A DNA stretch of 64,000 bases from Dysgonomonas sp. PF1-14 (GTDB lineage Bacteria; Bacteroidota; Bacteroidia; Bacteroidales; Dysgonomonadaceae). Of this stretch, positions 1 through 64,000 are shown piece after piece. The DNA is taken from positions 186,001 through 250,000 of the forward strand of contig NZ_JARXWN010000002.1 in assembly GCF_029892965.1 (NCBI RefSeq), in the 5' to 3' direction. Made by a program: the position numbers and the translations under genes. Below the pieces are notes generated by a model, which was given only the letters and a program-made list of their open reading frames with translations, searched no databases and was not told the DNA's origin. How positions within the stretch are numbered: position 1 is the stretch's first letter; each line of letters opens with the position of its first letter.

Positions 1-23
1 TGTGAAAATAGTGGTATAAAATA

Positions 24-983
24 TTATTGAAGATGTATATTTCTTTCTTTCAGAACCTTTATCATGTCGGCAGTCATCTTTTCCAGATCGTACTCCGGGC
101 TCCAGCCCCATTCCTGACGGGCACAGGTATCGTCCAATGAATTAGGCCACGAATCGGCTATCGCCTGTTTCAGCGGGTCTACATCATATTCCATAACAAA
201 GTCAGGATAGTGCTTTTTGATAGCACTATACAGCATTTCGGGATCGAAGCTCATAGCTGCTATGTTGAACGAATTGCGGTGTATAAGTTTGTCTGGATTA
301 GCTTCCATAATGTTGATGGCCGCATTCAGTGCATCGGGCATATACATCATGTCCATGAAAGTGCCGGCCTTTAGCGGGCAGACGAATTTTTCTTCCTTCA
401 CAGCATTGTAATATATTTCCACAGCATAGTCGGTCGTACCGCCACCGGGATGTGTCAGATTGGATATAATTCCCGGAAAACGTACCGAGCGTGTATCAAC
501 CTTCCAGCGGGTGTAATAGTAGTCACTGAGAAGTTCGCCCATTACTTTCGTAATACCATAGACTGTATTCGGTCGTTGTACGGTATCCTGAGGGGTCTTG
601 TCTTTTGGCGTATCAGGCCCGAAGGCACCTATCGAACTTGGTGTGAATACAGCACAATTGAAATCGCGGGCTACATCCAGGCAGTTCATCAGGCTGCCTA
701 CACCTACTTCCCAACCCAATTTTGGGTTTTTCTCTGCCGTTGCCGATAATATAGCAGCCAGATTGTAAATCGTATCTATATTGTATTTCTTTACCGCATC
801 TGCTATCTGCTGTGCATCGGTAGCATCTATTTCTACAGTAGGCCCCCAATCGAAAAATCCTTCAGGATAGGGAGGTTTGTAATATCCGCAGATTACATTG
901 CTGTCGCCGTATATTGAGCGCAGCCTGATACTTAATTCCGAGCCTATCTGGCCGGTACTACCTACAATAAGAATGTTTTTCAT
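24..983 (-). CDS. tdh: L-threonine 3-dehydrogenase, SDR/epimerase-like type
   Basis: This 319-residue extended short-chain dehydrogenase carries the NAD-binding GxxGxxG at residues 8-14, the TPSS stretch near 114-118 that supplies the catalytic Ser, and YGITK (142-146) with the catalytic Tyr and Lys. Similarity of the whole protein to UDP-sugar epimerases, together with its position 15 bp downstream of kbl, fits the epimerase-like threonine dehydrogenases of Bacteroidetes. These oxidise L-threonine to 2-amino-3-ketobutyrate in the cytoplasm, and Kbl then cleaves the product to glycine and acetyl-CoA. Alone it could be read as a generic nucleotide-sugar epimerase; the kbl partner decides the call. 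The ATG start places the nucleotide-binding motif at the usual distance from the N terminus. Confidence 0.87.
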   Translation of the reverse strand: MKNILIVGSTGQIGSELSIRLRSIYGDSNVICGYYKPPYPEGFFDWGPTVEIDATDAQQIADAVKKYNIDTIYNLAAILSATAEKNPKLGWEVGVGSLMNCLDVARDFNCAVFTPSSIGAFGPDTPKDKTPQDTVQRPNTVYGITKVMGELLSDYYYTRWKVDTRSVRFPGIISNLTHPGGGTTDYAVEIYYNAVKEEKFVCPLKAGTFMDMMYMPDALNAAINIMEANPDKLIHRNSFNIAAMSFDPEMLYSAIKKHYPDFVMEYDVDPLKQAIADSWPNSLDDTCARQEWGWSPEYDLEKMTADMIKVLKERNIHLQ

Positions 984-998
984 ACGATGACTATATTG

Positions 999-2195
999 TT
1001 ATTTTATTACGCCTAATTCTTTTCCTATTTTTATAAAGGCAGCGATACATTTATCCAGATGTGCTTTTTCATGTCCTGCCGATATCTGAACACGTATGCG
1101 GGCAAGTTCTTTAGGTACTACCGGATAATAGAATCCTGTAACGTAAATACCTTCATCTAATAGCTTAGAAGCCATATCCTGCGACAGCTTCGCATCGTAG
1201 AGCATAACGGCACATATAGACGACTGCGTAGGCTTGATGTCGAATCCGGCAGCTTTCATTTTTTCCACGAAGTAGTCGGTATTGCTATGCAGCTTGTCTT
1301 GCAACTCGTTGCTGCGTTCCATCATTTCAAACATCTTTATGCCTGCGCCGGCTATAGACGGTGGTATAGAGTTCGAAAACAGGTAAGGGCGCGAGCGCTG
1401 GCGCAACATATCTATTATTTCTTTCTTTCCGGTAGTGAATCCTCCGATAGCTCCACCGAACGATTTGCCCAGTGTGCCGGTAATGATCTCAACTTGTCCT
1501 TTCAAGTTGAATAGTTCGGTAGTTCCGCGTCCTGTTTTGCCAACTACTCCGGCAGAGTGCGATTCGTCTACCATTATCATGGCATCGTATTTCTGAGCCA
1601 GTTCGTATATCTTATCCAGCGGCGCTACATTGCCATCCATAGAGAATACTCCGTCGGTAACGATTATGCGGAAGCGTTGTTCCTGAGCTGCTTGCAGTTG
1701 CTTTTCCAAATCGGCCATATCTGCATTTGCATAACGGTAACGCACTGCTTTGCAGAGACGTACGCCGTCTATAATAGAGGCATGGTTAAGCGAATCGGAG
1801 ATAATAGCATCCTGATCGGTCAGCAGGGGCTCGAACACACCACCGTTAGCATCGAAGCAGGCAGCATACAGTATAGTATCTTCTGTGCCGAAGAACTTTG
1901 CGATAGCAGCCTCCAGTTGCTTGTGCAGGTCTTGTGTCCCACAGATGAAACGTACCGACGACATACCGAATCCGCGCGAATCCATCGCCTGTTTCGCAGC
2001 TTCTATCAGTTCCTTACTGTCCGATAATCCCAGATAGTTGTTGGCGCAGAAGTTCAATACTTCTTGTCCGGTACTCACACGTATTTCTGCCCCCTGAGGA
2101 GAAGTTATAATACGTTCATTTTTGTACAATCCTGCCGATTTTATATCAGCAAGCTCGTTTTGCAGATGTTTTTGAAAGCTGGAATATGTATTCAT
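999..2195 (-). CDS. kbl: Glycine C-acetyltransferase (2-amino-3-ketobutyrate CoA ligase)
   Basis: A 398-residue fold-type I PLP enzyme of the alpha-oxoamine synthase family, full length for Kbl. Visible motifs are NNYLGL (52-57), SLNHAS with the ring-stacking His138, VDESHS with Asp210, and TGTLGKSFGG with the PLP-binding Lys244. It converts 2-amino-3-ketobutyrate and CoA to glycine and acetyl-CoA. I start it at the ATG at 2195; the frame stays open 12 codons further upstream, but that stretch does not look like Kbl and the family N terminus fits the shorter form. It is first in a two-gene threonine degradation operon with tdh. A TAnnTTTG-like box (plus-strand TAAAGGTA, about 2212-2219) lies just upstream. 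Confidence 0.94.
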   Translation of the reverse strand: MNTYSSFQKHLQNELADIKSAGLYKNERIITSPQGAEIRVSTGQEVLNFCANNYLGLSDSKELIEAAKQAMDSRGFGMSSVRFICGTQDLHKQLEAAIAKFFGTEDTILYAACFDANGGVFEPLLTDQDAIISDSLNHASIIDGVRLCKAVRYRYANADMADLEKQLQAAQEQRFRIIVTDGVFSMDGNVAPLDKIYELAQKYDAMIMVDESHSAGVVGKTGRGTTELFNLKGQVEIITGTLGKSFGGAIGGFTTGKKEIIDMLRQRSRPYLFSNSIPPSIAGAGIKMFEMMERSNELQDKLHSNTDYFVEKMKAAGFDIKPTQSSICAVMLYDAKLSQDMASKLLDEGIYVTGFYYPVVPKELARIRVQISAGHEKAHLDKCIAAFIKIGKELGVIK

Positions 2196-2384
2196 AGTCA
2201 AAATTTTGATGTAAAGGTAGCAAAAAGTCAATACATATATTGAGTGAAATTATGAAATATTTTCCCGTTAACAAAGAATGTGAATAAATCATATAACAAT
2301 ATAATGAGTGACCACATAAAATAATAAAAATATCTATCTTTAGCAGTCCAATATAATATACGATCGAAAAATGTAAATGTAATC

Positions 2385-3425
2385 ATGAAACACGTATTAT
2401 TTTTGTTTATTCTGTCATTTTTTTTGCTAAATATGACTACAACACATACTCAGTCCGATAAAGCAGCATCACTTGTCCTCGATAATTATGCTGTTCCTAT
2501 CGAAAAAAAAGGAATCCGTATAGGTAAAGTGATAAACCCTACAGGTGAAAAACTGTCGATGGAATCTGATAGTTCCGGTTTATTTGTTCTGGATAGAGAT
2601 GGCTATATAAGTCTGAAAAAAAATGCCATGCTGACCGATGCTTCACCTCAGAGCTACGAAATAGTATTGAAGAGCGGAACTCTAAAGAAAGCTTTCGAAC
2701 TGGTCAAAGATAACTTTATCCGCAATAAAGTGATTGCCCATCGCGGTGCATGGAAAAATCAGGATGCAAGCCAAAATTCGCTGAAAGCGCTGGACAAAGC
2801 TATCGAAATAGGCTGTGAAGCTTCGGAGTTCGATGTATGGCTTTCGGCAGATAATGAGGTGGTGCTTTCTCACGATCCTGTAATAGGTGGCAAAAAAGTG
2901 GAAGAAACCACAGCAAAGGAGTTGTACACAATACCATTGAAAGACGGTGATTATCTGCCAAGTCTGGTTCAATACATAGAGCGCATAAAAAAACAGAACA
3001 AAACCCGTCTGGTCTTGGAAGTGAAAGCATCACAACTGGGAGTGGAGCGGAGCAAAGCAGTGGCAGAGGCTTCGGTACGGATGGTACACGATATGAAGGC
3101 TCAGGCGTGGGTAGATTATATAACATTCAGCTTCGAGGCTGCCGAGCGCATACGAGAATTAGACCCGTCTGCAAAGATATTGTATCTGGAAGCCAATAAA
3201 ACGCTGGATGAAGTGAAGACGGCTGGGATGTCGGGAATAGACTATCATTACAGCAACTTTATTAAAGATGCAGGTCTGGCACAAAAAGCAAGAGATAAAG
3301 GTTTGCTGACAAATGCGTGGACGGTAAATAAAGAGGATGATTTGCGTAGTATGCTTGGTCAGGGCATAGATTATATAACTACAGATGAACCCGAACTGTT
3401 GCTGAATATACTCGGTTCGCGGTAA
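2385..3425 (+). CDS. Secreted glycerophosphodiester phosphodiesterase family protein
   Basis: 346 residues with an N-terminal signal peptide (hydrophobic run to about residue 20), an ~90-residue N-terminal extension, and then a GDPD TIM barrel. HRG (119-121), the E-x-D pair at Glu148 and Asp150, and His163 in SHDP are the metal and catalytic residues of the family. The Glu normally found in the P-E-N motif is replaced by Gln130, a change I believe is common in the Bacteroidetes branch. It probably hydrolyses glycerophosphodiesters in the periplasm to glycerol-3-phosphate and an alcohol. The gene stands alone, with a TATCTTTA promoter-like box at about 2335-2342 and a clear terminator after it. 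Confidence 0.88.
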   Translation: MKHVLFLFILSFFLLNMTTTHTQSDKAASLVLDNYAVPIEKKGIRIGKVINPTGEKLSMESDSSGLFVLDRDGYISLKKNAMLTDASPQSYEIVLKSGTLKKAFELVKDNFIRNKVIAHRGAWKNQDASQNSLKALDKAIEIGCEASEFDVWLSADNEVVLSHDPVIGGKKVEETTAKELYTIPLKDGDYLPSLVQYIERIKKQNKTRLVLEVKASQLGVERSKAVAEASVRMVHDMKAQAWVDYITFSFEAAERIRELDPSAKILYLEANKTLDEVKTAGMSGIDYHYSNFIKDAGLAQKARDKGLLTNAWTVNKEDDLRSMLGQGIDYITTDEPELLLNILGSR

Positions 3426-3453
3426 TACAGGCAGGGAGAAAAACAGATATATT

Positions 3454-3497
3454 AAAGGCTTTGGGACAGTAATGAGCTCAAAGCCTTTTATTTTTTT
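3454..3497 (+). terminator. Rho-independent terminator after the glycerophosphodiesterase gene
   Basis: AAAGGCTTTG (3454-3463) pairs with CAAAGCCTTT (3479-3488) across a 15-nt loop, and is followed by a T-rich tract to 3497. It lies about 30 bp after the stop codon. Confidence 0.85.
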
Positions 3498-3707
3498 CTG
3501 AAAAAATATAGTTGTTTATGGAATCCGGGAGGAAGAAGACTCTATATAGTGTACCCGCGAAAACGGGGACAAGCAGCTTCTGTAAAATAGGCTATTCCCC
3601 TTAGCCTCCCGAGCCTGATTAAAGATAATAAGAATCTCTCAAATCTTACTTATTACCTGCGATCGGGTTCGGTTGTTTTTTATTATAACAAGTTATAATT
3701 ATTTCAA
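3498..3707. other. Gene-free stretch with possible structured RNA
   Basis: About 210 bp lie between two convergent terminators with no plausible reading frame. Several short complementary pairs are present: CGGGAGG (3526-3532) with CCTCCCG (3605-3611), CCCG (3554-3557) with CGGG (3564-3567), AGGCTA (3589-3594) with TAGCCT (3602-3607), and AATAAG with CTTATT near 3627-3655. The first and third pairings share bases and exclude each other. It could be a small RNA or a decayed repeat; I recognise no family. Confidence 0.25.
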
Positions 3708-3735
3708 CAAAAAAAAGCCGGATATTTCCGGCTCT
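3708..3735 (-). terminator. Terminator of the minus-strand lipoprotein gene
   Basis: On the minus strand GCCGGAAATATCCGGC forms a tight hairpin followed directly by eight T residues. It sits just past the stop codon of the lipoprotein gene that ends at 3742. Confidence 0.88.
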
Positions 3736-3741
3736 ACTATA

Positions 3742-4647
3742 TTATTTTTGTGTCTTTTCGGCGTATGTGAAAGTGGTAATATAATCATCCGGAATAGTCT
3801 GGTTGTTGATTGTTCCCGATATTTTTACTTCCGAAACCAATTTGTATTCATCGAATGTATAAGCATAAGCTAACTCGGCGTATTGTTCCCCGCCTTTGGA
3901 GGCGACAACGCTCAGTACATTGTTTTTATTGCTTTTGCCTATATAGTCGGATATATATACCAGGTTTGTCACCAAAATACAACTTGCGCCTTTCAGGCTC
4001 TGAGTATTCAGAGGCATTTCGTAGGCATACTTGGTTACAGGCTCGTATTCTGTATCATCGTAGGTATAGGTATAGTTAACACCTTTAGATGTAGATATTT
4101 CCTTTATATTTCCATTCTCAATAACGTATTCCTCCTCATATCGAGACTGAGTATCACCTGCATGTGAATAACTTTGCATCAGAATGAGGTATCCGGCAGC
4201 ATCGTATGTAAAATGTACCGAATCGTTCTGTGACCGTTCTTTTGAAATTTCACCTTCGTTATTCGTTTCTTTGTATGTCACATGGCGCGAGTACATAGCA
4301 CGACCACCGGCATCAAGTTTCACAAGAATGCTGTCGTATATTATTGTCGAACCGCTTTCTCGGCTTTTAGAGTAAGATACGCATTTGTCCTTATCCAGCT
4401 TGTCTATTTTATACTCTTCACTTTGGGGAATTGCCAGCAAAGTCATTTGATACTCGTCATCATATGAAAATACGAGACTGTTACGGTCTATCAACCCAAA
4501 ACGCTTTTCCGGATAATTGACTTTCTCTACTATCCATGTTTTAGGTGGTTCCGCCTCCGGTTCGTGATAAAGCTTGAGTTCTTCCGAACAGGAGACCATC
4601 ATTGTCAACAATATTGCGCTAAGGTAAAAATGAGTCAGAAATTTCAT
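3742..4647 (-). CDS. Predicted lipoprotein of unknown function
   Basis: 301 residues. The N terminus is a typical lipoprotein signal with a lipobox ending at the Cys of MVSC (about residue 20), so the protein is probably anchored in the outer membrane or periplasm. The mature part is rich in Tyr, Thr and charged residues in alternating patterns such as YTYTYDD, like the beta-rich DUF4595-type lipoproteins of Bacteroidetes, but I cannot assign a family with certainty. It stands alone between a minus-strand TATCTTTG promoter box (4698-4705) and its own terminator, and diverges from the S9 peptidase gene. Confidence 0.75.
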   Translation of the reverse strand: MKFLTHFYLSAILLTMMVSCSEELKLYHEPEAEPPKTWIVEKVNYPEKRFGLIDRNSLVFSYDDEYQMTLLAIPQSEEYKIDKLDKDKCVSYSKSRESGSTIIYDSILVKLDAGGRAMYSRHVTYKETNNEGEISKERSQNDSVHFTYDAAGYLILMQSYSHAGDTQSRYEEEYVIENGNIKEISTSKGVNYTYTYDDTEYEPVTKYAYEMPLNTQSLKGASCILVTNLVYISDYIGKSNKNNVLSVVASKGGEQYAELAYAYTFDEYKLVSEVKISGTINNQTIPDDYITTFTYAEKTQK

Positions 4648-4697
4648 TTTGTTTGTTATGATAGGTTGAAATATATAAAAGGTGTTCTTGTTGGTGT

Positions 4698-4705
4698 CAA
4701 AGATA
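4698..4705 (-). promoter_or_regulatory. Bacteroidetes-type -7 box for the lipoprotein gene
   Basis: TATCTTTG on the minus strand matches the TAnnTTTG consensus exactly, about 50 bp before the start codon at 4647. I see no clear -33 element. Confidence 0.55.
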
Positions 4706-4802
4706 ATATATTATAGTAAAAAATAAAGTAAAAATGCTATAAAACATTATTGCTGCCATTTGTTTTTGCTTTTAGAGTGTTCATGCTCTGCTATATAATC
4801 CC

Positions 4803-4810
4803 TATCTTTG
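4803..4810 (+). promoter_or_regulatory. Bacteroidetes-type -7 box for the S9 peptidase gene
   Basis: TATCTTTG matches TAnnTTTG exactly and lies 48 bp before the ATG at 4859, implying a leader of roughly 40 nt. The -33 element is not obvious. Confidence 0.55.
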
Positions 4811-4858
4811 TTGTTGCAGCATCAAAATTGAATCTAATCTAAATAAAAACTATAGCGT

Positions 4859-7402
4859 ATGAAATTGCGAAGCCTTTTCCTTTTTTTGTGTTTAAGCGTT
4901 GTGATGGGATTATCCGCCCAGAAGAAACAAAAGTTATCCCAGATATATACTGTTGCCCCTGTTAAAGTATTTTCCCCTGTGTTGGTAGACTCAGCCAATC
5001 TTAAGGGAGAGAAATTTTCTGATGCAAATATATTGAAGATGAACCTGACAATTCCCGAGCAATCAGCTTTCGTCAGGCCCTTGAAGGCTGATACGGCAGG
5101 TTATTTCTATGCAGAAAAACCGGAAGAAGGCATGACTTTTCAGTTATTCTCCTTTTATGTGAATGCTGATAAATACGCTAAGGGCACGATTAAAGTAGTG
5201 TCGCCCTATATGCTCGAAATATATGTTGACAATAAACTTATAGCATCTAAGACTACCAAAGAAGATAACCTGCGTGCCGAAAAAGAAGCTTCGGCGGCAT
5301 TCGGTCCGTCATATCCGCTGAGCAGCCGCGTTGTAATCAAACTGCTGGCAGCTGCGGAAGACAAAGCTTCGGTTGCGCTGAAAGTTTTCATCGAGAATGA
5401 AAAATCGGATTCTACCACCTCTTTTACGACTGTAAATACAGACAAAAGATCTATAAACTTTACCGACATGTTACTGGGCAAACGCGTAACGGGTACAAAT
5501 ATGTCGCCTAACGGGCAGTATGCACTGGTATCGTACCGGAATACTTTCGGGGAGAAAAGCTCTTCTACCCGCGAACTTTATGATGTGCGTACAGGCAAAT
5601 CGGTACTGATCGATACGGACAACGGCAAAGGGCAACTGAACTGGATGCCTGTCAGTGAGAAATTGTATTATTTGTTCAAAACTGAAGGAGGTACTAATCT
5701 GATAACGATAGATCCTGCCACTTTGCAGGAAAATGTATTGGTGAAAAATATCCCGAACGAATCGTTTTATTTTTCTCCTGATGAAAAGACGTTGTTTTAC
5801 AGCAAACAGGAAAAAGGAGATGAGAATAAAAGTGACCTGCGCCTGTTGAAATCGCCCGAAGACCGTCAGGCAGGATATACCAACCGTTCATTTATTTACC
5901 GGTACGACATCAGATCGGGGCTGAGCCAGCAAATAACCTATGGTGCACACTCTACATGGCTCAACGACATCAGTGCTGATGGCAAACAGATACTCTTCTC
6001 TATATCGGACGAAACGGTGACTGAGCGTCCTTTCCGAAAATACTCGATGTTCAGGCTCGACCTGTCAACAATGAAAACTGATACATTGTGGAAAGGCGAA
6101 GGCTTTGCACACAGGGCAACCTTTTCGCCGGATGCGCGTAAGGTACTGATACAAGGATCGGGAGAGGCTTTCGGTGGTATAGGGCTGAATGTGGCAGACA
6201 GACAGATAGCCAATAGTTATAACGGGCTGGCATTTATAATGGATTTGTCTAGCAAAAAGGTAGAAGCTATAACGAAGAATTTCGATCCGAGTATAGATAA
6301 CGGATTCTGGAACAAAAAAGACGGGCTGATCTATTTTACAACTACCGATAAGGATTATGTGAATATATACAGTTATAACCCGTCAAATAAATCGTTTATC
6401 AAACTGCCACTCAGTGAAGAAGTGGTACGTTCGTTCTCTACAGCCGATAATGCAACTACAGCCGTATATCATGGGGTAAGTACATCCAATTCTACGAGAG
6501 CATATATCTATGATATCAGTAGCAAAAAATCGACAATGATAGCCGATCCCTACAATGAAAGGTTGTCGCAAATGACTCTGGGCAAGATGGAAGACTGGAA
6601 CTTTACCAATACAGACGGGGTAGAGATTTGCGGACGTAGCTATCTACCGCCTAATTTTGATGCGTCAAAGAAATATCCGCTTATTGTATATTATTATGGT
6701 GGTACCAGCCCTACAGCGCGTACATTGGAAGGTCCTTATCCCCCGCATGTGTTTGCATCGCAGGGCTATGTGGTATATGTAGTACAACCGAGCGGAGCAA
6801 CAGGCTACGGGCAGAAGTTTGCCGCCCTGCACGTAAATGCGTGGGGCAAGCGTACAGCCGAAGATATTATAGAGGGTACACAGCAGTTTCTGAAAGCCCA
6901 TCCGTATGTAGACAGCAAGAAGATAGGCTGTATTGGGGCTTCTTATGGTGGATTTATGACTATGTACTTGCAAACCCGTACCGATATGTTTGCAGCAGCA
7001 GTGTCGCATGCAGGTATCAGTTCTATCAGCAGCTACTGGGGTGAAGGTTACTGGGGTTATACTTACAGTTCGGGTGCAAGTGCACACAGCTATCCTTGGA
7101 ATAATCCCGATCTGTATGTGAAGCAAAGCCCGCTTTTCAGTGCAGATAAGATTAATACGCCGATACTGTTTACACATGGTACAGTCGATACCAATGTGCC
7201 AATAGGAGAGAGCATACAAATGTACACCGCCCTAAAGATATTGGGCAAGCCTGCCGAGTTTATACAGGTGAAAGACGAAAATCATGGTGTGATGAACTAC
7301 AAGCGGCGTGTAGAATGGAATAATTCCATTATGGCATGGTTTTCTAAATGGCTGAAAGATGATGGTAGTTGGTGGAAGGCTTTGTATCCGGATAATAAAT
7401 AA
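4859..7402 (+). CDS. Secreted S9 family serine peptidase (prolyl oligopeptidase/DPP-like)
   Basis: 847 residues with a signal peptide (cleavage near residues 20-21, before QKKQ), a long beta-propeller-like middle, and a C-terminal alpha/beta hydrolase domain. The catalytic triad is visible: Ser695 in GASYGG, Asp777 in HGTVDTN, and His809 in DENHG. The order and spacing are those of the S9 family (dipeptidyl peptidase IV, acylaminoacyl peptidase). It probably cleaves di- or oligopeptides from peptides in the periplasm, supporting amino acid uptake. The first ~190 residues precede the propeller and are not typical of small S9 enzymes. The gene stands alone behind its own promoter box. Confidence 0.9.
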   Translation: MKLRSLFLFLCLSVVMGLSAQKKQKLSQIYTVAPVKVFSPVLVDSANLKGEKFSDANILKMNLTIPEQSAFVRPLKADTAGYFYAEKPEEGMTFQLFSFYVNADKYAKGTIKVVSPYMLEIYVDNKLIASKTTKEDNLRAEKEASAAFGPSYPLSSRVVIKLLAAAEDKASVALKVFIENEKSDSTTSFTTVNTDKRSINFTDMLLGKRVTGTNMSPNGQYALVSYRNTFGEKSSSTRELYDVRTGKSVLIDTDNGKGQLNWMPVSEKLYYLFKTEGGTNLITIDPATLQENVLVKNIPNESFYFSPDEKTLFYSKQEKGDENKSDLRLLKSPEDRQAGYTNRSFIYRYDIRSGLSQQITYGAHSTWLNDISADGKQILFSISDETVTERPFRKYSMFRLDLSTMKTDTLWKGEGFAHRATFSPDARKVLIQGSGEAFGGIGLNVADRQIANSYNGLAFIMDLSSKKVEAITKNFDPSIDNGFWNKKDGLIYFTTTDKDYVNIYSYNPSNKSFIKLPLSEEVVRSFSTADNATTAVYHGVSTSNSTRAYIYDISSKKSTMIADPYNERLSQMTLGKMEDWNFTNTDGVEICGRSYLPPNFDASKKYPLIVYYYGGTSPTARTLEGPYPPHVFASQGYVVYVVQPSGATGYGQKFAALHVNAWGKRTAEDIIEGTQQFLKAHPYVDSKKIGCIGASYGGFMTMYLQTRTDMFAAAVSHAGISSISSYWGEGYWGYTYSSGASAHSYPWNNPDLYVKQSPLFSADKINTPILFTHGTVDTNVPIGESIQMYTALKILGKPAEFIQVKDENHGVMNYKRRVEWNNSIMAWFSKWLKDDGSWWKALYPDNK

Positions 7403-7436
7403 TGTCAAGCAGTATTTGAGATTTGCAAAACAAACA

Positions 7437-7463
7437 AGCTCCGGACAATAATTGTTCGGAGCT
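7437..7463. terminator. Hairpin after the S9 peptidase gene, possible terminator
   Basis: AGCTCCGGACAAT and ATTGTTCGGAGCT form a near-perfect 13-bp palindrome 35 bp after the stop codon. No T tract follows on the plus strand, so termination is not certain. Confidence 0.4.
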
Positions 7464-7523
7464 CGCTCTTATGAAAACTATTATTAAATGTGCCTTTGCA
7501 GGAAAATCAGTTATTCACTAAAC

Positions 7524-8093
7524 CTATCCTTCCAGCAACTCCTCATACAAAGTACGTAATCGTTCGCGAAGATGCAATACAGCATACCGCTTTCTCGATA
7601 TCAGCGTATTGACAGGAATGTCCATCGTTTCGGCAATCTCCTTGAACGAAAAACCTTCCATTTCGGTCAGATCGAACACCTCGCGCTGTTCGGGCGGTAG
7701 TTCCGACAAGGCCGCTTCCAGTTCGTCCCACACCAGCGTACGCAGATACTCCGTTTCGGGAGAGGCGTCCTCATCCATCAGCAGGCTTGTCACCTCCGAC
7801 AGAAACAGTTCGTCATCATCCTGTGTCTTCACATAAGGCATCTCTACCTCACGGTGCTTACGGCTGCGGTCTATAATCTGGTTATTGGCAACCGAATACA
7901 GCCATGCGGAAACCTGTTCGATAGGTTTTTCTATCAGGTCGATCTTGGATAGCTGGTAGAAAACATTCTGTAAGATGTCTTCCCCGTCTTCCTTCGACAT
8001 AACCCGCTTGGCTATGTAGTTCTTCAGTTGCGACCGGTATTTTTTGAATATGTCCGAAACGCTCTGCTGTTCTTTTGGCAGATCAGCCGTCAT
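7524..8093 (-). CDS. ECF-type RNA polymerase sigma factor
   Basis: With the start at 8093 the protein has 189 residues. Region 2 includes the DGEDILQNVFYQL segment that contacts the -10 element and core polymerase. An acidic linker follows, then region 4 (LPPEQREVFDLTEMEGFSFKEIA) with the helix-turn-helix for the -35 element. The frame is open to 8165 with Met codons also at 8114, but only the shortest form limits overlap with the preceding gene (stop at 8083) to 11 bp. Neighbours upstream are two small membrane proteins rather than a classic anti-sigma factor. The 139-residue one could anchor or regulate the sigma factor, but this is inference. Confidence 0.88.
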   Translation of the reverse strand: MTADLPKEQQSVSDIFKKYRSQLKNYIAKRVMSKEDGEDILQNVFYQLSKIDLIEKPIEQVSAWLYSVANNQIIDRSRKHREVEMPYVKTQDDDELFLSEVTSLLMDEDASPETEYLRTLVWDELEAALSELPPEQREVFDLTEMEGFSFKEIAETMDIPVNTLISRKRYAVLHLRERLRTLYEELLEG

Positions 8094-8502
8094 ATTCAGC
8101 ACTTCTTCTGTCATCACTTCTGTTATCTTGCGGAGTCTCTTCTCTTCCGCATGGTCCGTCACCAAAACCGTGATATCTCATATGCTTACGCATATATTCC
8201 CTGCGTTCTTCCTTCGTCATGTCTTTCATCTGATCTCTCAGTATGTGCCATTGGCGAAATTCTTCGCGCTTTTGCTTAAAATGGTGTCTTTTACCTCCAA
8301 ACCTGCCGAATCGCCCGAAGCCTCCGAGCAGCAGACGGCTCAGTATCATCAGCCCGGCAGCCTGCCAGTAATTTATGGTTGTCCATCCTATAATAGATGG
8401 TATAAGTGCATTCCACAAAAGCATTACAATAGCTATGGCAGCAGCAAAGACTGCTATAAAAATGAAAATGCCTACAATCTTTTTTCTCTTGAAATCTTTC
8501 AT
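8083..8502 (-). CDS. Small membrane protein of unknown function upstream of the ECF sigma gene
   Basis: 139 residues with two hydrophobic segments (about 8-30 and 36-60). A Gly/Phe/Arg-rich turn (GGFGRFGRFGG) and a basic-acidic helix with QMKDMTKEERREYMRKHMRYHG follow. The C-terminal half resembles the short helical tails of periplasmic metal-sensor-like proteins such as CpxP/CnrX relatives only vaguely. Overlap with the sigma gene shows co-expression and suggests it modulates that factor, perhaps as an atypical membrane anti-sigma. I do not recognise the family. Confidence 0.7.
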   Translation of the reverse strand: MKDFKRKKIVGIFIFIAVFAAAIAIVMLLWNALIPSIIGWTTINYWQAAGLMILSRLLLGGFGRFGRFGGKRHHFKQKREEFRQWHILRDQMKDMTKEERREYMRKHMRYHGFGDGPCGREETPQDNRSDDRRSAEYDG

Positions 8503-8523
8503 ATTTATTTTGTTTTTATTCTG

Positions 8524-8664
8524 TTAATATAACGATATATTATCTCCTACCCAATAGAAAAGGTATATAATACTTGCTGCTATCAGCAATAAACTAACAA
8601 TGATCGTTGCCACAGGAATTATGTCTAATTCTTTCGTGACTTTTTCTATATTATTTTCTTCCAT
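8524..8664 (-). CDS. 46-residue single-pass membrane protein heading the sigma operon
   Basis: A short frame begins at the ATG at 8664 and ends with TAA at 8524. The product starts with a charged head (about 14 residues, MEENNIEKV...) and continues with one hydrophobic helix of about 23 residues (IIPVATIIVSLLLIAAS onward) ending in a YWVGDN tail. It lies 21 bp before the 139-residue membrane protein gene on the same strand and has no competing frame. Codon choice and the head-plus-helix layout look real, but the protein is small and unrecognised. It may be a small regulatory subunit of the sigma/membrane-protein module. Confidence 0.55.
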   Translation of the reverse strand: MEENNIEKVTKELDIIPVATIIVSLLLIAASIIYLFYWVGDNISLY

Positions 8665-8860
8665 GACGTTTATACTTGTTTATTTTCTTTAGATATATCC
8701 TTACTATTTATGACGAATGAGCGGAAAAGATATTTTAAATTTTCTACATTTTCTCAAATAAAAGACATAAACTACTATTTAACAAAATCTTACATGACAG
8801 ACAAATATTTCTATTAAACCATCTAACCCAAAACAATGTCTATATATAAATCAATATTCG

Positions 8861-8868
8861 TACTTTTG
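8861..8868 (+). promoter_or_regulatory. Bacteroidetes-type -7 box for the 8892 gene
   Basis: TACTTTTG matches TAnnTTTG exactly. It lies 23 bp before the ATG, so the predicted leader is short, about 15-17 nt. Confidence 0.55.
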
Positions 8869-8891
8869 AGGCCGGAGAAAACTATAAACAA

Positions 8892-9827
8892 ATGAAAAAA
8901 ATAACGATCACCATCTTTACTGCATTATTGACAATCAGCCTATACGCCCAAACAGGCAATGATAAACAAGCAATTACCGTACCATACGACAGCACTGCCA
9001 ACTTCTTAGGCAAAAATGCAATGGCATACACCGGACAGGAACTGTTTCTGAAAGGGCTGAGCAAATCATCACAGGCTTATGGTTACAATGGATTTATTAT
9101 CAACTACAAGAAAGACGATGATCTGCTCAATGATGAAAAAAACATATACAAGCCAAACGAAAACTACAGTTCGCGCTACGAAGACATAGTGCACAAGTAC
9201 TTTCATGTACTGGAAGTTATCAAGCATCCAAGTACAAAAACAGAAAAGGCGGCATACGAAGACGACTTCTATCTGAAATTGCAGGAATTGTCGAGCGGAG
9301 ACATAGTCTATTACAAGTACAATACCAACTCCGAATACACATTTCCATTCATCGTAAGGGGTTATTTCGAAAAGCAACGACAACTGCGCACAGGAAAGGA
9401 ATATGTACTGTCGGACGATGTACTGAGAATGTCGCGCAACCTCATCACCGGAGCAGCAGTGCCGTTCACTACCGGACAAACATGGAAATGTACGGATGTA
9501 AACATCGATAATTCGACAAACGAACTATCCCTTGTACTGGAAAGCAAAGGTGTGAAAACCACTGTCCCCTACTCTATCTTTGACAATGTAGACGGTATAA
9601 AGAAAATATATACAGCCGAAGAAGCGAAAGAACTAACCCGCAAATACAACGCCAACAATTTCCGCCGCATCCTGCAAAACAAGATCAGAACAGGCATGAC
9701 AAAAGACATGGCACGACTTGCATGGGGCGAACCTCAGGACATTAAGAAAAGCGGGAACACCGAGACATGGACATATCCTGCCGGAAGTCTTACTTTTAAC
9801 GGAGACAGGATCGTCAGTTCCAAATAG
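8892..9827 (+). CDS. Secreted protein with C-terminal SmpA/OmlA-like segment
   Basis: 311 residues with a signal peptide cleaved near residue 20 (SLYAQ). The last ~45 residues (IRTGMTKDMARLAWGEP...ETWTYP) match the pattern of small BamE/SmpA/OmlA-like domains: GMTKxxvrxxxGxP, then a Trp-Tyr strand. The N-terminal 260 residues are Tyr/Asp/Lys-rich with no motif I know. It is probably periplasmic or attached to the outer membrane, with an unknown role. The MBOAT gene starts 19 bp after its stop, so the genes may be co-transcribed. Confidence 0.72.
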   Translation: MKKITITIFTALLTISLYAQTGNDKQAITVPYDSTANFLGKNAMAYTGQELFLKGLSKSSQAYGYNGFIINYKKDDDLLNDEKNIYKPNENYSSRYEDIVHKYFHVLEVIKHPSTKTEKAAYEDDFYLKLQELSSGDIVYYKYNTNSEYTFPFIVRGYFEKQRQLRTGKEYVLSDDVLRMSRNLITGAAVPFTTGQTWKCTDVNIDNSTNELSLVLESKGVKTTVPYSIFDNVDGIKKIYTAEEAKELTRKYNANNFRRILQNKIRTGMTKDMARLAWGEPQDIKKSGNTETWTYPAGSLTFNGDRIVSSK

Positions 9828-9846
9828 GCTTTTATTACCCTGATAT

Positions 9847-11286
9847 ATGCTGTTTAATTCCTATGCCTTTCTCATATTCCTGCCGGTAGTATTCCTGCTA
9901 TACTGGTTTGTCTACAATGACAAGCTCAAACAGCAGAATATATTGCTACTTGCAGCCAGCTATTTCTTTTACGGCTTCTGGGACTGGCGCTTTATGGGAT
10001 TACTGGCGATATCCACACTCATTTGCTACTATACGGGGCAACGGATAGCTTCGGCTGAATCTGCCAAAGGGCGCAAACGCTGGCTGTGGCTTGGGGTAGT
10101 AGTCAGTCTGGGATTTCTGTGCTATTTCAAGTATTTCAACTTTTTCATACAGTCGTTCGCCGATCTGCTGAACCTGTTCGGACTGGAAGCGCATCCGCTT
10201 ACCCTGCACATTATCCTGCCTATCGGTATTTCGTTTTATACCTTTCATGGGCTGTCATACCTGTTCGATATATACAATAATAAGATACAACCGACCAAAA
10301 GCCTTGTCAACTACTCGCTGTTCGTTTCCTTCTTTCCGCTGCTGGTAGCCGGCCCTATCGAACGGGCAACACACCTGCTACCACAGACCGAAAAAGCACG
10401 CACATTTGACGGAAGCAAAGCTGTAGACGGATTGCGGCAAATACTATGGGGATTCTTCAAGAAAATAGTAATCGCTGACAACTGCGGTTCGCTTGCCGAT
10501 AATATATTCAACAACTACGGGGAACTGCATGGCAGCACACTCGTACTAGGCATCATACTGTTCTCATTTCAGACTTACGGCGACTTCTCCGGCTATTCGG
10601 ACATTGCCATCGGTACGGCAAGATTGTTCGGATTCGAGGTATTTAAAAACTTCAATTATCCTTATTTCTCGCGCAATGTAGCCGAGTTCTGGCGCAGATG
10701 GCATATATCGCTTACCTCGTGGTTCAGAGACTATCTGTACATCCCTATGGGCGGTAGCCGCGAAGGACAGGCCAAGACGATACGGAACGTTTTCATCATT
10801 TTCATCCTCAGCGGATTCTGGCACGGAGCCGACTGGACTTTCATCGTCTGGGGACTGCTCAATGCCCTGTTCATTCTGCCATCAATCGTATTCAAGACCA
10901 ATCGTAAGTATCTCAATAGCGTAGCACATGGGAAATTCCTGCCATCGGTAAAGGAGTTTTTCCAGATGAGCGGTACATTCCTGTTGATTGCTTTCGCGCG
11001 TATATTCTTCCGCTCCGAAAGTATGACACAGGCATTCGGGTATATCAAAAATATGTTTACTGCCGACCTTTTCAGTCTGCCAAAAGTATATTCGGGTCAG
11101 GTCTTCCTGCTTATGATCCTACTCGTACTGATAGAGTGGCTGGGCAGGGAAGACAATTATGCACTGGAAGGTATCGGGCAAAAAGTCAACAGCAGAGTTC
11201 TCAGATGGCTGTTCTACTATTTCATTATAGCCCTTATCATCATTTATTGGGGAGAGCAACGTTTATTCATCTATTTTCAATTCTGA
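9847..11286 (+). CDS. MBOAT family membrane-bound O-acyltransferase (AlgI/DltB-like)
   Basis: 479 residues with about 11 hydrophobic segments. Family marks are PIGISFYTFHGLSY, the RRWHISLTSWFRDYLYIPMGG block, and GFWHGADWTF containing the essential His326. Members carry an acyl group, usually acetyl, across the inner membrane for transfer to extracellular polysaccharides or teichoic acids. The next gene encodes an SGNH-like protein 4 bp away, which is the usual partner that performs the final transfer (as AlgX/AlgJ or DltD do). The acceptor here is unknown; the cluster is 28 kb from the capsule operon. Confidence 0.93.
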   Translation: MLFNSYAFLIFLPVVFLLYWFVYNDKLKQQNILLLAASYFFYGFWDWRFMGLLAISTLICYYTGQRIASAESAKGRKRWLWLGVVVSLGFLCYFKYFNFFIQSFADLLNLFGLEAHPLTLHIILPIGISFYTFHGLSYLFDIYNNKIQPTKSLVNYSLFVSFFPLLVAGPIERATHLLPQTEKARTFDGSKAVDGLRQILWGFFKKIVIADNCGSLADNIFNNYGELHGSTLVLGIILFSFQTYGDFSGYSDIAIGTARLFGFEVFKNFNYPYFSRNVAEFWRRWHISLTSWFRDYLYIPMGGSREGQAKTIRNVFIIFILSGFWHGADWTFIVWGLLNALFILPSIVFKTNRKYLNSVAHGKFLPSVKEFFQMSGTFLLIAFARIFFRSESMTQAFGYIKNMFTADLFSLPKVYSGQVFLLMILLVLIEWLGREDNYALEGIGQKVNSRVLRWLFYYFIIALIIIYWGEQRLFIYFQF

Positions 11287-11290
11287 CGTT

Positions 11291-12226
11291 ATGAAAAGGT
11301 TTATCACATATACGCTCCTGTTTCTTGCTCCGGTGGCACTTGTACTGTCGGTGATGGAATATATGCTGAGAGAGATACCGAGCACATACCGTCTGAAAGC
11401 CGAATACCTGCACGAAGACGAGCGAAGGGTAAAAATACTTTGTCTGGGAAATTCCAGCGGGGCTTATGGATTCGATCCGCAATACTTTTCTGAATATACA
11501 TTCAATGCGGCACAGGTATCTCAGTCGCTCGACATGGATTGCGCCATAGTAGAGCAGGAAATAGACAGGCTCGATTCGCTCGAATATATACTACTCGCTG
11601 TCTCCTACCCTTCCCTGTTCTTCAAACTGGAAACTAGTGTCGAAAAATGGCGTTTGCCTTATTACCGATATTACGGTATCGATACAGGATACAGTGAAAG
11701 CCGCAAGCCGCTTATATTTCAGGATGCAATGGGAAATAACGTGCGCCGGATAAAGCAATATTACATCAACAAAGACGATCCTGCATACAAAATGACACGT
11801 CAGGGCATGATAGAACTCGAACCAGCCACTAACCTTACAGCCCTGCAAGTGAAAGCCAAAGAAGTTGCGATACGCCATACGGTACGAAGCCTCAACATGC
11901 CTTTGGTCAGGGAAAATGCAGGCTACATCATAAAAATAGTGGAAATGGCACGACAAAAAAATGCCCGCGTTATGCTGGTTACATTACCGTTCCATGAGGA
12001 CTACAGGAAATACACCTACGACAAGCAGATGAATATACTCAGGGGACTGATGAACGACCTGAGCAAGAACGAAGGGGTGTATTATTACGACATGAACGAA
12101 TACAGCTCAGACTATACCACCGAAGACTTTTTTGACGGTAATCACCTGAGCCGCTATGGTGCAAAAAAAGTATCTTTACAACTCGATTCTATTATAAAGA
12201 TTTTGGATAGGGACAGAACACAATAA
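11291..12226 (+). CDS. SGNH-like acyltransferase partner of the MBOAT protein
   Basis: 311 residues. One N-terminal membrane anchor (about 5-22) is followed by a periplasmic domain. The GNSSG stretch at 53-57 stands where SGNH hydrolases have the catalytic Ser, and DGNHLSRYG near the C terminus provides the Asp282-x-x-His285 pair. This layout (anchor, GNS-like block I, DxxH block V) is that of AlgX/AlgJ- or DltD-type proteins that pass acyl groups from MBOAT proteins to polymers. The 4-bp gap to the MBOAT gene supports joint function. Direct hydrolase activity is an alternative. Confidence 0.75.
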   Translation: MKRFITYTLLFLAPVALVLSVMEYMLREIPSTYRLKAEYLHEDERRVKILCLGNSSGAYGFDPQYFSEYTFNAAQVSQSLDMDCAIVEQEIDRLDSLEYILLAVSYPSLFFKLETSVEKWRLPYYRYYGIDTGYSESRKPLIFQDAMGNNVRRIKQYYINKDDPAYKMTRQGMIELEPATNLTALQVKAKEVAIRHTVRSLNMPLVRENAGYIIKIVEMARQKNARVMLVTLPFHEDYRKYTYDKQMNILRGLMNDLSKNEGVYYYDMNEYSSDYTTEDFFDGNHLSRYGAKKVSLQLDSIIKILDRDRTQ

Positions 12227-12238
12227 TTTTATGAAGCT

Positions 12239-13534
12239 ATGAAACAATATAATAATCTACCCTTAAAGATTCAGAAAAAATGGGATATTATATATAGTGA
12301 AGAGTTGAGTAATAATATAATAACCTTTAGGAATCAAGAGGGAAATTGGGGTGCTTTACGAAAACAAAAAAATATATTCTCGACAAACTATAATTGCATT
12401 GTCGAACCCGTATTCTATTCAATCCATTATGAAAAAGAGATAAACTTAATTGTTGCTGTAGAGTATAGCGATGAAGATTATCAGCTATATAAGCTTTTTG
12501 ATAAGGATGGGGTATTAGCAGGCTCACTCCAAGCTAAATATTTAATAATTAAAGATAATTATATAATAAAAGAAACAAACTGTGGAAAATATGAACTCCT
12601 TGATAATAAGTTTAATACATTAATTGTTGAAAAAGATGGCTTATCATCCATCGGATGTAATCTTTTTGCTTTTGAAGAAGGAGATAGATATGGAATATTA
12701 AATAGCTTGGGAGAGATCATAATACAACCGGTAAACATAAAAATCCATTCAAGAGTCTCTAATAATAGGATTATTGTTGAATCAGTTCCCAATAACTACC
12801 ACATATATGATATACATGGAAATGTAGAAAAAGATTTACCTTATAATTATATATTAAGAGCCTCAAGTAATACATACGCTGCACCTCGTGAAGAGAATCT
12901 GGATAAGTTTAAGACCATCATAGGTAAAAGGCTTGATGACTATCTTGAGATGACCGACTTCGATGGAAAATGGGGCATAATCAATAACGACGGGAACGAG
13001 ATTATTCCCAATCAATATGATTACATAGATTTTTTCAGATCTGACAATTATTATAAAGTTGGATTGGGTAAAATGTTTCTGGATCAGGATGATGAAGATT
13101 CTTACATCAGTATTCAAAACAGAGATTATCCTTATCTGGCAATTAAAAATACAAAGTGGGGTGTTATCGACAGTCAGAACAATATCGTTATACCTGTCGA
13201 ATATGATTGGATTGAGGAGATCAGTGACGGCAAACTATGGGCTGTTAATAAGGGAGGTCTACTGTATTACAATTCAGATCACCAAGAAGACAGATGGGAT
13301 ATATCAGGAGGCAAATGGGGTGTAATAGATTGTAATTCAAAAGTTATTGTTCCAATCATATATGACAAGATTATAACGAGTTGGTTTAGAGTCAAGAATT
13401 ATATATTTGTGAAAAATATTACGGACAACTCAAGTTATTATGACTTTGATGATGTTTACGATTTCGATGGCAACCTGATTGTGGATAATATACCCAATAT
13501 AAAAGACAATATGTTTCGGTCTTCTGATCAGTAA
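12239..13534 (+). CDS. WG-repeat protein
   Basis: 431 residues made of degenerate WG repeats: units such as GNWGAL, DRYGIL, GKWGII, TKWGVI and GKWGVI, each followed by a turn and a strand ending in (V/I)IP-x-x-YD. I count at least five units. There is no signal peptide. WG repeats form beta-structures and are mostly of unknown function, likely protein-protein contacts. The coding sequence is clearly AT-richer than the MBOAT/SGNH genes before it, which suggests separate origin. It starts 12 bp after the SGNH gene, so it may be read from the same transcript. Confidence 0.85.
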   Translation: MKQYNNLPLKIQKKWDIIYSEELSNNIITFRNQEGNWGALRKQKNIFSTNYNCIVEPVFYSIHYEKEINLIVAVEYSDEDYQLYKLFDKDGVLAGSLQAKYLIIKDNYIIKETNCGKYELLDNKFNTLIVEKDGLSSIGCNLFAFEEGDRYGILNSLGEIIIQPVNIKIHSRVSNNRIIVESVPNNYHIYDIHGNVEKDLPYNYILRASSNTYAAPREENLDKFKTIIGKRLDDYLEMTDFDGKWGIINNDGNEIIPNQYDYIDFFRSDNYYKVGLGKMFLDQDDEDSYISIQNRDYPYLAIKNTKWGVIDSQNNIVIPVEYDWIEEISDGKLWAVNKGGLLYYNSDHQEDRWDISGGKWGVIDCNSKVIVPIIYDKIITSWFRVKNYIFVKNITDNSSYYDFDDVYDFDGNLIVDNIPNIKDNMFRSSDQ

Positions 13535-13583
13535 TTAGAATAAGATTTATATTAGGGCTAATTTTTCAACATAAAATCATTCA

Positions 13584-14297
13584 ATGAGAACACAAATAAT
13601 AAGCGACTTACATCAAGAATTTGGAATGTCTTTATTAGACTTTAATGACATTGATTTGCTTATTGTTGCAGGAGATTTAAACTTGGGTATTAAGGGTATA
13701 GAATGGTTAAAAGCGAATGTAAAAGACATACCTGTTATCTATATATTGGGTAATCACGAATACTACAGAGGCAGTTACCCCAAAACGCTGTATAAGATAG
13801 AAACATTGGCTGAAAATACCAACATTCATGTATTGGAAAACAAGTCCGTTATTATAAACGATATAACCTTTCATGGCACAACTCTCTGGACTAATTTCGA
13901 ATTATACGGAAATCCCAGAGTCTACGGAAGTATGTGTCAATCGCGAATGAACGATTATCGGTTGATACGCCTAGACCCGTCTTACTCAAAATTACGCTCC
14001 ATAGATACATACAATATGCACTACAATGCGATGAAGTGGTTAGAGAATAGCCTGAAAGAATCGGCTACTGATAAAAACATCGTTATCACACACCATGCAC
14101 CCAGTATAAAGTCCATTCCCGAAAAATTTAGACAAGATGCTATTTCATCTGCATACGCATCTGATCTGGAATCCTTCATATTGGAACATAAACCGAATTA
14201 CTGGATACATGGGCATATACATCAGCCTGCCGAATACATGATAGGCGATACTAAGATTATATGCAACCCTCACGGATATATTAGTGATAAATTGTAA
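13584..14297 (+). CDS. Calcineurin-like metallophosphoesterase
   Basis: 237 residues with the complete metallophosphoesterase motif set: ISDLHQEF (Asp8, His10), AGDLN (Asp31), LGNHEYY (Asn57, His58), a THHAPS motif near residue 170, and HGHIHQP near the C terminus. All dinuclear metal ligands are present, so it should be an active phosphodiesterase or phosphatase. The substrate cannot be read from the sequence. Base composition is AT-rich like the preceding WG-repeat gene. It is cytoplasmic, with no signal peptide. Confidence 0.88.
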   Translation: MRTQIISDLHQEFGMSLLDFNDIDLLIVAGDLNLGIKGIEWLKANVKDIPVIYILGNHEYYRGSYPKTLYKIETLAENTNIHVLENKSVIINDITFHGTTLWTNFELYGNPRVYGSMCQSRMNDYRLIRLDPSYSKLRSIDTYNMHYNAMKWLENSLKESATDKNIVITHHAPSIKSIPEKFRQDAISSAYASDLESFILEHKPNYWIHGHIHQPAEYMIGDTKIICNPHGYISDKL

Positions 14298-14305
14298 AAA
14301 ATGGG

Positions 14306-14461
14306 ACTCGATCTTACAGACACTCAAAATAAGTTTCAGCTAATCTGACAACATTTTTCTCTTTCAAACGCCCTCTAAGGGCTTTTGGGGAGGGGATTTG
14401 AAAGAAAAAAATGTATTTTGAGGTTGAATTTCATCTGACAGTAGAAATTGTATGATCGAGT
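14306..14461. repeat. 156-bp palindromic MITE-like element
   Basis: The ends are inverted repeats: ACTCGATCTTACA (14306-14318) and TGTATGATCGAGT (14449-14461), with one mismatch. Inner arms also pair: ACATTTTTCTCTTTCAAA against TTTGAAAGAAAAAAATGT, surrounding a GC-rich centre with CCCTC and GAGGG. No reading frame is present. It follows the metallophosphoesterase stop by 8 bp. I see no second full copy in the window and no clear target duplication. Confidence 0.6.
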
Positions 14462-14521
14462 ATCAACTTTAGCAGATAAATATAATGGATATAATCCGAA
14501 GTTGGTTATTGATATTTAAGA

Positions 14522-15352
14522 CTAACCTATCACCAGCGAAGTCATACTCAGCGAACCTGCAATAACCTTATCATTGAAAATGCTGATTTTTTCATCCTTT
14601 TGCTGCAATGCCAATGTGTACAGCAGCGGGATGTAATGTTCGGGTGTTGGTATTGCCAGCCCTGCCGAAGTGTGTATGTGGTTGTAATCAATCAGTGAAG
14701 CATGATCTCCGTCCATTATCTTATTCTTGAACAAGTTATTAAGATCGAAAGCCCAGTCATAACCATACTCTGCATTGAAATCATCCCCCTCTATTTTCAT
14801 TATCCTCAGATTGTGGATCATGTTTCCGCTTCCCACAATCAGCACCCCTTTGTGGCGCAGGAAGGCAAGTTGCTTACCCAGATCGTAGTGGTATTGCGCC
14901 CCTTTAAAGTGGTCGATACTCATTTGTACAACAGGCACATCGGCATGCGGATAAATATGTTTCAATACGCTCCAGCTACCATGATCTATCCCCCACTCGT
15001 AGTCTTCACCCACCGTTACATCCTTTATCTGCCGGCGTACAAGTTCAGCCAGTTCAGCCGATCCCTTTGCCGGATATTGTTGTGCAAAAAGTTCTCTTGG
15101 AAATCCGTAAAAATCATGGATTGTTTTGGGCTGTTCCATCGCCGTTACAAACGTGCCTCTGGTTTCCCAGTGTGCCGAAATACAAAGAATAGCCTGTGGA
15201 CGCGGCATCTGCATGCCCAGTTTCGACCATTCGTGTACAAATTCATTATCTTCTATGGCATTCATCGGTGTGCCATGCCCAACAAAGACAACGGGCATAA
15301 GAGGTGTATCTCTGAATGTCATTGCCTGTTTATGTAAGTCTTGTAGTGTCAT
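14522..15352 (-). CDS. ygiD: 4,5-DOPA dioxygenase extradiol, LigB family
   Basis: 276 residues, full length for the YgiD/DODA family. The GHGTPMNAI motif near residues 25-33 (His26), HDFYGFP near 80, GIDHGSW near 120 and the later GSGNMIHNL segment supply the metal-binding histidines of class III extradiol dioxygenases. It cleaves catechol-type rings such as L-DOPA in vitro; the bacterial physiological substrate is not settled. The protein is cytoplasmic. The gene stands between the palindromic element and the YceI lipoprotein terminator, apparently on its own transcript. Confidence 0.92.
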   Translation of the reverse strand: MTLQDLHKQAMTFRDTPLMPVVFVGHGTPMNAIEDNEFVHEWSKLGMQMPRPQAILCISAHWETRGTFVTAMEQPKTIHDFYGFPRELFAQQYPAKGSAELAELVRRQIKDVTVGEDYEWGIDHGSWSVLKHIYPHADVPVVQMSIDHFKGAQYHYDLGKQLAFLRHKGVLIVGSGNMIHNLRIMKIEGDDFNAEYGYDWAFDLNNLFKNKIMDGDHASLIDYNHIHTSAGLAIPTPEHYIPLLYTLALQQKDEKISIFNDKVIAGSLSMTSLVIG

Positions 15353-15373
15353 TGTATTTGAGTGTTTAGTATA

Positions 15374-15403
15374 AAAATCGGCTCTGATCGTAAACCAGAG
15401 CCG
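15374..15403 (-). terminator. Terminator of the YceI-family gene
   Basis: On the minus strand CGGCTCTG and CAGAGCCG pair around a ~9-nt loop and are followed by ATTTTTAT. A run of T (six A on the plus strand) also precedes the stem, so it might act in both directions. Confidence 0.8.
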
Positions 15404-15434
15404 AAAAAACTTATTTACAATCTATTATGAGCAA

Positions 15435-16100
15435 TTACTCCGGTTTTGCAGCAGCTTTAGCTACTATTGTTATTTGCAGCTCGATATTGTCGTTTACAAT
15501 ATTCTCTTTCAGATCAGCGAAAAGCGTTTTAGAACCATATTTCACATTCCATTGTGTACGGTCGATAGTAAACGGTACAGTCACAGCTTTATATGTATCG
15601 CCTTCTTTTGTAATCTTAGCACCGAAAGTAATGTTCTTTTCTACATCTTTCAGTTTCAGGTTACCGCTTACCATATAGTTTACACTATCGGTCGGAGTTG
15701 CAGCAGCTTCCACTTTGGTTACGGTGAATGTGCTTGAAGGATATGTAGCCACATCGAAGAAGTCTGCACTCTTAAGGTGGTTAACCAACATATCGTTCAT
15801 ATCTTTCTGAGTAAGGTCTTCGTCTACAATAGCATTCATATCTATTTCGAATGATCCGGAAGCCACTGTTTCGCCGTTTATAGCAAGAGTTCCTGCTTTA
15901 AGAGCGATTGTTCCATTATGCGAACCACCTACTTTCGATCCTTTCCACTGTATAGAAGAAGCCTGAGTGTCTACCACCAGTTCTTCACCTGCTCCGGAAG
16001 CCGCCGCCTGGGCATCTGTTCCTTCGACTTTATTTTTTGCTGCATTGTTGCACGATACTGCGAATACTAATACTGATAACGCAATTAAATACTTTTTCAT
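15435..16100 (-). CDS. YceI-family lipoprotein
   Basis: 221 residues with a lipoprotein signal ending at Cys17 (VFAVSC). An Ala/Gly-rich linker and a YceI domain follow, recognisable by SIQWKGSKVGGSHNG near 50, SADFFDVATYPSSTF in the middle, and the FTIDRTQWNVKYGS strand near the end. YceI proteins form lipocalin-like beta-barrels that bind isoprenoid or other lipids in the periplasm. The role here is unknown. It diverges from the LysR regulator gene 159 bp away, which may control it. Confidence 0.93.
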   Translation of the reverse strand: MKKYLIALSVLVFAVSCNNAAKNKVEGTDAQAAASGAGEELVVDTQASSIQWKGSKVGGSHNGTIALKAGTLAINGETVASGSFEIDMNAIVDEDLTQKDMNDMLVNHLKSADFFDVATYPSSTFTVTKVEAAATPTDSVNYMVSGNLKLKDVEKNITFGAKITKEGDTYKAVTVPFTIDRTQWNVKYGSKTLFADLKENIVNDNIELQITIVAKAAAKPE

Positions 16101-16230
16101 AATTTCTAATGTTAATTTACTATGTTACTAAAATGTTAATTTATCATTTATTGTCTATATAACGCTACCGCTTTAAAATTGTTTAATATACATGAATTAA
16201 TATTTTACTGTTTATGTATAAAAAAATTTA

Positions 16231-16238
16231 TAGCTTTG
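16231..16238 (+). promoter_or_regulatory. Bacteroidetes-type -7 box for the LysR gene
   Basis: TAGCTTTG matches TAnnTTTG exactly, 21 bp before the ATG at 16260. A TTTA run at about 16211 is at roughly the spacing of a -33 element. Confidence 0.5.
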
Positions 16239-16259
16239 TCCTATCTTAAAACATAACAT

Positions 16260-17168
16260 ATGGTCAACCTGGAATGGTACAGAACTTTTAAGGCAATCTA
16301 TCAGTATGGAACACTCACGCGGGCAGCTCAGGAACTAATGATTTCGCAGCCGAATATGAGCATCCAGCTTGCTTCGCTCGAAAGCTATATCGGCAAACCG
16401 CTCTTTGTAAGAATGCCGCGAAAAATGATGCCTACCGAGTACGGAAAGCAGCTCTACACGCAGATAGTGGAGTCTATCGACAATCTGGAACGTGTAGAAG
16501 CAGAATTTAAGCGTACGGTACTCAACAAAGCTCCAACCATCCGGTTCGGCACGCCTTCCGAAATATTTACCAACTATTTGTCACAATATATCGGACAGCA
16601 ACCCGATCTCAACCTTACAGTCGAATACGGACTTGCCGATGGACTTACCGAAAAACTGATAAGCAACGATCTCGATATAGCCATCATAACCCGCCAGAGC
16701 AAATCGGATGATACACTCACATATGAACCTCTCTTCACCGAATCGTTTATGATCGTATGCAATCCGGCTATGGACACAACAGTATTCGACAAGCTGATAG
16801 CTGAAAACGATTATACTGCTGCCGAAAAATGGCTGAAAGAGCAGAAATGGTACGCATACGGCAACGACCTGCCACTGGTCAGAAGATTCTGGCGCGAAAA
16901 CTTCAAGAAACGCCCCATACTTAAGCTGCACGCCACGATACCCGATAACGATGCCATACTGAACGCCGTAAGCAACTGTGACGGGCTTGCCGTTTCGTCC
17001 GACCTCATTGCGGGCAAGGCACTCAAATCGAAATTGGTGCGCATCCTATGGCAGGGACATACTCCGGCAACCAATACCCTTTATCTGGCATACAACAAGG
17101 GTAAAGTACAGCCTCAGTATATAGATCAGATAAGGTCTTTTATCACAACATACATTGCAATCAAATAA
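16260..17168 (+). CDS. LysR-family transcriptional regulator
   Basis: 302 residues. The N-terminal winged helix-turn-helix (about 1-60) contains the classic GTLTRAAQELMISQPNMSIQLASLE pattern with the AA-x-L and SQP-x-x-S features. A linker helix and a periplasmic-binding-protein-like effector domain (about 88-300) follow. It probably binds the intergenic region shared with the divergent YceI gene, as LysR regulators often do, but its effector and target are unknown. The TPR gene begins 9 bp downstream on the same strand. Confidence 0.9.
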   Translation: MVNLEWYRTFKAIYQYGTLTRAAQELMISQPNMSIQLASLESYIGKPLFVRMPRKMMPTEYGKQLYTQIVESIDNLERVEAEFKRTVLNKAPTIRFGTPSEIFTNYLSQYIGQQPDLNLTVEYGLADGLTEKLISNDLDIAIITRQSKSDDTLTYEPLFTESFMIVCNPAMDTTVFDKLIAENDYTAAEKWLKEQKWYAYGNDLPLVRRFWRENFKKRPILKLHATIPDNDAILNAVSNCDGLAVSSDLIAGKALKSKLVRILWQGHTPATNTLYLAYNKGKVQPQYIDQIRSFITTYIAIK

Positions 17169-17177
17169 CATATCCGT

Positions 17178-17987
17178 ATGAAATATATTTATATCCTTTC
17201 TCCACTTATCCTTTTCACCTCATGCAGCAGCACAAGTGTTGCACGTTATAGCTCCATAGGTATTGTCGGCATTATCGCCCTGTTCGCACTTATGTTCATC
17301 CTGTTTGCCATCATGTTTTTTCTGATAGCAAGACGGAAAAAGCAGGGAGAAAAAAGCCTCGTCAAGTTCAACAACGATGTATATATAGCTCTGAACAAAC
17401 TAAGCACGCCACAGCAGAAAGCAAATATGCTCAACAACCTGATAGAGCGCATAAATAACGATGAGAAGTACAAGAAAGATACCGAATGGCGCGATAAAGT
17501 GCTGCTCAAAACATATGGACATCTGGCAACTGTTTACTACCAGATGGGAGACGAAATGCAGACGCTGAATACATGCTCCAGAATTATAGAACTCGACCCG
17601 AATGATGGCATGTCGTTCTACAACAGAGGATCTATATATAGTAATATGGGAATGTACGAAAAAGCCCTGCAAGACCTGAACCGTACAACAGAGTTAATGC
17701 CTGACTATGCCAGTGCATATAATAATCGCGGACTGGTACACGAAAAAATGGAGCATTATGATGAAGCGTTGGAAGACTTTACCAGAGCTATCGAGCTGGA
17801 AGGCTCACCTATTGCCTACTACAACAGAGGAAATACTCACTATGAACAGGCTGACTATCCGGCTGCCCTAAGTGATTATCAATCGGCGCTCAACAGCATC
17901 GAAGGCGACGCCCACGCCGATCTGAAAAAGGAAGTGGAAATAAGCATTAATGCTGTGCAAACGAGAATAGGAAACTCTCAGGTATAA
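17178..17987 (+). CDS. TPR-repeat protein with N-terminal membrane anchor
   Basis: 269 residues. A lipoprotein-like signal (LILFTSCSS) is followed closely by a strong hydrophobic helix (about 30-54, ending in ARRKKQGEK). Three clear tetratricopeptide repeats follow (around 130-235, with NRGSIYSNMGMYEKAL, NRGLVHEKMEHYDEAL and NRGNTHYEQADYPAAL). It is presumably a membrane-attached scaffold. Its TAA stop at 17985-17987 touches the first base of a 184-bp palindromic repeat, so the original C terminus may have been cut or replaced by that insertion. Confidence 0.85.
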   Translation: MKYIYILSPLILFTSCSSTSVARYSSIGIVGIIALFALMFILFAIMFFLIARRKKQGEKSLVKFNNDVYIALNKLSTPQQKANMLNNLIERINNDEKYKKDTEWRDKVLLKTYGHLATVYYQMGDEMQTLNTCSRIIELDPNDGMSFYNRGSIYSNMGMYEKALQDLNRTTELMPDYASAYNNRGLVHEKMEHYDEALEDFTRAIELEGSPIAYYNRGNTHYEQADYPAALSDYQSALNSIEGDAHADLKKEVEISINAVQTRIGNSQV

Positions 17988-18170
17988 GAGTCTGTTTAAA
18001 TTTTATTCGTTCAATTTTTGAGAACTATTTTTGAGATAGTTTTTTCTTCCGCGAAGTGATAATAGCGGGCTATTTGAACTGAGGGAATGAAAAAAATAGC
18101 CAAAAAGAGACTGAAAATGAACGAAAAAGAATCTATAATAAAATATTTTGGTAAAATCTAAACAGGCTCT
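17987..18170. repeat. 184-bp palindromic MITE-like element, complete copy
   Basis: The ends AGAGTCTGTTTAAATTTTA (from 17987) and TAAAATCTAAACAGGCTCT (to 18170) are inverted repeats with two mismatches. Inner arms also pair imperfectly (TTCGTTCAATTTT against AAAATGAACGAA). No protein is encoded. The right 71 bp recur at 25822-25892, one end recurs inverted at 29348-29390, and a worn end lies at 34156-34180. The behaviour is that of a non-autonomous element whose transposase is elsewhere. Confidence 0.75.
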
Positions 18171-18193
18171 AGATCTGCCATTGATTATATCTA

Positions 18194-18225
18194 TTTGCCT
18201 GTTTCGTATAAAAGCGATACTTTTG
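18194..18225 (+). promoter_or_regulatory. Bacteroidetes-type promoter for the U32 gene
   Basis: TTTG (18194-18197), a 20-bp spacer and TACTTTTG (18218-18225) give the -33/-7 pair of Bacteroidetes housekeeping promoters. The predicted leader to the ATG at 18265 is about 33 nt. Confidence 0.7.
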
Positions 18226-18264
18226 CACTCCGCTTTATACTAGGCATCTAAACAATCGGACACA

Positions 18265-19539
18265 ATGAGTAAAAACATATCAGACTTTGAGATAATGGCT
18301 CCTGTGGGTTCATACGACTCACTTGCCGCAGCCATACAAGGTGGCGCAGACTCTATATACTTCGGTATAGAGGGCTTGAATATGCGCGCCAAATCATCAA
18401 ACAACTTTACGATAGACGACCTGAAAAAGATAGCATCTATCTGTAAAGAGAAAGGGATGAAAAGCTATCTGACCGTAAATACCATTATTTACGACAATGA
18501 CATTTCGCTGATGCACCAGATAGTGAATGCAGCTAAAGAAGCTGAACTTTCGGCCATCATCGCATCCGATGTATCTGTAATGATGTATGCACGCAGCATA
18601 GGCGTAGAAGTACATCTGTCGACACAGTTGAACATTACCAACACCGAAGCGCTGAAATTCTACGGGCAGTTTGCCGATGTGGTCGTACTGGCTCGCGAAC
18701 TCAATCTCGATCAGGTAGCCGCTATATATAAAGACATCGTAGAACAACAGATCAAAGGCCCTAACGGAGAACTCATCCGTATAGAAATGTTCTCTCATGG
18801 TGCGCTCTGTATGGCTGTATCGGGCAAATGCTACCTCAGCCTGCATGAGAAAGACCTGTCTGCCAATCGCGGCGCATGCAACCAGATTTGCCGCAGGGGC
18901 TATATCGTGAAAGATAAGGACACCGAGATAGAACTGGAGATAGACAACGAATACATCATGTCGCCTAAAGATCTGAAAACAATCCACTTCATGAACAAGA
19001 TGATGGATGCAGGTGTACGGGTATTTAAAATAGAAGGGCGCGCACGCGGTCCCGAGTATGTACGCACAGTAGTAGAATGCTATAAGGAAGCTGTACAATC
19101 GTATTGTGACGGTACATTCTCCGAAGACAAGATAGCCGCATGGGACGAACGCCTAGCCACTGTATTCAATCGTGGATTCTGGGACGGATATTATCTCGGT
19201 CAGCGCTTGGGCGAATGGTCGAGCAACTACGGATCAGGCTCTACCAAAAAGAAATTGTACGTGGCTAAAGGCATCAAATACTTTTCCAATCTGGGTGTTG
19301 CCGAGTTCCTGATGGAAACACAAACACTGAAAGTGGGTGACGAAATACTGATCACAGGCCCGACTACAGGTGCAATCTTCCAGACAATAGATGAAATTCG
19401 TGTAGATCTGAAACCGGTAAAAGAAACCGTAAAAGGCGAAAAGTTCTCCATCAAGGTGAGTGAGAAAATACGTCCGTCAGACAAACTCTTCAAGCTGGTA
19501 AAGGTAGAGCAGAAAAAGAAGTTTGTAGAGAAAATATAA
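18265..19539 (+). CDS. U32-family protein, TrhP-like tRNA hydroxylation factor
   Basis: 424 residues. The EIMAPVGSYDSLAAAIQGGADSIYFG start, the ARELNLDQ block, and the conserved cysteine cluster (SGKCYLSL ... GACNQICRRGY) define the U32 peptidase family. Related proteins (TrhP/YegQ, RlhA) act with prephenate-derived cofactor to hydroxylate tRNA U34 or 23S rRNA rather than as peptidases. The C-terminal beta-domain (about 325-424) is the usual extension. Which RNA is modified cannot be decided here. It has its own promoter and terminator. Confidence 0.88.
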   Translation: MSKNISDFEIMAPVGSYDSLAAAIQGGADSIYFGIEGLNMRAKSSNNFTIDDLKKIASICKEKGMKSYLTVNTIIYDNDISLMHQIVNAAKEAELSAIIASDVSVMMYARSIGVEVHLSTQLNITNTEALKFYGQFADVVVLARELNLDQVAAIYKDIVEQQIKGPNGELIRIEMFSHGALCMAVSGKCYLSLHEKDLSANRGACNQICRRGYIVKDKDTEIELEIDNEYIMSPKDLKTIHFMNKMMDAGVRVFKIEGRARGPEYVRTVVECYKEAVQSYCDGTFSEDKIAAWDERLATVFNRGFWDGYYLGQRLGEWSSNYGSGSTKKKLYVAKGIKYFSNLGVAEFLMETQTLKVGDEILITGPTTGAIFQTIDEIRVDLKPVKETVKGEKFSIKVSEKIRPSDKLFKLVKVEQKKKFVEKI

Positions 19540-19546
19540 ATAAGGT

Positions 19547-19580
19547 AAAGGCTGCTTCAAGCAATAAAGCAGCCTTTTAT
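19547..19580 (+). terminator. Terminator of the U32 gene, between convergent genes
   Basis: AAAGGCTGCTT (19547-19557) pairs with AAGCAGCCTTT (19567-19577), followed by TATCTTTAT. It could weakly serve the opposing M56 gene, which stops at 19587. Confidence 0.8.
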
Positions 19581-19586
19581 CTTTAT

Positions 19587-21500
19587 CTACTTCTTAGGCA
19601 TTACCATATAAAATACCGGAGTCTTAGCTCCATCCGTTGTTATTCCATACAATTCTGTTACGACCCCGTCTTCCGGTTTTATCTTATCCTTCTCAAAGAA
19701 AATTTTTCCATTGTAAAAGCGGTCTAAAAATTTAGTTCGGGAAAGCTTCTTACCATCCGCTACATACCAATACAGGCGTAAATAATCGGAATCCTTCGGA
19801 TCAATCTTCTTACTATAAAACTCAGGAAAAACAGACAGTTCAGAAAGGCTTGGATAAAGTTTAGTATGATCAGCCTTCGAATTAGACAACTTACCAAAAT
19901 ACACCAATTGATACTTACCGGCTGAAGGTTCACCTATCCTGTCTTTTTCTGTCGAATAATTCACTTTTGCTAAATATTCTTTTACGCTTTTCTCGAAACC
20001 TTCGTTTTTCCGATTCTTTCTACCGCTGCTGTCTACAGATGTATAACTATATGTAGAATTATAATCTTTCTCAGATGATTTATTTATTGAGAAAACCTTA
20101 CCATAATCCACATCGGGTTTCAATGTCTTCTTTTCAAAATCAATAATCAATGTTGCATCAATAGGCACACCGTCTTTTCTGATCTCAAAATGCAGGTAGT
20201 CTTCTGTTGCAACTCCGGTACTTCCTGTTATGCCAATAACAGTTCCGGCAGTAATAGCTTTATTTAATGTCACCAGATTCTTTGAATTATGGGCATACAA
20301 TGTCGTTATTCCCAAGCCATGATCTATTACAATATAGTTTCCCAATACCTTGTCCATATCCGAAGCTATCACCGTACCTCCGAAAGCAGCTAAAATGCTA
20401 TCATTCTCTTGTCCTTTCAGGTCGTACCCTGAAGGAAAGCGTTCTGTTCCTTTATTCTCATATTTCGCCAAAACCTCAGTACTGGCAGGCAATGGAAAAC
20501 TAAAAAGAGGTGTCTCTGCCGCTGAATAAGAAAATTTATTCGTACTTTCGTGATGAGTGATTGAATCTAACGATTCTCTTACTTCGGGACGGGCAAAGGC
20601 ATACGCTGTAAGCGATACTATCGGCAGCAGAAGCAATAACTTTAGCTGTGCCCATTTGTTTGATTTTTCTTTTAACATCATAGTAATTCGTTTTTTAATC
20701 TTACTGTGATTGAAGCTGTTGGCAAGAGTGTAGGAGCTGGAGCCAACGGCTTTTTTCACTAATAACAGTTGATATTTTTTAGCATCGATGCCTGATTGCA
20801 ATACACACATATCGGCCTGATATTCGTGTATGTCTTTCATCTCACGTTTGAGAAGCCACATAGCCGGATTGAACCACTGGATGAGCAATATCAGTTCCAG
20901 AAATATCAGGTCGGCTGAGTGACGATGCCGGATATGCGCCAGCTCATGAACGAGAATTTCTTCCGGATTATGTTTATAATCATCTTCTGACAATACAATA
21001 TACTGCCCCCAACTAAAAGGGGAAATATTATTGGAAACCAAAACAAGTGTATAACCCGAATAATCTACTTTTCTACCTTTTCGTATCAGATTCCACATTG
21101 CTAACACAGATCGGAGAAGAATCAGTATATTTAAAAATCCTCCGATCAGATAGATGACAGCTAATACTTTCCCTGTATAGACAGAACTGTTCTGAAATAT
21201 TGCAGGCTCTTCTATATCCGTCAATTCCGTATTCAGAGCGCCACTTGTATATTGATCTGGTATAGAAACATTTGGGCTAACAATGGCCTCTTCAATCATA
21301 GCAAAGGGCTGCTGAATAACCGAAGGCTGCTCTATCGTAATCCTTACAAGGGGCAAAAGCATACAGATCAATGTTCCCGATAGCAACACCCAACGGTTGA
21401 AACCGAAGAATGTCTCCTTCGAAAAGAATGCCCTTATGCAGATATACAACAAAATGAGGTATATAGCTGACTTAAAGATATAGATCAGAAAAACGTCCAT
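19587..21500 (-). CDS. BlaR1-like M56 metallopeptidase sensor fused to a degenerate LytM (M23) domain
   Basis: 637 residues. The N-terminal half is BlaR1/MecR1-like: membrane helices near 5-25, 35-52, 112-138 and 285-303, with HELAH at 185-189 and HEYQAD at 225-230 giving the zinc site of the cytoplasmic protease. After the last helix the sensor part is not a penicillin-binding domain but an M23/LytM-like domain (about 340-450), ending in a ~180-residue unknown tail. In that domain the first zinc His is Pro356 and the first His of HxH is Tyr435. Asp360, His404 and His437 remain, so it probably binds rather than cuts peptidoglycan. The blaI-like gene is 7 bp upstream. Inference: it senses wall fragments and inactivates the repressor. 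Confidence 0.88.
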   Translation of the reverse strand: MDVFLIYIFKSAIYLILLYICIRAFFSKETFFGFNRWVLLSGTLICMLLPLVRITIEQPSVIQQPFAMIEEAIVSPNVSIPDQYTSGALNTELTDIEEPAIFQNSSVYTGKVLAVIYLIGGFLNILILLRSVLAMWNLIRKGRKVDYSGYTLVLVSNNISPFSWGQYIVLSEDDYKHNPEEILVHELAHIRHRHSADLIFLELILLIQWFNPAMWLLKREMKDIHEYQADMCVLQSGIDAKKYQLLLVKKAVGSSSYTLANSFNHSKIKKRITMMLKEKSNKWAQLKLLLLLPIVSLTAYAFARPEVRESLDSITHHESTNKFSYSAAETPLFSFPLPASTEVLAKYENKGTERFPSGYDLKGQENDSILAAFGGTVIASDMDKVLGNYIVIDHGLGITTLYAHNSKNLVTLNKAITAGTVIGITGSTGVATEDYLHFEIRKDGVPIDATLIIDFEKKTLKPDVDYGKVFSINKSSEKDYNSTYSYTSVDSSGRKNRKNEGFEKSVKEYLAKVNYSTEKDRIGEPSAGKYQLVYFGKLSNSKADHTKLYPSLSELSVFPEFYSKKIDPKDSDYLRLYWYVADGKKLSRTKFLDRFYNGKIFFEKDKIKPEDGVVTELYGITTDGAKTPVFYMVMPKK

Positions 21501-21507
21501 AACAACA

Positions 21508-21870
21508 CTATTTAGATTTATTCTTTATCTGCCGTATTAGATCCTGCAATTCTTCCACCGATAGCTTTTCTTCTTCTATCAGTGAAGATACAACACGCGT
21601 ATATGAGTTCCCGAAATACTTATCCACAACATTATCCAATGTCGATTTGCGGTATTCATCTTCCGAAATCAGAGCGTAATACTGATAGGTATTCCCATAA
21701 GCCTTATAACCGATATAATTCTTCTCCTCTAATATACGGACAATAGTAGATAGCGTATTATAATGAGGTTTAGGATCATCCTGTATCTCTAATAGTTCTT
21801 TAACGAACATCGGCCCCTTCGCCCAAAAACAACTAAGAATCTCCTCTTCTTTCTGTGTCAGTTTTTTCAT
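21508..21870 (-). CDS. BlaI/MecI/CopY-family transcriptional repressor
   Basis: 120 residues, the usual size. The LTQKEEEILSCFW start and the winged helix including HYNTLSTIVRILEEKNYIGY are diagnostic of the family; the C-terminal helices (about 80-120) form the dimer. It probably represses its own operon with the M56 sensor by binding the three palindromes at 21906-21964. Cleavage by the M56 protease would release repression. No beta-lactamase gene is adjacent, so targets are likely elsewhere or confined to this operon. Confidence 0.92.
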   Translation of the reverse strand: MKKLTQKEEEILSCFWAKGPMFVKELLEIQDDPKPHYNTLSTIVRILEEKNYIGYKAYGNTYQYYALISEDEYRKSTLDNVVDKYFGNSYTRVVSSLIEEEKLSVEELQDLIRQIKNKSK

Positions 21871-21905
21871 GATAGTTCTTTTGCTTGGTATTACATAGCA
21901 AATAT

Positions 21906-21964
21906 AACTATATATTTTAGTTACACAACTATAATATATAGTTTATAAACTATAACTAATAGTT
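21906..21964. promoter_or_regulatory. Three phased 17-bp palindromic operators upstream of the BlaI-like gene
   Basis: Boxes at 21906-21922, 21927-21943 and 21948-21964 each read AACTA-N7-TAGTT in the arms. They repeat every 21 bp, two helical turns, which places them on one face of the DNA. They start 36 bp upstream of the repressor ATG. The repressor family and this geometry support an operator array. Confidence 0.75.
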
Positions 21965-21984
21965 ATTAATCATTATAAGAGTGG

Positions 21985-22018
21985 CAAAAAAATAATGGCA
22001 ACCCTCAGGCTACCATTA
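21985..22018 (-). terminator. Terminator of gldN
   Basis: On the minus strand AATGGTAGCC and GGTTGCCATT pair imperfectly around a short loop, followed by ATTTTTTT. It lies about 27 bp after the gldN stop codon. Confidence 0.7.
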
Positions 22019-22043
22019 CAACTATATCATTATAAGCAATATA

Positions 22044-23105
22044 TTATCTTCTGTCTCTTGCCGAGTTTGTACTACCACCTGATGATTTAGACTTTTTAGC
22101 TTTAGGTGCTTTCGCTTTCGAGCCGGATGATTTAGAGTTCGACTTCTTAGACTTTGTAACATCTCCGTCCGCAGCTTTAATAGAGTCATTTATTACCCAA
22201 AGGTTCTTATCGAATTGCCTCAACTGCTTCTCTATACTATCCTGTGCAAGCTTCAAAGTCTCCGGTGTTTTAAACTGTTGCTGCAACAGTTTATTTTCCA
22301 TATTGGTAGTCTTGTATATTTCGCCTTCATATAGTCTCAGTCTGAAATAATCATCTATTGTTTTAGTCATCACATTATTCAGATTCGAAGCCATGATCGG
22401 CATACGCGCGGCATAAGGACGGATATTATCGTAAGGAATCCAAAACTGCGGTTGCGGCATACCTAGATCAGATGAGTACTCGAAATCGATACCTTCCAGA
22501 TATTCCTGACGCATCAGTACCGGACATATAGCCAACACTTTTATTCCCATTACCGAGTTAGATTGGTCAAAATACCAAGCCTCTTTTATATAATAGCGCA
22601 GTGCTTCATTACTCGGAATACTAAATTCATCATATATATATGCGTTCCCGTTCTTTTGATAAGGGATTTCCAGCTTTTCGAGTACATCCCCGAAATTGAT
22701 TTTCAGATTATCTGTAAACTGATCCTGACCGTTATTCCAGTCGTATGCAACCAGATTGCCGTCTCCCATCAGTTTGAATATCATAGTAAAGAAATTCATC
22801 TGATTGCCAATAGGTTGTACCGGATAATACAATGCTGCATTATTTCCTTTAGTAAGGTCAAGTATGCGGTAAACTTCGCGTATCCATGTAGCGTTGGTCA
22901 GGTCTTGTCCCTGATTTGCATTCATCATCTCGGCACGCACAGACATTCTGCTTACCTTCGGGCCATTGTCGGTTGAAGTGCCTTGTTCCTGTTGTTGCTT
23001 TTTAGCCAGCCTGTCGCGAAGCGATCCGGTCTGTTCCTGTGCATACAAGCTTGTAGCCATACACAGGCAGATTAATATAGCTGCTATTTGAAATATCTTA
23101 TTCAT
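22044..23105 (-). CDS. gldN: GldN/PorN-like type IX secretion protein
   Basis: 353 residues from the Met at 23105, with a signal peptide ending near SLYAQ. The core (about 50-285) follows GldN: TWIREVYRILDL, the ALYYPV segment, the IYDEFSIPS stretch, and FWIPYDNIRPYAARMPI. The C terminus (about 310-353) is a Lys/Ser-rich low-complexity tail. GldN/PorN forms periplasmic rings with the lipoprotein GldK/PorK in type IX secretion and gliding. The gene starts 8 bp after gldK, exactly where gldL and gldM normally intervene. The frame is open upstream into gldK; the signal peptide decides the start. Confidence 0.9.
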   Translation of the reverse strand: MNKIFQIAAILICLCMATSLYAQEQTGSLRDRLAKKQQQEQGTSTDNGPKVSRMSVRAEMMNANQGQDLTNATWIREVYRILDLTKGNNAALYYPVQPIGNQMNFFTMIFKLMGDGNLVAYDWNNGQDQFTDNLKINFGDVLEKLEIPYQKNGNAYIYDEFSIPSNEALRYYIKEAWYFDQSNSVMGIKVLAICPVLMRQEYLEGIDFEYSSDLGMPQPQFWIPYDNIRPYAARMPIMASNLNNVMTKTIDDYFRLRLYEGEIYKTTNMENKLLQQQFKTPETLKLAQDSIEKQLRQFDKNLWVINDSIKAADGDVTKSKKSNSKSSGSKAKAPKAKKSKSSGGSTNSARDRR

Positions 23106-23113
23106 CCTGTTTC

Positions 23114-24538
23114 TTATTTCTTCGATTTTGCAAAGCCTATTTGTGTCCTTACACATCTGAATCCAATATATGAACGGGGCTGATTCTGAAATTCTCCTTC
23201 CCGCATATCTCCTCTGATATTACGTCCTATATCTTTCCACGATCCGCCTTTCACGACCTTTTTCTTTATCGAATACGGGTCTTCTTTGGCAACATCGTAT
23301 CTGTATTGAGGATTCATATCGTTCATCATAGCTGTACCCGATTCGGTATAAGCTGTAGAAGTCCACTCCGAAACGTTACCGGCCAAATCGTAAATTCCAA
23401 AGCGATTCGGCACATAAGAGGCTACACGCGCCGGAATAAGGTTTCCGTCCTTTGTATAGTTTCCTTCTCCCGGTTTAAAGTTTGCCATGAAGCAAGCTTT
23501 CTCATCCATTGTACCTTCTCTGTCCCAAGGATATTTATTTTCGGTACGGCCATTACGAGCGGCAAACTCCCATTCTCCTTCGGTCGGTAAGCGGAATTCT
23601 TCGATCGGACGGCCATTACGTGGTTGCCCCATGCGATAGAACATCGTACGCCATTCGCAGAAAGCAGTCGCCTGTTCCCAGCTAACTCCTACCACAGGAT
23701 AATCGTTATAGCCGGCATGTGAAAAATACATACGCATATACGGCTCATTATAAGCATTGTTAAAGTCGTTCACCCAAACGGTAGTATCGGGATATATATT
23801 TACAATTTTGGTATGTACAAAATCGAATAGTGAAGACAACGGACGCACGATAGTTTCATTTATCGGAAGTCCTTCTTCGTTGATATAAGCCGTATCTTTC
23901 GATATCATTACCACCTCTTCAGGATTTACTGTTATATCTGTATTGAGTATTCTTTCTTGTGGAATCAGCCTGTTTCTGCGTTTAGCAGCCTCTGTATAAT
24001 CGAACCACTCATATTTGTAGTTCATCTGTCGGGCATCCAGATTGCGGCGTCCTGTTATCGGATGTATAAATGTAACACTGTTGATAGCCAGCTCCTCTTC
24101 CTCTAGTGGCTTTTTCGGTATCTGTTTTGTCCAGTCCAGATGTGGCTTCACCGGATCGCCATAACGGTCTTCGGTTATTTTAAATGTTTCGTCTCCACCA
24201 TAAGCAGGATCTGCCAGACGTTCGCGGATAATAGAGTCGCGTACCCAGTAAACAAACTGACGATACTTAGAGTTTGTAACTTCGGTTTCGTCCATCCAGA
24301 AATTATCTACGGATACACCTTTCGGATTAGCCTTTATGTCCCACAGAGAATCGCTCTCGGCAGGCCCCATTTCTATAGATCCACGCGAGACCAATACCAT
24401 TCCATAGGGTGAAGGTTCAGCCCATGACGAACCTTTTTCTCCGATTACTTCACCGCCGACACTGGAGCTTCCGGACGATTTTCCGCAGGAAGTAAGTATT
24501 GCAAGTAAAGCTATAGTCGCAAAAAACAGCTGTTTCAT
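23114..24538 (-). CDS. gldK: GldK/PorK-like type IX secretion lipoprotein
   Basis: 474 residues from the Met at 24538, with a lipoprotein signal and lipobox at Cys18 (AILTSC). The rest is a formylglycine-generating-enzyme-like (sulfatase-modifying factor) domain: MVLVSRGSIEMG near 50, DETEVTNSKYRQF, WEQATAFCEWR, RLPTEGEWEFAAR and the end motif RGDMREGEFQN...IGFRCVR. In GldK this fold is structural. It pairs with GldN in rings at the outer membrane. An alternative in-frame ATG is 4 codons upstream at 24550. It is flanked by porP upstream and gldN downstream, with the gldL and gldM motor genes absent. Confidence 0.92.
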   Translation of the reverse strand: MKQLFFATIALLAILTSCGKSSGSSSVGGEVIGEKGSSWAEPSPYGMVLVSRGSIEMGPAESDSLWDIKANPKGVSVDNFWMDETEVTNSKYRQFVYWVRDSIIRERLADPAYGGDETFKITEDRYGDPVKPHLDWTKQIPKKPLEEEELAINSVTFIHPITGRRNLDARQMNYKYEWFDYTEAAKRRNRLIPQERILNTDITVNPEEVVMISKDTAYINEEGLPINETIVRPLSSLFDFVHTKIVNIYPDTTVWVNDFNNAYNEPYMRMYFSHAGYNDYPVVGVSWEQATAFCEWRTMFYRMGQPRNGRPIEEFRLPTEGEWEFAARNGRTENKYPWDREGTMDEKACFMANFKPGEGNYTKDGNLIPARVASYVPNRFGIYDLAGNVSEWTSTAYTESGTAMMNDMNPQYRYDVAKEDPYSIKKKVVKGGSWKDIGRNIRGDMREGEFQNQPRSYIGFRCVRTQIGFAKSKK

Positions 24539-24609
24539 ATTTATGTTCATTAGCTTTTAGCTATTAACGTTTTCGGATTGATGTAATTTTGTATTTATCC
24601 GTATTTATG

Positions 24610-25560
24610 TTACAATATTCTGACACTCTTACTAGCACCCGGCTCTCTTTTCTTAGTCAGAGGAATGCTATATCGTATAAATAATTCGTGGCTACCACTG
24701 GTTGCACCAGACAATGCCGATGATGTTACAAGATCGTACGAATAGCCTGCGTCAATATTTTTTATTTTAACGCCCAGCAAAAATACAAAACCTTCGCCTT
24801 TTCTCCAAGATATTCCACCATTGAACATCTTATTATATTCAACTTTTGCCGTAACGTCCAATTGATAAGTGACAGCATCAGATTTAAAGAAGGCAGAAGG
24901 CTGCAATTCTATTAACGGATTATTCAGTTTTATATTGTATCCACCCATCAAATAATAGGTGCGCGCAACATAGGCGGAGCGGTCATCTCCGATATCGAAT
25001 CCGGGCTCCCAGAGATGGCTTGCCGAAACACCTACATAATATTTCGGTGTGATCCATGCAACACCGAGACCGGCATCAAGGGTTTTCCCCCCACTTCCAT
25101 TTGGTATTGCCGGATCGGACTTATCATGATATTCACTATCGGGTATATGTATCTTCGAAGCATCGAAATCTATATTCATAAAGCTTGCCTGAAGAGCTAC
25201 ATGAAGGAATTTATTATTCTTAAACTTAAACTTGTAAGCGTATTGTCCTGTCATATAGGTATTCGAGAAAAGTCCGACTTTCTCGTTTGTCATTATAACG
25301 CCTACCCCATGATCTTTGCCCAGAAACTTAACAGGCATATTCACTGACACTACTGACGTTACCGGAGCATTGGTAAAACCGACCCACTGCCTACGATGCA
25401 GCAGGGCACTTTCCATATTATTTGTTTCGGCTATGAATGCAGGATTGTAAAAGTTCTTCAACCTCCAGTACTGGCTTATCTGGGCGTCCCATTGCCCATA
25501 TACAGAACAGATGTTGAAAACCAAAAACAGGGTAAGTAATATTCTATTTTTAAACCTCAT
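24610..25560 (-). CDS. porP: PorP/SprF-family outer membrane protein of type IX secretion
   Basis: 316 residues with a signal peptide ending near residue 22 (VYGQWDAQ). The QYWRLKNFYNPAFIAE segment and repeated amphipathic strands, e.g. GVGVIMTNEKVGLFSNTYMTGQYAYKFKF, are typical of the PorP/SprF family, 14- to 16-stranded outer membrane beta-barrels. PorP binds the PorK-PorN rings or anchors surface adhesins. It leads the three-gene cluster, 72 bp before gldK. A minus-strand TACCTTTG box (25710-25717) upstream is the likely promoter, giving a leader of about 145 nt. Confidence 0.9.
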   Translation of the reverse strand: MRFKNRILLTLFLVFNICSVYGQWDAQISQYWRLKNFYNPAFIAETNNMESALLHRRQWVGFTNAPVTSVVSVNMPVKFLGKDHGVGVIMTNEKVGLFSNTYMTGQYAYKFKFKNNKFLHVALQASFMNIDFDASKIHIPDSEYHDKSDPAIPNGSGGKTLDAGLGVAWITPKYYVGVSASHLWEPGFDIGDDRSAYVARTYYLMGGYNIKLNNPLIELQPSAFFKSDAVTYQLDVTAKVEYNKMFNGGISWRKGEGFVFLLGVKIKNIDAGYSYDLVTSSALSGATSGSHELFIRYSIPLTKKREPGASKSVRIL

Positions 25561-25709
25561 TCACTAAAATATAGCGGAAACGATGTGCAAATTAAGTACA
25601 ATTTATTTATAATTAACGATCAAATGCTTTGTAAATTGTGCTATATACTTCAAACGTTGAATTATATGTAAAAAGTAATAATCAGCGATCGCCAAAAGCG
25701 AAGGCGAGG

Positions 25710-25717
25710 CAAAGGTA
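25710..25717 (-). promoter_or_regulatory. Bacteroidetes-type -7 box for the porP-gldK-gldN cluster
   Basis: TACCTTTG on the minus strand followed by GC is an exact consensus match. It is about 150 bp before the porP ATG. No clear -33 element is seen. Confidence 0.5.
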
Positions 25718-25821
25718 ATATTTTTTTCAGTTTATTGCCATTTTATTAGTTACAAGTTACTTTGTCTTGTCGGCAGTTAAATAACTCTATTGATACACAG
25801 CAATATTTTAACTAAAAGCGG

Positions 25822-25892
25822 ACAAAAAGAGACTGAAAATGAACGAAAAAAGAACGATAACAAAATGTTTTGGTAAAATTTAAACAGGCTCT
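25822..25892. repeat. Partial copy of the 184-bp palindromic element (right end)
   Basis: 71 bp matching 18100-18170 at nearly all positions, including the shared GAGACTGAAAATGAACGAAA core and the AAACAGGCTCT end. The left half of the element is not found upstream. Confidence 0.75.
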
Positions 25893-26048
25893 TAATAGCA
25901 CGTGTACATTTTGAATACGATCTATCAGATCTGTTTGTACTCATTTTCTAATTGTTTATTTTATTATTTTTTAAGTTAAATAGCGAAATGGTTTATGGAC
26001 GCTTTTATCTCTATCTAAAAAAGATTATAAATCAAACATTTAACAATT

Positions 26049-26699
26049 ATGGCAAAATATAGTGAAGAACTAACAGAAAAGATAGTGGAACTGATAGCAG
26101 AAAAATTCTATTCGATATCAGAAGTGTGTGCTACAATAAATATCAGCCGGAAAACTTTCTACGGTTGGATGAAAACTCAGTCCGGTTTCAGAGAGGAGAT
26201 AGACAGCGCGCTAGAGCAGCGCGACGATGCGGCAATGGCGATGGCAATGTCTTCGTTGCGGAAAAGATTGGGTAACTATAGCCTGACCGAAGAAAAAGAT
26301 ATTTATGCACCCAGTGAGGACAATCCGGCAAAGCTTGTGCTAAAATCGAGAATCATACGCAAAAAAGAATATTTACCCGATCTACGCACCATAAAGATGG
26401 TACTCGACAGAGCCGATCGGAAAAAAGCGGCAGCAGAAAAGCTTTTAGAGCAAAAACAGAAGTCAATGAAGGCAGATATTGAACAGGAGGAATCGAAATC
26501 GGAAGCAAATGAAAATAATATAACCGATGCTGTTATTATGGCAGAAGAACCGGTCGTGGCAGAAATAAAAGATTCCGATAAAGCAAAGAAGGTAACATCT
26601 CAGCAGATAAAGAACAATGTACGCGTTCTGAAAGGTAGCCCCTCCAGCCTCCCCTTGGGGAGGCAACATGGAGAGTATTGTAGAAAAGTAACAGCCTGA
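26049..26699 (+). CDS. Helix-turn-helix protein of phage or transposon type, orphan
   Basis: 216 residues. The N-terminal ~50 residues (VELIAEKFYSISEVCATINISRKTFYGWM) form a helix-turn-helix like those of phage small terminase subunits and IS3-type transposase OrfA. A basic/acidic helical region (80-150) and a low-complexity acidic stretch follow. No large terminase, capsid or transposase gene is nearby. The last ~20 codons run through a GC-rich inverted repeat (26647-26664), so the tail looks like accidental coding of a repeat. It may be a nucleic-acid-binding remnant of a mobile element. Confidence 0.65.
   Translation: MAKYSEELTEKIVELIAEKFYSISEVCATINISRKTFYGWMKTQSGFREEIDSALEQRDDAAMAMAMSSLRKRLGNYSLTEEKDIYAPSEDNPAKLVLKSRIIRKKEYLPDLRTIKMVLDRADRKKAAAEKLLEQKQKSMKADIEQEESKSEANENNITDAVIMAEEPVVAEIKDSDKAKKVTSQQIKNNVRVLKGSPSSLPLGRQHGEYCRKVTA
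26647..26664. repeat. GC-rich perfect hairpin inside the end of the HTH gene
   Basis: GCCTCCCC and GGGGAGGC pair with a two-base loop, within a CCTCC-rich stretch. The centre of the palindromic element at 14306-14461 is similarly GC-rich, and no relation is proven. Confidence 0.45.
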
Positions 26700-26763
26700 A
26701 AAAATGCGGCAGATGTGTTACCTTTGTTACCTTTTTTTAATAATGGATAATGATAAATATTGA

Positions 26764-26795
26764 TGTAGGGCGGGCGAATGCAATTTGCCCTTACA
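26764..26795. repeat. Small palindromic repeat of the TGTAGGGC...GCCCTTACA type
   Basis: TGTAGGGC (26764-26771) and GCCCTTACA (26787-26795) are imperfect inverted arms around an inner GCGAATGCAATTTGC. Similar palindromes are scattered in many bacterial genomes. It lies between the HTH gene and the next operon. Confidence 0.45.
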
Positions 26796-26864
26796 GACTA
26801 GAAACAAAAAAAATTATAAAATATAATTCCATATAACTGTTGCATAATCCAAATAATAAGACTT

Positions 26865-26881
26865 ACTTTGTCTTTCAAAGT
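26865..26881. promoter_or_regulatory. Operator-like palindrome upstream of the membrane-protein/regulator genes
   Basis: ACTTTGTCTTTCAAAGT is a 6-bp inverted repeat with a 5-bp spacer, 9 bp before the ATG. The same motif with one arm change is found before creD at 27815-27831. It is likely the binding site of the 99-residue winged-helix regulator encoded between them, and may overlap the promoter. Confidence 0.65.
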
Positions 26882-26890
26882 AGAATTGAT

Positions 26891-27496
26891 ATGGAAACAA
26901 ATCTGGATGATATAAAACACATACGTTCCATGATGGAGCGTTCGAGCAAGTTCCTGTCACTGAGTGGAATGTCGGGTGTATCGGCAGGTACTGTCGCCTT
27001 GTTGGGAGCATTGGGCACACATTATATACTCAAGGGCAGTTTTACAATTACAGGCTCAGTAGTGTACGATCTTGTTTTGTTAGCCATACTGGTGATTATC
27101 GGTGCTGCTGTTGTCGGATTCTACTTTTGCGACCGTAAGGCAAAAAAGAACGGATCGAAGCTATGGATGCCGGTTACATGGCAGGCATTGAAAGACTTCT
27201 CGGTGCCGATGGTAGTAGGCGGGCTGTTTTGCCTTATCCTGCTATCGAAAAGTATCTGGTGCCTGATAGCCCCGTCGATGCTTATATTTTACGGGTTGTC
27301 GCTTATATATGCAGGTGACCGCACCTACCGCGATGTGAAGATGCTGGGTGTTTGCGAAATCATACTGGGACTTATCGCCGCAGCGATAGACGGATACAAT
27401 CTGTTGATATGGGCGCTGGGATTCGGTGTGCTGCATATATTATACGGTATAATAATACATTACAAATATGACATGAAGTCAGACAAAAACGGTTGA
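26891..27496 (+). CDS. Integral membrane protein of unknown function, first gene of the creD cluster
   Basis: 201 residues from the ATG at 26891; the frame is open 17 codons further upstream, but those cover the operator. A short charged head (METNLDDIKHIRSMMERSSKFLSLSG) is followed by about six hydrophobic segments arranged in pairs. Such proteins are common in Bacteroidetes directly before a small winged-helix regulator and are of unknown function. Its stop is 2 bp before the regulator ATG, so the two are translationally linked. Confidence 0.8.
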   Translation: METNLDDIKHIRSMMERSSKFLSLSGMSGVSAGTVALLGALGTHYILKGSFTITGSVVYDLVLLAILVIIGAAVVGFYFCDRKAKKNGSKLWMPVTWQALKDFSVPMVVGGLFCLILLSKSIWCLIAPSMLIFYGLSLIYAGDRTYRDVKMLGVCEIILGLIAAAIDGYNLLIWALGFGVLHILYGIIIHYKYDMKSDKNG

Positions 27497-27498
27497 GC

Positions 27499-27798
27499 AT
27501 GAAAGATATTATATCAGGATTGAACAAGGTCTTCGATAGCCGTGTACGTCTGGGTATTATGTCGGTACTGATGGTAAACGACAGTGTCGATTTCAATACA
27601 ATGAAAGAATTGCTCGACGTTACCGACGGCAATCTGGCCAGTCACCTCAAGGCACTGGAAAAAGAAGAAGTGATAGAGGTTAAAAAACAATTTCTGGGAC
27701 GAAAACCTAATACCTCGTACAAGGTTACCCCTTTGGGAGGGAAACTCTTTAAAGAACATATCGATGCACTCGAAAAGTTGATAAATCCTTTATCGTAA
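27499..27798 (+). CDS. Small winged-helix transcriptional regulator
   Basis: 99 residues, a single winged helix-turn-helix domain (FDSRVRLGIMSVLMVNDSVDFNTMKELLDVTDGNLASHLKALEKE onward) of the ArsR/MarR-like HTH_34 kind, with no sensor domain. Upstream is the linked membrane protein and downstream, 53 bp away, creD. The shared palindrome ACTTTG-N5-CAAAG before both transcription starts is its likely operator, so it probably represses both units. The TTG two codons earlier overlaps the previous gene; ATG is preferred. Confidence 0.88.
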   Translation: MKDIISGLNKVFDSRVRLGIMSVLMVNDSVDFNTMKELLDVTDGNLASHLKALEKEEVIEVKKQFLGRKPNTSYKVTPLGGKLFKEHIDALEKLINPLS

Positions 27799-27814
27799 TT
27801 TTTTTTATTTATAC

Positions 27815-27831
27815 ACTTTGTATTTCAAAGA
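27815..27831. promoter_or_regulatory. Operator-like palindrome upstream of creD
   Basis: ACTTTGTATTTCAAAGA matches the 26865-26881 motif in 15 of 17 positions and lies 21 bp before the creD ATG. Confidence 0.65.
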
Positions 27832-27851
27832 ACTTTTATTATTTTATAATT

Positions 27852-29234
27852 ATGGATACTAAAAAATCATTTCTGAAACAAAACACAATCACCGGCAAGA
27901 CTATCGTTATCGGTGTATTGACCCTGTTGATGCTTATACCTATAAGCATGGTGAAAACCCTGATCACCGAGCGTCAGGGCAATAAAGATGCCGAACAGAC
28001 CGAAATGGGCTGGCTGTGGGGCGGCCGCCAGACGGTTACGGGACCTGTCATGGCTGTTCGCTATATACCTGCCGATGCGCCCAAAGAGGTGCGTACGGCA
28101 TATTTCCTGCCCGATGAGTATGCGGTAGGAGGCAATGTGAAACCCGAAGAGCGGACAAGAGGTATTCAGAAGATACTCAATTATCAGGCGGAAATGAACA
28201 TCAGCGGGCAGTTCGGGTTTCCCGATGTAGAGGCACTGGGTATCAATCCTTCGCAGGTATTGTGGAACGAAAGCTACCTGATGCTGGGAATACCCAATCT
28301 GCAAGGTATAAAGAACAAGATCGACTTCAAAGTCAACGGGCAATCGTTGGAGATAGAACCGAGCGTACCGCATAACGATATTATATCGTCGGGGCTGACT
28401 ATACGCATGGCATTGAATCCCGAACAGAAAGAGGTTGCCAAATACAACTTCGATCTGGTGCTGAATGGTACTGAAGGGCTCTACTTCCTGCCTATCGGTA
28501 AGCAAACCAATATACACCTGACATCTACCTGGAAGTCGGTCGAATATATAGGGAACTTCGTTCCTGCCGAGAAGGCTGACGTGAGCGCAGGGATAGATGC
28601 CCGTTGGGATATATACGACTACAACCGCAATTTTACCCAGATGTGGAAAGGCAAGAATGAAGGTCTCGAGCAGTCGAAACTGGGTATAGACTTGGAACTA
28701 CCTGTGAACCATTATGAGAAGACTTTGCGGGCGGTGAAGTATGCTATCATGTTCATCGTACTTACTTTCCTTGTATTCTTCCTGGTAGAACTGCTGGGCA
28801 AGAAGCGGATACATGCGGTACAGTATCTGTTGGTGAGCCTTGCTCTCATCTTGTTCTATACACTGCTGCTGGCATTTTCGGAGCATATCGGCTTCGACTG
28901 GTCTTACCTCATATCGGCACTGGCTATCGTTTTGCTTATAACAGCCTATTCCCACTCCATATTCAAGCAGAAGAAACAGACTATATTCATGGGAATATTC
29001 CTGACTGTGCTGTATGTATATCTGTATGTAGTACTTCAACAAGAAAATATGGCATTGCTATTCGGAGCTATCGGACTGTTTATTGCTCTGGCTGCGGTGA
29101 TGTATGCCCTGCGTAAGGTAGACTGGTATAAGGAAGACGAAAAGGGAGACGCTGCTAAGGAGTCTGGCATGGCAGAGATAAAGACAGATGATGCCCCTCC
29201 GGCATATAAAACTGAAAATGATAATGTAATTTGA
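27852..29234 (+). CDS. creD: CreD-family inner membrane protein
   Basis: 460 residues. One N-terminal helix (about 15-35) is followed by a large periplasmic domain (about 60-295, with GPVMAVRY near 60 and SGQFGFPDV near 118) and five closely spaced C-terminal helices (from about 300). This is the CreD layout. CreD is induced by the CreBC system in enterobacteria and influences envelope properties and colicin E2 tolerance; here no creBC pair is adjacent and control probably lies with the neighbouring winged-helix protein. The last 30 residues are a charged tail. Confidence 0.92.
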   Translation: MDTKKSFLKQNTITGKTIVIGVLTLLMLIPISMVKTLITERQGNKDAEQTEMGWLWGGRQTVTGPVMAVRYIPADAPKEVRTAYFLPDEYAVGGNVKPEERTRGIQKILNYQAEMNISGQFGFPDVEALGINPSQVLWNESYLMLGIPNLQGIKNKIDFKVNGQSLEIEPSVPHNDIISSGLTIRMALNPEQKEVAKYNFDLVLNGTEGLYFLPIGKQTNIHLTSTWKSVEYIGNFVPAEKADVSAGIDARWDIYDYNRNFTQMWKGKNEGLEQSKLGIDLELPVNHYEKTLRAVKYAIMFIVLTFLVFFLVELLGKKRIHAVQYLLVSLALILFYTLLLAFSEHIGFDWSYLISALAIVLLITAYSHSIFKQKKQTIFMGIFLTVLYVYLYVVLQQENMALLFGAIGLFIALAAVMYALRKVDWYKEDEKGDAAKESGMAEIKTDDAPPAYKTENDNVI

Positions 29235-29264
29235 GTTTAGAAATTGGTCTTAACAGACCTCGCG

Positions 29265-29299
29265 AAAGGGTGAAAATGTATTCACCCTTTCTGTTTTAT
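29265..29299 (+). terminator. Terminator of creD
   Basis: AAAGGGTGAA (29265-29274) pairs with TTCACCCTTT (29281-29290) around a 6-nt loop, followed by CTGTTTTAT. Confidence 0.8.
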
Positions 29300-29347
29300 A
29301 TAAGGAAAAGACTATCTTTACAGGATATTGACCATTATGGTTAACTA

Positions 29348-29390
29348 AGAGTCTGTTTAAATTTTACCAAAATATTTTATTACAGATTCT
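29348..29390. repeat. Solo end of the 184-bp palindromic element, inverted
   Basis: 43 bp beginning AGAGTCTGTTTAAATTTTAC match the reverse complement of the element's right end (18128-18170) with three mismatches. It ends 38 bp before the DUF2264 gene start at 29429, so it may form part of its leader or promoter region. Confidence 0.7.
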
Positions 29391-29428
29391 AATAAATGCC
29401 GGACTTAAATCCAAAACCAATTTATATT

Positions 29429-30673
29429 ATGAGAACATCTTTATCCAAGCCCCTGTTATTTTTTCTGGCAATCTTTATCTATACTGGTCTTTACGGACAA
29501 AAGAACAACATTGCTAAAGAAATATCCGACAGGCAATATTGGGCAGATCTTGCATATAAGATATCCGCACCCGTACTGAGTAATATGAGTAAAGGCGAGT
29601 TGAAAAAAAACATGACGGTAGAACTAAGCCCTACATGGGACGGACGAAACGAGAATGTAACTTATACAGAAGCTTTCGGTCGCTTGATGGCCGGAGTTTC
29701 CCCTTGGCTGGCACTTCCGGATGATAATACAACGGAGGGTAAGCAGCGCAAACAATTGAAAGAATGGGCACTGAAAAGCTATGCGAATGCAGTTGATCCT
29801 GCCAGTCCCGATTATTTGCAATGGAAAGGAGTAAATCAGACATTGGTAGATGCGGCATACATAGCCAATAGTTTTATGCGTGCACCCGAAGCATTGTGGG
29901 AGCCTCTGGACGAAACCACAAAGCAACGGTATATAAAAGAGTTTAGGGAGCTAAGAAAAATACGCCCTCCATACAACAACTGGATACTGTTTCGTGCAAT
30001 GATCGAAGGCTTTTTTCTCTCGATAGGGGAGGAATATGACGGTTTTGCTCTTGATGTAGCTATACGTAAGCTGGACGAATGGTATTTGAGTGACGGATGG
30101 TATGCCGACGGAACTGAGTATTCATTGGACTACTATAACGGATATGTAATGCATCCTATGCTTGTAGAGATAACAGAAGCAATGAGTCAAAAGAAAAAAC
30201 ACAGTCCGATCAGCTTCGACCTTGCGCTCAGGCGTATGCAGCGATACAATCAGTTGCTCGAACGGCTTATTTCACCCGAAGCTACATTTCCGGCTGTAGG
30301 GCGATCTATGACATACCGTATGGGTGCTTTTCAGACAATGGCTTTGTCGGCATGGAAATACGGAGTGCCTGATAAAATGACGAACGGGCAAGTAAGAAAT
30401 GCGCTGACCTCTGTAATGAAGAGGATGTTTGCAATGGAAGGCAACTTCAATAAAGAAGGATTTTTACAATTGGGATTTGTAGGACATCAGCCCGATCTGG
30501 CAGATTATTATACAAATACCGGAAGTTTGTATATCACATCGCTTGTATTCCTCCCATTGGGTTTATCGGCAGACCATGATTTCTGGACATCACCGGCAGA
30601 AGACTGGACATCACGCAAAGCATGGTCGGGGCAGCCTTTCCCGAAAGATTATCATGAGTCAATAAAGAAATAG
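29429..30673 (+). CDS. Secreted DUF2264 protein
   Basis: 414 residues from the ATG at 29429, which gives a clean signal peptide (FFLAIFIYTGLYGQ). The mature part shows DUF2264 features: AYKISAPVLSNMSKGELKKNM near 40, WDGRNENVTYTEAFGRLMAGVSPWLALP, DGWYADGTEYSLDYYNGYVMHPM, and RYNQLLERLISPEATFPAVGRS. The fold is expected to be an alpha/alpha toroid, as in many glycan lyases and hydrolases, but no activity is established. The GH88 gene follows 21 bp later, which suggests joint processing of an uronic acid-containing glycan. Confidence 0.88.
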   Translation: MRTSLSKPLLFFLAIFIYTGLYGQKNNIAKEISDRQYWADLAYKISAPVLSNMSKGELKKNMTVELSPTWDGRNENVTYTEAFGRLMAGVSPWLALPDDNTTEGKQRKQLKEWALKSYANAVDPASPDYLQWKGVNQTLVDAAYIANSFMRAPEALWEPLDETTKQRYIKEFRELRKIRPPYNNWILFRAMIEGFFLSIGEEYDGFALDVAIRKLDEWYLSDGWYADGTEYSLDYYNGYVMHPMLVEITEAMSQKKKHSPISFDLALRRMQRYNQLLERLISPEATFPAVGRSMTYRMGAFQTMALSAWKYGVPDKMTNGQVRNALTSVMKRMFAMEGNFNKEGFLQLGFVGHQPDLADYYTNTGSLYITSLVFLPLGLSADHDFWTSPAEDWTSRKAWSGQPFPKDYHESIKK

Positions 30674-30694
30674 TAATTATTAAACCAAATAAAG

Positions 30695-31951
30695 ATGAAA
30701 TCAGCCCTAAAGACATTTGCATGTATGCTACTGATGGTATCAGTGATTACCTCTTGTAAGGTATCGCCCGATAAGGCAGCGGAGAAAGAAAATTTTATAA
30801 AAGAGAATGTCTCATTTGCTACAGCACAGACCGACCTTATGTTGCAGGCAGTAGGTGAACCAACAGGTGAGAACTATCCCCGAACAATGAAAGATGACGG
30901 ATCATTGGCGGTAACGAATATGTACGATTGGACACCCGGTTTCTTTCCCGGATCGCTATGGTATCTGTATGAGCTTACAGGCGAAAGCAAATGGAAAGAA
31001 GCAGCAGAGAAGTGGACAACATCGTTAGAGCCATTGAAAACATTTACAGGACATCACGATCTGGGCTTTATGATGTATTGCAGCTATGGCAATGCCGAAC
31101 GTCTTGCTCCTAAGCCCGAGTATAAGACAATACTGGAAGAAAGTGCCGGTTCGTTGTCAACCCGTTTCAGCGATACCACTCGTGTGATCAAATCGTGGAA
31201 CCGGTTTAAGTCGTGGGACGATCGTGTCGAATCTTCTTATCCGGTTATCATAGATAATATGATGAATCTGGAGATGCTATTCTATGCTTCAAGGGTTACG
31301 GGTAACAAGAAATTTTATGACATAGCTGTATCTCATGCCGACGCTACATTGAAGAATCAGTTCAGAGACGATTTCAGCACTTATCATGTAGTTGCCTACG
31401 ATCCTATAACAGGAGCAGTCATTGACAGAGCTACGGCACAGGGTTATAGCGACAACTCTACATGGTCGCGCGGACAGGCGTGGGCTATCTACGGCTTCAC
31501 GATGACATACAGGGAAACTAAGGATAAAAAGTATCTGGAAGCAGCAGTAAAGGCTACAGACCTCTATTTGAAAGATCTGCCCGAAGACTTGATACCTCTG
31601 TGGGATTTCAATGTAGGACAGGATGGATATGTACCGGGTAACAGATCGTATGCAACCGAATATAAAGAACCATTGCGAGATGCTTCTGCGGGAGCTATCG
31701 TTTGTTCGGCGTTATTCGAACTGGCGGAATTGTCGGGTGACAAAAGTTATGCCGATAAGGCTGAGAAAATGCTGCATAGCCTTGCTTCTCCTGCATACAG
31801 GGCAGAGTTAGGCACTAATGCCGATTTTATTATAAAGCATTGTGTTGGTAGTATTCCGCACAAGTCGGAAATAGATAAGCCACTGGTATATGCGGACTAT
31901 TATTTTCTCGAGGCATTGGTGAGATATAAGAATTCCGGAAGTAACAAGTAG
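30695..31951 (+). CDS. GH88 unsaturated glucuronyl hydrolase, lipoprotein
   Basis: 418 residues with a lipoprotein signal ending at Cys21 (SVITSC). The (alpha/alpha)6 barrel of GH88 is marked by DWTPGFFPGSLWYLYELTG (78 on), HHDLGFMM with Asp122, IIDNMMNLE with Asp187, and WSRGQAWAIYGF. The two Asp residues match the catalytic pair of Bacillus unsaturated glucuronyl hydrolase. It removes 4,5-unsaturated uronic acid from oligosaccharides released by polysaccharide lyases. No SusC/SusD pair or lyase is nearby, so it is a fragment of such a pathway, together with the DUF2264 gene. Confidence 0.93.
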   Translation: MKSALKTFACMLLMVSVITSCKVSPDKAAEKENFIKENVSFATAQTDLMLQAVGEPTGENYPRTMKDDGSLAVTNMYDWTPGFFPGSLWYLYELTGESKWKEAAEKWTTSLEPLKTFTGHHDLGFMMYCSYGNAERLAPKPEYKTILEESAGSLSTRFSDTTRVIKSWNRFKSWDDRVESSYPVIIDNMMNLEMLFYASRVTGNKKFYDIAVSHADATLKNQFRDDFSTYHVVAYDPITGAVIDRATAQGYSDNSTWSRGQAWAIYGFTMTYRETKDKKYLEAAVKATDLYLKDLPEDLIPLWDFNVGQDGYVPGNRSYATEYKEPLRDASAGAIVCSALFELAELSGDKSYADKAEKMLHSLASPAYRAELGTNADFIIKHCVGSIPHKSEIDKPLVYADYYFLEALVRYKNSGSNK

Positions 31952-31958
31952 AATCATA

Positions 31959-31992
31959 AGAATGCCGTACGCTATACAGAATACGGCATTCT
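31959..31992. terminator. Hairpin between convergent GH88 and DUF6249 genes
   Basis: AGAATGCCGTA and TACGGCATTCT are perfect 11-bp arms with a 12-nt loop. The T tract after it is short in both directions; its position suggests bidirectional termination. Confidence 0.65.
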
Positions 31993-32012
31993 GTTAATAC
32001 ATCCGCATTGGG

Positions 32013-32444
32013 TTACACCTTGTTGTCCAAAGACTTATTTTTTCTCTCATCCTTTCTTTCCACAAAATAGGCTATTACTAGTCCTATACCTCCGAATACA
32101 GCTGATAGAGCAGGGTAGAGAATTGCAGTAGTATTGCGGAATTCGCGGTCGATACTGAATCCGTTGCCTGCCTGAGAAACTGCGAAAAGGTCTATGATTG
32201 TGGCAATGGCAAGTCCAAGACCGATCCCTAAAAGTAGAAGTCCTATACGTATTGACCAGAAGTTGAAATTGCTATTATTGTATAAAGGCGCTTTAAACTG
32301 TTGACTGAGTATTTGTGGGTCTATTCCGCTTGATAGCTTTTCTATCATAGCCATTCTTTCGCCACGTCTTACAAACAATTCGAAGATTTTATAGATGGCA
32401 AGAAATACGATTCCGGTTGCCAGAACTGGTGCTAAATTATCCAT
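32013..32444 (-). CDS. DUF6249-like membrane protein
   Basis: 143 residues with three hydrophobic segments (about 7-25, 65-90 and 108-128) and charged loops. The layout and the RRGERMAMIEKLSSG stretch resemble the small DUF6249 proteins that accompany ECF sigma factors in Bacteroidetes. It diverges from the sigma gene, and its upstream region carries a copy of the same ECF-type promoter (32496-32524), so it is probably a regulon member. The function is unknown. Confidence 0.75.
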   Translation of the reverse strand: MDNLAPVLATGIVFLAIYKIFELFVRRGERMAMIEKLSSGIDPQILSQQFKAPLYNNSNFNFWSIRIGLLLLGIGLGLAIATIIDLFAVSQAGNGFSIDREFRNTTAILYPALSAVFGGIGLVIAYFVERKDERKNKSLDNKV

Positions 32445-32495
32445 ATCTTTAATTTTTTAAGTTATACATTTCGTTTTTTGTCTCTTTGCTCATTT

Positions 32496-32524
32496 TGACG
32501 CAGCACCTCTACAAAGGTTACAAA
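32496..32524 (-). promoter_or_regulatory. ECF-type promoter for the DUF6249 gene
   Basis: Read on the minus strand: TGTAACC (-35), a 15-bp spacer, then CGTCA (-10). It is the mirror of the box at 32565-32593 with identical spacing. The leader to the ATG at 32444 would be about 44 nt. Confidence 0.68.
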
Positions 32525-32564
32525 TTGTGCAGAAAAATTTTTACTGAAATAATTTACATCTATT

Positions 32565-32593
32565 TTTGTAACCTATCCAACCCTGTTGCGTCA
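32565..32593 (+). promoter_or_regulatory. ECF-type promoter for the sigma factor gene (autoregulation)
   Basis: TGTAACC (32567-32573), a 15-bp spacer, and CGTCATA (32589-32595) match the general ECF promoter pattern. The expected start site is close to 32600, so the mRNA may begin at or next to the ATG at 32601 (leaderless). An overlapping TATTTTTG box at 32561-32568 matches TAnnTTTG and could be a housekeeping promoter. Confidence 0.68.
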
Positions 32594-32600
32594 TACGAGT

Positions 32601-33152
32601 ATGGCAGATTTTGACGATATCTATTATATAAAGCAAATCAAAAACGGTCATACCGATGCCTTTGTGCACATTGTCCGCCGATATGAGAGAATGGTATTTA
32701 CCATTGTCCGCAAGATCGTTTTCTCTCAGGCCGATGCTGAAGATATTGCACAGGAGGTATTTATAAAAGCTTTTCAGGCTTTAGATAAATTTCGCGAAGA
32801 GTCGGGGTTTGCAACCTGGCTATATCGCATAACATACAATACTACAATATCGGAACTGCGCAAACGAAAACATGAATTTACTGCCATAGAAGATCATTTC
32901 TCTAATATTGCCGACGATATATCCGATACAATAGATGAGGTAAGCACAGAAGATAAGTTAAAGCATCTGGATACGGTACTGAAAAAGATGTCCCCCGATG
33001 ATGCTCTTCTTATCACCATGTTCTATATGAATAATCACAGCGTGCAGGATATCAGCCAAATTACGGGTAATTCTATAGCTAATGTGAAAGTAAAGTTGCA
33101 CAGGATAAGAAAATTTATGAACTTTGAAATAAATAAACTCATACAGCAATGA
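32601..33152 (+). CDS. ECF-type RNA polymerase sigma factor
   Basis: 183 residues from the ATG at 32601; an earlier TTG at 32586 lies inside the predicted -10 region and is unlikely. Region 2 is seen in YERMVFTIVRKIVFSQADAEDIAQEVFIKAFQAL followed by FRE-x-x-FATWLYRITYN. Region 4 (MSPDDALLITMFYMNNHSVQDISQITGNSIANVKVKLHRIR) holds the -35-binding helix. The downstream gene overlaps by 4 bp and encodes a membrane anti-sigma candidate. Matching promoters on both sides suggest autoregulation and control of the divergent DUF6249 gene. Confidence 0.92.
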   Translation: MADFDDIYYIKQIKNGHTDAFVHIVRRYERMVFTIVRKIVFSQADAEDIAQEVFIKAFQALDKFREESGFATWLYRITYNTTISELRKRKHEFTAIEDHFSNIADDISDTIDEVSTEDKLKHLDTVLKKMSPDDALLITMFYMNNHSVQDISQITGNSIANVKVKLHRIRKFMNFEINKLIQQ

Positions 33153-33517
33153 TAACAGACGATAATGACAAACTAAGGAGTTTATTTCAGGAAATAAACA
33201 TCGAACAACCTTCTGCCGGCTTTGGAAGCAGACTGATGCAGCAGGTTCATCATATAGCTGCAAAACAGTCTCGAAAGAAAAAATGGCTATCCATATCTGC
33301 CATGACAGGTGGTGTATTGGCTATGTTGGGGATACCTGCATTTATATTCTGGCTTTTCGGAATTAGCTTCAAAGCAGATCTGCCATCTGTTAATACAAGC
33401 ATGCCCGATATGAAAATCGATCCTATGATATTATCTATTGCGTGTGTCGCATTATTTCTGCTGATTGGTGATTTGCTGATACGCAGACGCATCTGGGACA
33501 AAAAGCATAAACACTAG
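33149..33517 (+). CDS. Putative membrane anti-sigma factor
   Basis: 122 residues. A cytoplasmic head of about 45 residues (LRSLFQEINIEQPSAGFGSRLMQQV) is followed by two hydrophobic helices (about 53-72 and 92-112) and a short basic tail. The ATGA overlap with the sigma gene shows coupled translation. Position and layout are those of single-gene anti-sigma factors of Bacteroidetes ECF systems. I recognise no zinc-binding motif, so the call rests on context. Confidence 0.72.
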   Translation: MITDDNDKLRSLFQEINIEQPSAGFGSRLMQQVHHIAAKQSRKKKWLSISAMTGGVLAMLGIPAFIFWLFGISFKADLPSVNTSMPDMKIDPMILSIACVALFLLIGDLLIRRRIWDKKHKH

Positions 33518-33519
33518 GA

Positions 33520-34062
33520 TCAGATATCCAGCTTACCCCCCTTTTCGCTCTTATACTTTTGCGAAAGCAGGCGAAGCAATGATGATATCTGTGATATGGC
33601 TGCCTGTGTTTCACCCGATACTTCCTTCTTTTGTAGCCGCATCAACAGATAACCATACAATGCTGCAAAACAAGTCTCCAGTTCGGGAATATCCTTGTCC
33701 GGCGATTTAGCCCTAAGTTCGACAATAAAAGGTAATGTTTTGTAGTAAGCATCTGAGTAATCGGACTGATTCGCAGATTTCAGCAGGCGGGTATGCAGAT
33801 CGGTAAGATCGGCAATTACATTCTTATTTATTATGAGATGCCCTTTTTCGGTTACTCCTTCGCACCGCATCATTTCTATCAGACTCCCGTACCATTCTTT
33901 TATCTCAGCTTTTACATTTTCAGGCTGGTCGAAGCGCGAAACAATTAATGCATCTATCTTATCTATATCCAATCCGTTGGTGCGTATCAGGTCTTCTACC
34001 TGCCACATATAGAGCAGATATTCGCTAATATTCTCTTCTTTTAGCTTTTTGGCTATGAGCAT
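33520..34062 (-). CDS. DUF4924 family protein
   Basis: 180 residues, soluble and mainly helical. The MLIAKKLKEENISEYLLYMWQVEDLIR start and the ...LRAKSPDKDIPELETCFAALYGYLLMRLQKKEVS segment define this Bacteroidetes family of unknown function. The gene converges on the anti-sigma gene with a 2-bp gap, so they share no operon. A minus-strand TACTTTTG box (34088-34095) precedes it. Confidence 0.85.
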   Translation of the reverse strand: MLIAKKLKEENISEYLLYMWQVEDLIRTNGLDIDKIDALIVSRFDQPENVKAEIKEWYGSLIEMMRCEGVTEKGHLIINKNVIADLTDLHTRLLKSANQSDYSDAYYKTLPFIVELRAKSPDKDIPELETCFAALYGYLLMRLQKKEVSGETQAAISQISSLLRLLSQKYKSEKGGKLDI

Positions 34063-34087
34063 TTGATTATGTATTTTATTACTGGTG

Positions 34088-34095
34088 CAAAAGTA
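34088..34095 (-). promoter_or_regulatory. Bacteroidetes-type -7 box for the DUF4924 gene
   Basis: TACTTTTG followed by CAC on the minus strand is an exact consensus match, 26 bp before the ATG at 34062. Confidence 0.55.
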
Positions 34096-34155
34096 CGGAA
34101 TAATAGTGGCAATGGTAAATATTTGCCTGATTATGTTAGAGCAGAACTATTTGGC

Positions 34156-34180
34156 TTTGGTAAAACTTAAATAGGCTTAT
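34156..34180. repeat. Worn end of the 184-bp palindromic element
   Basis: TTTGGTAAAACTTAAATAGGC matches the element's right end (TTTTGGTAAAATCTAAACAGGC) with a few changes. It lies just after the stop of the DUF763 gene. Confidence 0.5.
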
Positions 34181-34194
34181 AAATAATTTAGGTA

Positions 34195-35400
34195 TCAGTC
34201 CCAGAGCTTTAGTTGTGTACCTGTATCTTTGGGTTTCTTTGCATCTCCGAATACGGTCTTGCCATCATATTTATACGAGGTATTGCGCTCATGCTGTACA
34301 AGGTCGTCGAAGTAATTATTTGGTGTATATCCTTTCTCTATATCCTGCGATATTTTTGAGAGGTTCTTCAAAGCATCCGATTTATCTTTATCGCCCAGTT
34401 TCGCCTGATGAATAGCCTTGTCGAATATCTCGATAGTCTCGTCATATACCCGTGTAGGCACAGGGAACGGATGTCCGTCTTTTCCTCCATGCGCAAACGA
34501 GAAGCGTGCCGGATCGGAAAACCGCGATGGAGTGCCATGTATAACCTCACTCACCAGTGTCAGAGACTGCAATGTGCGTGGTCCTACACCTTCCAATAAA
34601 AGTAATGATTCTATATCGGCTACATTCGTTTCATGCGCCAGTATCAGAGCAGCCCCCAACCGTTTGAGATTTACATCTTCTTTTCTCACATCATGGTGGT
34701 TTGGTAAGATAAGAGACACCTCTTTCATCAGCGTATCGGGAATTTCCTTTGTCAATTCCAGTATTCCGTTTTTTGTACGGTCAGCTTCTATATCTGTCAG
34801 ATTAAGTATCAGACCTTGATTTTTACCACAAACAGATGTATGCGGTTCTTCCATAAAAGAACGCAGCGAAGACGACAACCAGTGATAACGCCTTGCCATG
34901 CGGCTATCACCGTTCATACCTTGTTGAATCACTGTCCATTCGCCTTCTAGAGTTACTACGAACGAATGCAGATAAAGCTGAAATCCATCCTGAACAGCGG
35001 TATTGTCTACTTTAGCGGATAATTTACTGCTTCTTACCAGATCTTCGCCATCGAGTCCCGTCTTATTAGCTATTTCCAACAATTCGGCCGGAGTCTGGCG
35101 TGACGATTTTCCCCGTCCGCCACAAACATATACTCCCAGTTCGCCCGATCGTTTATTTATAGCTTTCTTCAAAGCATTCATCACAGAAGTAGTGATACCC
35201 GACGAATGCCAGTCCATGCCTAGCACACAGCCTAACGACTGGAACCAGAACGGATCGCTCAGCCGCTGCAACAGTGCCGAACGCCCGTATTCTGCTACGA
35301 TAGCTTCCACAATCGCTCCGCCAAGCAAGCTCATACGTTGAGCCAACCAAGGGGGTACTGTTCCGTAATGAAGTGGTAAATCGGCGTGTCCGCGTTTCAT
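34195..35400 (-). CDS. DUF763 domain protein
   Basis: 401 residues. DUF763 is recognisable by the MKRGHADLPLHYGTVPPWL start, GMDWHSSGITTSV near 60, and VCGGRGKSSRQTP near 92. A helix-hairpin-helix-like stretch with LLLLEGVGPRTLQ lies around 265-285, which suggests DNA binding. The family is of unknown function, and the members I know of are concentrated in archaea and thermophilic bacteria. It has its own start after a terminator and no evident partner. Confidence 0.85.
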   Translation of the reverse strand: MKRGHADLPLHYGTVPPWLAQRMSLLGGAIVEAIVAEYGRSALLQRLSDPFWFQSLGCVLGMDWHSSGITTSVMNALKKAINKRSGELGVYVCGGRGKSSRQTPAELLEIANKTGLDGEDLVRSSKLSAKVDNTAVQDGFQLYLHSFVVTLEGEWTVIQQGMNGDSRMARRYHWLSSSLRSFMEEPHTSVCGKNQGLILNLTDIEADRTKNGILELTKEIPDTLMKEVSLILPNHHDVRKEDVNLKRLGAALILAHETNVADIESLLLLEGVGPRTLQSLTLVSEVIHGTPSRFSDPARFSFAHGGKDGHPFPVPTRVYDETIEIFDKAIHQAKLGDKDKSDALKNLSKISQDIEKGYTPNNYFDDLVQHERNTSYKYDGKTVFGDAKKPKDTGTQLKLWD

Positions 35401-35413
35401 ATAGCTAAGGTAA

Positions 35414-35449
35414 TAAAAAAACAGACATAGGGCTTATGTCTGTTTTTCT
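35414..35449 (-). terminator. Terminator of the pRiA4b-miaA-lipoprotein operon
   Basis: On the minus strand AACAGACATA and TATGTCTGTT pair around a 5-nt loop, with a T-rich tail of seven. It lies about 20 bp after the lipoprotein stop at 35470. Confidence 0.85.
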
Positions 35450-35469
35450 TATATCAAAAATCTCTCAAG

Positions 35470-35958
35470 TTATTCATCCCAGAAAATAGCGATTTTAAAA
35501 TCGTAATCGAACAATACGGCAGGGTCTTCTACCAAGTCTGAAGCCTGAATAGTAAACCAAACACCACCGGGCTTGAATGTACAGCTTATGGTTTCTGTAT
35601 ATATGGCAGTGCCACCACCTGTTACAGGGACTTCATATGTATGAACAAAAGGCAAAATATGCTGAACTTCATCAGATGTTCCCGGATCTACAAAAACGGT
35701 TGCCGTCATCGCACCATCATCATATATCTTTTGTGTAAGTTCCGGAATTGCTTCATAATAGACAAAGCAACGAAGATCTGGATCCCAAGTCCAATCTGAA
35801 GATGTAGGTTGATAATACTCGCGAAGGACAAAAGCTCCTTCATAATACTCTTCTGTTATATACTCCTCTGTATAATACTCTTTAGTACATCCGGTGAATC
35901 CGACAGCAAAAATAGCTACAACCGACACCATCAATAACTTGCATAGCTTTGTTTTCAT
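35470..35958 (-). CDS. Predicted lipoprotein of unknown function
   Basis: 162 residues from the Met at 35958, which directly opens a lipoprotein signal with lipobox Cys at FTGC (about residue 23). The frame is open 18 codons further upstream, without a signal-like character. Just after the Cys lies a Tyr/Glu-rich repeat (KEYYTEEYITEEYYEG), a feature seen in some Bacteroidetes lipoproteins. The mature domain has alternating strands and no known motif. It follows miaA by 66 bp. Confidence 0.75.
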   Translation of the reverse strand: MKTKLCKLLMVSVVAIFAVGFTGCTKEYYTEEYITEEYYEGAFVLREYYQPTSSDWTWDPDLRCFVYYEAIPELTQKIYDDGAMTATVFVDPGTSDEVQHILPFVHTYEVPVTGGGTAIYTETISCTFKPGGVWFTIQASDLVEDPAVLFDYDFKIAIFWDE

Positions 35959-36024
35959 AATTTTTGGTTTTAAAATGTAATCAAAAATAGCTAATATCTC
36001 TCGATTTAACAATGAATTTATTAT

Positions 36025-36939
36025 TTAATACAAATTTGACTTAATTTCTATTATTTGGTTTAATGCGTCCCTGTCATTCGTCTCCGACAGGTTTATCCAG
36101 TGTATTTCTTCATCACGCTTAAACCATGTCATTTGTTTACGAGAATATATACGTGAATTTTGCTTTATCTTATCTATGGCAAAATCGAGCGTCCATTCCC
36201 CATCTATATATTTGAACAGCTCTTTGTAACCTACTGTATTGAGTGAATTAAGGTGACGCTGGGGATAAAACTGTTCCGCCTCCTGCAACAGTCCGGCTTC
36301 TATCATTTCGTCTACTCGTTGGTTGATACGGGCATAAAGCTCTTCCCGTTCGCGCATCAGCCCGATCTTTATAATTTTGAAAGGGCGTGGTTTCTTCGTT
36401 TTGGTACGAAAAGATGAATACGGCTTTCCTGTCATCAGGCAGACTTCGAGTGCATGGATTACACGTTTATAATTCTTCAGGTCTACCTCATTATAGAATT
36501 CAGGGTCGAGAGCTTTCAGTTGTGCCCGTATAGGCTCCAGTCCCTCTTCTTCATAGAGCTTATACACATCTTTGCGAAGGTTTTCGTCTATAGTAGGCAC
36601 ATCGTCTATCCCGTTGCATAAAGCATCGATATAGAGCATAGAACCTCCCGACGCAATTACTGTATCGTGAGTCTTATGTTCCTGTATAATAAGATTTAAT
36701 GCGTCCTGCTCGAATTCACTGGCACTATAGTAGTCAGTAACATTGAGCATTCCGACCAGATAATGAGGTACGCGTGATCGTTGTACGGGAGTAGGTGCGG
36801 CCGTACCTATTTCGAGGCCTTTAAAGAACTGACGCGAATCGGCCGATATGATAGGTGACTTGTAATATTCAGCAAGATCAATACTTAGTGCTGTCTTGCC
36901 CACTCCTGTAGGGCCGAGCAGTACTATCAGTTGTTTCAT
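36025..36939 (-). CDS. miaA: tRNA dimethylallyltransferase
   Basis: 304 residues, full length. The P-loop GPTGVGKT is at 9-16. [19 protein letters not shown], the [15 protein letters not shown] region and the CNGIDD(V)P motif are characteristic of MiaA. It transfers a dimethylallyl group to A37 of tRNAs that read UNN codons. The start ATG overlaps the stop of the preceding gene (TGATG), so translation is coupled. A TTG one codon earlier is less likely. Confidence 0.95.
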
Positions 36940-37490
36940 CAATACTCTTCGTCGCTAGGTAGCGAACCGTTATCCAATCCATCGAAACCTTCGGCATCGA
37001 GTTCGTCCATATCATAACCCTCGTCACCGTAAAAGCTTTCTCCGGTATCTATTGTATCAGTAGTAGCAACAATAGTATCAAAATCAACAGATTGCGCAGG
37101 CGGATTACCTACCGACTTAGTACATACGGCTTCTGACAAGTCCTTTCCGGTAATGATCTCACGCAGTTCCATAAAGAAAGCACGCTCAGTCATGTAATCG
37201 AATACATACATCAGCTTCTGACGCTCATCTTCCAGGAAATCACCTAATACGGAAGCCTCCATAGTGTAAGAGTCTTCGTCAGAGCTAGTATCCATTTCCA
37301 CTAAAGTTATTTCCTGTTCTTTCTCCCAATCGTCGCTGCAAATGAAGAACGAAGTTATCTCCCCCTCTTCATAACCGACGGATTTGATTATCGCTTTGTG
37401 CAGATCGAAAAAAGTTGCATCTGCATCTATCTGAATTTCACGTTTGAAGTCTTCTACCTCATCCGATAAGAGTAAAAATCGAAATATCAT
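36939..37490 (-). CDS. pRiA4b ORF-3-like protein
   Basis: 183 residues. The [34 protein letters not shown] start and the ...[14 protein letters not shown] stretch match the pRiA4b ORF-3 family (PF07929), whose N-terminal part has a ubiquitin-like strand pattern. The rest is very acidic, ending in DEY repeats. The family is linked to plasmids in its name but is chromosomal and conserved in Bacteroidetes next to miaA. The function is unknown. Confidence 0.85.
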
Positions 37491-37682
37491 TACTAGTTGG
37501 TTCTTTATATTTGTAGTTCAAAAATAGTAATTTTTTATATAACGTGAAATAATGTATCTGCTTATTTATAGCTATTGATACCGATCGGGCTAAAAAGAGA
37601 GTATGAAGGCTGCTATTTGGAAAAAACAAGGAAAATATACAGCCTATATTTTTCAGGAAAACAATAGTTCTCCTGCTCAGCA

Positions 37683-39140
37683 TCAGCAAAGACTCTTTTT
37701 CGTCAGCACCAGTTGCTTATCGACCACATCAGGTATCTCATCCTGATAATGTGTAACGTATATTAGTGATTTATCTTTTCCGCAAAAATGTTCTATCAAT
37801 GCTTTTATCCGCCTTTTATTTGCTATATCCAATCCATGTAACGGTTCGTCAAGGATCAGCAGATCAGGATTCTTTACAAATACGCGTGCAAGCAATACCA
37901 GCCGTTGTTCACCGGACGATATGTTCAGAAATGATACATCTTTCAGTTGCTCCACGCCAAGAAGCGCCATCCACTCCAAAGCTATTTTTCTCTGTCTCTC
38001 GTCATACTTTTTATACAATCCGATTGTATCATAGAAACCAGAACCAACAACATCGAGACAGCATACATTTTTCAAATAATAAAGATGCATCTCGGGCGAA
38101 ATATACCCAATACGTTTTTTTATATCCCAGATACTTTCTCCTGTTCCGCGCTTGCGATCGAAGAGCGTTATATCGTTTGCATAAGCTTGTGGATTGTCCC
38201 CACATATCAGGCTTAGCAATGTGGACTTACCCGAGCCGTTTACTCCAAGCAATGCCCACTTCTCCCCTCTCCTCACCTGCCAGTTCAGATTGTCCAGAAT
38301 TGTACGATTATCATATTTTATATGTATGTTTTTTAATACGGCAGCATATTCATATTGGGCGTTATCTACAATATAGGTAGTACTAATATTACTAATTTCT
38401 GTCTCTGCATATCCAAATAATAATTGCTGCAACTCCTTATTAGCAAGAAACTCTTTTCCTGACAAAGGGGCTAATAACTGTTTTTGATAAACAGGTAATA
38501 CATTTGTTATCATATCAGGAATATCCTGGGGGTTGGATAACACTAGTACTATTTGCAGGTTGTCTAATTCGGACAAGCGGACAAATAAGTCATTCAATAC
38601 AATACGGGAAGCAGCATCTAATCCTATAAACGGATTATCGAGAATCAGTATGCGAGGTTTAGACAATAGGCTTCGTACTATCAGGAATTTACGAAGTTCA
38701 CCGCTGGATAATAAATTAACCTGCTTTTCCATAAGTTCAGCTATGCCAAACCATTCTACTAAAGTCGCCAGCCATTCTGCATCAACTTTTGTGACAAGAT
38801 CTTTTACTAAGGGAACTTCCTGCTCATCACCCTTATTCCAACGTTGCTGATAATAGCTATTTTGGGTATCTATTATACTGTAGATATCTTTGAATGCAAC
38901 ACTTTTTACGACAGATGACACTGATTGCTCTCCCCCGTCCTTCTTATAACTTATCTCCCCTTCTTTAAGCGCATATTTGCCAAGCAAGAGATCAGTCAAT
39001 AAAGTTTTACCCGACCCGTTAGAGCCTATTATCGCCCAATGCTCACCTTCTTTTATCTGCCAGTTGACAGGACTTACGAAACGCAGATGTTCCAAACGAG
39101 GGACTGCATCGGCTATTTTTATAATCTCTTTTTGTTGCAT
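37683..39140 (-). CDS. Tandem ABC ATPase, ModF-like
   Basis: 485 residues with two complete nucleotide-binding domains. Domain 1 has the Walker A at 39-46 (GSNGSGKT), a signature LSSGELRKFL near 164 and ILDNP near 187. Domain 2 has GVNGSGKST near 296, SSGEQRLVL and LILDEPLHGLD. No membrane part is encoded. The best match is ModF/PhrA, a soluble duplicated ATPase connected with molybdenum metabolism in enterobacteria; its role in Bacteroidetes is unclear and a translation or repair-related ABC-F function is an alternative. It has a terminator-like hairpin shared with the capsule operon end upstream. Confidence 0.85.
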   Translation of the reverse strand: MQQKEIIKIADAVPRLEHLRFVSPVNWQIKEGEHWAIIGSNGSGKTLLTDLLLGKYALKEGEISYKKDGGEQSVSSVVKSVAFKDIYSIIDTQNSYYQQRWNKGDEQEVPLVKDLVTKVDAEWLATLVEWFGIAELMEKQVNLLSSGELRKFLIVRSLLSKPRILILDNPFIGLDAASRIVLNDLFVRLSELDNLQIVLVLSNPQDIPDMITNVLPVYQKQLLAPLSGKEFLANKELQQLLFGYAETEISNISTTYIVDNAQYEYAAVLKNIHIKYDNRTILDNLNWQVRRGEKWALLGVNGSGKSTLLSLICGDNPQAYANDITLFDRKRGTGESIWDIKKRIGYISPEMHLYYLKNVCCLDVVGSGFYDTIGLYKKYDERQRKIALEWMALLGVEQLKDVSFLNISSGEQRLVLLARVFVKNPDLLILDEPLHGLDIANKRRIKALIEHFCGKDKSLIYVTHYQDEIPDVVDKQLVLTKKSLC

Positions 39141-39144
39141 ATAT

Positions 39145-39183
39145 AAAAATATTTATCCGCTCTATGGTAAAATAAAGCGGATA
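39145..39183 (-). terminator. Terminator of the surface-polysaccharide operon
   Basis: On the minus strand TATCCGCTTT and AGAGCGGATA pair around a loop and are followed by AATATTTTTATA. It lies 36-74 bp after the wbpM-like stop and before the ModF-like gene. Confidence 0.65.
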
Positions 39184-39218
39184 TTAAATCGTCACGACTG
39201 AGTCTAATAGTTAAGGGG

Positions 39219-41174
39219 TTACACCCAGATCTGAGGTTCTATAGAAGAATCGACTTTGTTTTTATCCAGAGACTCAAACTCTGAATTTTTACTGATAAAT
39301 TCAGGAACAAGTGACTTCATACTTGAGACCAGCTTATACTTATTATCAGTTCTCGCATATGTAATGATCTGTTCTATTTGCGGCAATATTTCAAAGAAAT
39401 GATATTCGCGTACCTTAGCCATCATTATTTTCTTATGTGAAGTAGGTTCTGTTATTTCAGAGTTGTTCAGTAGTTCCTCATACAGTTTTTCGCCCGGACG
39501 CAATCCTGAAAATTCAATCTTAATATCTTTATCCGGAACCAGACCAGCCAACTCGATCATTCGCTTAGCCATATCATATATTTTTACGGGAGCTCCCATA
39601 TCGAATACGTATATATAGCCGGACTTACCTATCACAGATGCCTCCAAGACCAAACGACAGGCTTCGGGAATGGTCATAAAAAAACGAGTAATTTCAGGAT
39701 CGGTCACAGTTACCGGACCTCCTTTTTCTATCTGCTTTCTGAACAATGGTATCACAGAGCCGTTACTACCCAGCACATTACCAAAGCGGGTGGTAATAAA
39801 CTTAGTATTGGATGTATTTTTTCGCACATCCATCGCACAGCTTTGTACATAGATTTCAGCAATACGTTTTGTTGCACCCATTATGTTCGTTGGGTTTACA
39901 GCTTTATCTGTAGACACCATGACAAACATTTCCACCGAATTGGCTATTGCCAGATCTACCAACATTTTGGTACCAAAAACATTGGTAATAATAGCCTCAC
40001 TCGGGTCTCTTTCCATGAGTGGCACATGCTTATAAGCTGCGGCATGATATATGACATTGGGGCGATATTTCTTTATAACCTGAGTCATTTTGGACTGATT
40101 GCGGATATCCCCAACAATAGTAGCATATTCAAGCTTCGGATATTTCTTTTTTAATTCGAGATCCAAATCATTCAGAGGAGTTTCCGCCTGATCAAGACAA
40201 ATAATGGATTGAGGCGAAAATTCAGCTAACTGTTTTACGATCTCACTTCCAATAGAGCCAGCTGCACCGGTTACAAGTATTGTCTTATTTTTTACTTTTT
40301 CGGCTATGATATCAAAGCTGATATTAATCTCTGGCCTACCCAGCAAATCTTCTATTTGTACCGGACGAATATTGCGTCCTATATCAGACAATTGTGAAAC
40401 ACTGTTTATATTCACCTGCTGAGTTATATAAATGTGTGTATTCACTGATAACATCTTTTCTACATACTTGGCTTCTGTTTCTAAATCGCTCTCGGCAGTG
40501 AATAGTATATCCCTGAATTTATAACGGGTAATATCTTCCGGCTTCTCTAAGACAAAAACAGGAAGGCTCGTTAGTTTTTTCAGCTTCGAATTTGCATTGG
40601 TAGTCAGGAATCCAATTATTCTGAACTTGTTTCGTCCTGTGCTCAACAATTGGGCAAACACGACATTTTCTTCGGTAAGCCCCCAGATATATACCGGAAT
40701 AGAAGGAGTATCTCCAAACTTCCTTGATAATTTCTGGTACACATATACGACAACGATACGAAAACCAAATAACCCTAACAGTGAAACAAGAAAAAGCGTA
40801 CTACAGTATGCAACTGATACACTTCCAGATGGGCCTATGACTTTGTAAAGCATCATAAACACAAAAAAGTCGGAAAACAGTAAAGAAAATAAGATCCGCT
40901 GAAACTCATGTACAGTCGAGTATCGGACTATTCCTTTATAAGTTCTCAGTAATATGAAAAACAGCACATTGAAAGAAACCGTCAACACCATATATTCAAT
41001 AAATACCGGGTGATGAACAATATTCAGATTTTTATATATCTGGAGTGTCAGAAAATAAGAAATAACTGTTGCAACAATGATTATGCCTGTATCTATTAGT
41101 AACACAAACCATCTACTTAGCAATCTATTTTCAAGAAATCTTTTATAAACTTTTCTTGTAATTCTATTAACCAT
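39219..41174 (-). CDS. UDP-GlcNAc 4,6-dehydratase, WbpM/PglF/CapD-like
   Basis: 651 residues. Four to five transmembrane helices (about 20-150) are followed by a cytoplasmic SDR domain with VTGAAGSIGSEI near 298 and the TDKAVNPTNIMGATKR stretch. The latter has Met where classic SDR enzymes have the catalytic Tyr, as in WbpM-type large dehydratases. It converts UDP-GlcNAc to the 4-keto-6-deoxy sugar on the way to QuiNAc, FucNAc or bacillosamine. It is the last gene of the polysaccharide operon, after the wecA-like and SDR genes, the order seen in the wbpV-wbpL-wbpM block. Confidence 0.9.
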   Translation of the reverse strand: MVNRITRKVYKRFLENRLLSRWFVLLIDTGIIIVATVISYFLTLQIYKNLNIVHHPVFIEYMVLTVSFNVLFFILLRTYKGIVRYSTVHEFQRILFSLLFSDFFVFMMLYKVIGPSGSVSVAYCSTLFLVSLLGLFGFRIVVVYVYQKLSRKFGDTPSIPVYIWGLTEENVVFAQLLSTGRNKFRIIGFLTTNANSKLKKLTSLPVFVLEKPEDITRYKFRDILFTAESDLETEAKYVEKMLSVNTHIYITQQVNINSVSQLSDIGRNIRPVQIEDLLGRPEINISFDIIAEKVKNKTILVTGAAGSIGSEIVKQLAEFSPQSIICLDQAETPLNDLDLELKKKYPKLEYATIVGDIRNQSKMTQVIKKYRPNVIYHAAAYKHVPLMERDPSEAIITNVFGTKMLVDLAIANSVEMFVMVSTDKAVNPTNIMGATKRIAEIYVQSCAMDVRKNTSNTKFITTRFGNVLGSNGSVIPLFRKQIEKGGPVTVTDPEITRFFMTIPEACRLVLEASVIGKSGYIYVFDMGAPVKIYDMAKRMIELAGLVPDKDIKIEFSGLRPGEKLYEELLNNSEITEPTSHKKIMMAKVREYHFFEILPQIEQIITYARTDNKYKLVSSMKSLVPEFISKNSEFESLDKNKVDSSIEPQIWV

Positions 41175-41201
41175 TCTACTTTCTTTTATTAAGAGATTCC
41201 C

Positions 41202-41621
41202 TTAAATTGGCCAGGTATTTACATCATACCTCACATCATCGCCCTCTACTTCATCCAAGGGGAGGGTAGAAAAAGACATCAACCTCGATCCGGGCTCGAG
41301 TGACTTTATGGCATTAGCATGACCTGCCGGTATACAAAGAATCCGACTATTACCTTTTGTCAGAATTTCTTTTTGTACTTTTAGTAGTGATGATGGATTT
41401 TCCCAATTATCTATTTTCACATAAGATACTTCAAAAGAACCAATAATGCAATAGAAATACTTTGTATCGTATTTATGCCCCTGCCAACCTCTTATAGGAT
41501 TTTCTGGCGAATTTTCAATAATGTAAAATCGTTCTACACCTTCAAATGAAAAATCGTTTACAAACGCGACCGTCCCCCTTTTGTCTCCATACGTGTCACC
41601 GTTTATTATATACGGATCCAT
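41202..41621 (-). CDS. FdtA/WxcM-like cupin sugar isomerase
   Basis: 139 residues forming a single cupin. RGWQGHKYDTKYFYCIIGSFEVSYV carries the conserved His and the two-strand turn of the family, and ILCIPAGHANAIKSL holds a second His. Family members interconvert 3- and 4-keto-6-deoxy nucleotide sugars (FdtA) or epimerise them. No dTDP-sugar genes (rmlA, rmlB) are in the window, so the substrate is uncertain and may be the WbpM-type product. The start overlaps the wecA-like gene by 26 bp. Confidence 0.82.
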   Translation of the reverse strand: MDPYIINGDTYGDKRGTVAFVNDFSFEGVERFYIIENSPENPIRGWQGHKYDTKYFYCIIGSFEVSYVKIDNWENPSSLLKVQKEILTKGNSRILCIPAGHANAIKSLEPGSRLMSFSTLPLDEVEGDDVRYDVNTWPI

Positions 41622-42567
41622 TTCTAATCAAAATAAATTTAGCTGTATATATAAACAGCAAAGGTAATAAAATAATTAAAGCAACAACGATATTAACAGA
41701 ATTGTCTTTACTATATAACATTATTGTAACCAATGAAACAATTCCTTGTACTACAGCATACAATAAGGCCACAATGCGGTGATCTATTTTATATTCGTTA
41801 CTTAATATCTGATAAAAATGTAACCTGTGTGGTTTAAATATATTTTGTTTTAAATACAATCTATGCAGGATAGTACATATAGAATCGACCCCGTAAACGG
41901 CAAGGAAGAGTAGCCAGGCGATACTATTTGTTGTTATGACTAGTTTTACTAATATATATATAATCCAAAAGGCAATGGATATGCTGCCTATATCTCCGGC
42001 AAAACACTTGGCTTTCTTTCTATAATTGAAGAATAAAAAGATTGCACATGCAATTATAGGAAATATAAGGAAGTCGCTATCGGTAAATGCAACAACATTA
42101 TTATTTACATATAGGAACGAACCAAAAACAACAATAGAATATAACCCCGTAATTCCATTTATCCCATCCATAAAATTATAGGCATTGATAATGCCCACAG
42201 AAATAATAAAGGCCAGAACTACTCCCCACCAAGGGAAGATAGAATATATCGCCAAATCATAGAAAATTATAGCAACAGAGAAAAGTTGTACCAATGCTCT
42301 CACACGACTGGGTAAGCTTTTTATATCATCATAAAAACTAATAAAACTAATAAGGGTTATTCCTGTAAAAAACAAGAAATTAGCTTTTATATGAATTAGA
42401 AAATAAATCAAAGCTGCAAACCAGATAATCACCCCTCCTCCCCGAAGAGTTATTTCTGTATGCGAACTCCGTTCATTTGGCTTATCTACTATATTATATT
42501 TGTCCGCTATCTTAAAATATAGCAGGATAAGAGTTGACAACAACAAGAAAACAACTATATAAAGCAT
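41596..42567 (-). CDS. WecA/WbpL-like UDP-sugar:undecaprenyl-phosphate transferase
   Basis: 323 residues with about ten membrane helices. Family motifs are ERSSHTEITLRGGGVI near 35, DDIKSLPSR near 85, NAYNFMDGINGI near 128 and KAKCFAGDIGSIS near 185. The Asp-rich motifs bind Mg2+ and the sugar nucleotide. It starts lipid-linked repeat-unit assembly by moving a sugar phosphate to undecaprenyl phosphate, probably the 6-deoxy-HexNAc made by the neighbouring enzymes. It is the likely initiating enzyme of the operon. Confidence 0.92.
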   Translation of the reverse strand: MLYIVVFLLLSTLILLYFKIADKYNIVDKPNERSSHTEITLRGGGVIIWFAALIYFLIHIKANFLFFTGITLISFISFYDDIKSLPSRVRALVQLFSVAIIFYDLAIYSIFPWWGVVLAFIISVGIINAYNFMDGINGITGLYSIVVFGSFLYVNNNVVAFTDSDFLIFPIIACAIFLFFNYRKKAKCFAGDIGSISIAFWIIYILVKLVITTNSIAWLLFLAVYGVDSICTILHRLYLKQNIFKPHRLHFYQILSNEYKIDHRIVALLYAVVQGIVSLVTIMLYSKDNSVNIVVALIILLPLLFIYTAKFILIRNGSVYNKR

Positions 42568-42574
42568 GAAATAT

Positions 42575-43513
42575 TTAGTTATTCTTAAATGATTTTATTG
42601 TTTTTATAATGCCATCAGATGATGTTACCGGAAGATCTTTGATGCCTAATGCCGACTTTATCTTAGTATTATCAACAATATAGTTTTCGGTTAGTTTATC
42701 CAATCGGGCTGTATTTAATGGTAAATGCAGTACATTCCCAATTTTTGCCACCATATTAATTGTTTTTTTCGGCATGTTCCATATTCTTGGTTTCCGTTCT
42801 AGCCCCAGACAAATAAGCCCTATCAATTCGTTAGTAGACAAAGGAATATCATCAGCTATATTATAAATACCTGATTCAACATTCGCCTTTGCAACTGCAT
42901 CAATTATATAACACAGATTTTCGACTGAGGTAAACGATCTTTTATTTTTGAAACTACCAAGTGGATAGGGGATTCCTTTATTTATAAAGCTGTACAACAG
43001 ATTCAGATTTCCTTTGTTACCGGGACCATGTATCATACATGGCCTGAATATATATACTTTTTTATCATTCCAGTCTTTCGATTGAATATATTCCTCCGCT
43101 TTTATTTTACTTTCGCCATAAGGACCTACCGGATGTGGTATAATATCTTCAGTCAATATATCACCGGGGACATAATCTGCGGCTGCTTTTACAGAACTAA
43201 AAAAGATAAACTTTTTGGAATCGGACGAAAGGAACCGGTCAAATACTTTCTGGGTCAAGCCTGTATTTATATCGAAGTAGATCTGAGCCTCACTTGTCCC
43301 TTTTACATCATGGGCTTTCCCTGCCAGGTGTATGATTGTATCCACTTCATCGAAAGGGATCGAACCCAGATCGTCCCATGAGAAATACCGGGAATATAAC
43401 CCTTCTTTCTGTTGTCTGACATCGAGAGCCCACAGTGTATAACTATTTTTCAAATAGTTAACAAGATTAGTACCTACAAACCCGTAAGCTCCGGTAATTA
43501 GTATTGTCTTCAT
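42575..43513 (-). CDS. NAD-dependent sugar epimerase/reductase, WbpV-like
   Basis: 312 residues, extended SDR. GAYGFVGTNL near 8-17 and the IHLAGKAHDV stretch near 63 identify it; VGPYGESKIKAEEY holds the Tyr-x-x-x-Lys pair. Together with the WecA-like and WbpM-like genes it fits the C4 reductase that turns the 4-keto intermediate into UDP-QuiNAc or UDP-FucNAc. Its start overlaps the preceding glycosyltransferase by 4 bp. Confidence 0.85.
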   Translation of the reverse strand: MKTILITGAYGFVGTNLVNYLKNSYTLWALDVRQQKEGLYSRYFSWDDLGSIPFDEVDTIIHLAGKAHDVKGTSEAQIYFDINTGLTQKVFDRFLSSDSKKFIFFSSVKAAADYVPGDILTEDIIPHPVGPYGESKIKAEEYIQSKDWNDKKVYIFRPCMIHGPGNKGNLNLLYSFINKGIPYPLGSFKNKRSFTSVENLCYIIDAVAKANVESGIYNIADDIPLSTNELIGLICLGLERKPRIWNMPKKTINMVAKIGNVLHLPLNTARLDKLTENYIVDNTKIKSALGIKDLPVTSSDGIIKTIKSFKNN

Positions 43514-44643
43514 CTTTCAAGCATTTCATTGTAAATTTCTAAATGTCTTTCCACAACAGTTTCGATGGAAAATTCAGTTTCGGCCAATATACGCGAATTC
43601 AGCCCCATTCTCTCTCTTTCACTACGATCATTGATCAGTATATCCATTTTATCAGCCAATTCTTTATAGTCCTTCACCGGCACTAAGAAGCCATTATACC
43701 CATCCTGAACGCATTCCCGGCATCCCTGTGTATCTGTTGTAACAATAGGGCGTCCTACTGCACAAGCTTCGATCAGGGACTTTGGTAGTCCTTCTCTGTA
43801 TGAAGGCAGAACAACTATATCTGCATTCTTCAAAGCTGAGAATATATCTTTTTCAAAGCCTGTCCACATGAGATATGGGGGGGCCATCATCTTTACTAAA
43901 TCTTCTTCTTTTATTCCGGCCAGATTATGCGTATCACAATCACCCATTAAAATAAACTCGGCTTTATTTTCCAGCTTTTCTTTCAAAATCTTAGCTGCCT
44001 CAATAAATTCAACCACTCCTTTATCATACAAAATCCGGGCAGGGAGAATTACCCTTACTTTATCCTTCTCTTCTTCTTTTTGATAAGAGAACTGATTCAG
44101 ATCAACTCCCGAGCCTTTAATCAAATGAATATGATTATCAGGAGCAAAATCCAATCCGGAAAAGTCATCTACATCATTCGGATTCTGAAATATATAATGG
44201 AAACTATTGCTTTTAAAGGCAAGCTTCATCATGGATTTGATAACCGTCTGTTTCAATCCTTTCCGCTCATCGGTAAAATTATATCCAAACCCGCTTATCG
44301 CATTCACTACATTCTTTTTCTTCGTAAGCTTCGCTGCAAGGCTTCCCAACAAGCTGGCCTTCAGAGTTACATGATGAATAACATCAGGGCTTTCCTGTTT
44401 ATATAATTTTCTGAGTATATGAACACATTTCAACTCGTGTAATGGATTCGCTCCGGAACGGTCGAATGGTATATCTATAAACTTCAAGCCATGCTGTTCA
44501 ATCTCATTTTTCCTTCCGGTATCTCTGGCCGCAATGGTAACATCATAGCCATTCTTCTTTGCAGCAAGAGCTATAGGGAGTCTATGGGAAAGGAAAAACC
44601 AATCGACGTTGACGGTAATAATTAGATGCCTATTTTTTTCCAT
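43510..44643 (-). CDS. Family 4 glycosyltransferase, WbpU-like position
   Basis: 377 residues from the Met at 44643; an alternative Met six codons upstream exists. GT-B fold: the N-terminal NVDWFFLSHRLPIA segment, an HHVTLKASLLG motif near 95, and the C-terminal EX7E region SYREGLPKSLIEACAVGRPIVTTDTQGCRE. It probably adds the second sugar onto the lipid-linked primer, as it precedes the wbpV-, wecA- and wbpM-like genes as wbpU does. It overlaps the polymerase gene. Confidence 0.9.
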   Translation of the reverse strand: MEKNRHLIITVNVDWFFLSHRLPIALAAKKNGYDVTIAARDTGRKNEIEQHGLKFIDIPFDRSGANPLHELKCVHILRKLYKQESPDVIHHVTLKASLLGSLAAKLTKKKNVVNAISGFGYNFTDERKGLKQTVIKSMMKLAFKSNSFHYIFQNPNDVDDFSGLDFAPDNHIHLIKGSGVDLNQFSYQKEEEKDKVRVILPARILYDKGVVEFIEAAKILKEKLENKAEFILMGDCDTHNLAGIKEEDLVKMMAPPYLMWTGFEKDIFSALKNADIVVLPSYREGLPKSLIEACAVGRPIVTTDTQGCRECVQDGYNGFLVPVKDYKELADKMDILINDRSERERMGLNSRILAETEFSIETVVERHLEIYNEMLER

Positions 44644-45772
44644 CCAATTTACATTTTGCATTATAAGAGAACGACCACAGGATATAAATAAGCAATCCGG
44701 GCAGAAACATATTCCGCATACGAATAATAATACCTAAGTTACTCATTAATGAACAGAATATAAGAGATCCTACCAGAAGAAATATAAATAACCCTTGAAT
44801 AATTATAGGGGCAGAACGAAATGTCCTCATCGGATGATTCCTTATAACATATATGCTAAGTATTAACAACAACAAATTCTCAAAAGATATAATCAAAGCG
44901 GCAAAGCCATTTATATCGAAGAACAGAGGTCTATATAAAAAAGAGAAAAACTTTAGTGGATAAGGATAAGATGATATATCTATCGCAGAACCTGCTCCCT
45001 GAGCCATATTTTCTGCAGTTTTATCACTAAACTGATCTACTTCAGACAAGCTGTCCAGTTTAAAATGCTCCATAACAGAAGGTAACAGAACAAGTGCTAC
45101 TGTAACAAAAAGCACTGACAACAAGATTCTTTTCGATTTAGAAATATGAGACGAAATAAAAAACACAAATCCAAATGAAAATATCAGGATTAAAGTAATA
45201 TGAGGCCTGACTAAATATGATAATATTAATGCGAAAGCCATCAATGGGAGATATTTCTTGATATCAGTCAAGCTATATGCGAACGCTCCTATACAAAAAA
45301 ACAGTAACGAATCTTTACCAATTGCGACTGACCAAAGATGTAAATTTGGCAAGAAAAACAGTAATGGGAAGAGGTATATCCCCTTTATTTTCACATTATA
45401 AGGGATATATCTTACCGCAATTTGATAAAAATAGACCATACCAATATAGCCTACTAAAGAAAATAATATTGTGACAGAGAGATAGGAAAGACCTAAAAGA
45501 TTGGTTGGAATATAAGTTATTGCATTAACAAAATATGTTCCGCTCTTCATTATATATTCCCAAAACTCGGCGGAGGTCATATTATTTGCCTCTACCCAGT
45601 AAGTATATGAGTCCACTCTCAAAAAAAAAGAATAATACACACTGAAAATCAAATGGTACATCCATAAAATTTTCAGACTAAGTCTATCTTCTTGGGAAAC
45701 ATTTAGAAAAGTCGGTATAAGTAACCCTAATATAAATAACAAGAATAAAAATACTACATCTATTAATATCAT
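44630..45772 (-). CDS. O-antigen/capsule polymerase, Wzy (EpsG-like)
   Basis: 380 residues, almost entirely hydrophobic, with about ten helices. A larger periplasmic loop follows YYSFFLRVDSYTYWVEANNM, and the cytoplasmic-side motif HLWSVAIGKDSLLFF in the middle is typical of EpsG-like Wzy. It polymerises lipid-linked repeat units in the periplasm. The gene overlaps the asnB gene by 4 bp. Primary sequence is diverse in this family, so the call relies also on its place in the operon. Confidence 0.82.
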   Translation of the reverse strand: MILIDVVFLFLLFILGLLIPTFLNVSQEDRLSLKILWMYHLIFSVYYSFFLRVDSYTYWVEANNMTSAEFWEYIMKSGTYFVNAITYIPTNLLGLSYLSVTILFSLVGYIGMVYFYQIAVRYIPYNVKIKGIYLFPLLFFLPNLHLWSVAIGKDSLLFFCIGAFAYSLTDIKKYLPLMAFALILSYLVRPHITLILIFSFGFVFFISSHISKSKRILLSVLFVTVALVLLPSVMEHFKLDSLSEVDQFSDKTAENMAQGAGSAIDISSYPYPLKFFSFLYRPLFFDINGFAALIISFENLLLLILSIYVIRNHPMRTFRSAPIIIQGLFIFLLVGSLIFCSLMSNLGIIIRMRNMFLPGLLIYILWSFSYNAKCKLDGKK

Positions 45773-47655
45773 TTCATATATATATTTTTATACCATTTTT
45801 GAAAACAAAAGAATGTCCAAACCTTAAATGTATTATCTTCTTTTTTATTTATATGATTATGAACCATTATTTTTATATATTCCTGATTAAAAATATTTTG
45901 TTCTCTTAAGAAATCATCATCAATATAATCAAGTAATTCATTTTTTAACCCTTCTCTTAACCAATCCCCAACAGGAACTCCAAACCCTTGTTTTGGCTGT
46001 TCGAAAAAATTGGTTGGAAAGTATTGCTCGAAAGATTTTTTTAGTAGGTACTTCTTGTTGAATCCTTTTATCAAATAATTTTCAGGTAATTGATTTGTAA
46101 AATCCCACATTTTTTTATTCAAAAAAGGAGATCTACATTCCAGAGAAGCGAGCATGCTTGTACGGTCAACTTTTACCAACATATCTCCTTCTAAACTTAA
46201 GAATCTATCAATCAGTCTGAAGCTATGAAGATTATTGTTGCTGATATTAAGCTTATTTTTATAATAATCTATAGGATTATCTAATTTGATATCAGCTAGC
46301 AGTCGAAGCACTTCTTCACTAGAGAACCCTAATGATATTATTTTATAATAGAAATCTCTATCGTAATCGATTGCTTCTAAAAGTTTTTTTATTTTAAACC
46401 GATAACCTCTATTGTCTGTTTTTACTTTCAATAAAGGGCTAGCAATATTTTTAAAAAAAGGAAAAATCCCCGAAGGCATTATATTTGTAAAGGCAGAATT
46501 AAATTTACCAATATAATATTTATTGTACCCTCCAAAAACTTCATCTCCACCGTCACCTGTAAGAACTGCCTTTACTGTTGATCGAGCTTTCTGTGCAACT
46601 AAATAAGTGGCTAAAGCAGATGAGTCAGCAAAGGGTTCATCAAAATTTAACAGAATATCATCAATATGCTCATATAAATCAATTTCCGATATTGTAAATT
46701 CATGATGATTACTATTGATAAGTTTAGCTACTATTTTTGCTTTTTCAGATTCGTCAAATTTTTTATTCTTAAATCCAATAGAAAAAGTGTCAATTTGAGT
46801 ATTAGTATTATTGGCCAAAGCCCATGAGACAATCGATGAATCAACTCCACCTGAAAGAAATGTACCAATAGGAACATCCGCTATAGCTCTCGACATCACA
46901 CTTTCATTTACATTTTGAAAACATATCTTGCAAGCATTATCCCAACTTAAATCATTATACTCACTCTTATTTTCAGCATATATAGTAGTACTACTGGTTT
47001 CTTTCGAAACTAAATCTAATACTAATACTGTATTAGGCTCTAATTTATAAACACTTTCATATATAGTATAAGGAGCTGGAATATAAGTTAATTGAAAAAA
47101 TAATTTCAGGGCGTCCTGAGATAGAATTAACTCTGTTTTTTCTACGACATTTACAATACTTTTTAATTCGGATGCCCAATAGAAAACAGAATCTGTTTGA
47201 TAATAATACAAAGGCTTCTCTCCGAAAAAGTCTCTTGCTAATATAATTTTATTATTTCTTTTATCATAAATTGCAAAAGCATACATTCCATCTAACCTAT
47301 GAAATGAATCTATACCATAACGTTCATACAAACGCAGTATAACTTCTGTATCTGAATTTGTATTGAATGTACTCCCCTCCTCTAACAACTCATTTTTCAG
47401 TACCAGATAATTATAAATTTCTCCATTAAATACAATTATAATATCATCATTCTCATTCTTAATTGGCTGTTTCCCGGTTGACAAATCAATAATTGATAGT
47501 CTCCGCATTCCTAAAGCAACAGAAGTATCACCCTTCTCTATATAAGTCCCATCATCATCAGGTCCCCGGTGGATAATATGAGTATTCATTGATTCTATTT
47601 TGTCTGAGATAGAATCATCATATTTATGAACTATTATACCGTTAATACCACACAT
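45769..47655 (-). CDS. asnB: AsnB-type glutamine-dependent amidotransferase
   Basis: 628 residues. The N-terminal Cys2 nucleophile (MCGINGII), RRLSIIDLSTGKQPI, and FNGEIYNY form the glutaminase domain. The SGGVDSSIVSWAL PP-loop near 258 and the ATP-binding GDGGDEVFGGY region form the synthase domain. In polysaccharide clusters such proteins (as WbpS) convert uronic acid carboxyls to amides, using glutamine. With WbpO- and WbpP-like genes upstream, the likely substrate is a GalNAcA unit. Simple asparagine synthesis is the alternative. Confidence 0.9.
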   Translation of the reverse strand: MCGINGIIVHKYDDSISDKIESMNTHIIHRGPDDDGTYIEKGDTSVALGMRRLSIIDLSTGKQPIKNENDDIIIVFNGEIYNYLVLKNELLEEGSTFNTNSDTEVILRLYERYGIDSFHRLDGMYAFAIYDKRNNKIILARDFFGEKPLYYYQTDSVFYWASELKSIVNVVEKTELILSQDALKLFFQLTYIPAPYTIYESVYKLEPNTVLVLDLVSKETSSTTIYAENKSEYNDLSWDNACKICFQNVNESVMSRAIADVPIGTFLSGGVDSSIVSWALANNTNTQIDTFSIGFKNKKFDESEKAKIVAKLINSNHHEFTISEIDLYEHIDDILLNFDEPFADSSALATYLVAQKARSTVKAVLTGDGGDEVFGGYNKYYIGKFNSAFTNIMPSGIFPFFKNIASPLLKVKTDNRGYRFKIKKLLEAIDYDRDFYYKIISLGFSSEEVLRLLADIKLDNPIDYYKNKLNISNNNLHSFRLIDRFLSLEGDMLVKVDRTSMLASLECRSPFLNKKMWDFTNQLPENYLIKGFNKKYLLKKSFEQYFPTNFFEQPKQGFGVPVGDWLREGLKNELLDYIDDDFLREQNIFNQEYIKIMVHNHINKKEDNTFKVWTFFCFQKWYKNIYMK

Positions 47656-47658
47656 TAG

Positions 47659-48723
47659 CTATTTTTTTAAGAAAATTGTATTATAAATTTCAATATAATT
47701 ATTTACCTGCCTTTGCACAGAATATTTACTCTCTACCAATTGACGTCCTTTTATTCCATGTGATTTTCGTAGACTCAGATCAATTATATATTGCTCTAAT
47801 CTTTTGTACCATTCATTTTCTTCCTGCACTAAAAATCCGCTATCACCATTTATCACAATATCATTATTTGCCCCAACAGAAGAGGCTATAACAGGTAAAC
47901 CACATCCCATATACTGAATAAGCTTATATCCACATTTTCCTTTTTCCCAGTATCCATCTTCTAATGGCATGATTCCTACATCAAAAGTCAAAATAGAATT
48001 AACTTCATTCTCTTCACTCCATTCAATATGAACTTCATTTTCACCCAAACCAAGCAATTCTTTTGCTCCTACTATATTCAAATAGATGCCGTAATTCTCT
48101 ATTAGTCTATTCAGTACATTTTTTAAAGGATATAAATATCTGAAAGTAGATTTTGTTCCTATCCATCCTATGACAAATTTACTCTCATCCTCTTTTTCTT
48201 TTATTTCGTATCTGTTCAGGTCAATTACAGTTGGTATTACTTGTACTCTTTTTGCTCCGGCAATATGAGCTCTTTCTGCTAGATAGTTATTACCTGCAAT
48301 AACCATATAGCTATATTTCATTACCTTATCAATTTTTCTTCCTATAAAAAAACGAAAAATTGAACTTGAATTCATTTCATATTTATGAAATATTGCATCA
48401 TCATAGTCAACAATATACTTAACACCTAACATTTTCAGTAAATATTCAGTCCAAGCCGGCAGATACGGAAACAGCTCATACTCTATAAAAACTACTTTGT
48501 TTCGGATATTTTTCAGTATGAAAAAAAATCTTTTTAGGTAAGACCACAAAATTAACAATTTTACAGATTTCCCATCATACATGTTATTTAAGTATTTATC
48601 ATCAAAGAGCGGAGAAACCTCAATATTATAACCCATCTGTTCTAAATAAGGAAAATACTGATAACTTCGCAATCTGCTACTAGCACCCTTTCTTGTATAT
48701 TTTGTATAATATAGTATTTTCAT
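47659..48723 (-). CDS. Glycosyltransferase, GT-B fold
   Basis: 354 residues from the Met at 48723; the start forms an ATGA overlap with the upstream gene. The GT-B signature is seen in KYTRKGASSRLRSYQ, the VGWIGTKSTFRYL segment, and the C-terminal YKLIQYMGCGLPVIASSVGANNDIVINGDSGFLV region, which binds the nucleotide sugar. The substrate is unknown. AT-rich coding sequence like the rest of the 45-54 kb stretch. Confidence 0.88.
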   Translation of the reverse strand: MKILYYTKYTRKGASSRLRSYQYFPYLEQMGYNIEVSPLFDDKYLNNMYDGKSVKLLILWSYLKRFFFILKNIRNKVVFIEYELFPYLPAWTEYLLKMLGVKYIVDYDDAIFHKYEMNSSSIFRFFIGRKIDKVMKYSYMVIAGNNYLAERAHIAGAKRVQVIPTVIDLNRYEIKEKEDESKFVIGWIGTKSTFRYLYPLKNVLNRLIENYGIYLNIVGAKELLGLGENEVHIEWSEENEVNSILTFDVGIMPLEDGYWEKGKCGYKLIQYMGCGLPVIASSVGANNDIVINGDSGFLVQEENEWYKRLEQYIIDLSLRKSHGIKGRQLVESKYSVQRQVNNYIEIYNTIFLKK

Positions 48724-49919
48724 AGATTTAAATACTCTATTACATGACAATAATCTTCCATACTTTTTCTTAAAGAAAATATACTTTTAGCAAAAGTTGA
48801 AATTTTAGGTCTCTCCCATTTTTCATTTTCCAACCACAGGCATGCCTTCTCTACTCTTGAAGTGTCCGAATGATCGTATATAAAACAACCTTCTAGATCA
48901 CTTAAAATATCTTCCGTATCCCCAATTCCTTTCGAAGCAATTACAGGCAGACCTGCTAATAAATATTCTCCTATCTTTATTGGAGATACACCCATCATGC
49001 TATATAAAGGCTTTCTTATTGCAAAAGCAATATCTGCAGCATTCAAATAATCTATAACTTCTGAATTTGAAACTGATTTTAGAATAATATTTCCTATCAT
49101 ATTATCAGGTATCAAACCGTTAAGATAAGATATATTTCCTGATAAAATTAAAAATTGTGATTTTTCATTATGTTCCAAATATTTCTCAAATATATTAAGC
49201 ATTTCCTCAATACAATATTGAGCTCCAAGTGAACCACTATACACAAATAACATCGTATTTGATTCTAAACCCAATAAATTTCTGATTTCTATTCTCTTCT
49301 TTAAGTCAATCTTAAAAATATTAGTATCTATACCGTTGGTGACCTTAAAGAACTTATCCCTATAACTTTCCCCTATATTTCTAACATGTATATCAATGGC
49401 TTTATTTGTTCTTGTTATTATAGCATCAGCCGATCTTAATATTTTAGTTTCTGCATTTTTGAATATTCTATATTGGAGACTATTTTTTTTCAGATTTGAA
49501 AAATCAACTCTTTCTTCTATGGGCAACCCATCTGCGTCAAAGATAATTCTTATTTTTTTCAGGTTTAATGAATTGATCATTATTGCCGGAAAAGTACTTC
49601 TCGGCATAACAATGTCAATATTATTATCAAATATATATTTTTCCAGAGCATTTCTTCCATTCCATAATGTATATAAACTACCTAGTATGGGATGAAGCTT
49701 TCGTTGTATGCGATAACTATTATATATTACACCTAGAGATATCGCTTTCTCCTTTATTAGATATACTCTTTCGTCATTAGCCCAAGTAAATTGTAGTACA
49801 TGAAATTCATATTGAGATTTAAATTTGGTTATTTCATGAAAGATGGGCATAAAAAGCCCCTCCATATATGTTGTTTGTGGACTATCCCATGTAATGAAGA
49901 GGAGTTTAGTCTTTTGCAT
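48720..49919 (-). CDS. Glycosyltransferase, GT-B fold
   Basis: 399 residues. FDADGLPIEERVDF and IITRTNKAIDIHV in the middle and IKIGEYLLAGLPVIASKGIGDTEDIL at the end give the GT4 pattern of donor binding. It overlaps the upstream glycosyltransferase gene by 14 bp. It probably adds one sugar of the repeat unit. Confidence 0.88.
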   Translation of the reverse strand: MQKTKLLFITWDSPQTTYMEGLFMPIFHEITKFKSQYEFHVLQFTWANDERVYLIKEKAISLGVIYNSYRIQRKLHPILGSLYTLWNGRNALEKYIFDNNIDIVMPRSTFPAIMINSLNLKKIRIIFDADGLPIEERVDFSNLKKNSLQYRIFKNAETKILRSADAIITRTNKAIDIHVRNIGESYRDKFFKVTNGIDTNIFKIDLKKRIEIRNLLGLESNTMLFVYSGSLGAQYCIEEMLNIFEKYLEHNEKSQFLILSGNISYLNGLIPDNMIGNIILKSVSNSEVIDYLNAADIAFAIRKPLYSMMGVSPIKIGEYLLAGLPVIASKGIGDTEDILSDLEGCFIYDHSDTSRVEKACLWLENEKWERPKISTFAKSIFSLRKSMEDYCHVIEYLNL

Positions 49920-50958
49920 ATATATCCATTAATTGATTTATATGTTCCTCTAACGAATATTTTAGAGCCGTCTCATGCCCTTTCATTCCTACACACACTC
50001 TTTCTTCTACAGATAAAGACATTATATGTTTAATCTTTATATATAATGCCTCTTGATTTTGAGGAGGAACCAGCCATCCATTATATCCATCTTCTATAAT
50101 TTCTTCTGCAGCGCCAACTGTTGTTGATAAAGATGGAGTTCCTGAAAACATCGCTTCAATTAATGAATTGGAAAAGCCTTCAGACAAAGAGTTGAGGATG
50201 AATAAATCTGTATTCATAAAGAAAGGATATGGATTTGACTGATAACCAGCAAAAATGACATCCAATTTATTTTTATTTACAATATTTTCCAAGACTTCTT
50301 TTGAACTTCCATCACCAACAATCGTATAATGTATATTGTACCCTTCAGCATTGAGCCTTTCTATTACCAATAACACATCCTTTATATTTTTAACAGGCTC
50401 TAAACGGGATACGGAAACAATACAAAATTTCGAGTGCATTTCCCTAGATATATCTATAGGTGGAAATATAATTGGATTATATATTTTTGCTATTTTCTTC
50501 AACGAAACTTTATTCTCTTTAATTAAATAATTTACAACATTATTAGAATTTCCGACAATGTGATCTGATATTTTATATATAAAATTAAAAAATGTCTTAG
50601 CTACTATACTTTGTGTTGGAATACCTATTTCTTCTGAAACAATAGTTTGTACACCGGCCAATTTCGCAGCTAATATCCCATGAAAATTTGCCTCCGCTCC
50701 AGATGTATGAACAACATCGGGCTTCTCTTTTGAAAAAAAAATGTAAAGTTTCCATATAGTAATAAGACTTGGGATTTTATAGGGAAGACCAAAAACATAA
50801 ACTGACTTATTCTGTTTTCTTATCTTTCTTTCTGCATCCCCTCCCTTATTTATAGCACAAAAAAGCCAATTATTATCATCCTTAACATGAGATAAGTTCA
50901 CAAATCGGCTTTCAATACCTCCAAAATCTAAGAAAGTTGTTAATCTAACTATTTTCAT
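49906..50958 (-). CDS. Family 4 glycosyltransferase
   Basis: 350 residues. The N-terminal FLDFGGIESRFVNLSHV carries the Gly-rich acceptor loop. VHTSGAEANFHGILAAKLAG and the C-terminal NSLSEGFSNSLIEAMFSGTPSLSTTVGAAEEI (EX7E) complete the GT4 pattern. Its ATG overlaps the predicted in-frame stop of the broken acetyltransferase gene upstream (ATGA type), which supports that that gene once ended there. Confidence 0.92.
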   Translation of the reverse strand: MKIVRLTTFLDFGGIESRFVNLSHVKDDNNWLFCAINKGGDAERKIRKQNKSVYVFGLPYKIPSLITIWKLYIFFSKEKPDVVHTSGAEANFHGILAAKLAGVQTIVSEEIGIPTQSIVAKTFFNFIYKISDHIVGNSNNVVNYLIKENKVSLKKIAKIYNPIIFPPIDISREMHSKFCIVSVSRLEPVKNIKDVLLVIERLNAEGYNIHYTIVGDGSSKEVLENIVNKNKLDVIFAGYQSNPYPFFMNTDLFILNSLSEGFSNSLIEAMFSGTPSLSTTVGAAEEIIEDGYNGWLVPPQNQEALYIKIKHIMSLSVEERVCVGMKGHETALKYSLEEHINQLMDIYAKD

Positions 50959-51381
50959 TTATTCAAAATATAAGCAGGATTGCCAACAACAATTGCATTG
51001 TCAGGAATATCTTTAATACAAACAGCTCCTCCCCCCAATAACCACATTATTACCTATTCTAATCTTACCAATTAGAACAGCATTCGCGTATATAGTCACA
51101 TTATCTCCAATAATAGGATATGATTCTTGCTTCGAGACAATTGATACATTTTGATATATAGCACAATTTTCTCCTAAAACGACACCTCTTCCTATTACTA
51201 TTCCTATAGGGTGGGGTAAAATAGTTTTTTTTCTACCAATATAGTTTATTCCTTTTGTTATACAACAGGATCTAACAGGCTTTAAAGATGAATAATACTT
51301 TAAAGAAAAGAAATATTCTTTTAAAATATAAGGGAGCCTTATAAAGAATAAACTTATTATTTTTCTAATTATTATAAACAT
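50955..51381 (-). pseudogene. Serine acetyltransferase-like gene with frameshift at a G6 run
   Basis: The intact frame covers 51013-51381 (122 residues) and includes the left-handed beta-helix hexapeptides IGIVIGRGVVLGENCAIYQ, IGDNVTIYANAVLIG and IGNNVVIGG. It then runs out at RSCLY-stop. Dropping one G from the run of six (plus strand C6 at 51031-51036) restores a normal ending with GGGAV, CIKDIPDNAIVVGNP and AYILNK, finishing at a TGA that overlaps the next gene. It would be a cell-surface polysaccharide O-acetyltransferase of the CysE/NodL type. Slippage, a phase-variable tract or a base-calling error could each explain it. Confidence 0.8.
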
Positions 51382-51390
51382 ATTTCTTAG

Positions 51391-51987
51391 TTATAAATAA
51401 TATAAAGAATCTTTCTGTAAAAGAATCATGAAATACTCAATAAAATACATTTGTTTTTTGTGTATATAGTTCCATTTTTCACCCTCCGCAATTCTTTTAA
51501 ATTTAACATTACAATATAGCTTCTGTAAAATATAAACTAAATACATTTTTTCCCGTTTTAATAATAAAAGATTTATATCAAGATATAGACCCAAACGAGA
51601 TTGCATAAATTCTTATTTAGGTAGATCTATATTAGATAGGCTCTTCTCATGAACTCTATAACCAACAAGAATTTCCTTCAAAAAAAATATCCTATATCCA
51701 TTTTCGACAAACCGAAACCATAATTGACCATCATCTGCCATTTTATATTTCTCATTGCATCCTCCTAGATTAATGAATATTGATTTATTTATAAATACTG
51801 CAGGTGCTGCTATTGTCGCACCAGATAATAAATATGGCTTCTTAACGAATAATCGACCATTACAAAACTTAATTTTGGATGCGAAACAACCTGAAAAAAA
51901 GATATCTTTTAAATAAACGTATCGAACATAGCACCAATTAAAAGTGACAATATAATATTTACCTAATAGAAATGCGAGTTTAATCAT
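51391..51987 (-). pseudogene. Remnant of a family 2 glycosyltransferase
   Basis: Two consecutive frames in the same phase (51613-51987 and 51391-51606) are separated by a TAA at 51613-51615. The first codes 124 residues resembling the C-terminal half of GT2 enzymes: SGATIAAPAVFINKSIFINLGG, ADDGQLWFRFVENGYRIFFL and GYRVHEKSLSN. The GT-A N-terminal half with the DxD motif is missing, and upstream sequence to 52085 has no coding trace. The second part (71 residues) is the likely natural continuation. It is an inactive remnant in the AT-rich middle of the operon. Confidence 0.7.
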
Positions 51988-52085
51988 AATTTAAGATTAT
52001 AAAAAAATAACTTTGGAAGAATACAACATCTTCAAGTTGTCCATATACAACAAATTTAAACTATAATATTTATATTCAAATTAAA

Positions 52086-53213
52086 TCATCGTTTTGCATG
52101 ATGAGTTTCTATTAAATTTTGATATAATTCATTTATTTTAGAAATATAAATATCTGCAGTATATTCATTCATAGCTCTTTTCTTTCCATTTTCTCCTAGC
52201 GCAAGTCTTAATTCTAAATCTTTAATAAGAATTTCTAATTTTTCAGCAAGTATTTCTGGATTATTTGGTAGGACAAGAAAACCCGTTTCACCATCAATAA
52301 CTATTGATTTTAATCCTCCAACAGCAGTTGCAACAACGGGTAATCCATTTAGCATGGCCTCTGCGGCAACCAAGCCAAAACCTTCGTGTTGTGAAGCTAT
52401 GCAATAAATGTCCATTAATTTATAATATAATGCTGTATCATATTGATATCCAACCATGATTATTTTATCTGAAATGCCTAGTTCTTCTGCTGTCTGTATA
52501 ATCGTTTGCTTATCGGGGCCATCACCAACAATAAGCAATTTTATATTTGAATAATCTTTTAATATAGAAAAAGCCTTTACTATATCTGTAAATTTCTTAA
52601 CATCATCATGTAGACGTCCCACACTACCTACAATAATTTCATTAGGCATGATATTTAATTTCTTTCTTGCAAGATCTATTTCGTCACTTGTTACTATGCG
52701 AGGATATTCAACGCCATTATTTATAAGCTGAATTTTCTTTTGAGGTATTTTAGCTATCTTCCTTAGATATTCTTCTGTGCCTGGAGATATTGCAACTACT
52801 TTCTGAGCCACCAAGCAAAGCAACCACAGTAAAAAACTTGCCTTCTTAGACCTGTTTTGAGGATCTGATGTTTCTTCTGCAATAATAATAGGAACTTTTT
52901 TGATAAATCCACAGACACAAGCCATAATTACACCTTCAAAAACAGCTCCATGAATTATATCTGGTTTATATTCATTAATAATATCTATGACTTTCCGATA
53001 TTGTTTTATATCAAAAACTCCATTAAATGATCCTATTGATATAATCTCAACACCCTCTTTCGCAAAATCTTCAATTATTATTCCTGCCTTATGTGTACAT
53101 ATTATTTTTTGTTCATATCTATTTTTATCCAAATATTTAGCCAAAAGTAAGCGTAGTTTCTCAACGCCTCCTGATGCTATTGTTTCTTGAATATGTAGTA
53201 TTTTTAATTTCAT
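52086..53213 (-). CDS. Family 4 glycosyltransferase
   Basis: 375 residues. ETIASGGVEKLRLLLAKYL near residue 10, DIIHGAVFEGVIMACVCG near 90, GSVGRLHDDVKKF near 210 and SQHEGFGLVAAEAMLNGLPVVATAVGGLKSIV (EX7E region) make a textbook GT4 protein. It starts with a TAATG overlap with the flippase gene. The sugar and acceptor are unknown. Confidence 0.92.
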   Translation of the reverse strand: MKLKILHIQETIASGGVEKLRLLLAKYLDKNRYEQKIICTHKAGIIIEDFAKEGVEIISIGSFNGVFDIKQYRKVIDIINEYKPDIIHGAVFEGVIMACVCGFIKKVPIIIAEETSDPQNRSKKASFLLWLLCLVAQKVVAISPGTEEYLRKIAKIPQKKIQLINNGVEYPRIVTSDEIDLARKKLNIMPNEIIVGSVGRLHDDVKKFTDIVKAFSILKDYSNIKLLIVGDGPDKQTIIQTAEELGISDKIIMVGYQYDTALYYKLMDIYCIASQHEGFGLVAAEAMLNGLPVVATAVGGLKSIVIDGETGFLVLPNNPEILAEKLEILIKDLELRLALGENGKKRAMNEYTADIYISKINELYQNLIETHHAKR

Positions 53214-54664
53214 TATGTCTTTGCAATTTTTTTTAATATTATATCTCGTATCTCAATGAAAAGATTCTTTTTAAAAAAGAAACTTAATGATGCATATATT
53301 GAAAAACTAATTATCCCACAAATCAGGATATTAACAAAATGTTGAATTTTATAAAAGGAAATAATATTGTGTAAAATATAGATAAGAATGCCTGTAATAC
53401 AAGATATAGCGAGAATAGGAATAATATCTTGTATCTGTTTCAATAATGAATAATTTAATATTCTACCTGCATAATAGGAATTAAATAATAATGAAATTAT
53501 TTCACAAATAACCTTAGCCCAAAGAAAGATAATTATACCAAAATTTATTGATAAAAATATGGAAATAATTGTTATTATTTTATTAAATGTTTCCAGTTTT
53601 AAAAAAAGGCTACCGTGTCCTTTTGTTTTTAGAATATTTAAACTCGTATTTTTCAATGGGCTAATTATGCCTATGATACATAGTATTTGAAGATATGGGG
53701 TTGCATCAACCCATTTATCAGTGTATAAAAAAATCAATATGGATTTTGCCAAGACTAGCATAAATATCAAAATAGGGGTTAGTATAAAATAGGAATATAT
53801 TATATTCTTTTTATAGGCCTCTCTTAATCTAAGTAAATCTTCTTGTATAGAAGAGAATAATGGGAATGAGATCACATTAATTGACCCATAAATATTAGCT
53901 ACAGGAACCTGCTTTAATGTCTCTGATTGTGTATAGTAGGCAACTTGTGTAGGAGTATAGAATTTACCAATAAAAAAAGGATAAAGGTTTACGAAAATAA
54001 CATTAAAAATCTCATTAATAGCTAATTTAGATCCAAAATTGAAATGATATTTAAACTTCTTTTTATCAAAAACCAAAGATGGACGCCATTTATTATGTAT
54101 CCATAATTGAACTGAATAAAAAAAAGATTTAGCAACCCCACTCCAAACTAGAGCCCAAACTCCATAACCCAACAGAGCAAAAACAATACCCACTATCCCA
54201 CTTAAGATTGAAGATGGCAGGCTAATATAAAACTGGGTTTTAAAGCGCATTTCTTTTATTAGCATTACATTTTGAATTGCTGTAAAAGCTGTAAAAATAA
54301 ATGAAATACTATATACTCGAATAATTATAATTAAAATATCATGTCCTAAAAAAGAGGCAATAAAAGGAGCTAAAGCATAAGATAACAGATAAACACCAAC
54401 ACTGGCAATTATGTTAAAATAAAATACTGTTGACAGATCTGCTTGATCCACAAACTGACTTCTTATTAAGGAAGCACTAAAACCAGCATCTAACAATACA
54501 TTTCCAATACCAATGAAGACATATATCATCCCTATTAGCCCAAAATCTTCTGGGAGAATAATTCTAGCTAAAACAATTGTTGTAAGAAAAGATACACCTT
54601 GAGTCGCTACTTTTTGTATAAAAAGCCAAGAGACTCCTGATATTGCTTTTTCCTTTAATGACAT
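53213..54664 (-). CDS. Polysaccharide repeat-unit flippase, Wzx (MATE/MOP superfamily)
   Basis: 483 residues with about 12-14 hydrophobic helices. The N-terminal [26 protein letters not shown] and [15 protein letters not shown] segments are typical of lipopolysaccharide or capsule exporters. It moves lipid-linked repeat units across the inner membrane for the Wzy polymerase. It overlaps the upstream dehydrogenase by 10 bp and the downstream gene by 1 bp. Confidence 0.92.
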
Positions 54665-55896
54665 TTATTTAAATTATAAGATATTGTTGCCCCCTGAAAC
54701 AATCCTTCAAACTCCGCATGATTCACAGCCAATACCACAGCATCGAACTTTCCTTCAGGTAATTCCGTTAAGATATCCAACCCATATTCATGTTTTACTT
54801 CTTCAGGATTTGCCCATGGATCATAGATTGTTACATTAGTATCGTATTCCTTCAATTCTCTTATAACATCTACAACTTTAGTATTACGCACATCCGGACA
54901 ATTTTCTTTGAACGTAATACCAAGTACAAGTATATTCGATCCTTTGACTTGAATACCCTGTTTTATCATCTTTTTGATTACCTCACTGGCAACATATTCC
55001 CCCATACTGTCGTTCATACGACGACCTGCGAGAATTATTTCGGGATGATACCCATATTCTTGGGCCTTCTGAGCTAGGTAATAAGGGTCGACACCAATAC
55101 AGTGTCCGCCGACTAGACCAGGTTTAAAATGCAAAAAATTCCACTTTGTCCCAGCAGCTTCTAATACAGCATTTGTATCGATATTCATTCGGTCAAATAT
55201 CTTTTTCAATTCGTTTACGAAAGCAATATTTATATCACGTTGAGAATTTTCTATAACTTTTGCAGCTTCAGCAACTTTGATTGTCGGAGCCAAATGTGTT
55301 CCTGCCGAAATGACTGAAGAATACAGTTCATTGACTTTCTTTCCAATCTCAGGCGTAGAGCCTGAAGTCACTTTCTTTATCTTTTCTACGGTGTGCTCTT
55401 TATCTCCGGGATTTATTCTTTCCGGAGAATACCCGGCATAGAAATCAATATTGAATTTCAATCCTGAAACTTTTTCTACTACTGGAATACAATCATCTTC
55501 TGTTGCTCCCGGATAGACAGTGGACTCATAGATAACAATATCTCCTCTATTTATTACTTTTCCTACCGTTTCGCTCGCTTTATACAAAGGAGTAAGGTCT
55601 GGACGATTATTCTTGTCTACCGGAGTAGGAACTGTGACCACATAATAGTTGCAATCTTTTATGTCCTCCGAATTAAAAGAGCAAAATAACCCTATAGCAT
55701 CATCTGCCCTCTTTTTTAGGACAGATTGAAGAAGACCAGATTCTACTTCTAATGTATGGTCTGTGCCAGACATCAATTCATTTACTCGGTTTTTGTTAAC
55801 ATCAAACCCTACGACTGAATATTTAGTCGCAAACAATCTGGCTAAAGGTAATCCTACATACCCTAGACCAATAATAGCAATTTTCGTCTTATTCAT
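54655..55896 (-). CDS. UDP-N-acetyl sugar 6-dehydrogenase, WbpO/TviB-like
   Basis: 413 residues. [17 protein letters not shown] near 10 binds NAD; the catalytic Cys is in [12 protein letters not shown] near 262, with [12 protein letters not shown] and the [11 protein letters not shown]-terminal domain. It oxidises the 6-OH of UDP-GalNAc (or UDP-ManNAc) to the uronic acid. The epimerase directly upstream matches WbpP/TviC, so UDP-GalNAcA is favoured. The 1-bp gap shows coupling. Confidence 0.9.
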
Positions 55897-56883
55897 TTAT
55901 TTTAAATTTTCCCAATACCATTCTACGGCTTCTCTTAAACCTTCTCTCATATTATAATGTGGATTATAGCCCAACAAAGACTTTGCTTTGTCAATACTTG
56001 CTAAAGAATGAGGGATATCTCCTGATCGATTTGGTCCGTATTCAATTTTCACATCCGCTATTAAGGGATCATATTCACTTAAATATTCCTTGAGATAACC
56101 GACAAGTTGGTTCAGAGTTGTTCTTTCTCCGAAAGCCGTATTATACACCGTATTTAATGCAGCCTTATTTGTTGTGGTTAGAGCCAATATATTCATCTGA
56201 ACCACATTTTTTATATATGTAAAGTCTCTGGAATTCTCTCCATCTCCATTAATAATAGGAGATTCGTGGTTCATAAATTTCTTTACAAATAATGGAATTA
56301 CAGCAGCATATACTCCATAAGGATCCTGACGCTGGCCAAAGACATTAAAGTATCTAAGTCCGATACACTCAATGCCATATGTTCGCGAAAAAACATCAGC
56401 ATAGAGTTCATTCACATACTTTGTTATTGCATATGGAGACAGTGGCTTTCCTATTACGTCTTCTACTTTTGGCAATGACGCTGAATCTCCATACGTAGAC
56501 GAACTGGCTGCATATATAAAACGCTTAACGTTAGCATCTTTAGCTGCAACCAACATATTCAAAAATCCGGAAACATTGACATCATTACTCGTAATAGGAT
56601 CTTTTATAGAGCGAGGAACCGAACCTAAAGCAGCTTCATGTAGAATATAATCAACACCGCTTACTGCTTTATGGCAATCATCAATATTACGGATATCGCC
56701 AACGATCAACTTAAATCTTTCATTATCAAATAATGGTAGAATATTCTCCATCTTACCTGTAGAAAAGTTATCAAAACATATAACTTTACAGTTATGCTTC
56801 AATAATTCTTCACAGAGATTTGATCCGATAAAACCGGCACCACCTGTAACTAGTATTGTAGTATTATTTAGACTTTGATTCAT
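55897..56883 (-). CDS. UDP-GlcNAc/GlcNAcA C4-epimerase, WbpP/TviC-like
   Basis: 328 residues from the Met at 56883. The frame is open to 56937, overlapping the kinase C terminus. TGGAGFIGSNLCEELL near 12, HEAALGSVPRSIKDP near 80, SSSTYGD and the Tyr-x-x-x-Lys in SPYAITKYVNE, and FNVFGQRQDPYGVYAAVIP place it with WbpP-type 4-epimerases, which prefer N-acetylated sugars. With the next gene it supplies UDP-GalNAcA. Confidence 0.9.
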   Translation of the reverse strand: MNQSLNNTTILVTGGAGFIGSNLCEELLKHNCKVICFDNFSTGKMENILPLFDNERFKLIVGDIRNIDDCHKAVSGVDYILHEAALGSVPRSIKDPITSNDVNVSGFLNMLVAAKDANVKRFIYAASSSTYGDSASLPKVEDVIGKPLSPYAITKYVNELYADVFSRTYGIECIGLRYFNVFGQRQDPYGVYAAVIPLFVKKFMNHESPIINGDGENSRDFTYIKNVVQMNILALTTTNKAALNTVYNTAFGERTTLNQLVGYLKEYLSEYDPLIADVKIEYGPNRSGDIPHSLASIDKAKSLLGYNPHYNMREGLREAVEWYWENLK

Positions 56884-59182
56884 ATCCATAGGCTTTTCCA
56901 TATCCATATTTATAGTTATTATCGAGTACAGAATCATTCAAAACCAGATACATATTAACCAGTTTTCCCTCTTCCTTCTGCATATTTATAAAATTTGCCG
57001 CACCTTTTGGTGTTACTCCTTCACGTACAACATACAGAGTTATATCTGCATAGTCATTTAATAGGTATGTATCTGAAACCAATCCGACCGGCGCTGTATC
57101 AATTACTATATAATCATATTCTTTTTTGGCTTCAGAAAACAAAGCACTTAATCGAGGGCTCATTAACAACTCGTTCGGATTTGGAGGGATAGTACCTGCA
57201 TACATCACTTTCAGATTATTATCTAATCCCGATTCTTGAATATAATTCGACCATGAATCGTCACCAATCAAATAATCACTCAAGCCTCTTTTGTTATTTA
57301 AGTTTATATAATCCTTTAGCTTTGGATTCCGTATATCTCCCCCTATTAGAAGAACTTTCTTTCCTGATAAGGCAAAACTCATAGACAAATTAACACTAAT
57401 AAAAGTTTTCCCTTCTCCCATAGTAGTAGAGGTGACAAGAATTAATTGATTTGTATGATGTTTAAATATAAATCTCACATTATTCCTTAATGAGCGGAAC
57501 ATTTCTGCAATCCCTGTATTATATCCTGGACGGATCACAATCTGATCCTTGACCTCATTCTTAGCTATTTGCCCTATAATAGAGACATCTGATAGTTTTG
57601 TCAACTCATTTCGGCTTCTAATCTGAGTTTTAAACAGATTGAGTGTATATATTACAGCTATAGGAAGTAATAATCCGAAAACAAAAGCACCTAGAATAAT
57701 TATTTGTGCTTGAGGCGCAATTGAAGATATATTAGTTTGAGGCGATACAATAATACGGGCCTTATTTGCTGTGGAAGCAATGGTGAGATTCGTCTCTTCT
57801 CTTTTTTGCATAAGGAATAAGAACAGATTTTCCTTTATACGTTGTTCTCTAACCTTTTCTATCAATCCCCTCTCTTGCTGAGGAACAGACAGGACTCTCG
57901 ATTTTGTTGAGTAAGACTGTCTTAATAGGTCTTGTCTGGAAACATTATATGTCTGTTTTACATTATTCAACGAACCGGATATGCTACTGCGCTGATTATC
58001 CAAATCTTCAGTAATTCTTATCCGAACTGGATTCTCTTCCCCCATTCCTTTAAGCTGAACTTCCGAATTTAGCAATTTTTCGTTGTAACCACTTATTATC
58101 TGGCTCAGTCCTATATCTGAAATACCAATATTAGGAATAACCGAATATTTATTTTTAGGATCATTTACGAAACGTTCAATTAAATTGATTACATTTAGCT
58201 GAGTTTCTATTTCCATTATTTTTTGCTCGTTCAAACCAGTTTGTTGTACATAAAGTTGAGATTCTGTACTCAAATCTGTAATTTGATTTTTCTGTTTAAA
58301 ATCTACAACATTTTCTTCAGCATCACTTAATTCAGCTGAAATTTCTTTAAGACGATCATTAATAAAAATAGCTGTATTATATGCTATTTCATTTTTCACA
58401 TTAACATCCATCTCATTATACTGCTTTACCAACTCTCTCAGAATCGCCTTCCCTTTATCTGTATTATGACAAAGTAAACTGATGTTTATAACAGACGATG
58501 CCTTACTAGTCGAAGATATAGATAAATCACCACAAAGAGATAATACCCTCGAAGAGATATCTTTTATAGAAACATAATATTTTTCATCGTCAACAACCTT
58601 CTCTGTTTGACTGATAATCAACTCTATTTTTTCATCCAATCGTACTTTAATAGGTAATCGCTCCGCTGTTTCATTGATTTCATTACCATTATATACCCCT
58701 TCTATTATATACTCATTACTCTCCTTAGATATTGAAAATTCAATACTTCTATCCTTATCTGGGGAAACAAGATCTACGCGAAAAGGAAAACTTTCATAAA
58801 TCTCCGTCTTTCGCAGCCCTTTTTTTATATAGAATTCTATATGGAGATTAAGGGAATCTACGACCGATCGCATCAAATCCGGTGAAGAAAGAATAGCGAT
58901 TTCATTATCTATGTTATTAGTTGTAGATAAAAGGCCTAACGATTCTAAATCTAATCCAGTTTCACTCTTTCCCGATCCACCGCCTTTGCTCTCATTCAAC
59001 AATATCGACAGAGATGGTTTGTATTGCTTTTGTGTGGATAGTACAATGATCGTCCCAATTATTAAACAGAGAACAACAGATATTATAAACCATTTCCAGT
59101 GACGTAAGTAATCATAAAGGATATCAGTTATAGATTTTATCTCATTAGCTTTCTTCCAGCTATCATTATTTATCTTCTCCAT
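56864..59182 (-). CDS. wzc: Wzc-like chain-length regulator and tyrosine autokinase
   Basis: 772 residues. A Wzz-type N-terminal domain with helix near 35-55 and a large coiled-coil periplasmic region precede the second helix (about 500-520). The cytoplasmic BY-kinase shows the Walker A STTMGEGKTF near 585, VLLIGGDIRNPK as Walker A', and YDYIVIDTAP as Walker B. The tail ends in a tyrosine cluster (YKYGYGKAYGY), the autophosphorylation site that tunes polymer length. It follows wza by 8 bp. Confidence 0.95.
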   Translation of the reverse strand: MEKINNDSWKKANEIKSITDILYDYLRHWKWFIISVVLCLIIGTIIVLSTQKQYKPSLSILLNESKGGGSGKSETGLDLESLGLLSTTNNIDNEIAILSSPDLMRSVVDSLNLHIEFYIKKGLRKTEIYESFPFRVDLVSPDKDRSIEFSISKESNEYIIEGVYNGNEINETAERLPIKVRLDEKIELIISQTEKVVDDEKYYVSIKDISSRVLSLCGDLSISSTSKASSVINISLLCHNTDKGKAILRELVKQYNEMDVNVKNEIAYNTAIFINDRLKEISAELSDAEENVVDFKQKNQITDLSTESQLYVQQTGLNEQKIMEIETQLNVINLIERFVNDPKNKYSVIPNIGISDIGLSQIISGYNEKLLNSEVQLKGMGEENPVRIRITEDLDNQRSSISGSLNNVKQTYNVSRQDLLRQSYSTKSRVLSVPQQERGLIEKVREQRIKENLFLFLMQKREETNLTIASTANKARIIVSPQTNISSIAPQAQIIILGAFVFGLLLPIAVIYTLNLFKTQIRSRNELTKLSDVSIIGQIAKNEVKDQIVIRPGYNTGIAEMFRSLRNNVRFIFKHHTNQLILVTSTTMGEGKTFISVNLSMSFALSGKKVLLIGGDIRNPKLKDYINLNNKRGLSDYLIGDDSWSNYIQESGLDNNLKVMYAGTIPPNPNELLMSPRLSALFSEAKKEYDYIVIDTAPVGLVSDTYLLNDYADITLYVVREGVTPKGAANFINMQKEEGKLVNMYLVLNDSVLDNNYKYGYGKAYGYESKSK

Positions 59183-59190
59183 TTTATAGC

Positions 59191-60018
59191 TTAACGAGTT
59201 GCGATTGCAATTATTGAGATTAAAATTGAAAGTGCAGATAAACCAATCGTTTCAAATGTTCCGAAACGGGAATTATTTCCTTTGGCTTTATTTGTCTCAA
59301 CATAGAGTTTATCATTCTGCTGCATATAGAACAAATTTCTATTCTGGATAATATCTTTATCCTGTATATCAATCCTGTGCGTAGCAACATCACCGTTATC
59401 TTGTATTCTGACAAGCAATACATTATTCCTCTTTCCATAAACGGTCATATCCCCCGCAGCAGCAAGAGCATCTAATATAGTCATCTGACCATTAACAGAT
59501 TTATAGATACCCGGTTTGGCAACTTCGCCTAACACCGATACCTCAAAATTAGTAAACCTTATATTTACAATAGGTTTTTCGGCGATATATCGTGGGTATA
59601 TCAAGGATACAATATAGTATTGGGCTTCCTTTACTGTCATACCGCCCAATTTCAATTCACCCAAAAGAGGAAAATTTATTCGACCATCTCTATCGACCAA
59701 ATAGTTCTGCAAATTTCCGGAAGTACCGGTAGAAGTAGAGGTTGATATAGAACCATCTGAACTTCCCGTCCCTGCTGGCATATTAAAACTTGATGCCGCA
59801 CCTGGAACAGTTGAATTTACAGTAATACTTATTATATCATTAGGCATAATACATGGCTCATGAGGTATAGCTAACCCTGTTAATGTATCTGAAAGTGATA
59901 CTCCTGCATCTTTCAAATAAGGTAATTGTTTATATCCATTACATGAATTAAAAATAATTACTGAGAATAATACTAACGATACGTTAAGGATCCTACACAA
60001 AGAACTTCTATTTTTCAT
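59191..60018 (-). CDS. wza: Wza-like outer membrane polysaccharide export lipoprotein
   Basis: 275 residues from the Met at 60018, with a lipoprotein signal and Cys26 (FNSC). The poly_export domain (NDIISITVNSTVPG near 60, NYLVDRDGRINFPLLGELKLGG near 105) and an SLBB domain (VSVLGEVAKPGIY near 165) are complete. A C-terminal hydrophobic segment closes it. It forms the outer-membrane export channel that works with Wzc. It is the first gene of the ~20-kb operon. Confidence 0.94.
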   Translation of the reverse strand: MKNRSSLCRILNVSLVLFSVIIFNSCNGYKQLPYLKDAGVSLSDTLTGLAIPHEPCIMPNDIISITVNSTVPGAASSFNMPAGTGSSDGSISTSTSTGTSGNLQNYLVDRDGRINFPLLGELKLGGMTVKEAQYYIVSLIYPRYIAEKPIVNIRFTNFEVSVLGEVAKPGIYKSVNGQMTILDALAAAGDMTVYGKRNNVLLVRIQDNGDVATHRIDIQDKDIIQNRNLFYMQQNDKLYVETNKAKGNNSRFGTFETIGLSALSILISIIAIATR

Positions 60019-60060
60019 CCACACTACAATATTTTATTGACCCATTATCTTCTTCGGGTG

Positions 60061-60068
60061 CAAAGGTA
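60061..60068 (-). promoter_or_regulatory. Bacteroidetes-type -7 box for the polysaccharide operon
   Basis: TACCTTTG followed by GC on the minus strand is an exact TAnnTTTG match, about 45 bp before the wza ATG. The -33 element is not clear. Confidence 0.6.
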
Positions 60069-60380
60069 ATCCAAATTTACAAACCACAGAACAAATGTAA
60101 AGATATTATTGATCAATATAGATAATATCTAAAACACACAGCAGTGATTAATAACATTTTATAAAGCCATCATGTTTTGAGAGCATATCATTTTTAACAC
60201 AAAATCATCTATTTATTAATTTTTCACTTTAGATTTCCATTTGATATATTCTACAACTATCCGCCACATTTTACTTACATTCACCACTTTCCTCGCTATC
60301 CTAAACAAAGAAAACCTAAAGATTTAAGGTGAAAAATGAAATCTTTTCATAAAAATGAAAAATAATCTAATAATATTGTA

Positions 60381-60388
60381 TAAATTTG
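60381..60388 (+). promoter_or_regulatory. Bacteroidetes-type -7 box for the OmpA-family gene
   Basis: TAAATTTG matches TAnnTTTG exactly, with a predicted leader near 50 nt before the ATG at 60444. Confidence 0.5.
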
Positions 60389-60443
60389 TACTCTAAATTA
60401 GTAAGTAAAATAGGTTTTACCTTAACACTATATTATTTTTATT

Positions 60444-61115
60444 ATGAAAATAAAATTTTTATTACTACCAATCCTCTTAGGAGTATTGACTATTTCATTA
60501 AATGCACAAGACAGAAAATCGACAAAAGATACTGATCCTTGTAATTGTGGTTCTATAAGAGACTCTGTTTTACTACAACTTAACAGTGGTGAAGAAGTTA
60601 TCGTAGTAAAAAGAAGTGCGCAACAACTAAGCGTTGCCCAATCTGAGATGGCCAAACGCAGAAAGTACTTTGATTGTCCAGACATTTTGGCTCCGGAACC
60701 AAGACCTGAAACTCCCAAAATAGATGAGCCGGTTCAAAAGCCGATTGAAGTAAAACCTGAGATAAAAGAAATTACAGGACAAGGATTCTTCTTACCTGAC
60801 CCTGTATTCTTCCGCATCAATAAATCAGTTATAGATCAGCCTGAATGGGAAAAGATAGAAAAAGCTGTTACTTACCTGAATGAAAATCCGAATGCGACTT
60901 GTGTTGTTACAGGATATGCCGATAAGAAAACAGGTAACTCTGCTATCAACCTGAGACTATCGAAACAACGCTCAGAAGCTGTGGCAAAAGCAATGGAGAC
61001 TAAATACGGAATTGCTAAAAACAGATTATCTGTAAACTGGAAAGGAGACGGACTTCAGCCATTCAAACTTGAAAATGATAAGAACCGTGCCGTACTATTC
61101 TTAATCAATCCATAA
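60444..61115 (+). CDS. OmpA-family protein
   Basis: 223 residues with a signal peptide ending near residue 21 (LNAQD). A short Cys-containing middle and a Pro/Glu linker (EPRPETPKIDEPVQKPIEVKPE) follow. The C-terminal OmpA domain (about 125-223) has NPNATCVVTGYADKKTGN and LRLSKQRSEAVAKAM. Such domains bind peptidoglycan and tie the outer membrane to the wall. There is no N-terminal barrel, so it is a small linker type. It has its own promoter and terminator. Confidence 0.9.
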   Translation: MKIKFLLLPILLGVLTISLNAQDRKSTKDTDPCNCGSIRDSVLLQLNSGEEVIVVKRSAQQLSVAQSEMAKRRKYFDCPDILAPEPRPETPKIDEPVQKPIEVKPEIKEITGQGFFLPDPVFFRINKSVIDQPEWEKIEKAVTYLNENPNATCVVTGYADKKTGNSAINLRLSKQRSEAVAKAMETKYGIAKNRLSVNWKGDGLQPFKLENDKNRAVLFLINP

Positions 61116-61144
61116 AGAAAAGATTTGACCATAATATAGAGATG

Positions 61145-61176
61145 AAAAAGAGAGGAAATTTTCCTCTCTTTTCTAT
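61145..61176 (+). terminator. Terminator of the OmpA-family gene, between convergent genes
   Basis: AAGAGAGGAAA and TTTCCTCTCTT are a near-perfect palindrome followed by TTCTATTT. It also ends in the panE stop region on the other strand. Confidence 0.75.
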
Positions 61177-62099
61177 TTAATATACTGGCTTTGTATAAAC
61201 CTCAATTGCTTTTCGAGCATCGATACTCTTACCATATCAAACCCACTCTTTCGGGCTTGCTCTATCGGACGTGAATATATATACTCTATTTCCAGCGGGC
61301 GCTTATTATCGTAATCTAGTTTCATACTAGGTGAATACGGGACCATATGGCGGGTCATTTCTAAAATGCTATCAGCATAACTATCAGGGATAGTAAATCT
61401 ACCATCAGCTACACTATTAGCCCCTCCTATAACCTCCAGCATTATTTCATGAAGGAGTATTTCCATATCCGGATTACTCATCAACTGATCGGTAGAAGCA
61501 TTCATCACAACGGTCATTCCATTGTAGGGAATATTCCATACTAACTTCATCCACCTTGCTTTATCCAGTTGAAGCACCTGCACCTCAACTCCGGCCTGTA
61601 TAAAGTCCTTACTGATCTGCTCCAACAGCCTCTCGTCAGCACACGAATATGAGCCCAGATTTAACCGTCCTTCATCGAAATGTCCGATGTGCCCCTCTCC
61701 TACTTTCGAAGAACAAATAAACGCCAATCCTCCGGCTATAGATAAATCCGGAAAGTCTTTATGTAGATCAACCTCTAAGCCCAAACCGTTCTGAATAAGT
61801 ACAACAACTGTATCCTTATGTAATAATGGAGGGAGCAAATCCTTTAATAGATAATTATTCGTAGACTTAAGGCAAACCAGCACCACATCACACTTAGGCA
61901 TATCCATTGCAGCCTTATAAGTATTGACAACCGGCAGATAGAAATCTCCATCTACCGAATCAACCCGCAATCCATACTGCTTCACATACTCATAATCTGA
62001 ATGGAAGAGGAAATGCACTTCCTGTCCCGAATTAGCTAACCGTCCGCCATAGTATCCACCTATAGCACCTGTACCTATTACTGCGTATTTTAATGACAT
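61173..62099 (-). CDS. panE: 2-dehydropantoate 2-reductase
   Basis: 308 residues. The Rossmann GTGAIGGYYG motif at 9-18 binds NADPH, VLVCLKSTNN near 75 matches the family, and ARWMKLVWNIPYNG near 186 carries the catalytic Lys. It reduces ketopantoate to pantoate in CoA synthesis. A minus-strand TATCTTTG box (62118-62125) lies just before the ATG. Confidence 0.92.
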   Translation of the reverse strand: MSLKYAVIGTGAIGGYYGGRLANSGQEVHFLFHSDYEYVKQYGLRVDSVDGDFYLPVVNTYKAAMDMPKCDVVLVCLKSTNNYLLKDLLPPLLHKDTVVVLIQNGLGLEVDLHKDFPDLSIAGGLAFICSSKVGEGHIGHFDEGRLNLGSYSCADERLLEQISKDFIQAGVEVQVLQLDKARWMKLVWNIPYNGMTVVMNASTDQLMSNPDMEILLHEIMLEVIGGANSVADGRFTIPDSYADSILEMTRHMVPYSPSMKLDYDNKRPLEIEYIYSRPIEQARKSGFDMVRVSMLEKQLRFIQSQYIK

Positions 62100-62117
62100 A
62101 ATATATACTTTTTGCTA

Positions 62118-62125
62118 CAAAGATA
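62118..62125 (-). promoter_or_regulatory. Bacteroidetes-type -7 box for panE
   Basis: TATCTTTG on the minus strand, exact match, gives a leader of about 12 nt. It lies next to the terminator of the sdh operon. Confidence 0.55.
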
Positions 62126-62133
62126 AACATATA

Positions 62134-62168
62134 CAAACAAAAAGCGACCATCTCTTGATAGTCGCTTT
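62134..62168 (-). terminator. Terminator of the sdh/frd operon
   Basis: On the minus strand AAAGCGAC and GTCGCTTT pair around a 12-nt loop and are followed by a T-rich tract. It lies 23-57 bp after the sdhB stop. Confidence 0.82.
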
Positions 62169-62190
62169 CATATATCTAATACATAGTGTA

Positions 62191-62946
62191 TTAATCTTTA
62201 AATTTCGCTTTTAGGAACTCGCGGTTCATACGTGCGATATTGCTGATCGATACGTTCTTAGGACATTGTACTTCACATGCCTGTGTGTTTGTACAGTTCC
62301 CGAAGCCTAATTCATCCATTTTTGAAACCATTGCTTTAGCACGACGCGAAGCCTCTATTCGTCCTTGCGGCAACAGTGCCAATTGGCTTACCTTTGCCGA
62401 AACGAACAACATAGCCGATCCGTTCTTACAAGCTGCAACACAAGCACCGCAACCAATACAAGAAGCGGCATCCATAGCCTCATCAGCATCTGTTTTCGGA
62501 ATCGGAATTGCATTAGCATCAGGGATACCTCCAGTGTTTACACTCACATAACCACCAGCCTGCATGATTTTATCAAATGCGTTACGGTCAACCATCAGGT
62601 CGCGTATAACAGGGAATCCGTGAGAGCGCCAAGGCTCTATTGTAATAGTTTCACCATCCTTAAATTTACGCATATGCAGCTGGCAAGTCGTAATATCTTC
62701 GTCCGGACCATGCGGGTGACCATTAATATACAAGCTACACATACCGCAGATACCTTCGCGGCAGTCATGATCGAATACTACAGGTTCTTTACCGTCATTG
62801 ATCAGCTTTTCATTCAATATATCGAGCATTTCAAGGAAAGAACTTTCAGTAGAAATGCCATCAAGTTTATGGGTTTCAAAAGCTCCTTTTACTTGCGGGC
62901 CTCTTTGACGCCAAACTTTTAATGTTATATTTATTAATTTTTCCAT
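62191..62946 (-). CDS. sdhB: Succinate dehydrogenase/fumarate reductase iron-sulfur subunit
   Basis: 251 residues. The 2Fe-2S cluster cysteines are 62, 67, 70 and 88 (CREGICGMC). The [11 protein letters not shown] motif (163-173) and cysteines 218, 224 and 228 serve the 4Fe-4S and 3Fe-4S clusters. It transfers electrons between the flavoprotein and quinone. In anaerobic Bacteroidales the complex usually works as fumarate reductase. The gap to the A subunit (471 bp) is unusually long because of the inserted element upstream. Confidence 0.95.
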
Positions 62947-62966
62947 TTTGTTTTAAAGTTTTAAAG

Positions 62967-63417
62967 TTTTTAGTTTACTAGTTTACTAGTCTTCAATAAG
63001 CTCTTCTTTCATTGATTTAATCAAGGCTTTCAGCATTTTTTTGATCTCTATCAATAATGAATTAATCTCTATTATCTTCGCATAAGAAACCAAGTTCTTT
63101 GGATATAATCATTTGAGTATCTAATTCTATAGCAGAACCTAATGCTATATGTATAAATCGTTTACAATCTTTTTTAGAACCTCTTCCAAAACCTTCCGCT
63201 ATATTAGACGGAATCGAAATAACAGCTCTTTTTATTTGAGAAACCAATCCAAATATTTCCTCTTTTGGATATGATTGTACTCCTTCATAAACCAGTTTCA
63301 CAAGGTCTATACTCTTTTGCCATACAATCAAATTTTTATGAGAATCCATTTGTTTTCTTTCTCTTGTAAACTAATTTCTCTAGTACACTAGTATACTTAT
63401 AACTAGTACACTAAAAA
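62967..63417. mobile_element. Intervening-sequence-like insertion carrying a four-helix-bundle gene
   Basis: The inverted ends TTTTTAGTTTACTAGTT (62967-62983) and AACTAGTACACTAAAAA (63401-63417) match at 16 of 17 positions. Between them lies only the four-helix-bundle gene plus ACTAG/TACTAG repeats. The element fills most of the sdhA-sdhB gap, and begins directly after the sdhA stop. The mechanism of movement is unknown. Confidence 0.6.
63062..63349 (-). CDS. Four-helix-bundle protein of the 23S rRNA intervening-sequence type, frameshifted end
   Basis: 95 residues with HKNLIVWQKSIDLVKLVYEGVQSYPKEE, RAVISIPSNIAEGFGRGSKKD and IALGSAIELDTQMIISKELGF, the hallmarks of the S23/IVP family. Members are usually about 120 residues. 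The missing C-terminal helix exists in another phase, giving EINSLLIEIKKMLKALIKSMK up to a TAG at 62986, so one base gained or two lost near 63068 broke the frame. The family forms pentamers like the Avd proteins of retroelements; its role is unsettled. It lies inside the sdh operon. Confidence 0.85.
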   Translation of the reverse strand: MDSHKNLIVWQKSIDLVKLVYEGVQSYPKEEIFGLVSQIKRAVISIPSNIAEGFGRGSKKDCKRFIHIALGSAIELDTQMIISKELGFLCEDNRD

Positions 63418-64000
63418 TTACGCTTTATAGTTTCTTTGTTGTCTTACCACAAACTCGTAGTCAAGAGGCTCTTTTATCAGTTCAGGGGCTTCGTTGTCTC
63501 CAGTATACTTCCAGCATCCGACATATGAGTAATGCTCATCATCGCGCATAGCCTCACCTTCCGGAGTCTGATACTCTTCACGGAAGTGTCCACCACACGA
63601 CTCGTTACGGTTTAGTCCGTCATAAGCCATCAATAAACCTATCTCTATAAAGTCTGATAAACGGAGTGCTTTTTCCAATTCGGTATTCAGATCCGTAGCC
63701 TCTCCCGGAATACGAACGTTTGTCCAGAATTCTTTTTTCACAGCCTTGATTTCTTCAATGGCTTTCTCCAAAGATTCCTTTGTACGTGCCATACCCACAA
63801 AGTCCCACATGATAATACCAAGTTGCTTATGAATAGAGTCTACCGAACGGTTACCCTTAATATTCATCAGTTTGGCAACTTTTTCTTTTAGTTCATTTTC
63901 AGTTTGAGCAAACTCAGGAAGATCGGTACTGAAACGCGGTACAGAAATCTGGTCAGCCAGATAATTCTGTATAGTGTAAGGCAACACGAAATATCCGTCA
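63418..64000 (-). CDS. sdhA: Succinate dehydrogenase/fumarate reductase flavoprotein subunit, C-terminal part
   Basis: The last ~193 codons are present; the gene continues beyond the window end. The family C-terminal domain is visible: VDSIHKQLGIIMWDFVGMARTKESLEKA, the RLSDFIEIGLLMAYDGLNRNESCGGHFREEY segment with the flavoprotein Arg/His, and DDEHYSYVGCW. It oxidises succinate or reduces fumarate at FAD. It precedes sdhB with the insertion between. Confidence 0.92.
   Translation of the reverse strand, partial: DGYFVLPYTIQNYLADQISVPRFSTDLPEFAQTENELKEKVAKLMNIKGNRSVDSIHKQLGIIMWDFVGMARTKESLEKAIEEIKAVKKEFWTNVRIPGEATDLNTELEKALRLSDFIEIGLLMAYDGLNRNESCGGHFREEYQTPEGEAMRDDEHYSYVGCWKYTGDNEAPELIKEPLDYEFVVRQQRNYKA

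Follow-up and report, generated by a model that had tools for sequence, protein, structure and literature searches.

The window, a 64,000-nt stretch of the Dysgonomonas sp. PF1-14 genome, carries on its minus strand a 120-residue BlaI/MecI-like repressor gene (21508..21870; Pfam Penicillinase_R, 2.1e-28) and, 7 nt downstream, a 637-residue receptor frame (19587..21500, stop codon included). The repressor matches MecI at 2.4e-10 and BlaI at 5.4e-6. Within the receptor, Pfam places Peptidase_M56 over residues 14–275 (5.9e-15) and Peptidase_M23 over residues 356–448 (4e-24), which bears out the preliminary description of a BlaR1-like M56 sensor fused to a LytM domain in a single open reading frame; a C-terminal tail completes the protein.

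The M56 part (residues 1–303; 20592..21500, minus strand), delimited by Pfam and hydrophobicity, contains hydrophobic segments at about residues 1–27, 31–62, 105–140 and 283–304 and a weaker one at about 196–217, an order that matches BlaR1 and would place the M23 domain outside the membrane. Both zinc motifs are intact in the alignment, as had been described: the protease motif HELAH (residues 185–189; 20934..20948, minus strand) and HEYQAD (residues 225–230; 20811..20828, minus strand), which supplies the third-ligand Glu and a conserved Asp. LANSF (residues 259–263; 20712..20726, minus strand) aligns to L280-S-H-S-F284 of BlaR1, the loop in which BlaR1 is reported to cut itself (PMC9834060). 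The solved BlaR1 (8exp) matches this part of the receptor at 7.9e-6, with HExxH, third-ligand helix and loop all in register, and the loop Phe, Arg271 and Asp230 are identical in all 18 M56–M23 fusions aligned, the window's included.

The receptor thus has the HExxH and third Glu ligand of the BlaR1/MecR1 M56 domain and the adjoining BlaI/MecI-like repressor gene that goes with that family. The C-terminal penicillin-binding sensor of BlaR1 in the narrow sense has no Pfam match in the receptor, where the M23 domain and an unmatched tail stand instead, and the NCBIfam model blaR1_generic scores 37.1 bits, below its cut-off of 400. Such an end had been taken as the norm for these proteins; by Pfam it is absent from all 20 M56 proteins of the group in a sample weighted towards fusions, and other ectodomains are frequent. 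Four M56 proteins are encoded in the source genome. As to the proposal of a repressor-cleaving sensor, what stands is a protease with a BlaI-like partner gene and a BlaR1-like autocleavage loop (LANSF against LSHSF); cleavage of the repressor itself is suggested by likeness of motifs to BlaR1.

Predicted operator of the operon

Three copies of the dyad AACTA-N7-TAGTT, located by pattern search and spaced by 21 bp, lie upstream of the repressor gene (predicted boxes 1–3, plus strand: 21906..21922, 21927..21943 and 21948..21964). The element TATATTTG at 21899–21906 on the minus strand, which we take to be the Bacteroidota −7 element, shares one base with box 1. The exact word occurs in the 4.58-Mb genome solely at these three positions, against 18 occurrences of the reversed control. 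When a double box with up to two mismatches is sought, two mismatch-free registers are found at the operon and one place elsewhere with two mismatches (control, 14); allowing one mismatch in a single box yields 183 places, and the control then yields 329. Mismatch patterns in this genome show no excess over the reversed control that would point to further regulon members, and targets with mismatched boxes may exist. Each of 25 genomes of the genus has 0 to 8 exact copies of the word, many of them away from this operon and in every genome fewer than there are copies of the reversed control. Because it is higher in all 25, the reversed control is not a neutral baseline. The rarity of the word is partly general in the genus, and the distinctive feature here is the three evenly spaced boxes before the operon.

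The shorter word ACTA-N7-TAGT is present exactly in 14 of 30 regions upstream of repressor genes of the genus, paralogues included (0.18 on average in base shuffles), and eight of these 14 have the 21-bp spacing. This set leaves out L002 and L031 as repeats of L007 and L009; for L008 the 160 bases scanned missed the promoter, and other searches found an exact site there. Upstream of the 17 other fusions described below, ACTA-N6-TAGT is found in 12 and the N7 form in two, which are the congeners; L125 and L128 have ACTG-N6-CAGT, and L121 has none of these words. The box pattern gives a picture of operon autoregulation in which the boxes are putative binding sites of the repressor. By eye, the other three M56 genes of the genome (L001, L003 and L004) have BlaI-like genes with differing dyad-like words upstream (GTCTA..TAGAC, TACGAAAAAATAGTAG and an AACTA..TAGTT-like word).

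A degenerate LytM domain and a genus-level tail

The M23/LytM domain spans residues 329–458 (20127..20516, minus strand) by Pfam, alignment and fold model. In alignments with two congeneric orthologues and with the 17 other fusions described below, Pro356 (20433..20435, minus strand) takes the place of the leading His in HxxxD, where a zinc ligand is expected, and Tyr435 (20196..20198, minus strand) that of the leading His in HxH, where a catalytic residue is expected. The window reads FPSGYD and EDYLHFEI at these motifs, against FHFGYD and GDHLHFEI in G016 and LHPGYD and GEHLHFEI in G018. These alignments confirm the replacement of two conserved His by Pro356 and Tyr435 and the retention of Asp360, His404 and His437. 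LytM is reported to bind zinc through H210, D214 and H293 and to activate water through His260 and His291 (PMC4594094). In our own pairing by motif, Pro356 corresponds to H210 and Tyr435 to H291, so the site has lost one His that binds metal and another that acts in catalysis.

No spare His stands near either residue in the window sequence, and we rejected a shifted but intact zinc site on that ground. A sequencing error is improbable rather than formally dismissed, since two separate residues are involved and positions 431, 433 and 449 are changed as well.

The domain has the fold and profile of the M23 peptidases, lacks through P356 and Y435 the full zinc and catalytic set of their active members, and shares its degenerate site with the LytM regulators EnvC, NlpD and DipM. 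EnvC and NlpD are described as periplasmic regulators of autolysins (PMC9662197), as is DipM (PMC10336132); these three are without an M56 protease, unlike the receptor. Block means of pLDDT across the modelled domain are 77–97. DipM is among its nearest relatives by both sequence and fold, and structure comparison places the model near DipM and EnvC but ties them with active enzymes. The earlier comparison with pseudo-LytM activators (EnvC and NlpD) consequently holds for a degenerate LytM fold near DipM and EnvC, but active enzymes are equally near. Four Amidase_3 matches in the same genome are possible partners of the ectodomain. A search of genome contigs with this single protein returned two places only; both lie on contigs from other phyla and align to the M23 part.

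The tail domain (residues 498–637; 19590..20009, minus strand) is less isolated than the preliminary description, which called it unknown, had supposed: it aligns at 46–51% with the tails of M56 proteins from three congeners (G006, G011 and G019), and weak tail-like copies are present in a fourth (G021). It matches no Pfam family above its cut-off, its best E-value against PDB sequences is 0.09, viral relatives were looked for and none found, and a 314-genome draw of the order, listing two other genus members, holds no match outside its own genome. Folded alone it reaches a mean pLDDT of 39, and we do not claim a novel fold.

Relatives of the fusion and history of the locus

The M56–M23 arrangement recurs in the Bacteroidia. 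Fusions are found in two of 24 other genomes of the genus. A draw of 295 genomes from the order adds at least six more, and one of 395 genomes from the class at least nine more, with 10 genes; as at most five candidates were scored per genome in the order draw and four in the class draw, both at strict E-values, these two figures are undercounts. Eighteen fusion genes were located besides the window's, and one (G635 C5) was left out, giving the 17 read here and used in residue counts. The alignment also took an M23-only frame (L116 506–1438) and the second M56 protein of G018, neither among the 17. Of 90 distinct M56 frames checked, 18 contain M23: the window's and the same 17.

All 17 share the domain order of the window's receptor, with a BlaI-like gene adjoining each. 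None of the 17 has lost a zinc ligand or the His at 435, positions 356 and 435 being unchanged throughout, and 13 retain the full active site; in the other four (L097, L099, L101 and L121) Gln stands in place of His404. Among the 18 fusions aligned, the window's receptor alone has a degenerate site, and it differs from its Bacteroidia relatives further in the genus-level tail added. By this comparison, in which each species is represented by a single genome, the loss of the site is lineage-specific. Retention in the others indicates that most fusions are probably enzymes, that is, active peptidoglycan hydrolases; for most relatives active hydrolysis fits the sequences better than a pure sensor, and this counts against the pure pseudo-LytM sensor that had been proposed, taken as a general design. 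Two fusions, L125 and L128, extend into an Amidase_3 domain (Pfam 7.9e-44 and 3.5e-48). These triple M56–M23–Amidase_3 fusions (L125 1402–3420 and L128 1363–3327) each adjoin a BlaI-like gene. The relevant passage of an M23 review lists M56 among partner catalytic domains that jointly make up <1% of hits, and states that a role of M56 in peptidoglycan cleavage has not been demonstrated (PMC9662197); among the literature matches listed, that review is the only one on the M56–M23 form.

In a comparison of the window with seven stretches from congeners, all seven have the BlaI-like and M56 genes. The window's U32 peptidase-like gene is nearby in six and absent from G003, and gldN-like genes lie immediately upstream in G011 and G021. 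Identity is 80–88% for the repressor and 44–60% for the receptor, over alignments of differing extent. The ectodomain at the locus is M23 in G016 and G018, the tail without M23 in G006, G011 and G019, weak tail-like copies in G021, and of another type in G003; judged by these alignments, the ectodomain is swapped between species at a syntenic locus. In G018 the M56–M23 gene (L009 1501–4374) is followed directly by a second M56 gene that has a proline-rich tail and no M23.

The M23 domain of the window is 54% identical to that of G016 and 49% to that of G018, which are 51% identical to each other; private changes number 13 in the window, 10 in G016 and 18 in G018. Both measures show no faster evolution of the window's domain than of its two intact congeneric counterparts. 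Strongly conserved columns number 27; the window's domain departs from 11 of them, that of G016 from 7 and that of G018 from 4, and the conserved Ser431 and Pro449 are also altered in the window. Random placement of the window's 13 private changes along 130 positions would strike at least two of the five catalytic positions with a probability of 0.08. This value and the 11 broken columns leave retention under selection unproved. A retained pseudoenzyme, capable of binding at most, is the probable state of the domain, offered as a reading and not as proof.

A proposed self-regulating module at the cell wall

We give even chances to the interpretation that the two genes form a self-regulating repressor/protease module of the BlaI–BlaR1 kind whose peptidoglycan-hydrolase (M23) ectodomain has turned pseudoenzyme. 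The BlaI-like gene, the intact M56 motifs, the three phased dyads, the M23 fold and the two lost His point to it. With the BlaI–BlaR1 and MecI–MecR1 systems of Gram-positive bacteria it shares a repressor gene adjoining an M56 receptor, the HExxH, third Glu, conserved Asp and LxxSF loop, and dyads across the promoter region. Unlike them, the receptor has an M23 ectodomain and no penicillin-binding sensor was found in it, the two-gene operon is without a beta-lactamase or PBP gene, and the exact operator occurs at its own promoter only.

In such a module, a repressor dimer would keep the operon down, and the periplasmic M23 domain and tail would dock at the wall, with either peptidoglycan or a wall enzyme as partner. 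The last membrane helix would relay the docking state to the protease in the cytoplasm, and the protease would then cut the repressor and raise the operon product. BlaR1 serves as the model for what would happen between wall contact and repressor cleavage. By destroying the repressor, the receptor probably turns on the operon that encodes it, and sensing of peptidoglycan by the ectodomain is plausible. In most relatives the ectodomain probably cuts peptidoglycan, so that receptor and effector would be one protein; in the window's lineage only the binding groove would be left, as in EnvC or DipM.

A different account, possible though doubtful in our estimate, holds jointly that the M56–M23 protein serves chiefly as a wall enzyme, inducible and held in the membrane, with its ectodomain as the output and the trigger sensed in the membrane part or through a ligand of the repressor, and that in the window's species the tail took over and M23 became a passive spacer. 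It is a serious rival because most relatives look catalytically intact, with zinc ligands kept throughout the 17, and because no second exact operator exists in the genome, which would make the receptor protein the main product of the operon. The two added Amidase_3 domains favour it too, as does the retention of the tail, but not of M23, next to the U32 gene in G006, G011 and G019, and a Bacillus study reports that a peptidoglycan dipeptide binds BlaI itself (PMC3305447). The identity and private changes of the window's M23 domain, no faster-evolving overall than its two intact counterparts, speak against this account.

The module may be read more widely, in a joint claim that we hold to be unlikely as a whole. 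It would be a wall-stress circuit made of one protein: the ectodomain of the BlaR1-like receptor would itself act on the wall, the repressor would target essentially its own promoter only, and the ectodomains (an active M23, an M23 with an amidase, a pseudo-M23 with the tail, or the tail by itself) would be exchanged as cassettes; here the pseudo-M23 domain would both dock on a wall amidase and report docking to transcription.

Neutral decay, by which the window's M23 domain would be a recent relic being lost, appears quite unlikely. Two active-site losses, the changes at Ser431 and Pro449 and the higher count of broken columns would suit it, but the frame is open, the fold model is good, and identity to G016 is not below that between the two intact congeners. 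Continued action of the domain as a zinc enzyme, with other ligands, is highly improbable: Asp360, His404 and His437 remain, but of the three zinc ligands and the two catalytic His one each is missing, with no other His nearby to stand in, and Ala in place of either catalytic His is reported to abolish LytM activity (PMC4594094).

Although BlaR1-like proteins are familiar as receptors for antibiotics, four M56 proteins are present in this genome, and ectodomains of other kinds are common in the group. With a well conserved repressor, exact dyads at the operon only, and species with intact and lost M23 sites, the nature of the signal that such receptors sense is directly testable.

Two further gene groups lie in the window. 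Upstream of the operon, gldK-like and gldN-like genes (22044–24550, minus strand) adjoin and overlap with no gldL or gldM between them, an adjacency also seen in G011 and G021, and a porP-like gene lies at 24610–25560; we assign these names presumptively, from sequence character. The genes at 39219–60024 (minus strand), mostly of low G+C, resemble glycosyltransferase, flippase and chain-length genes and make up what we take to be a surface-polysaccharide-like locus.
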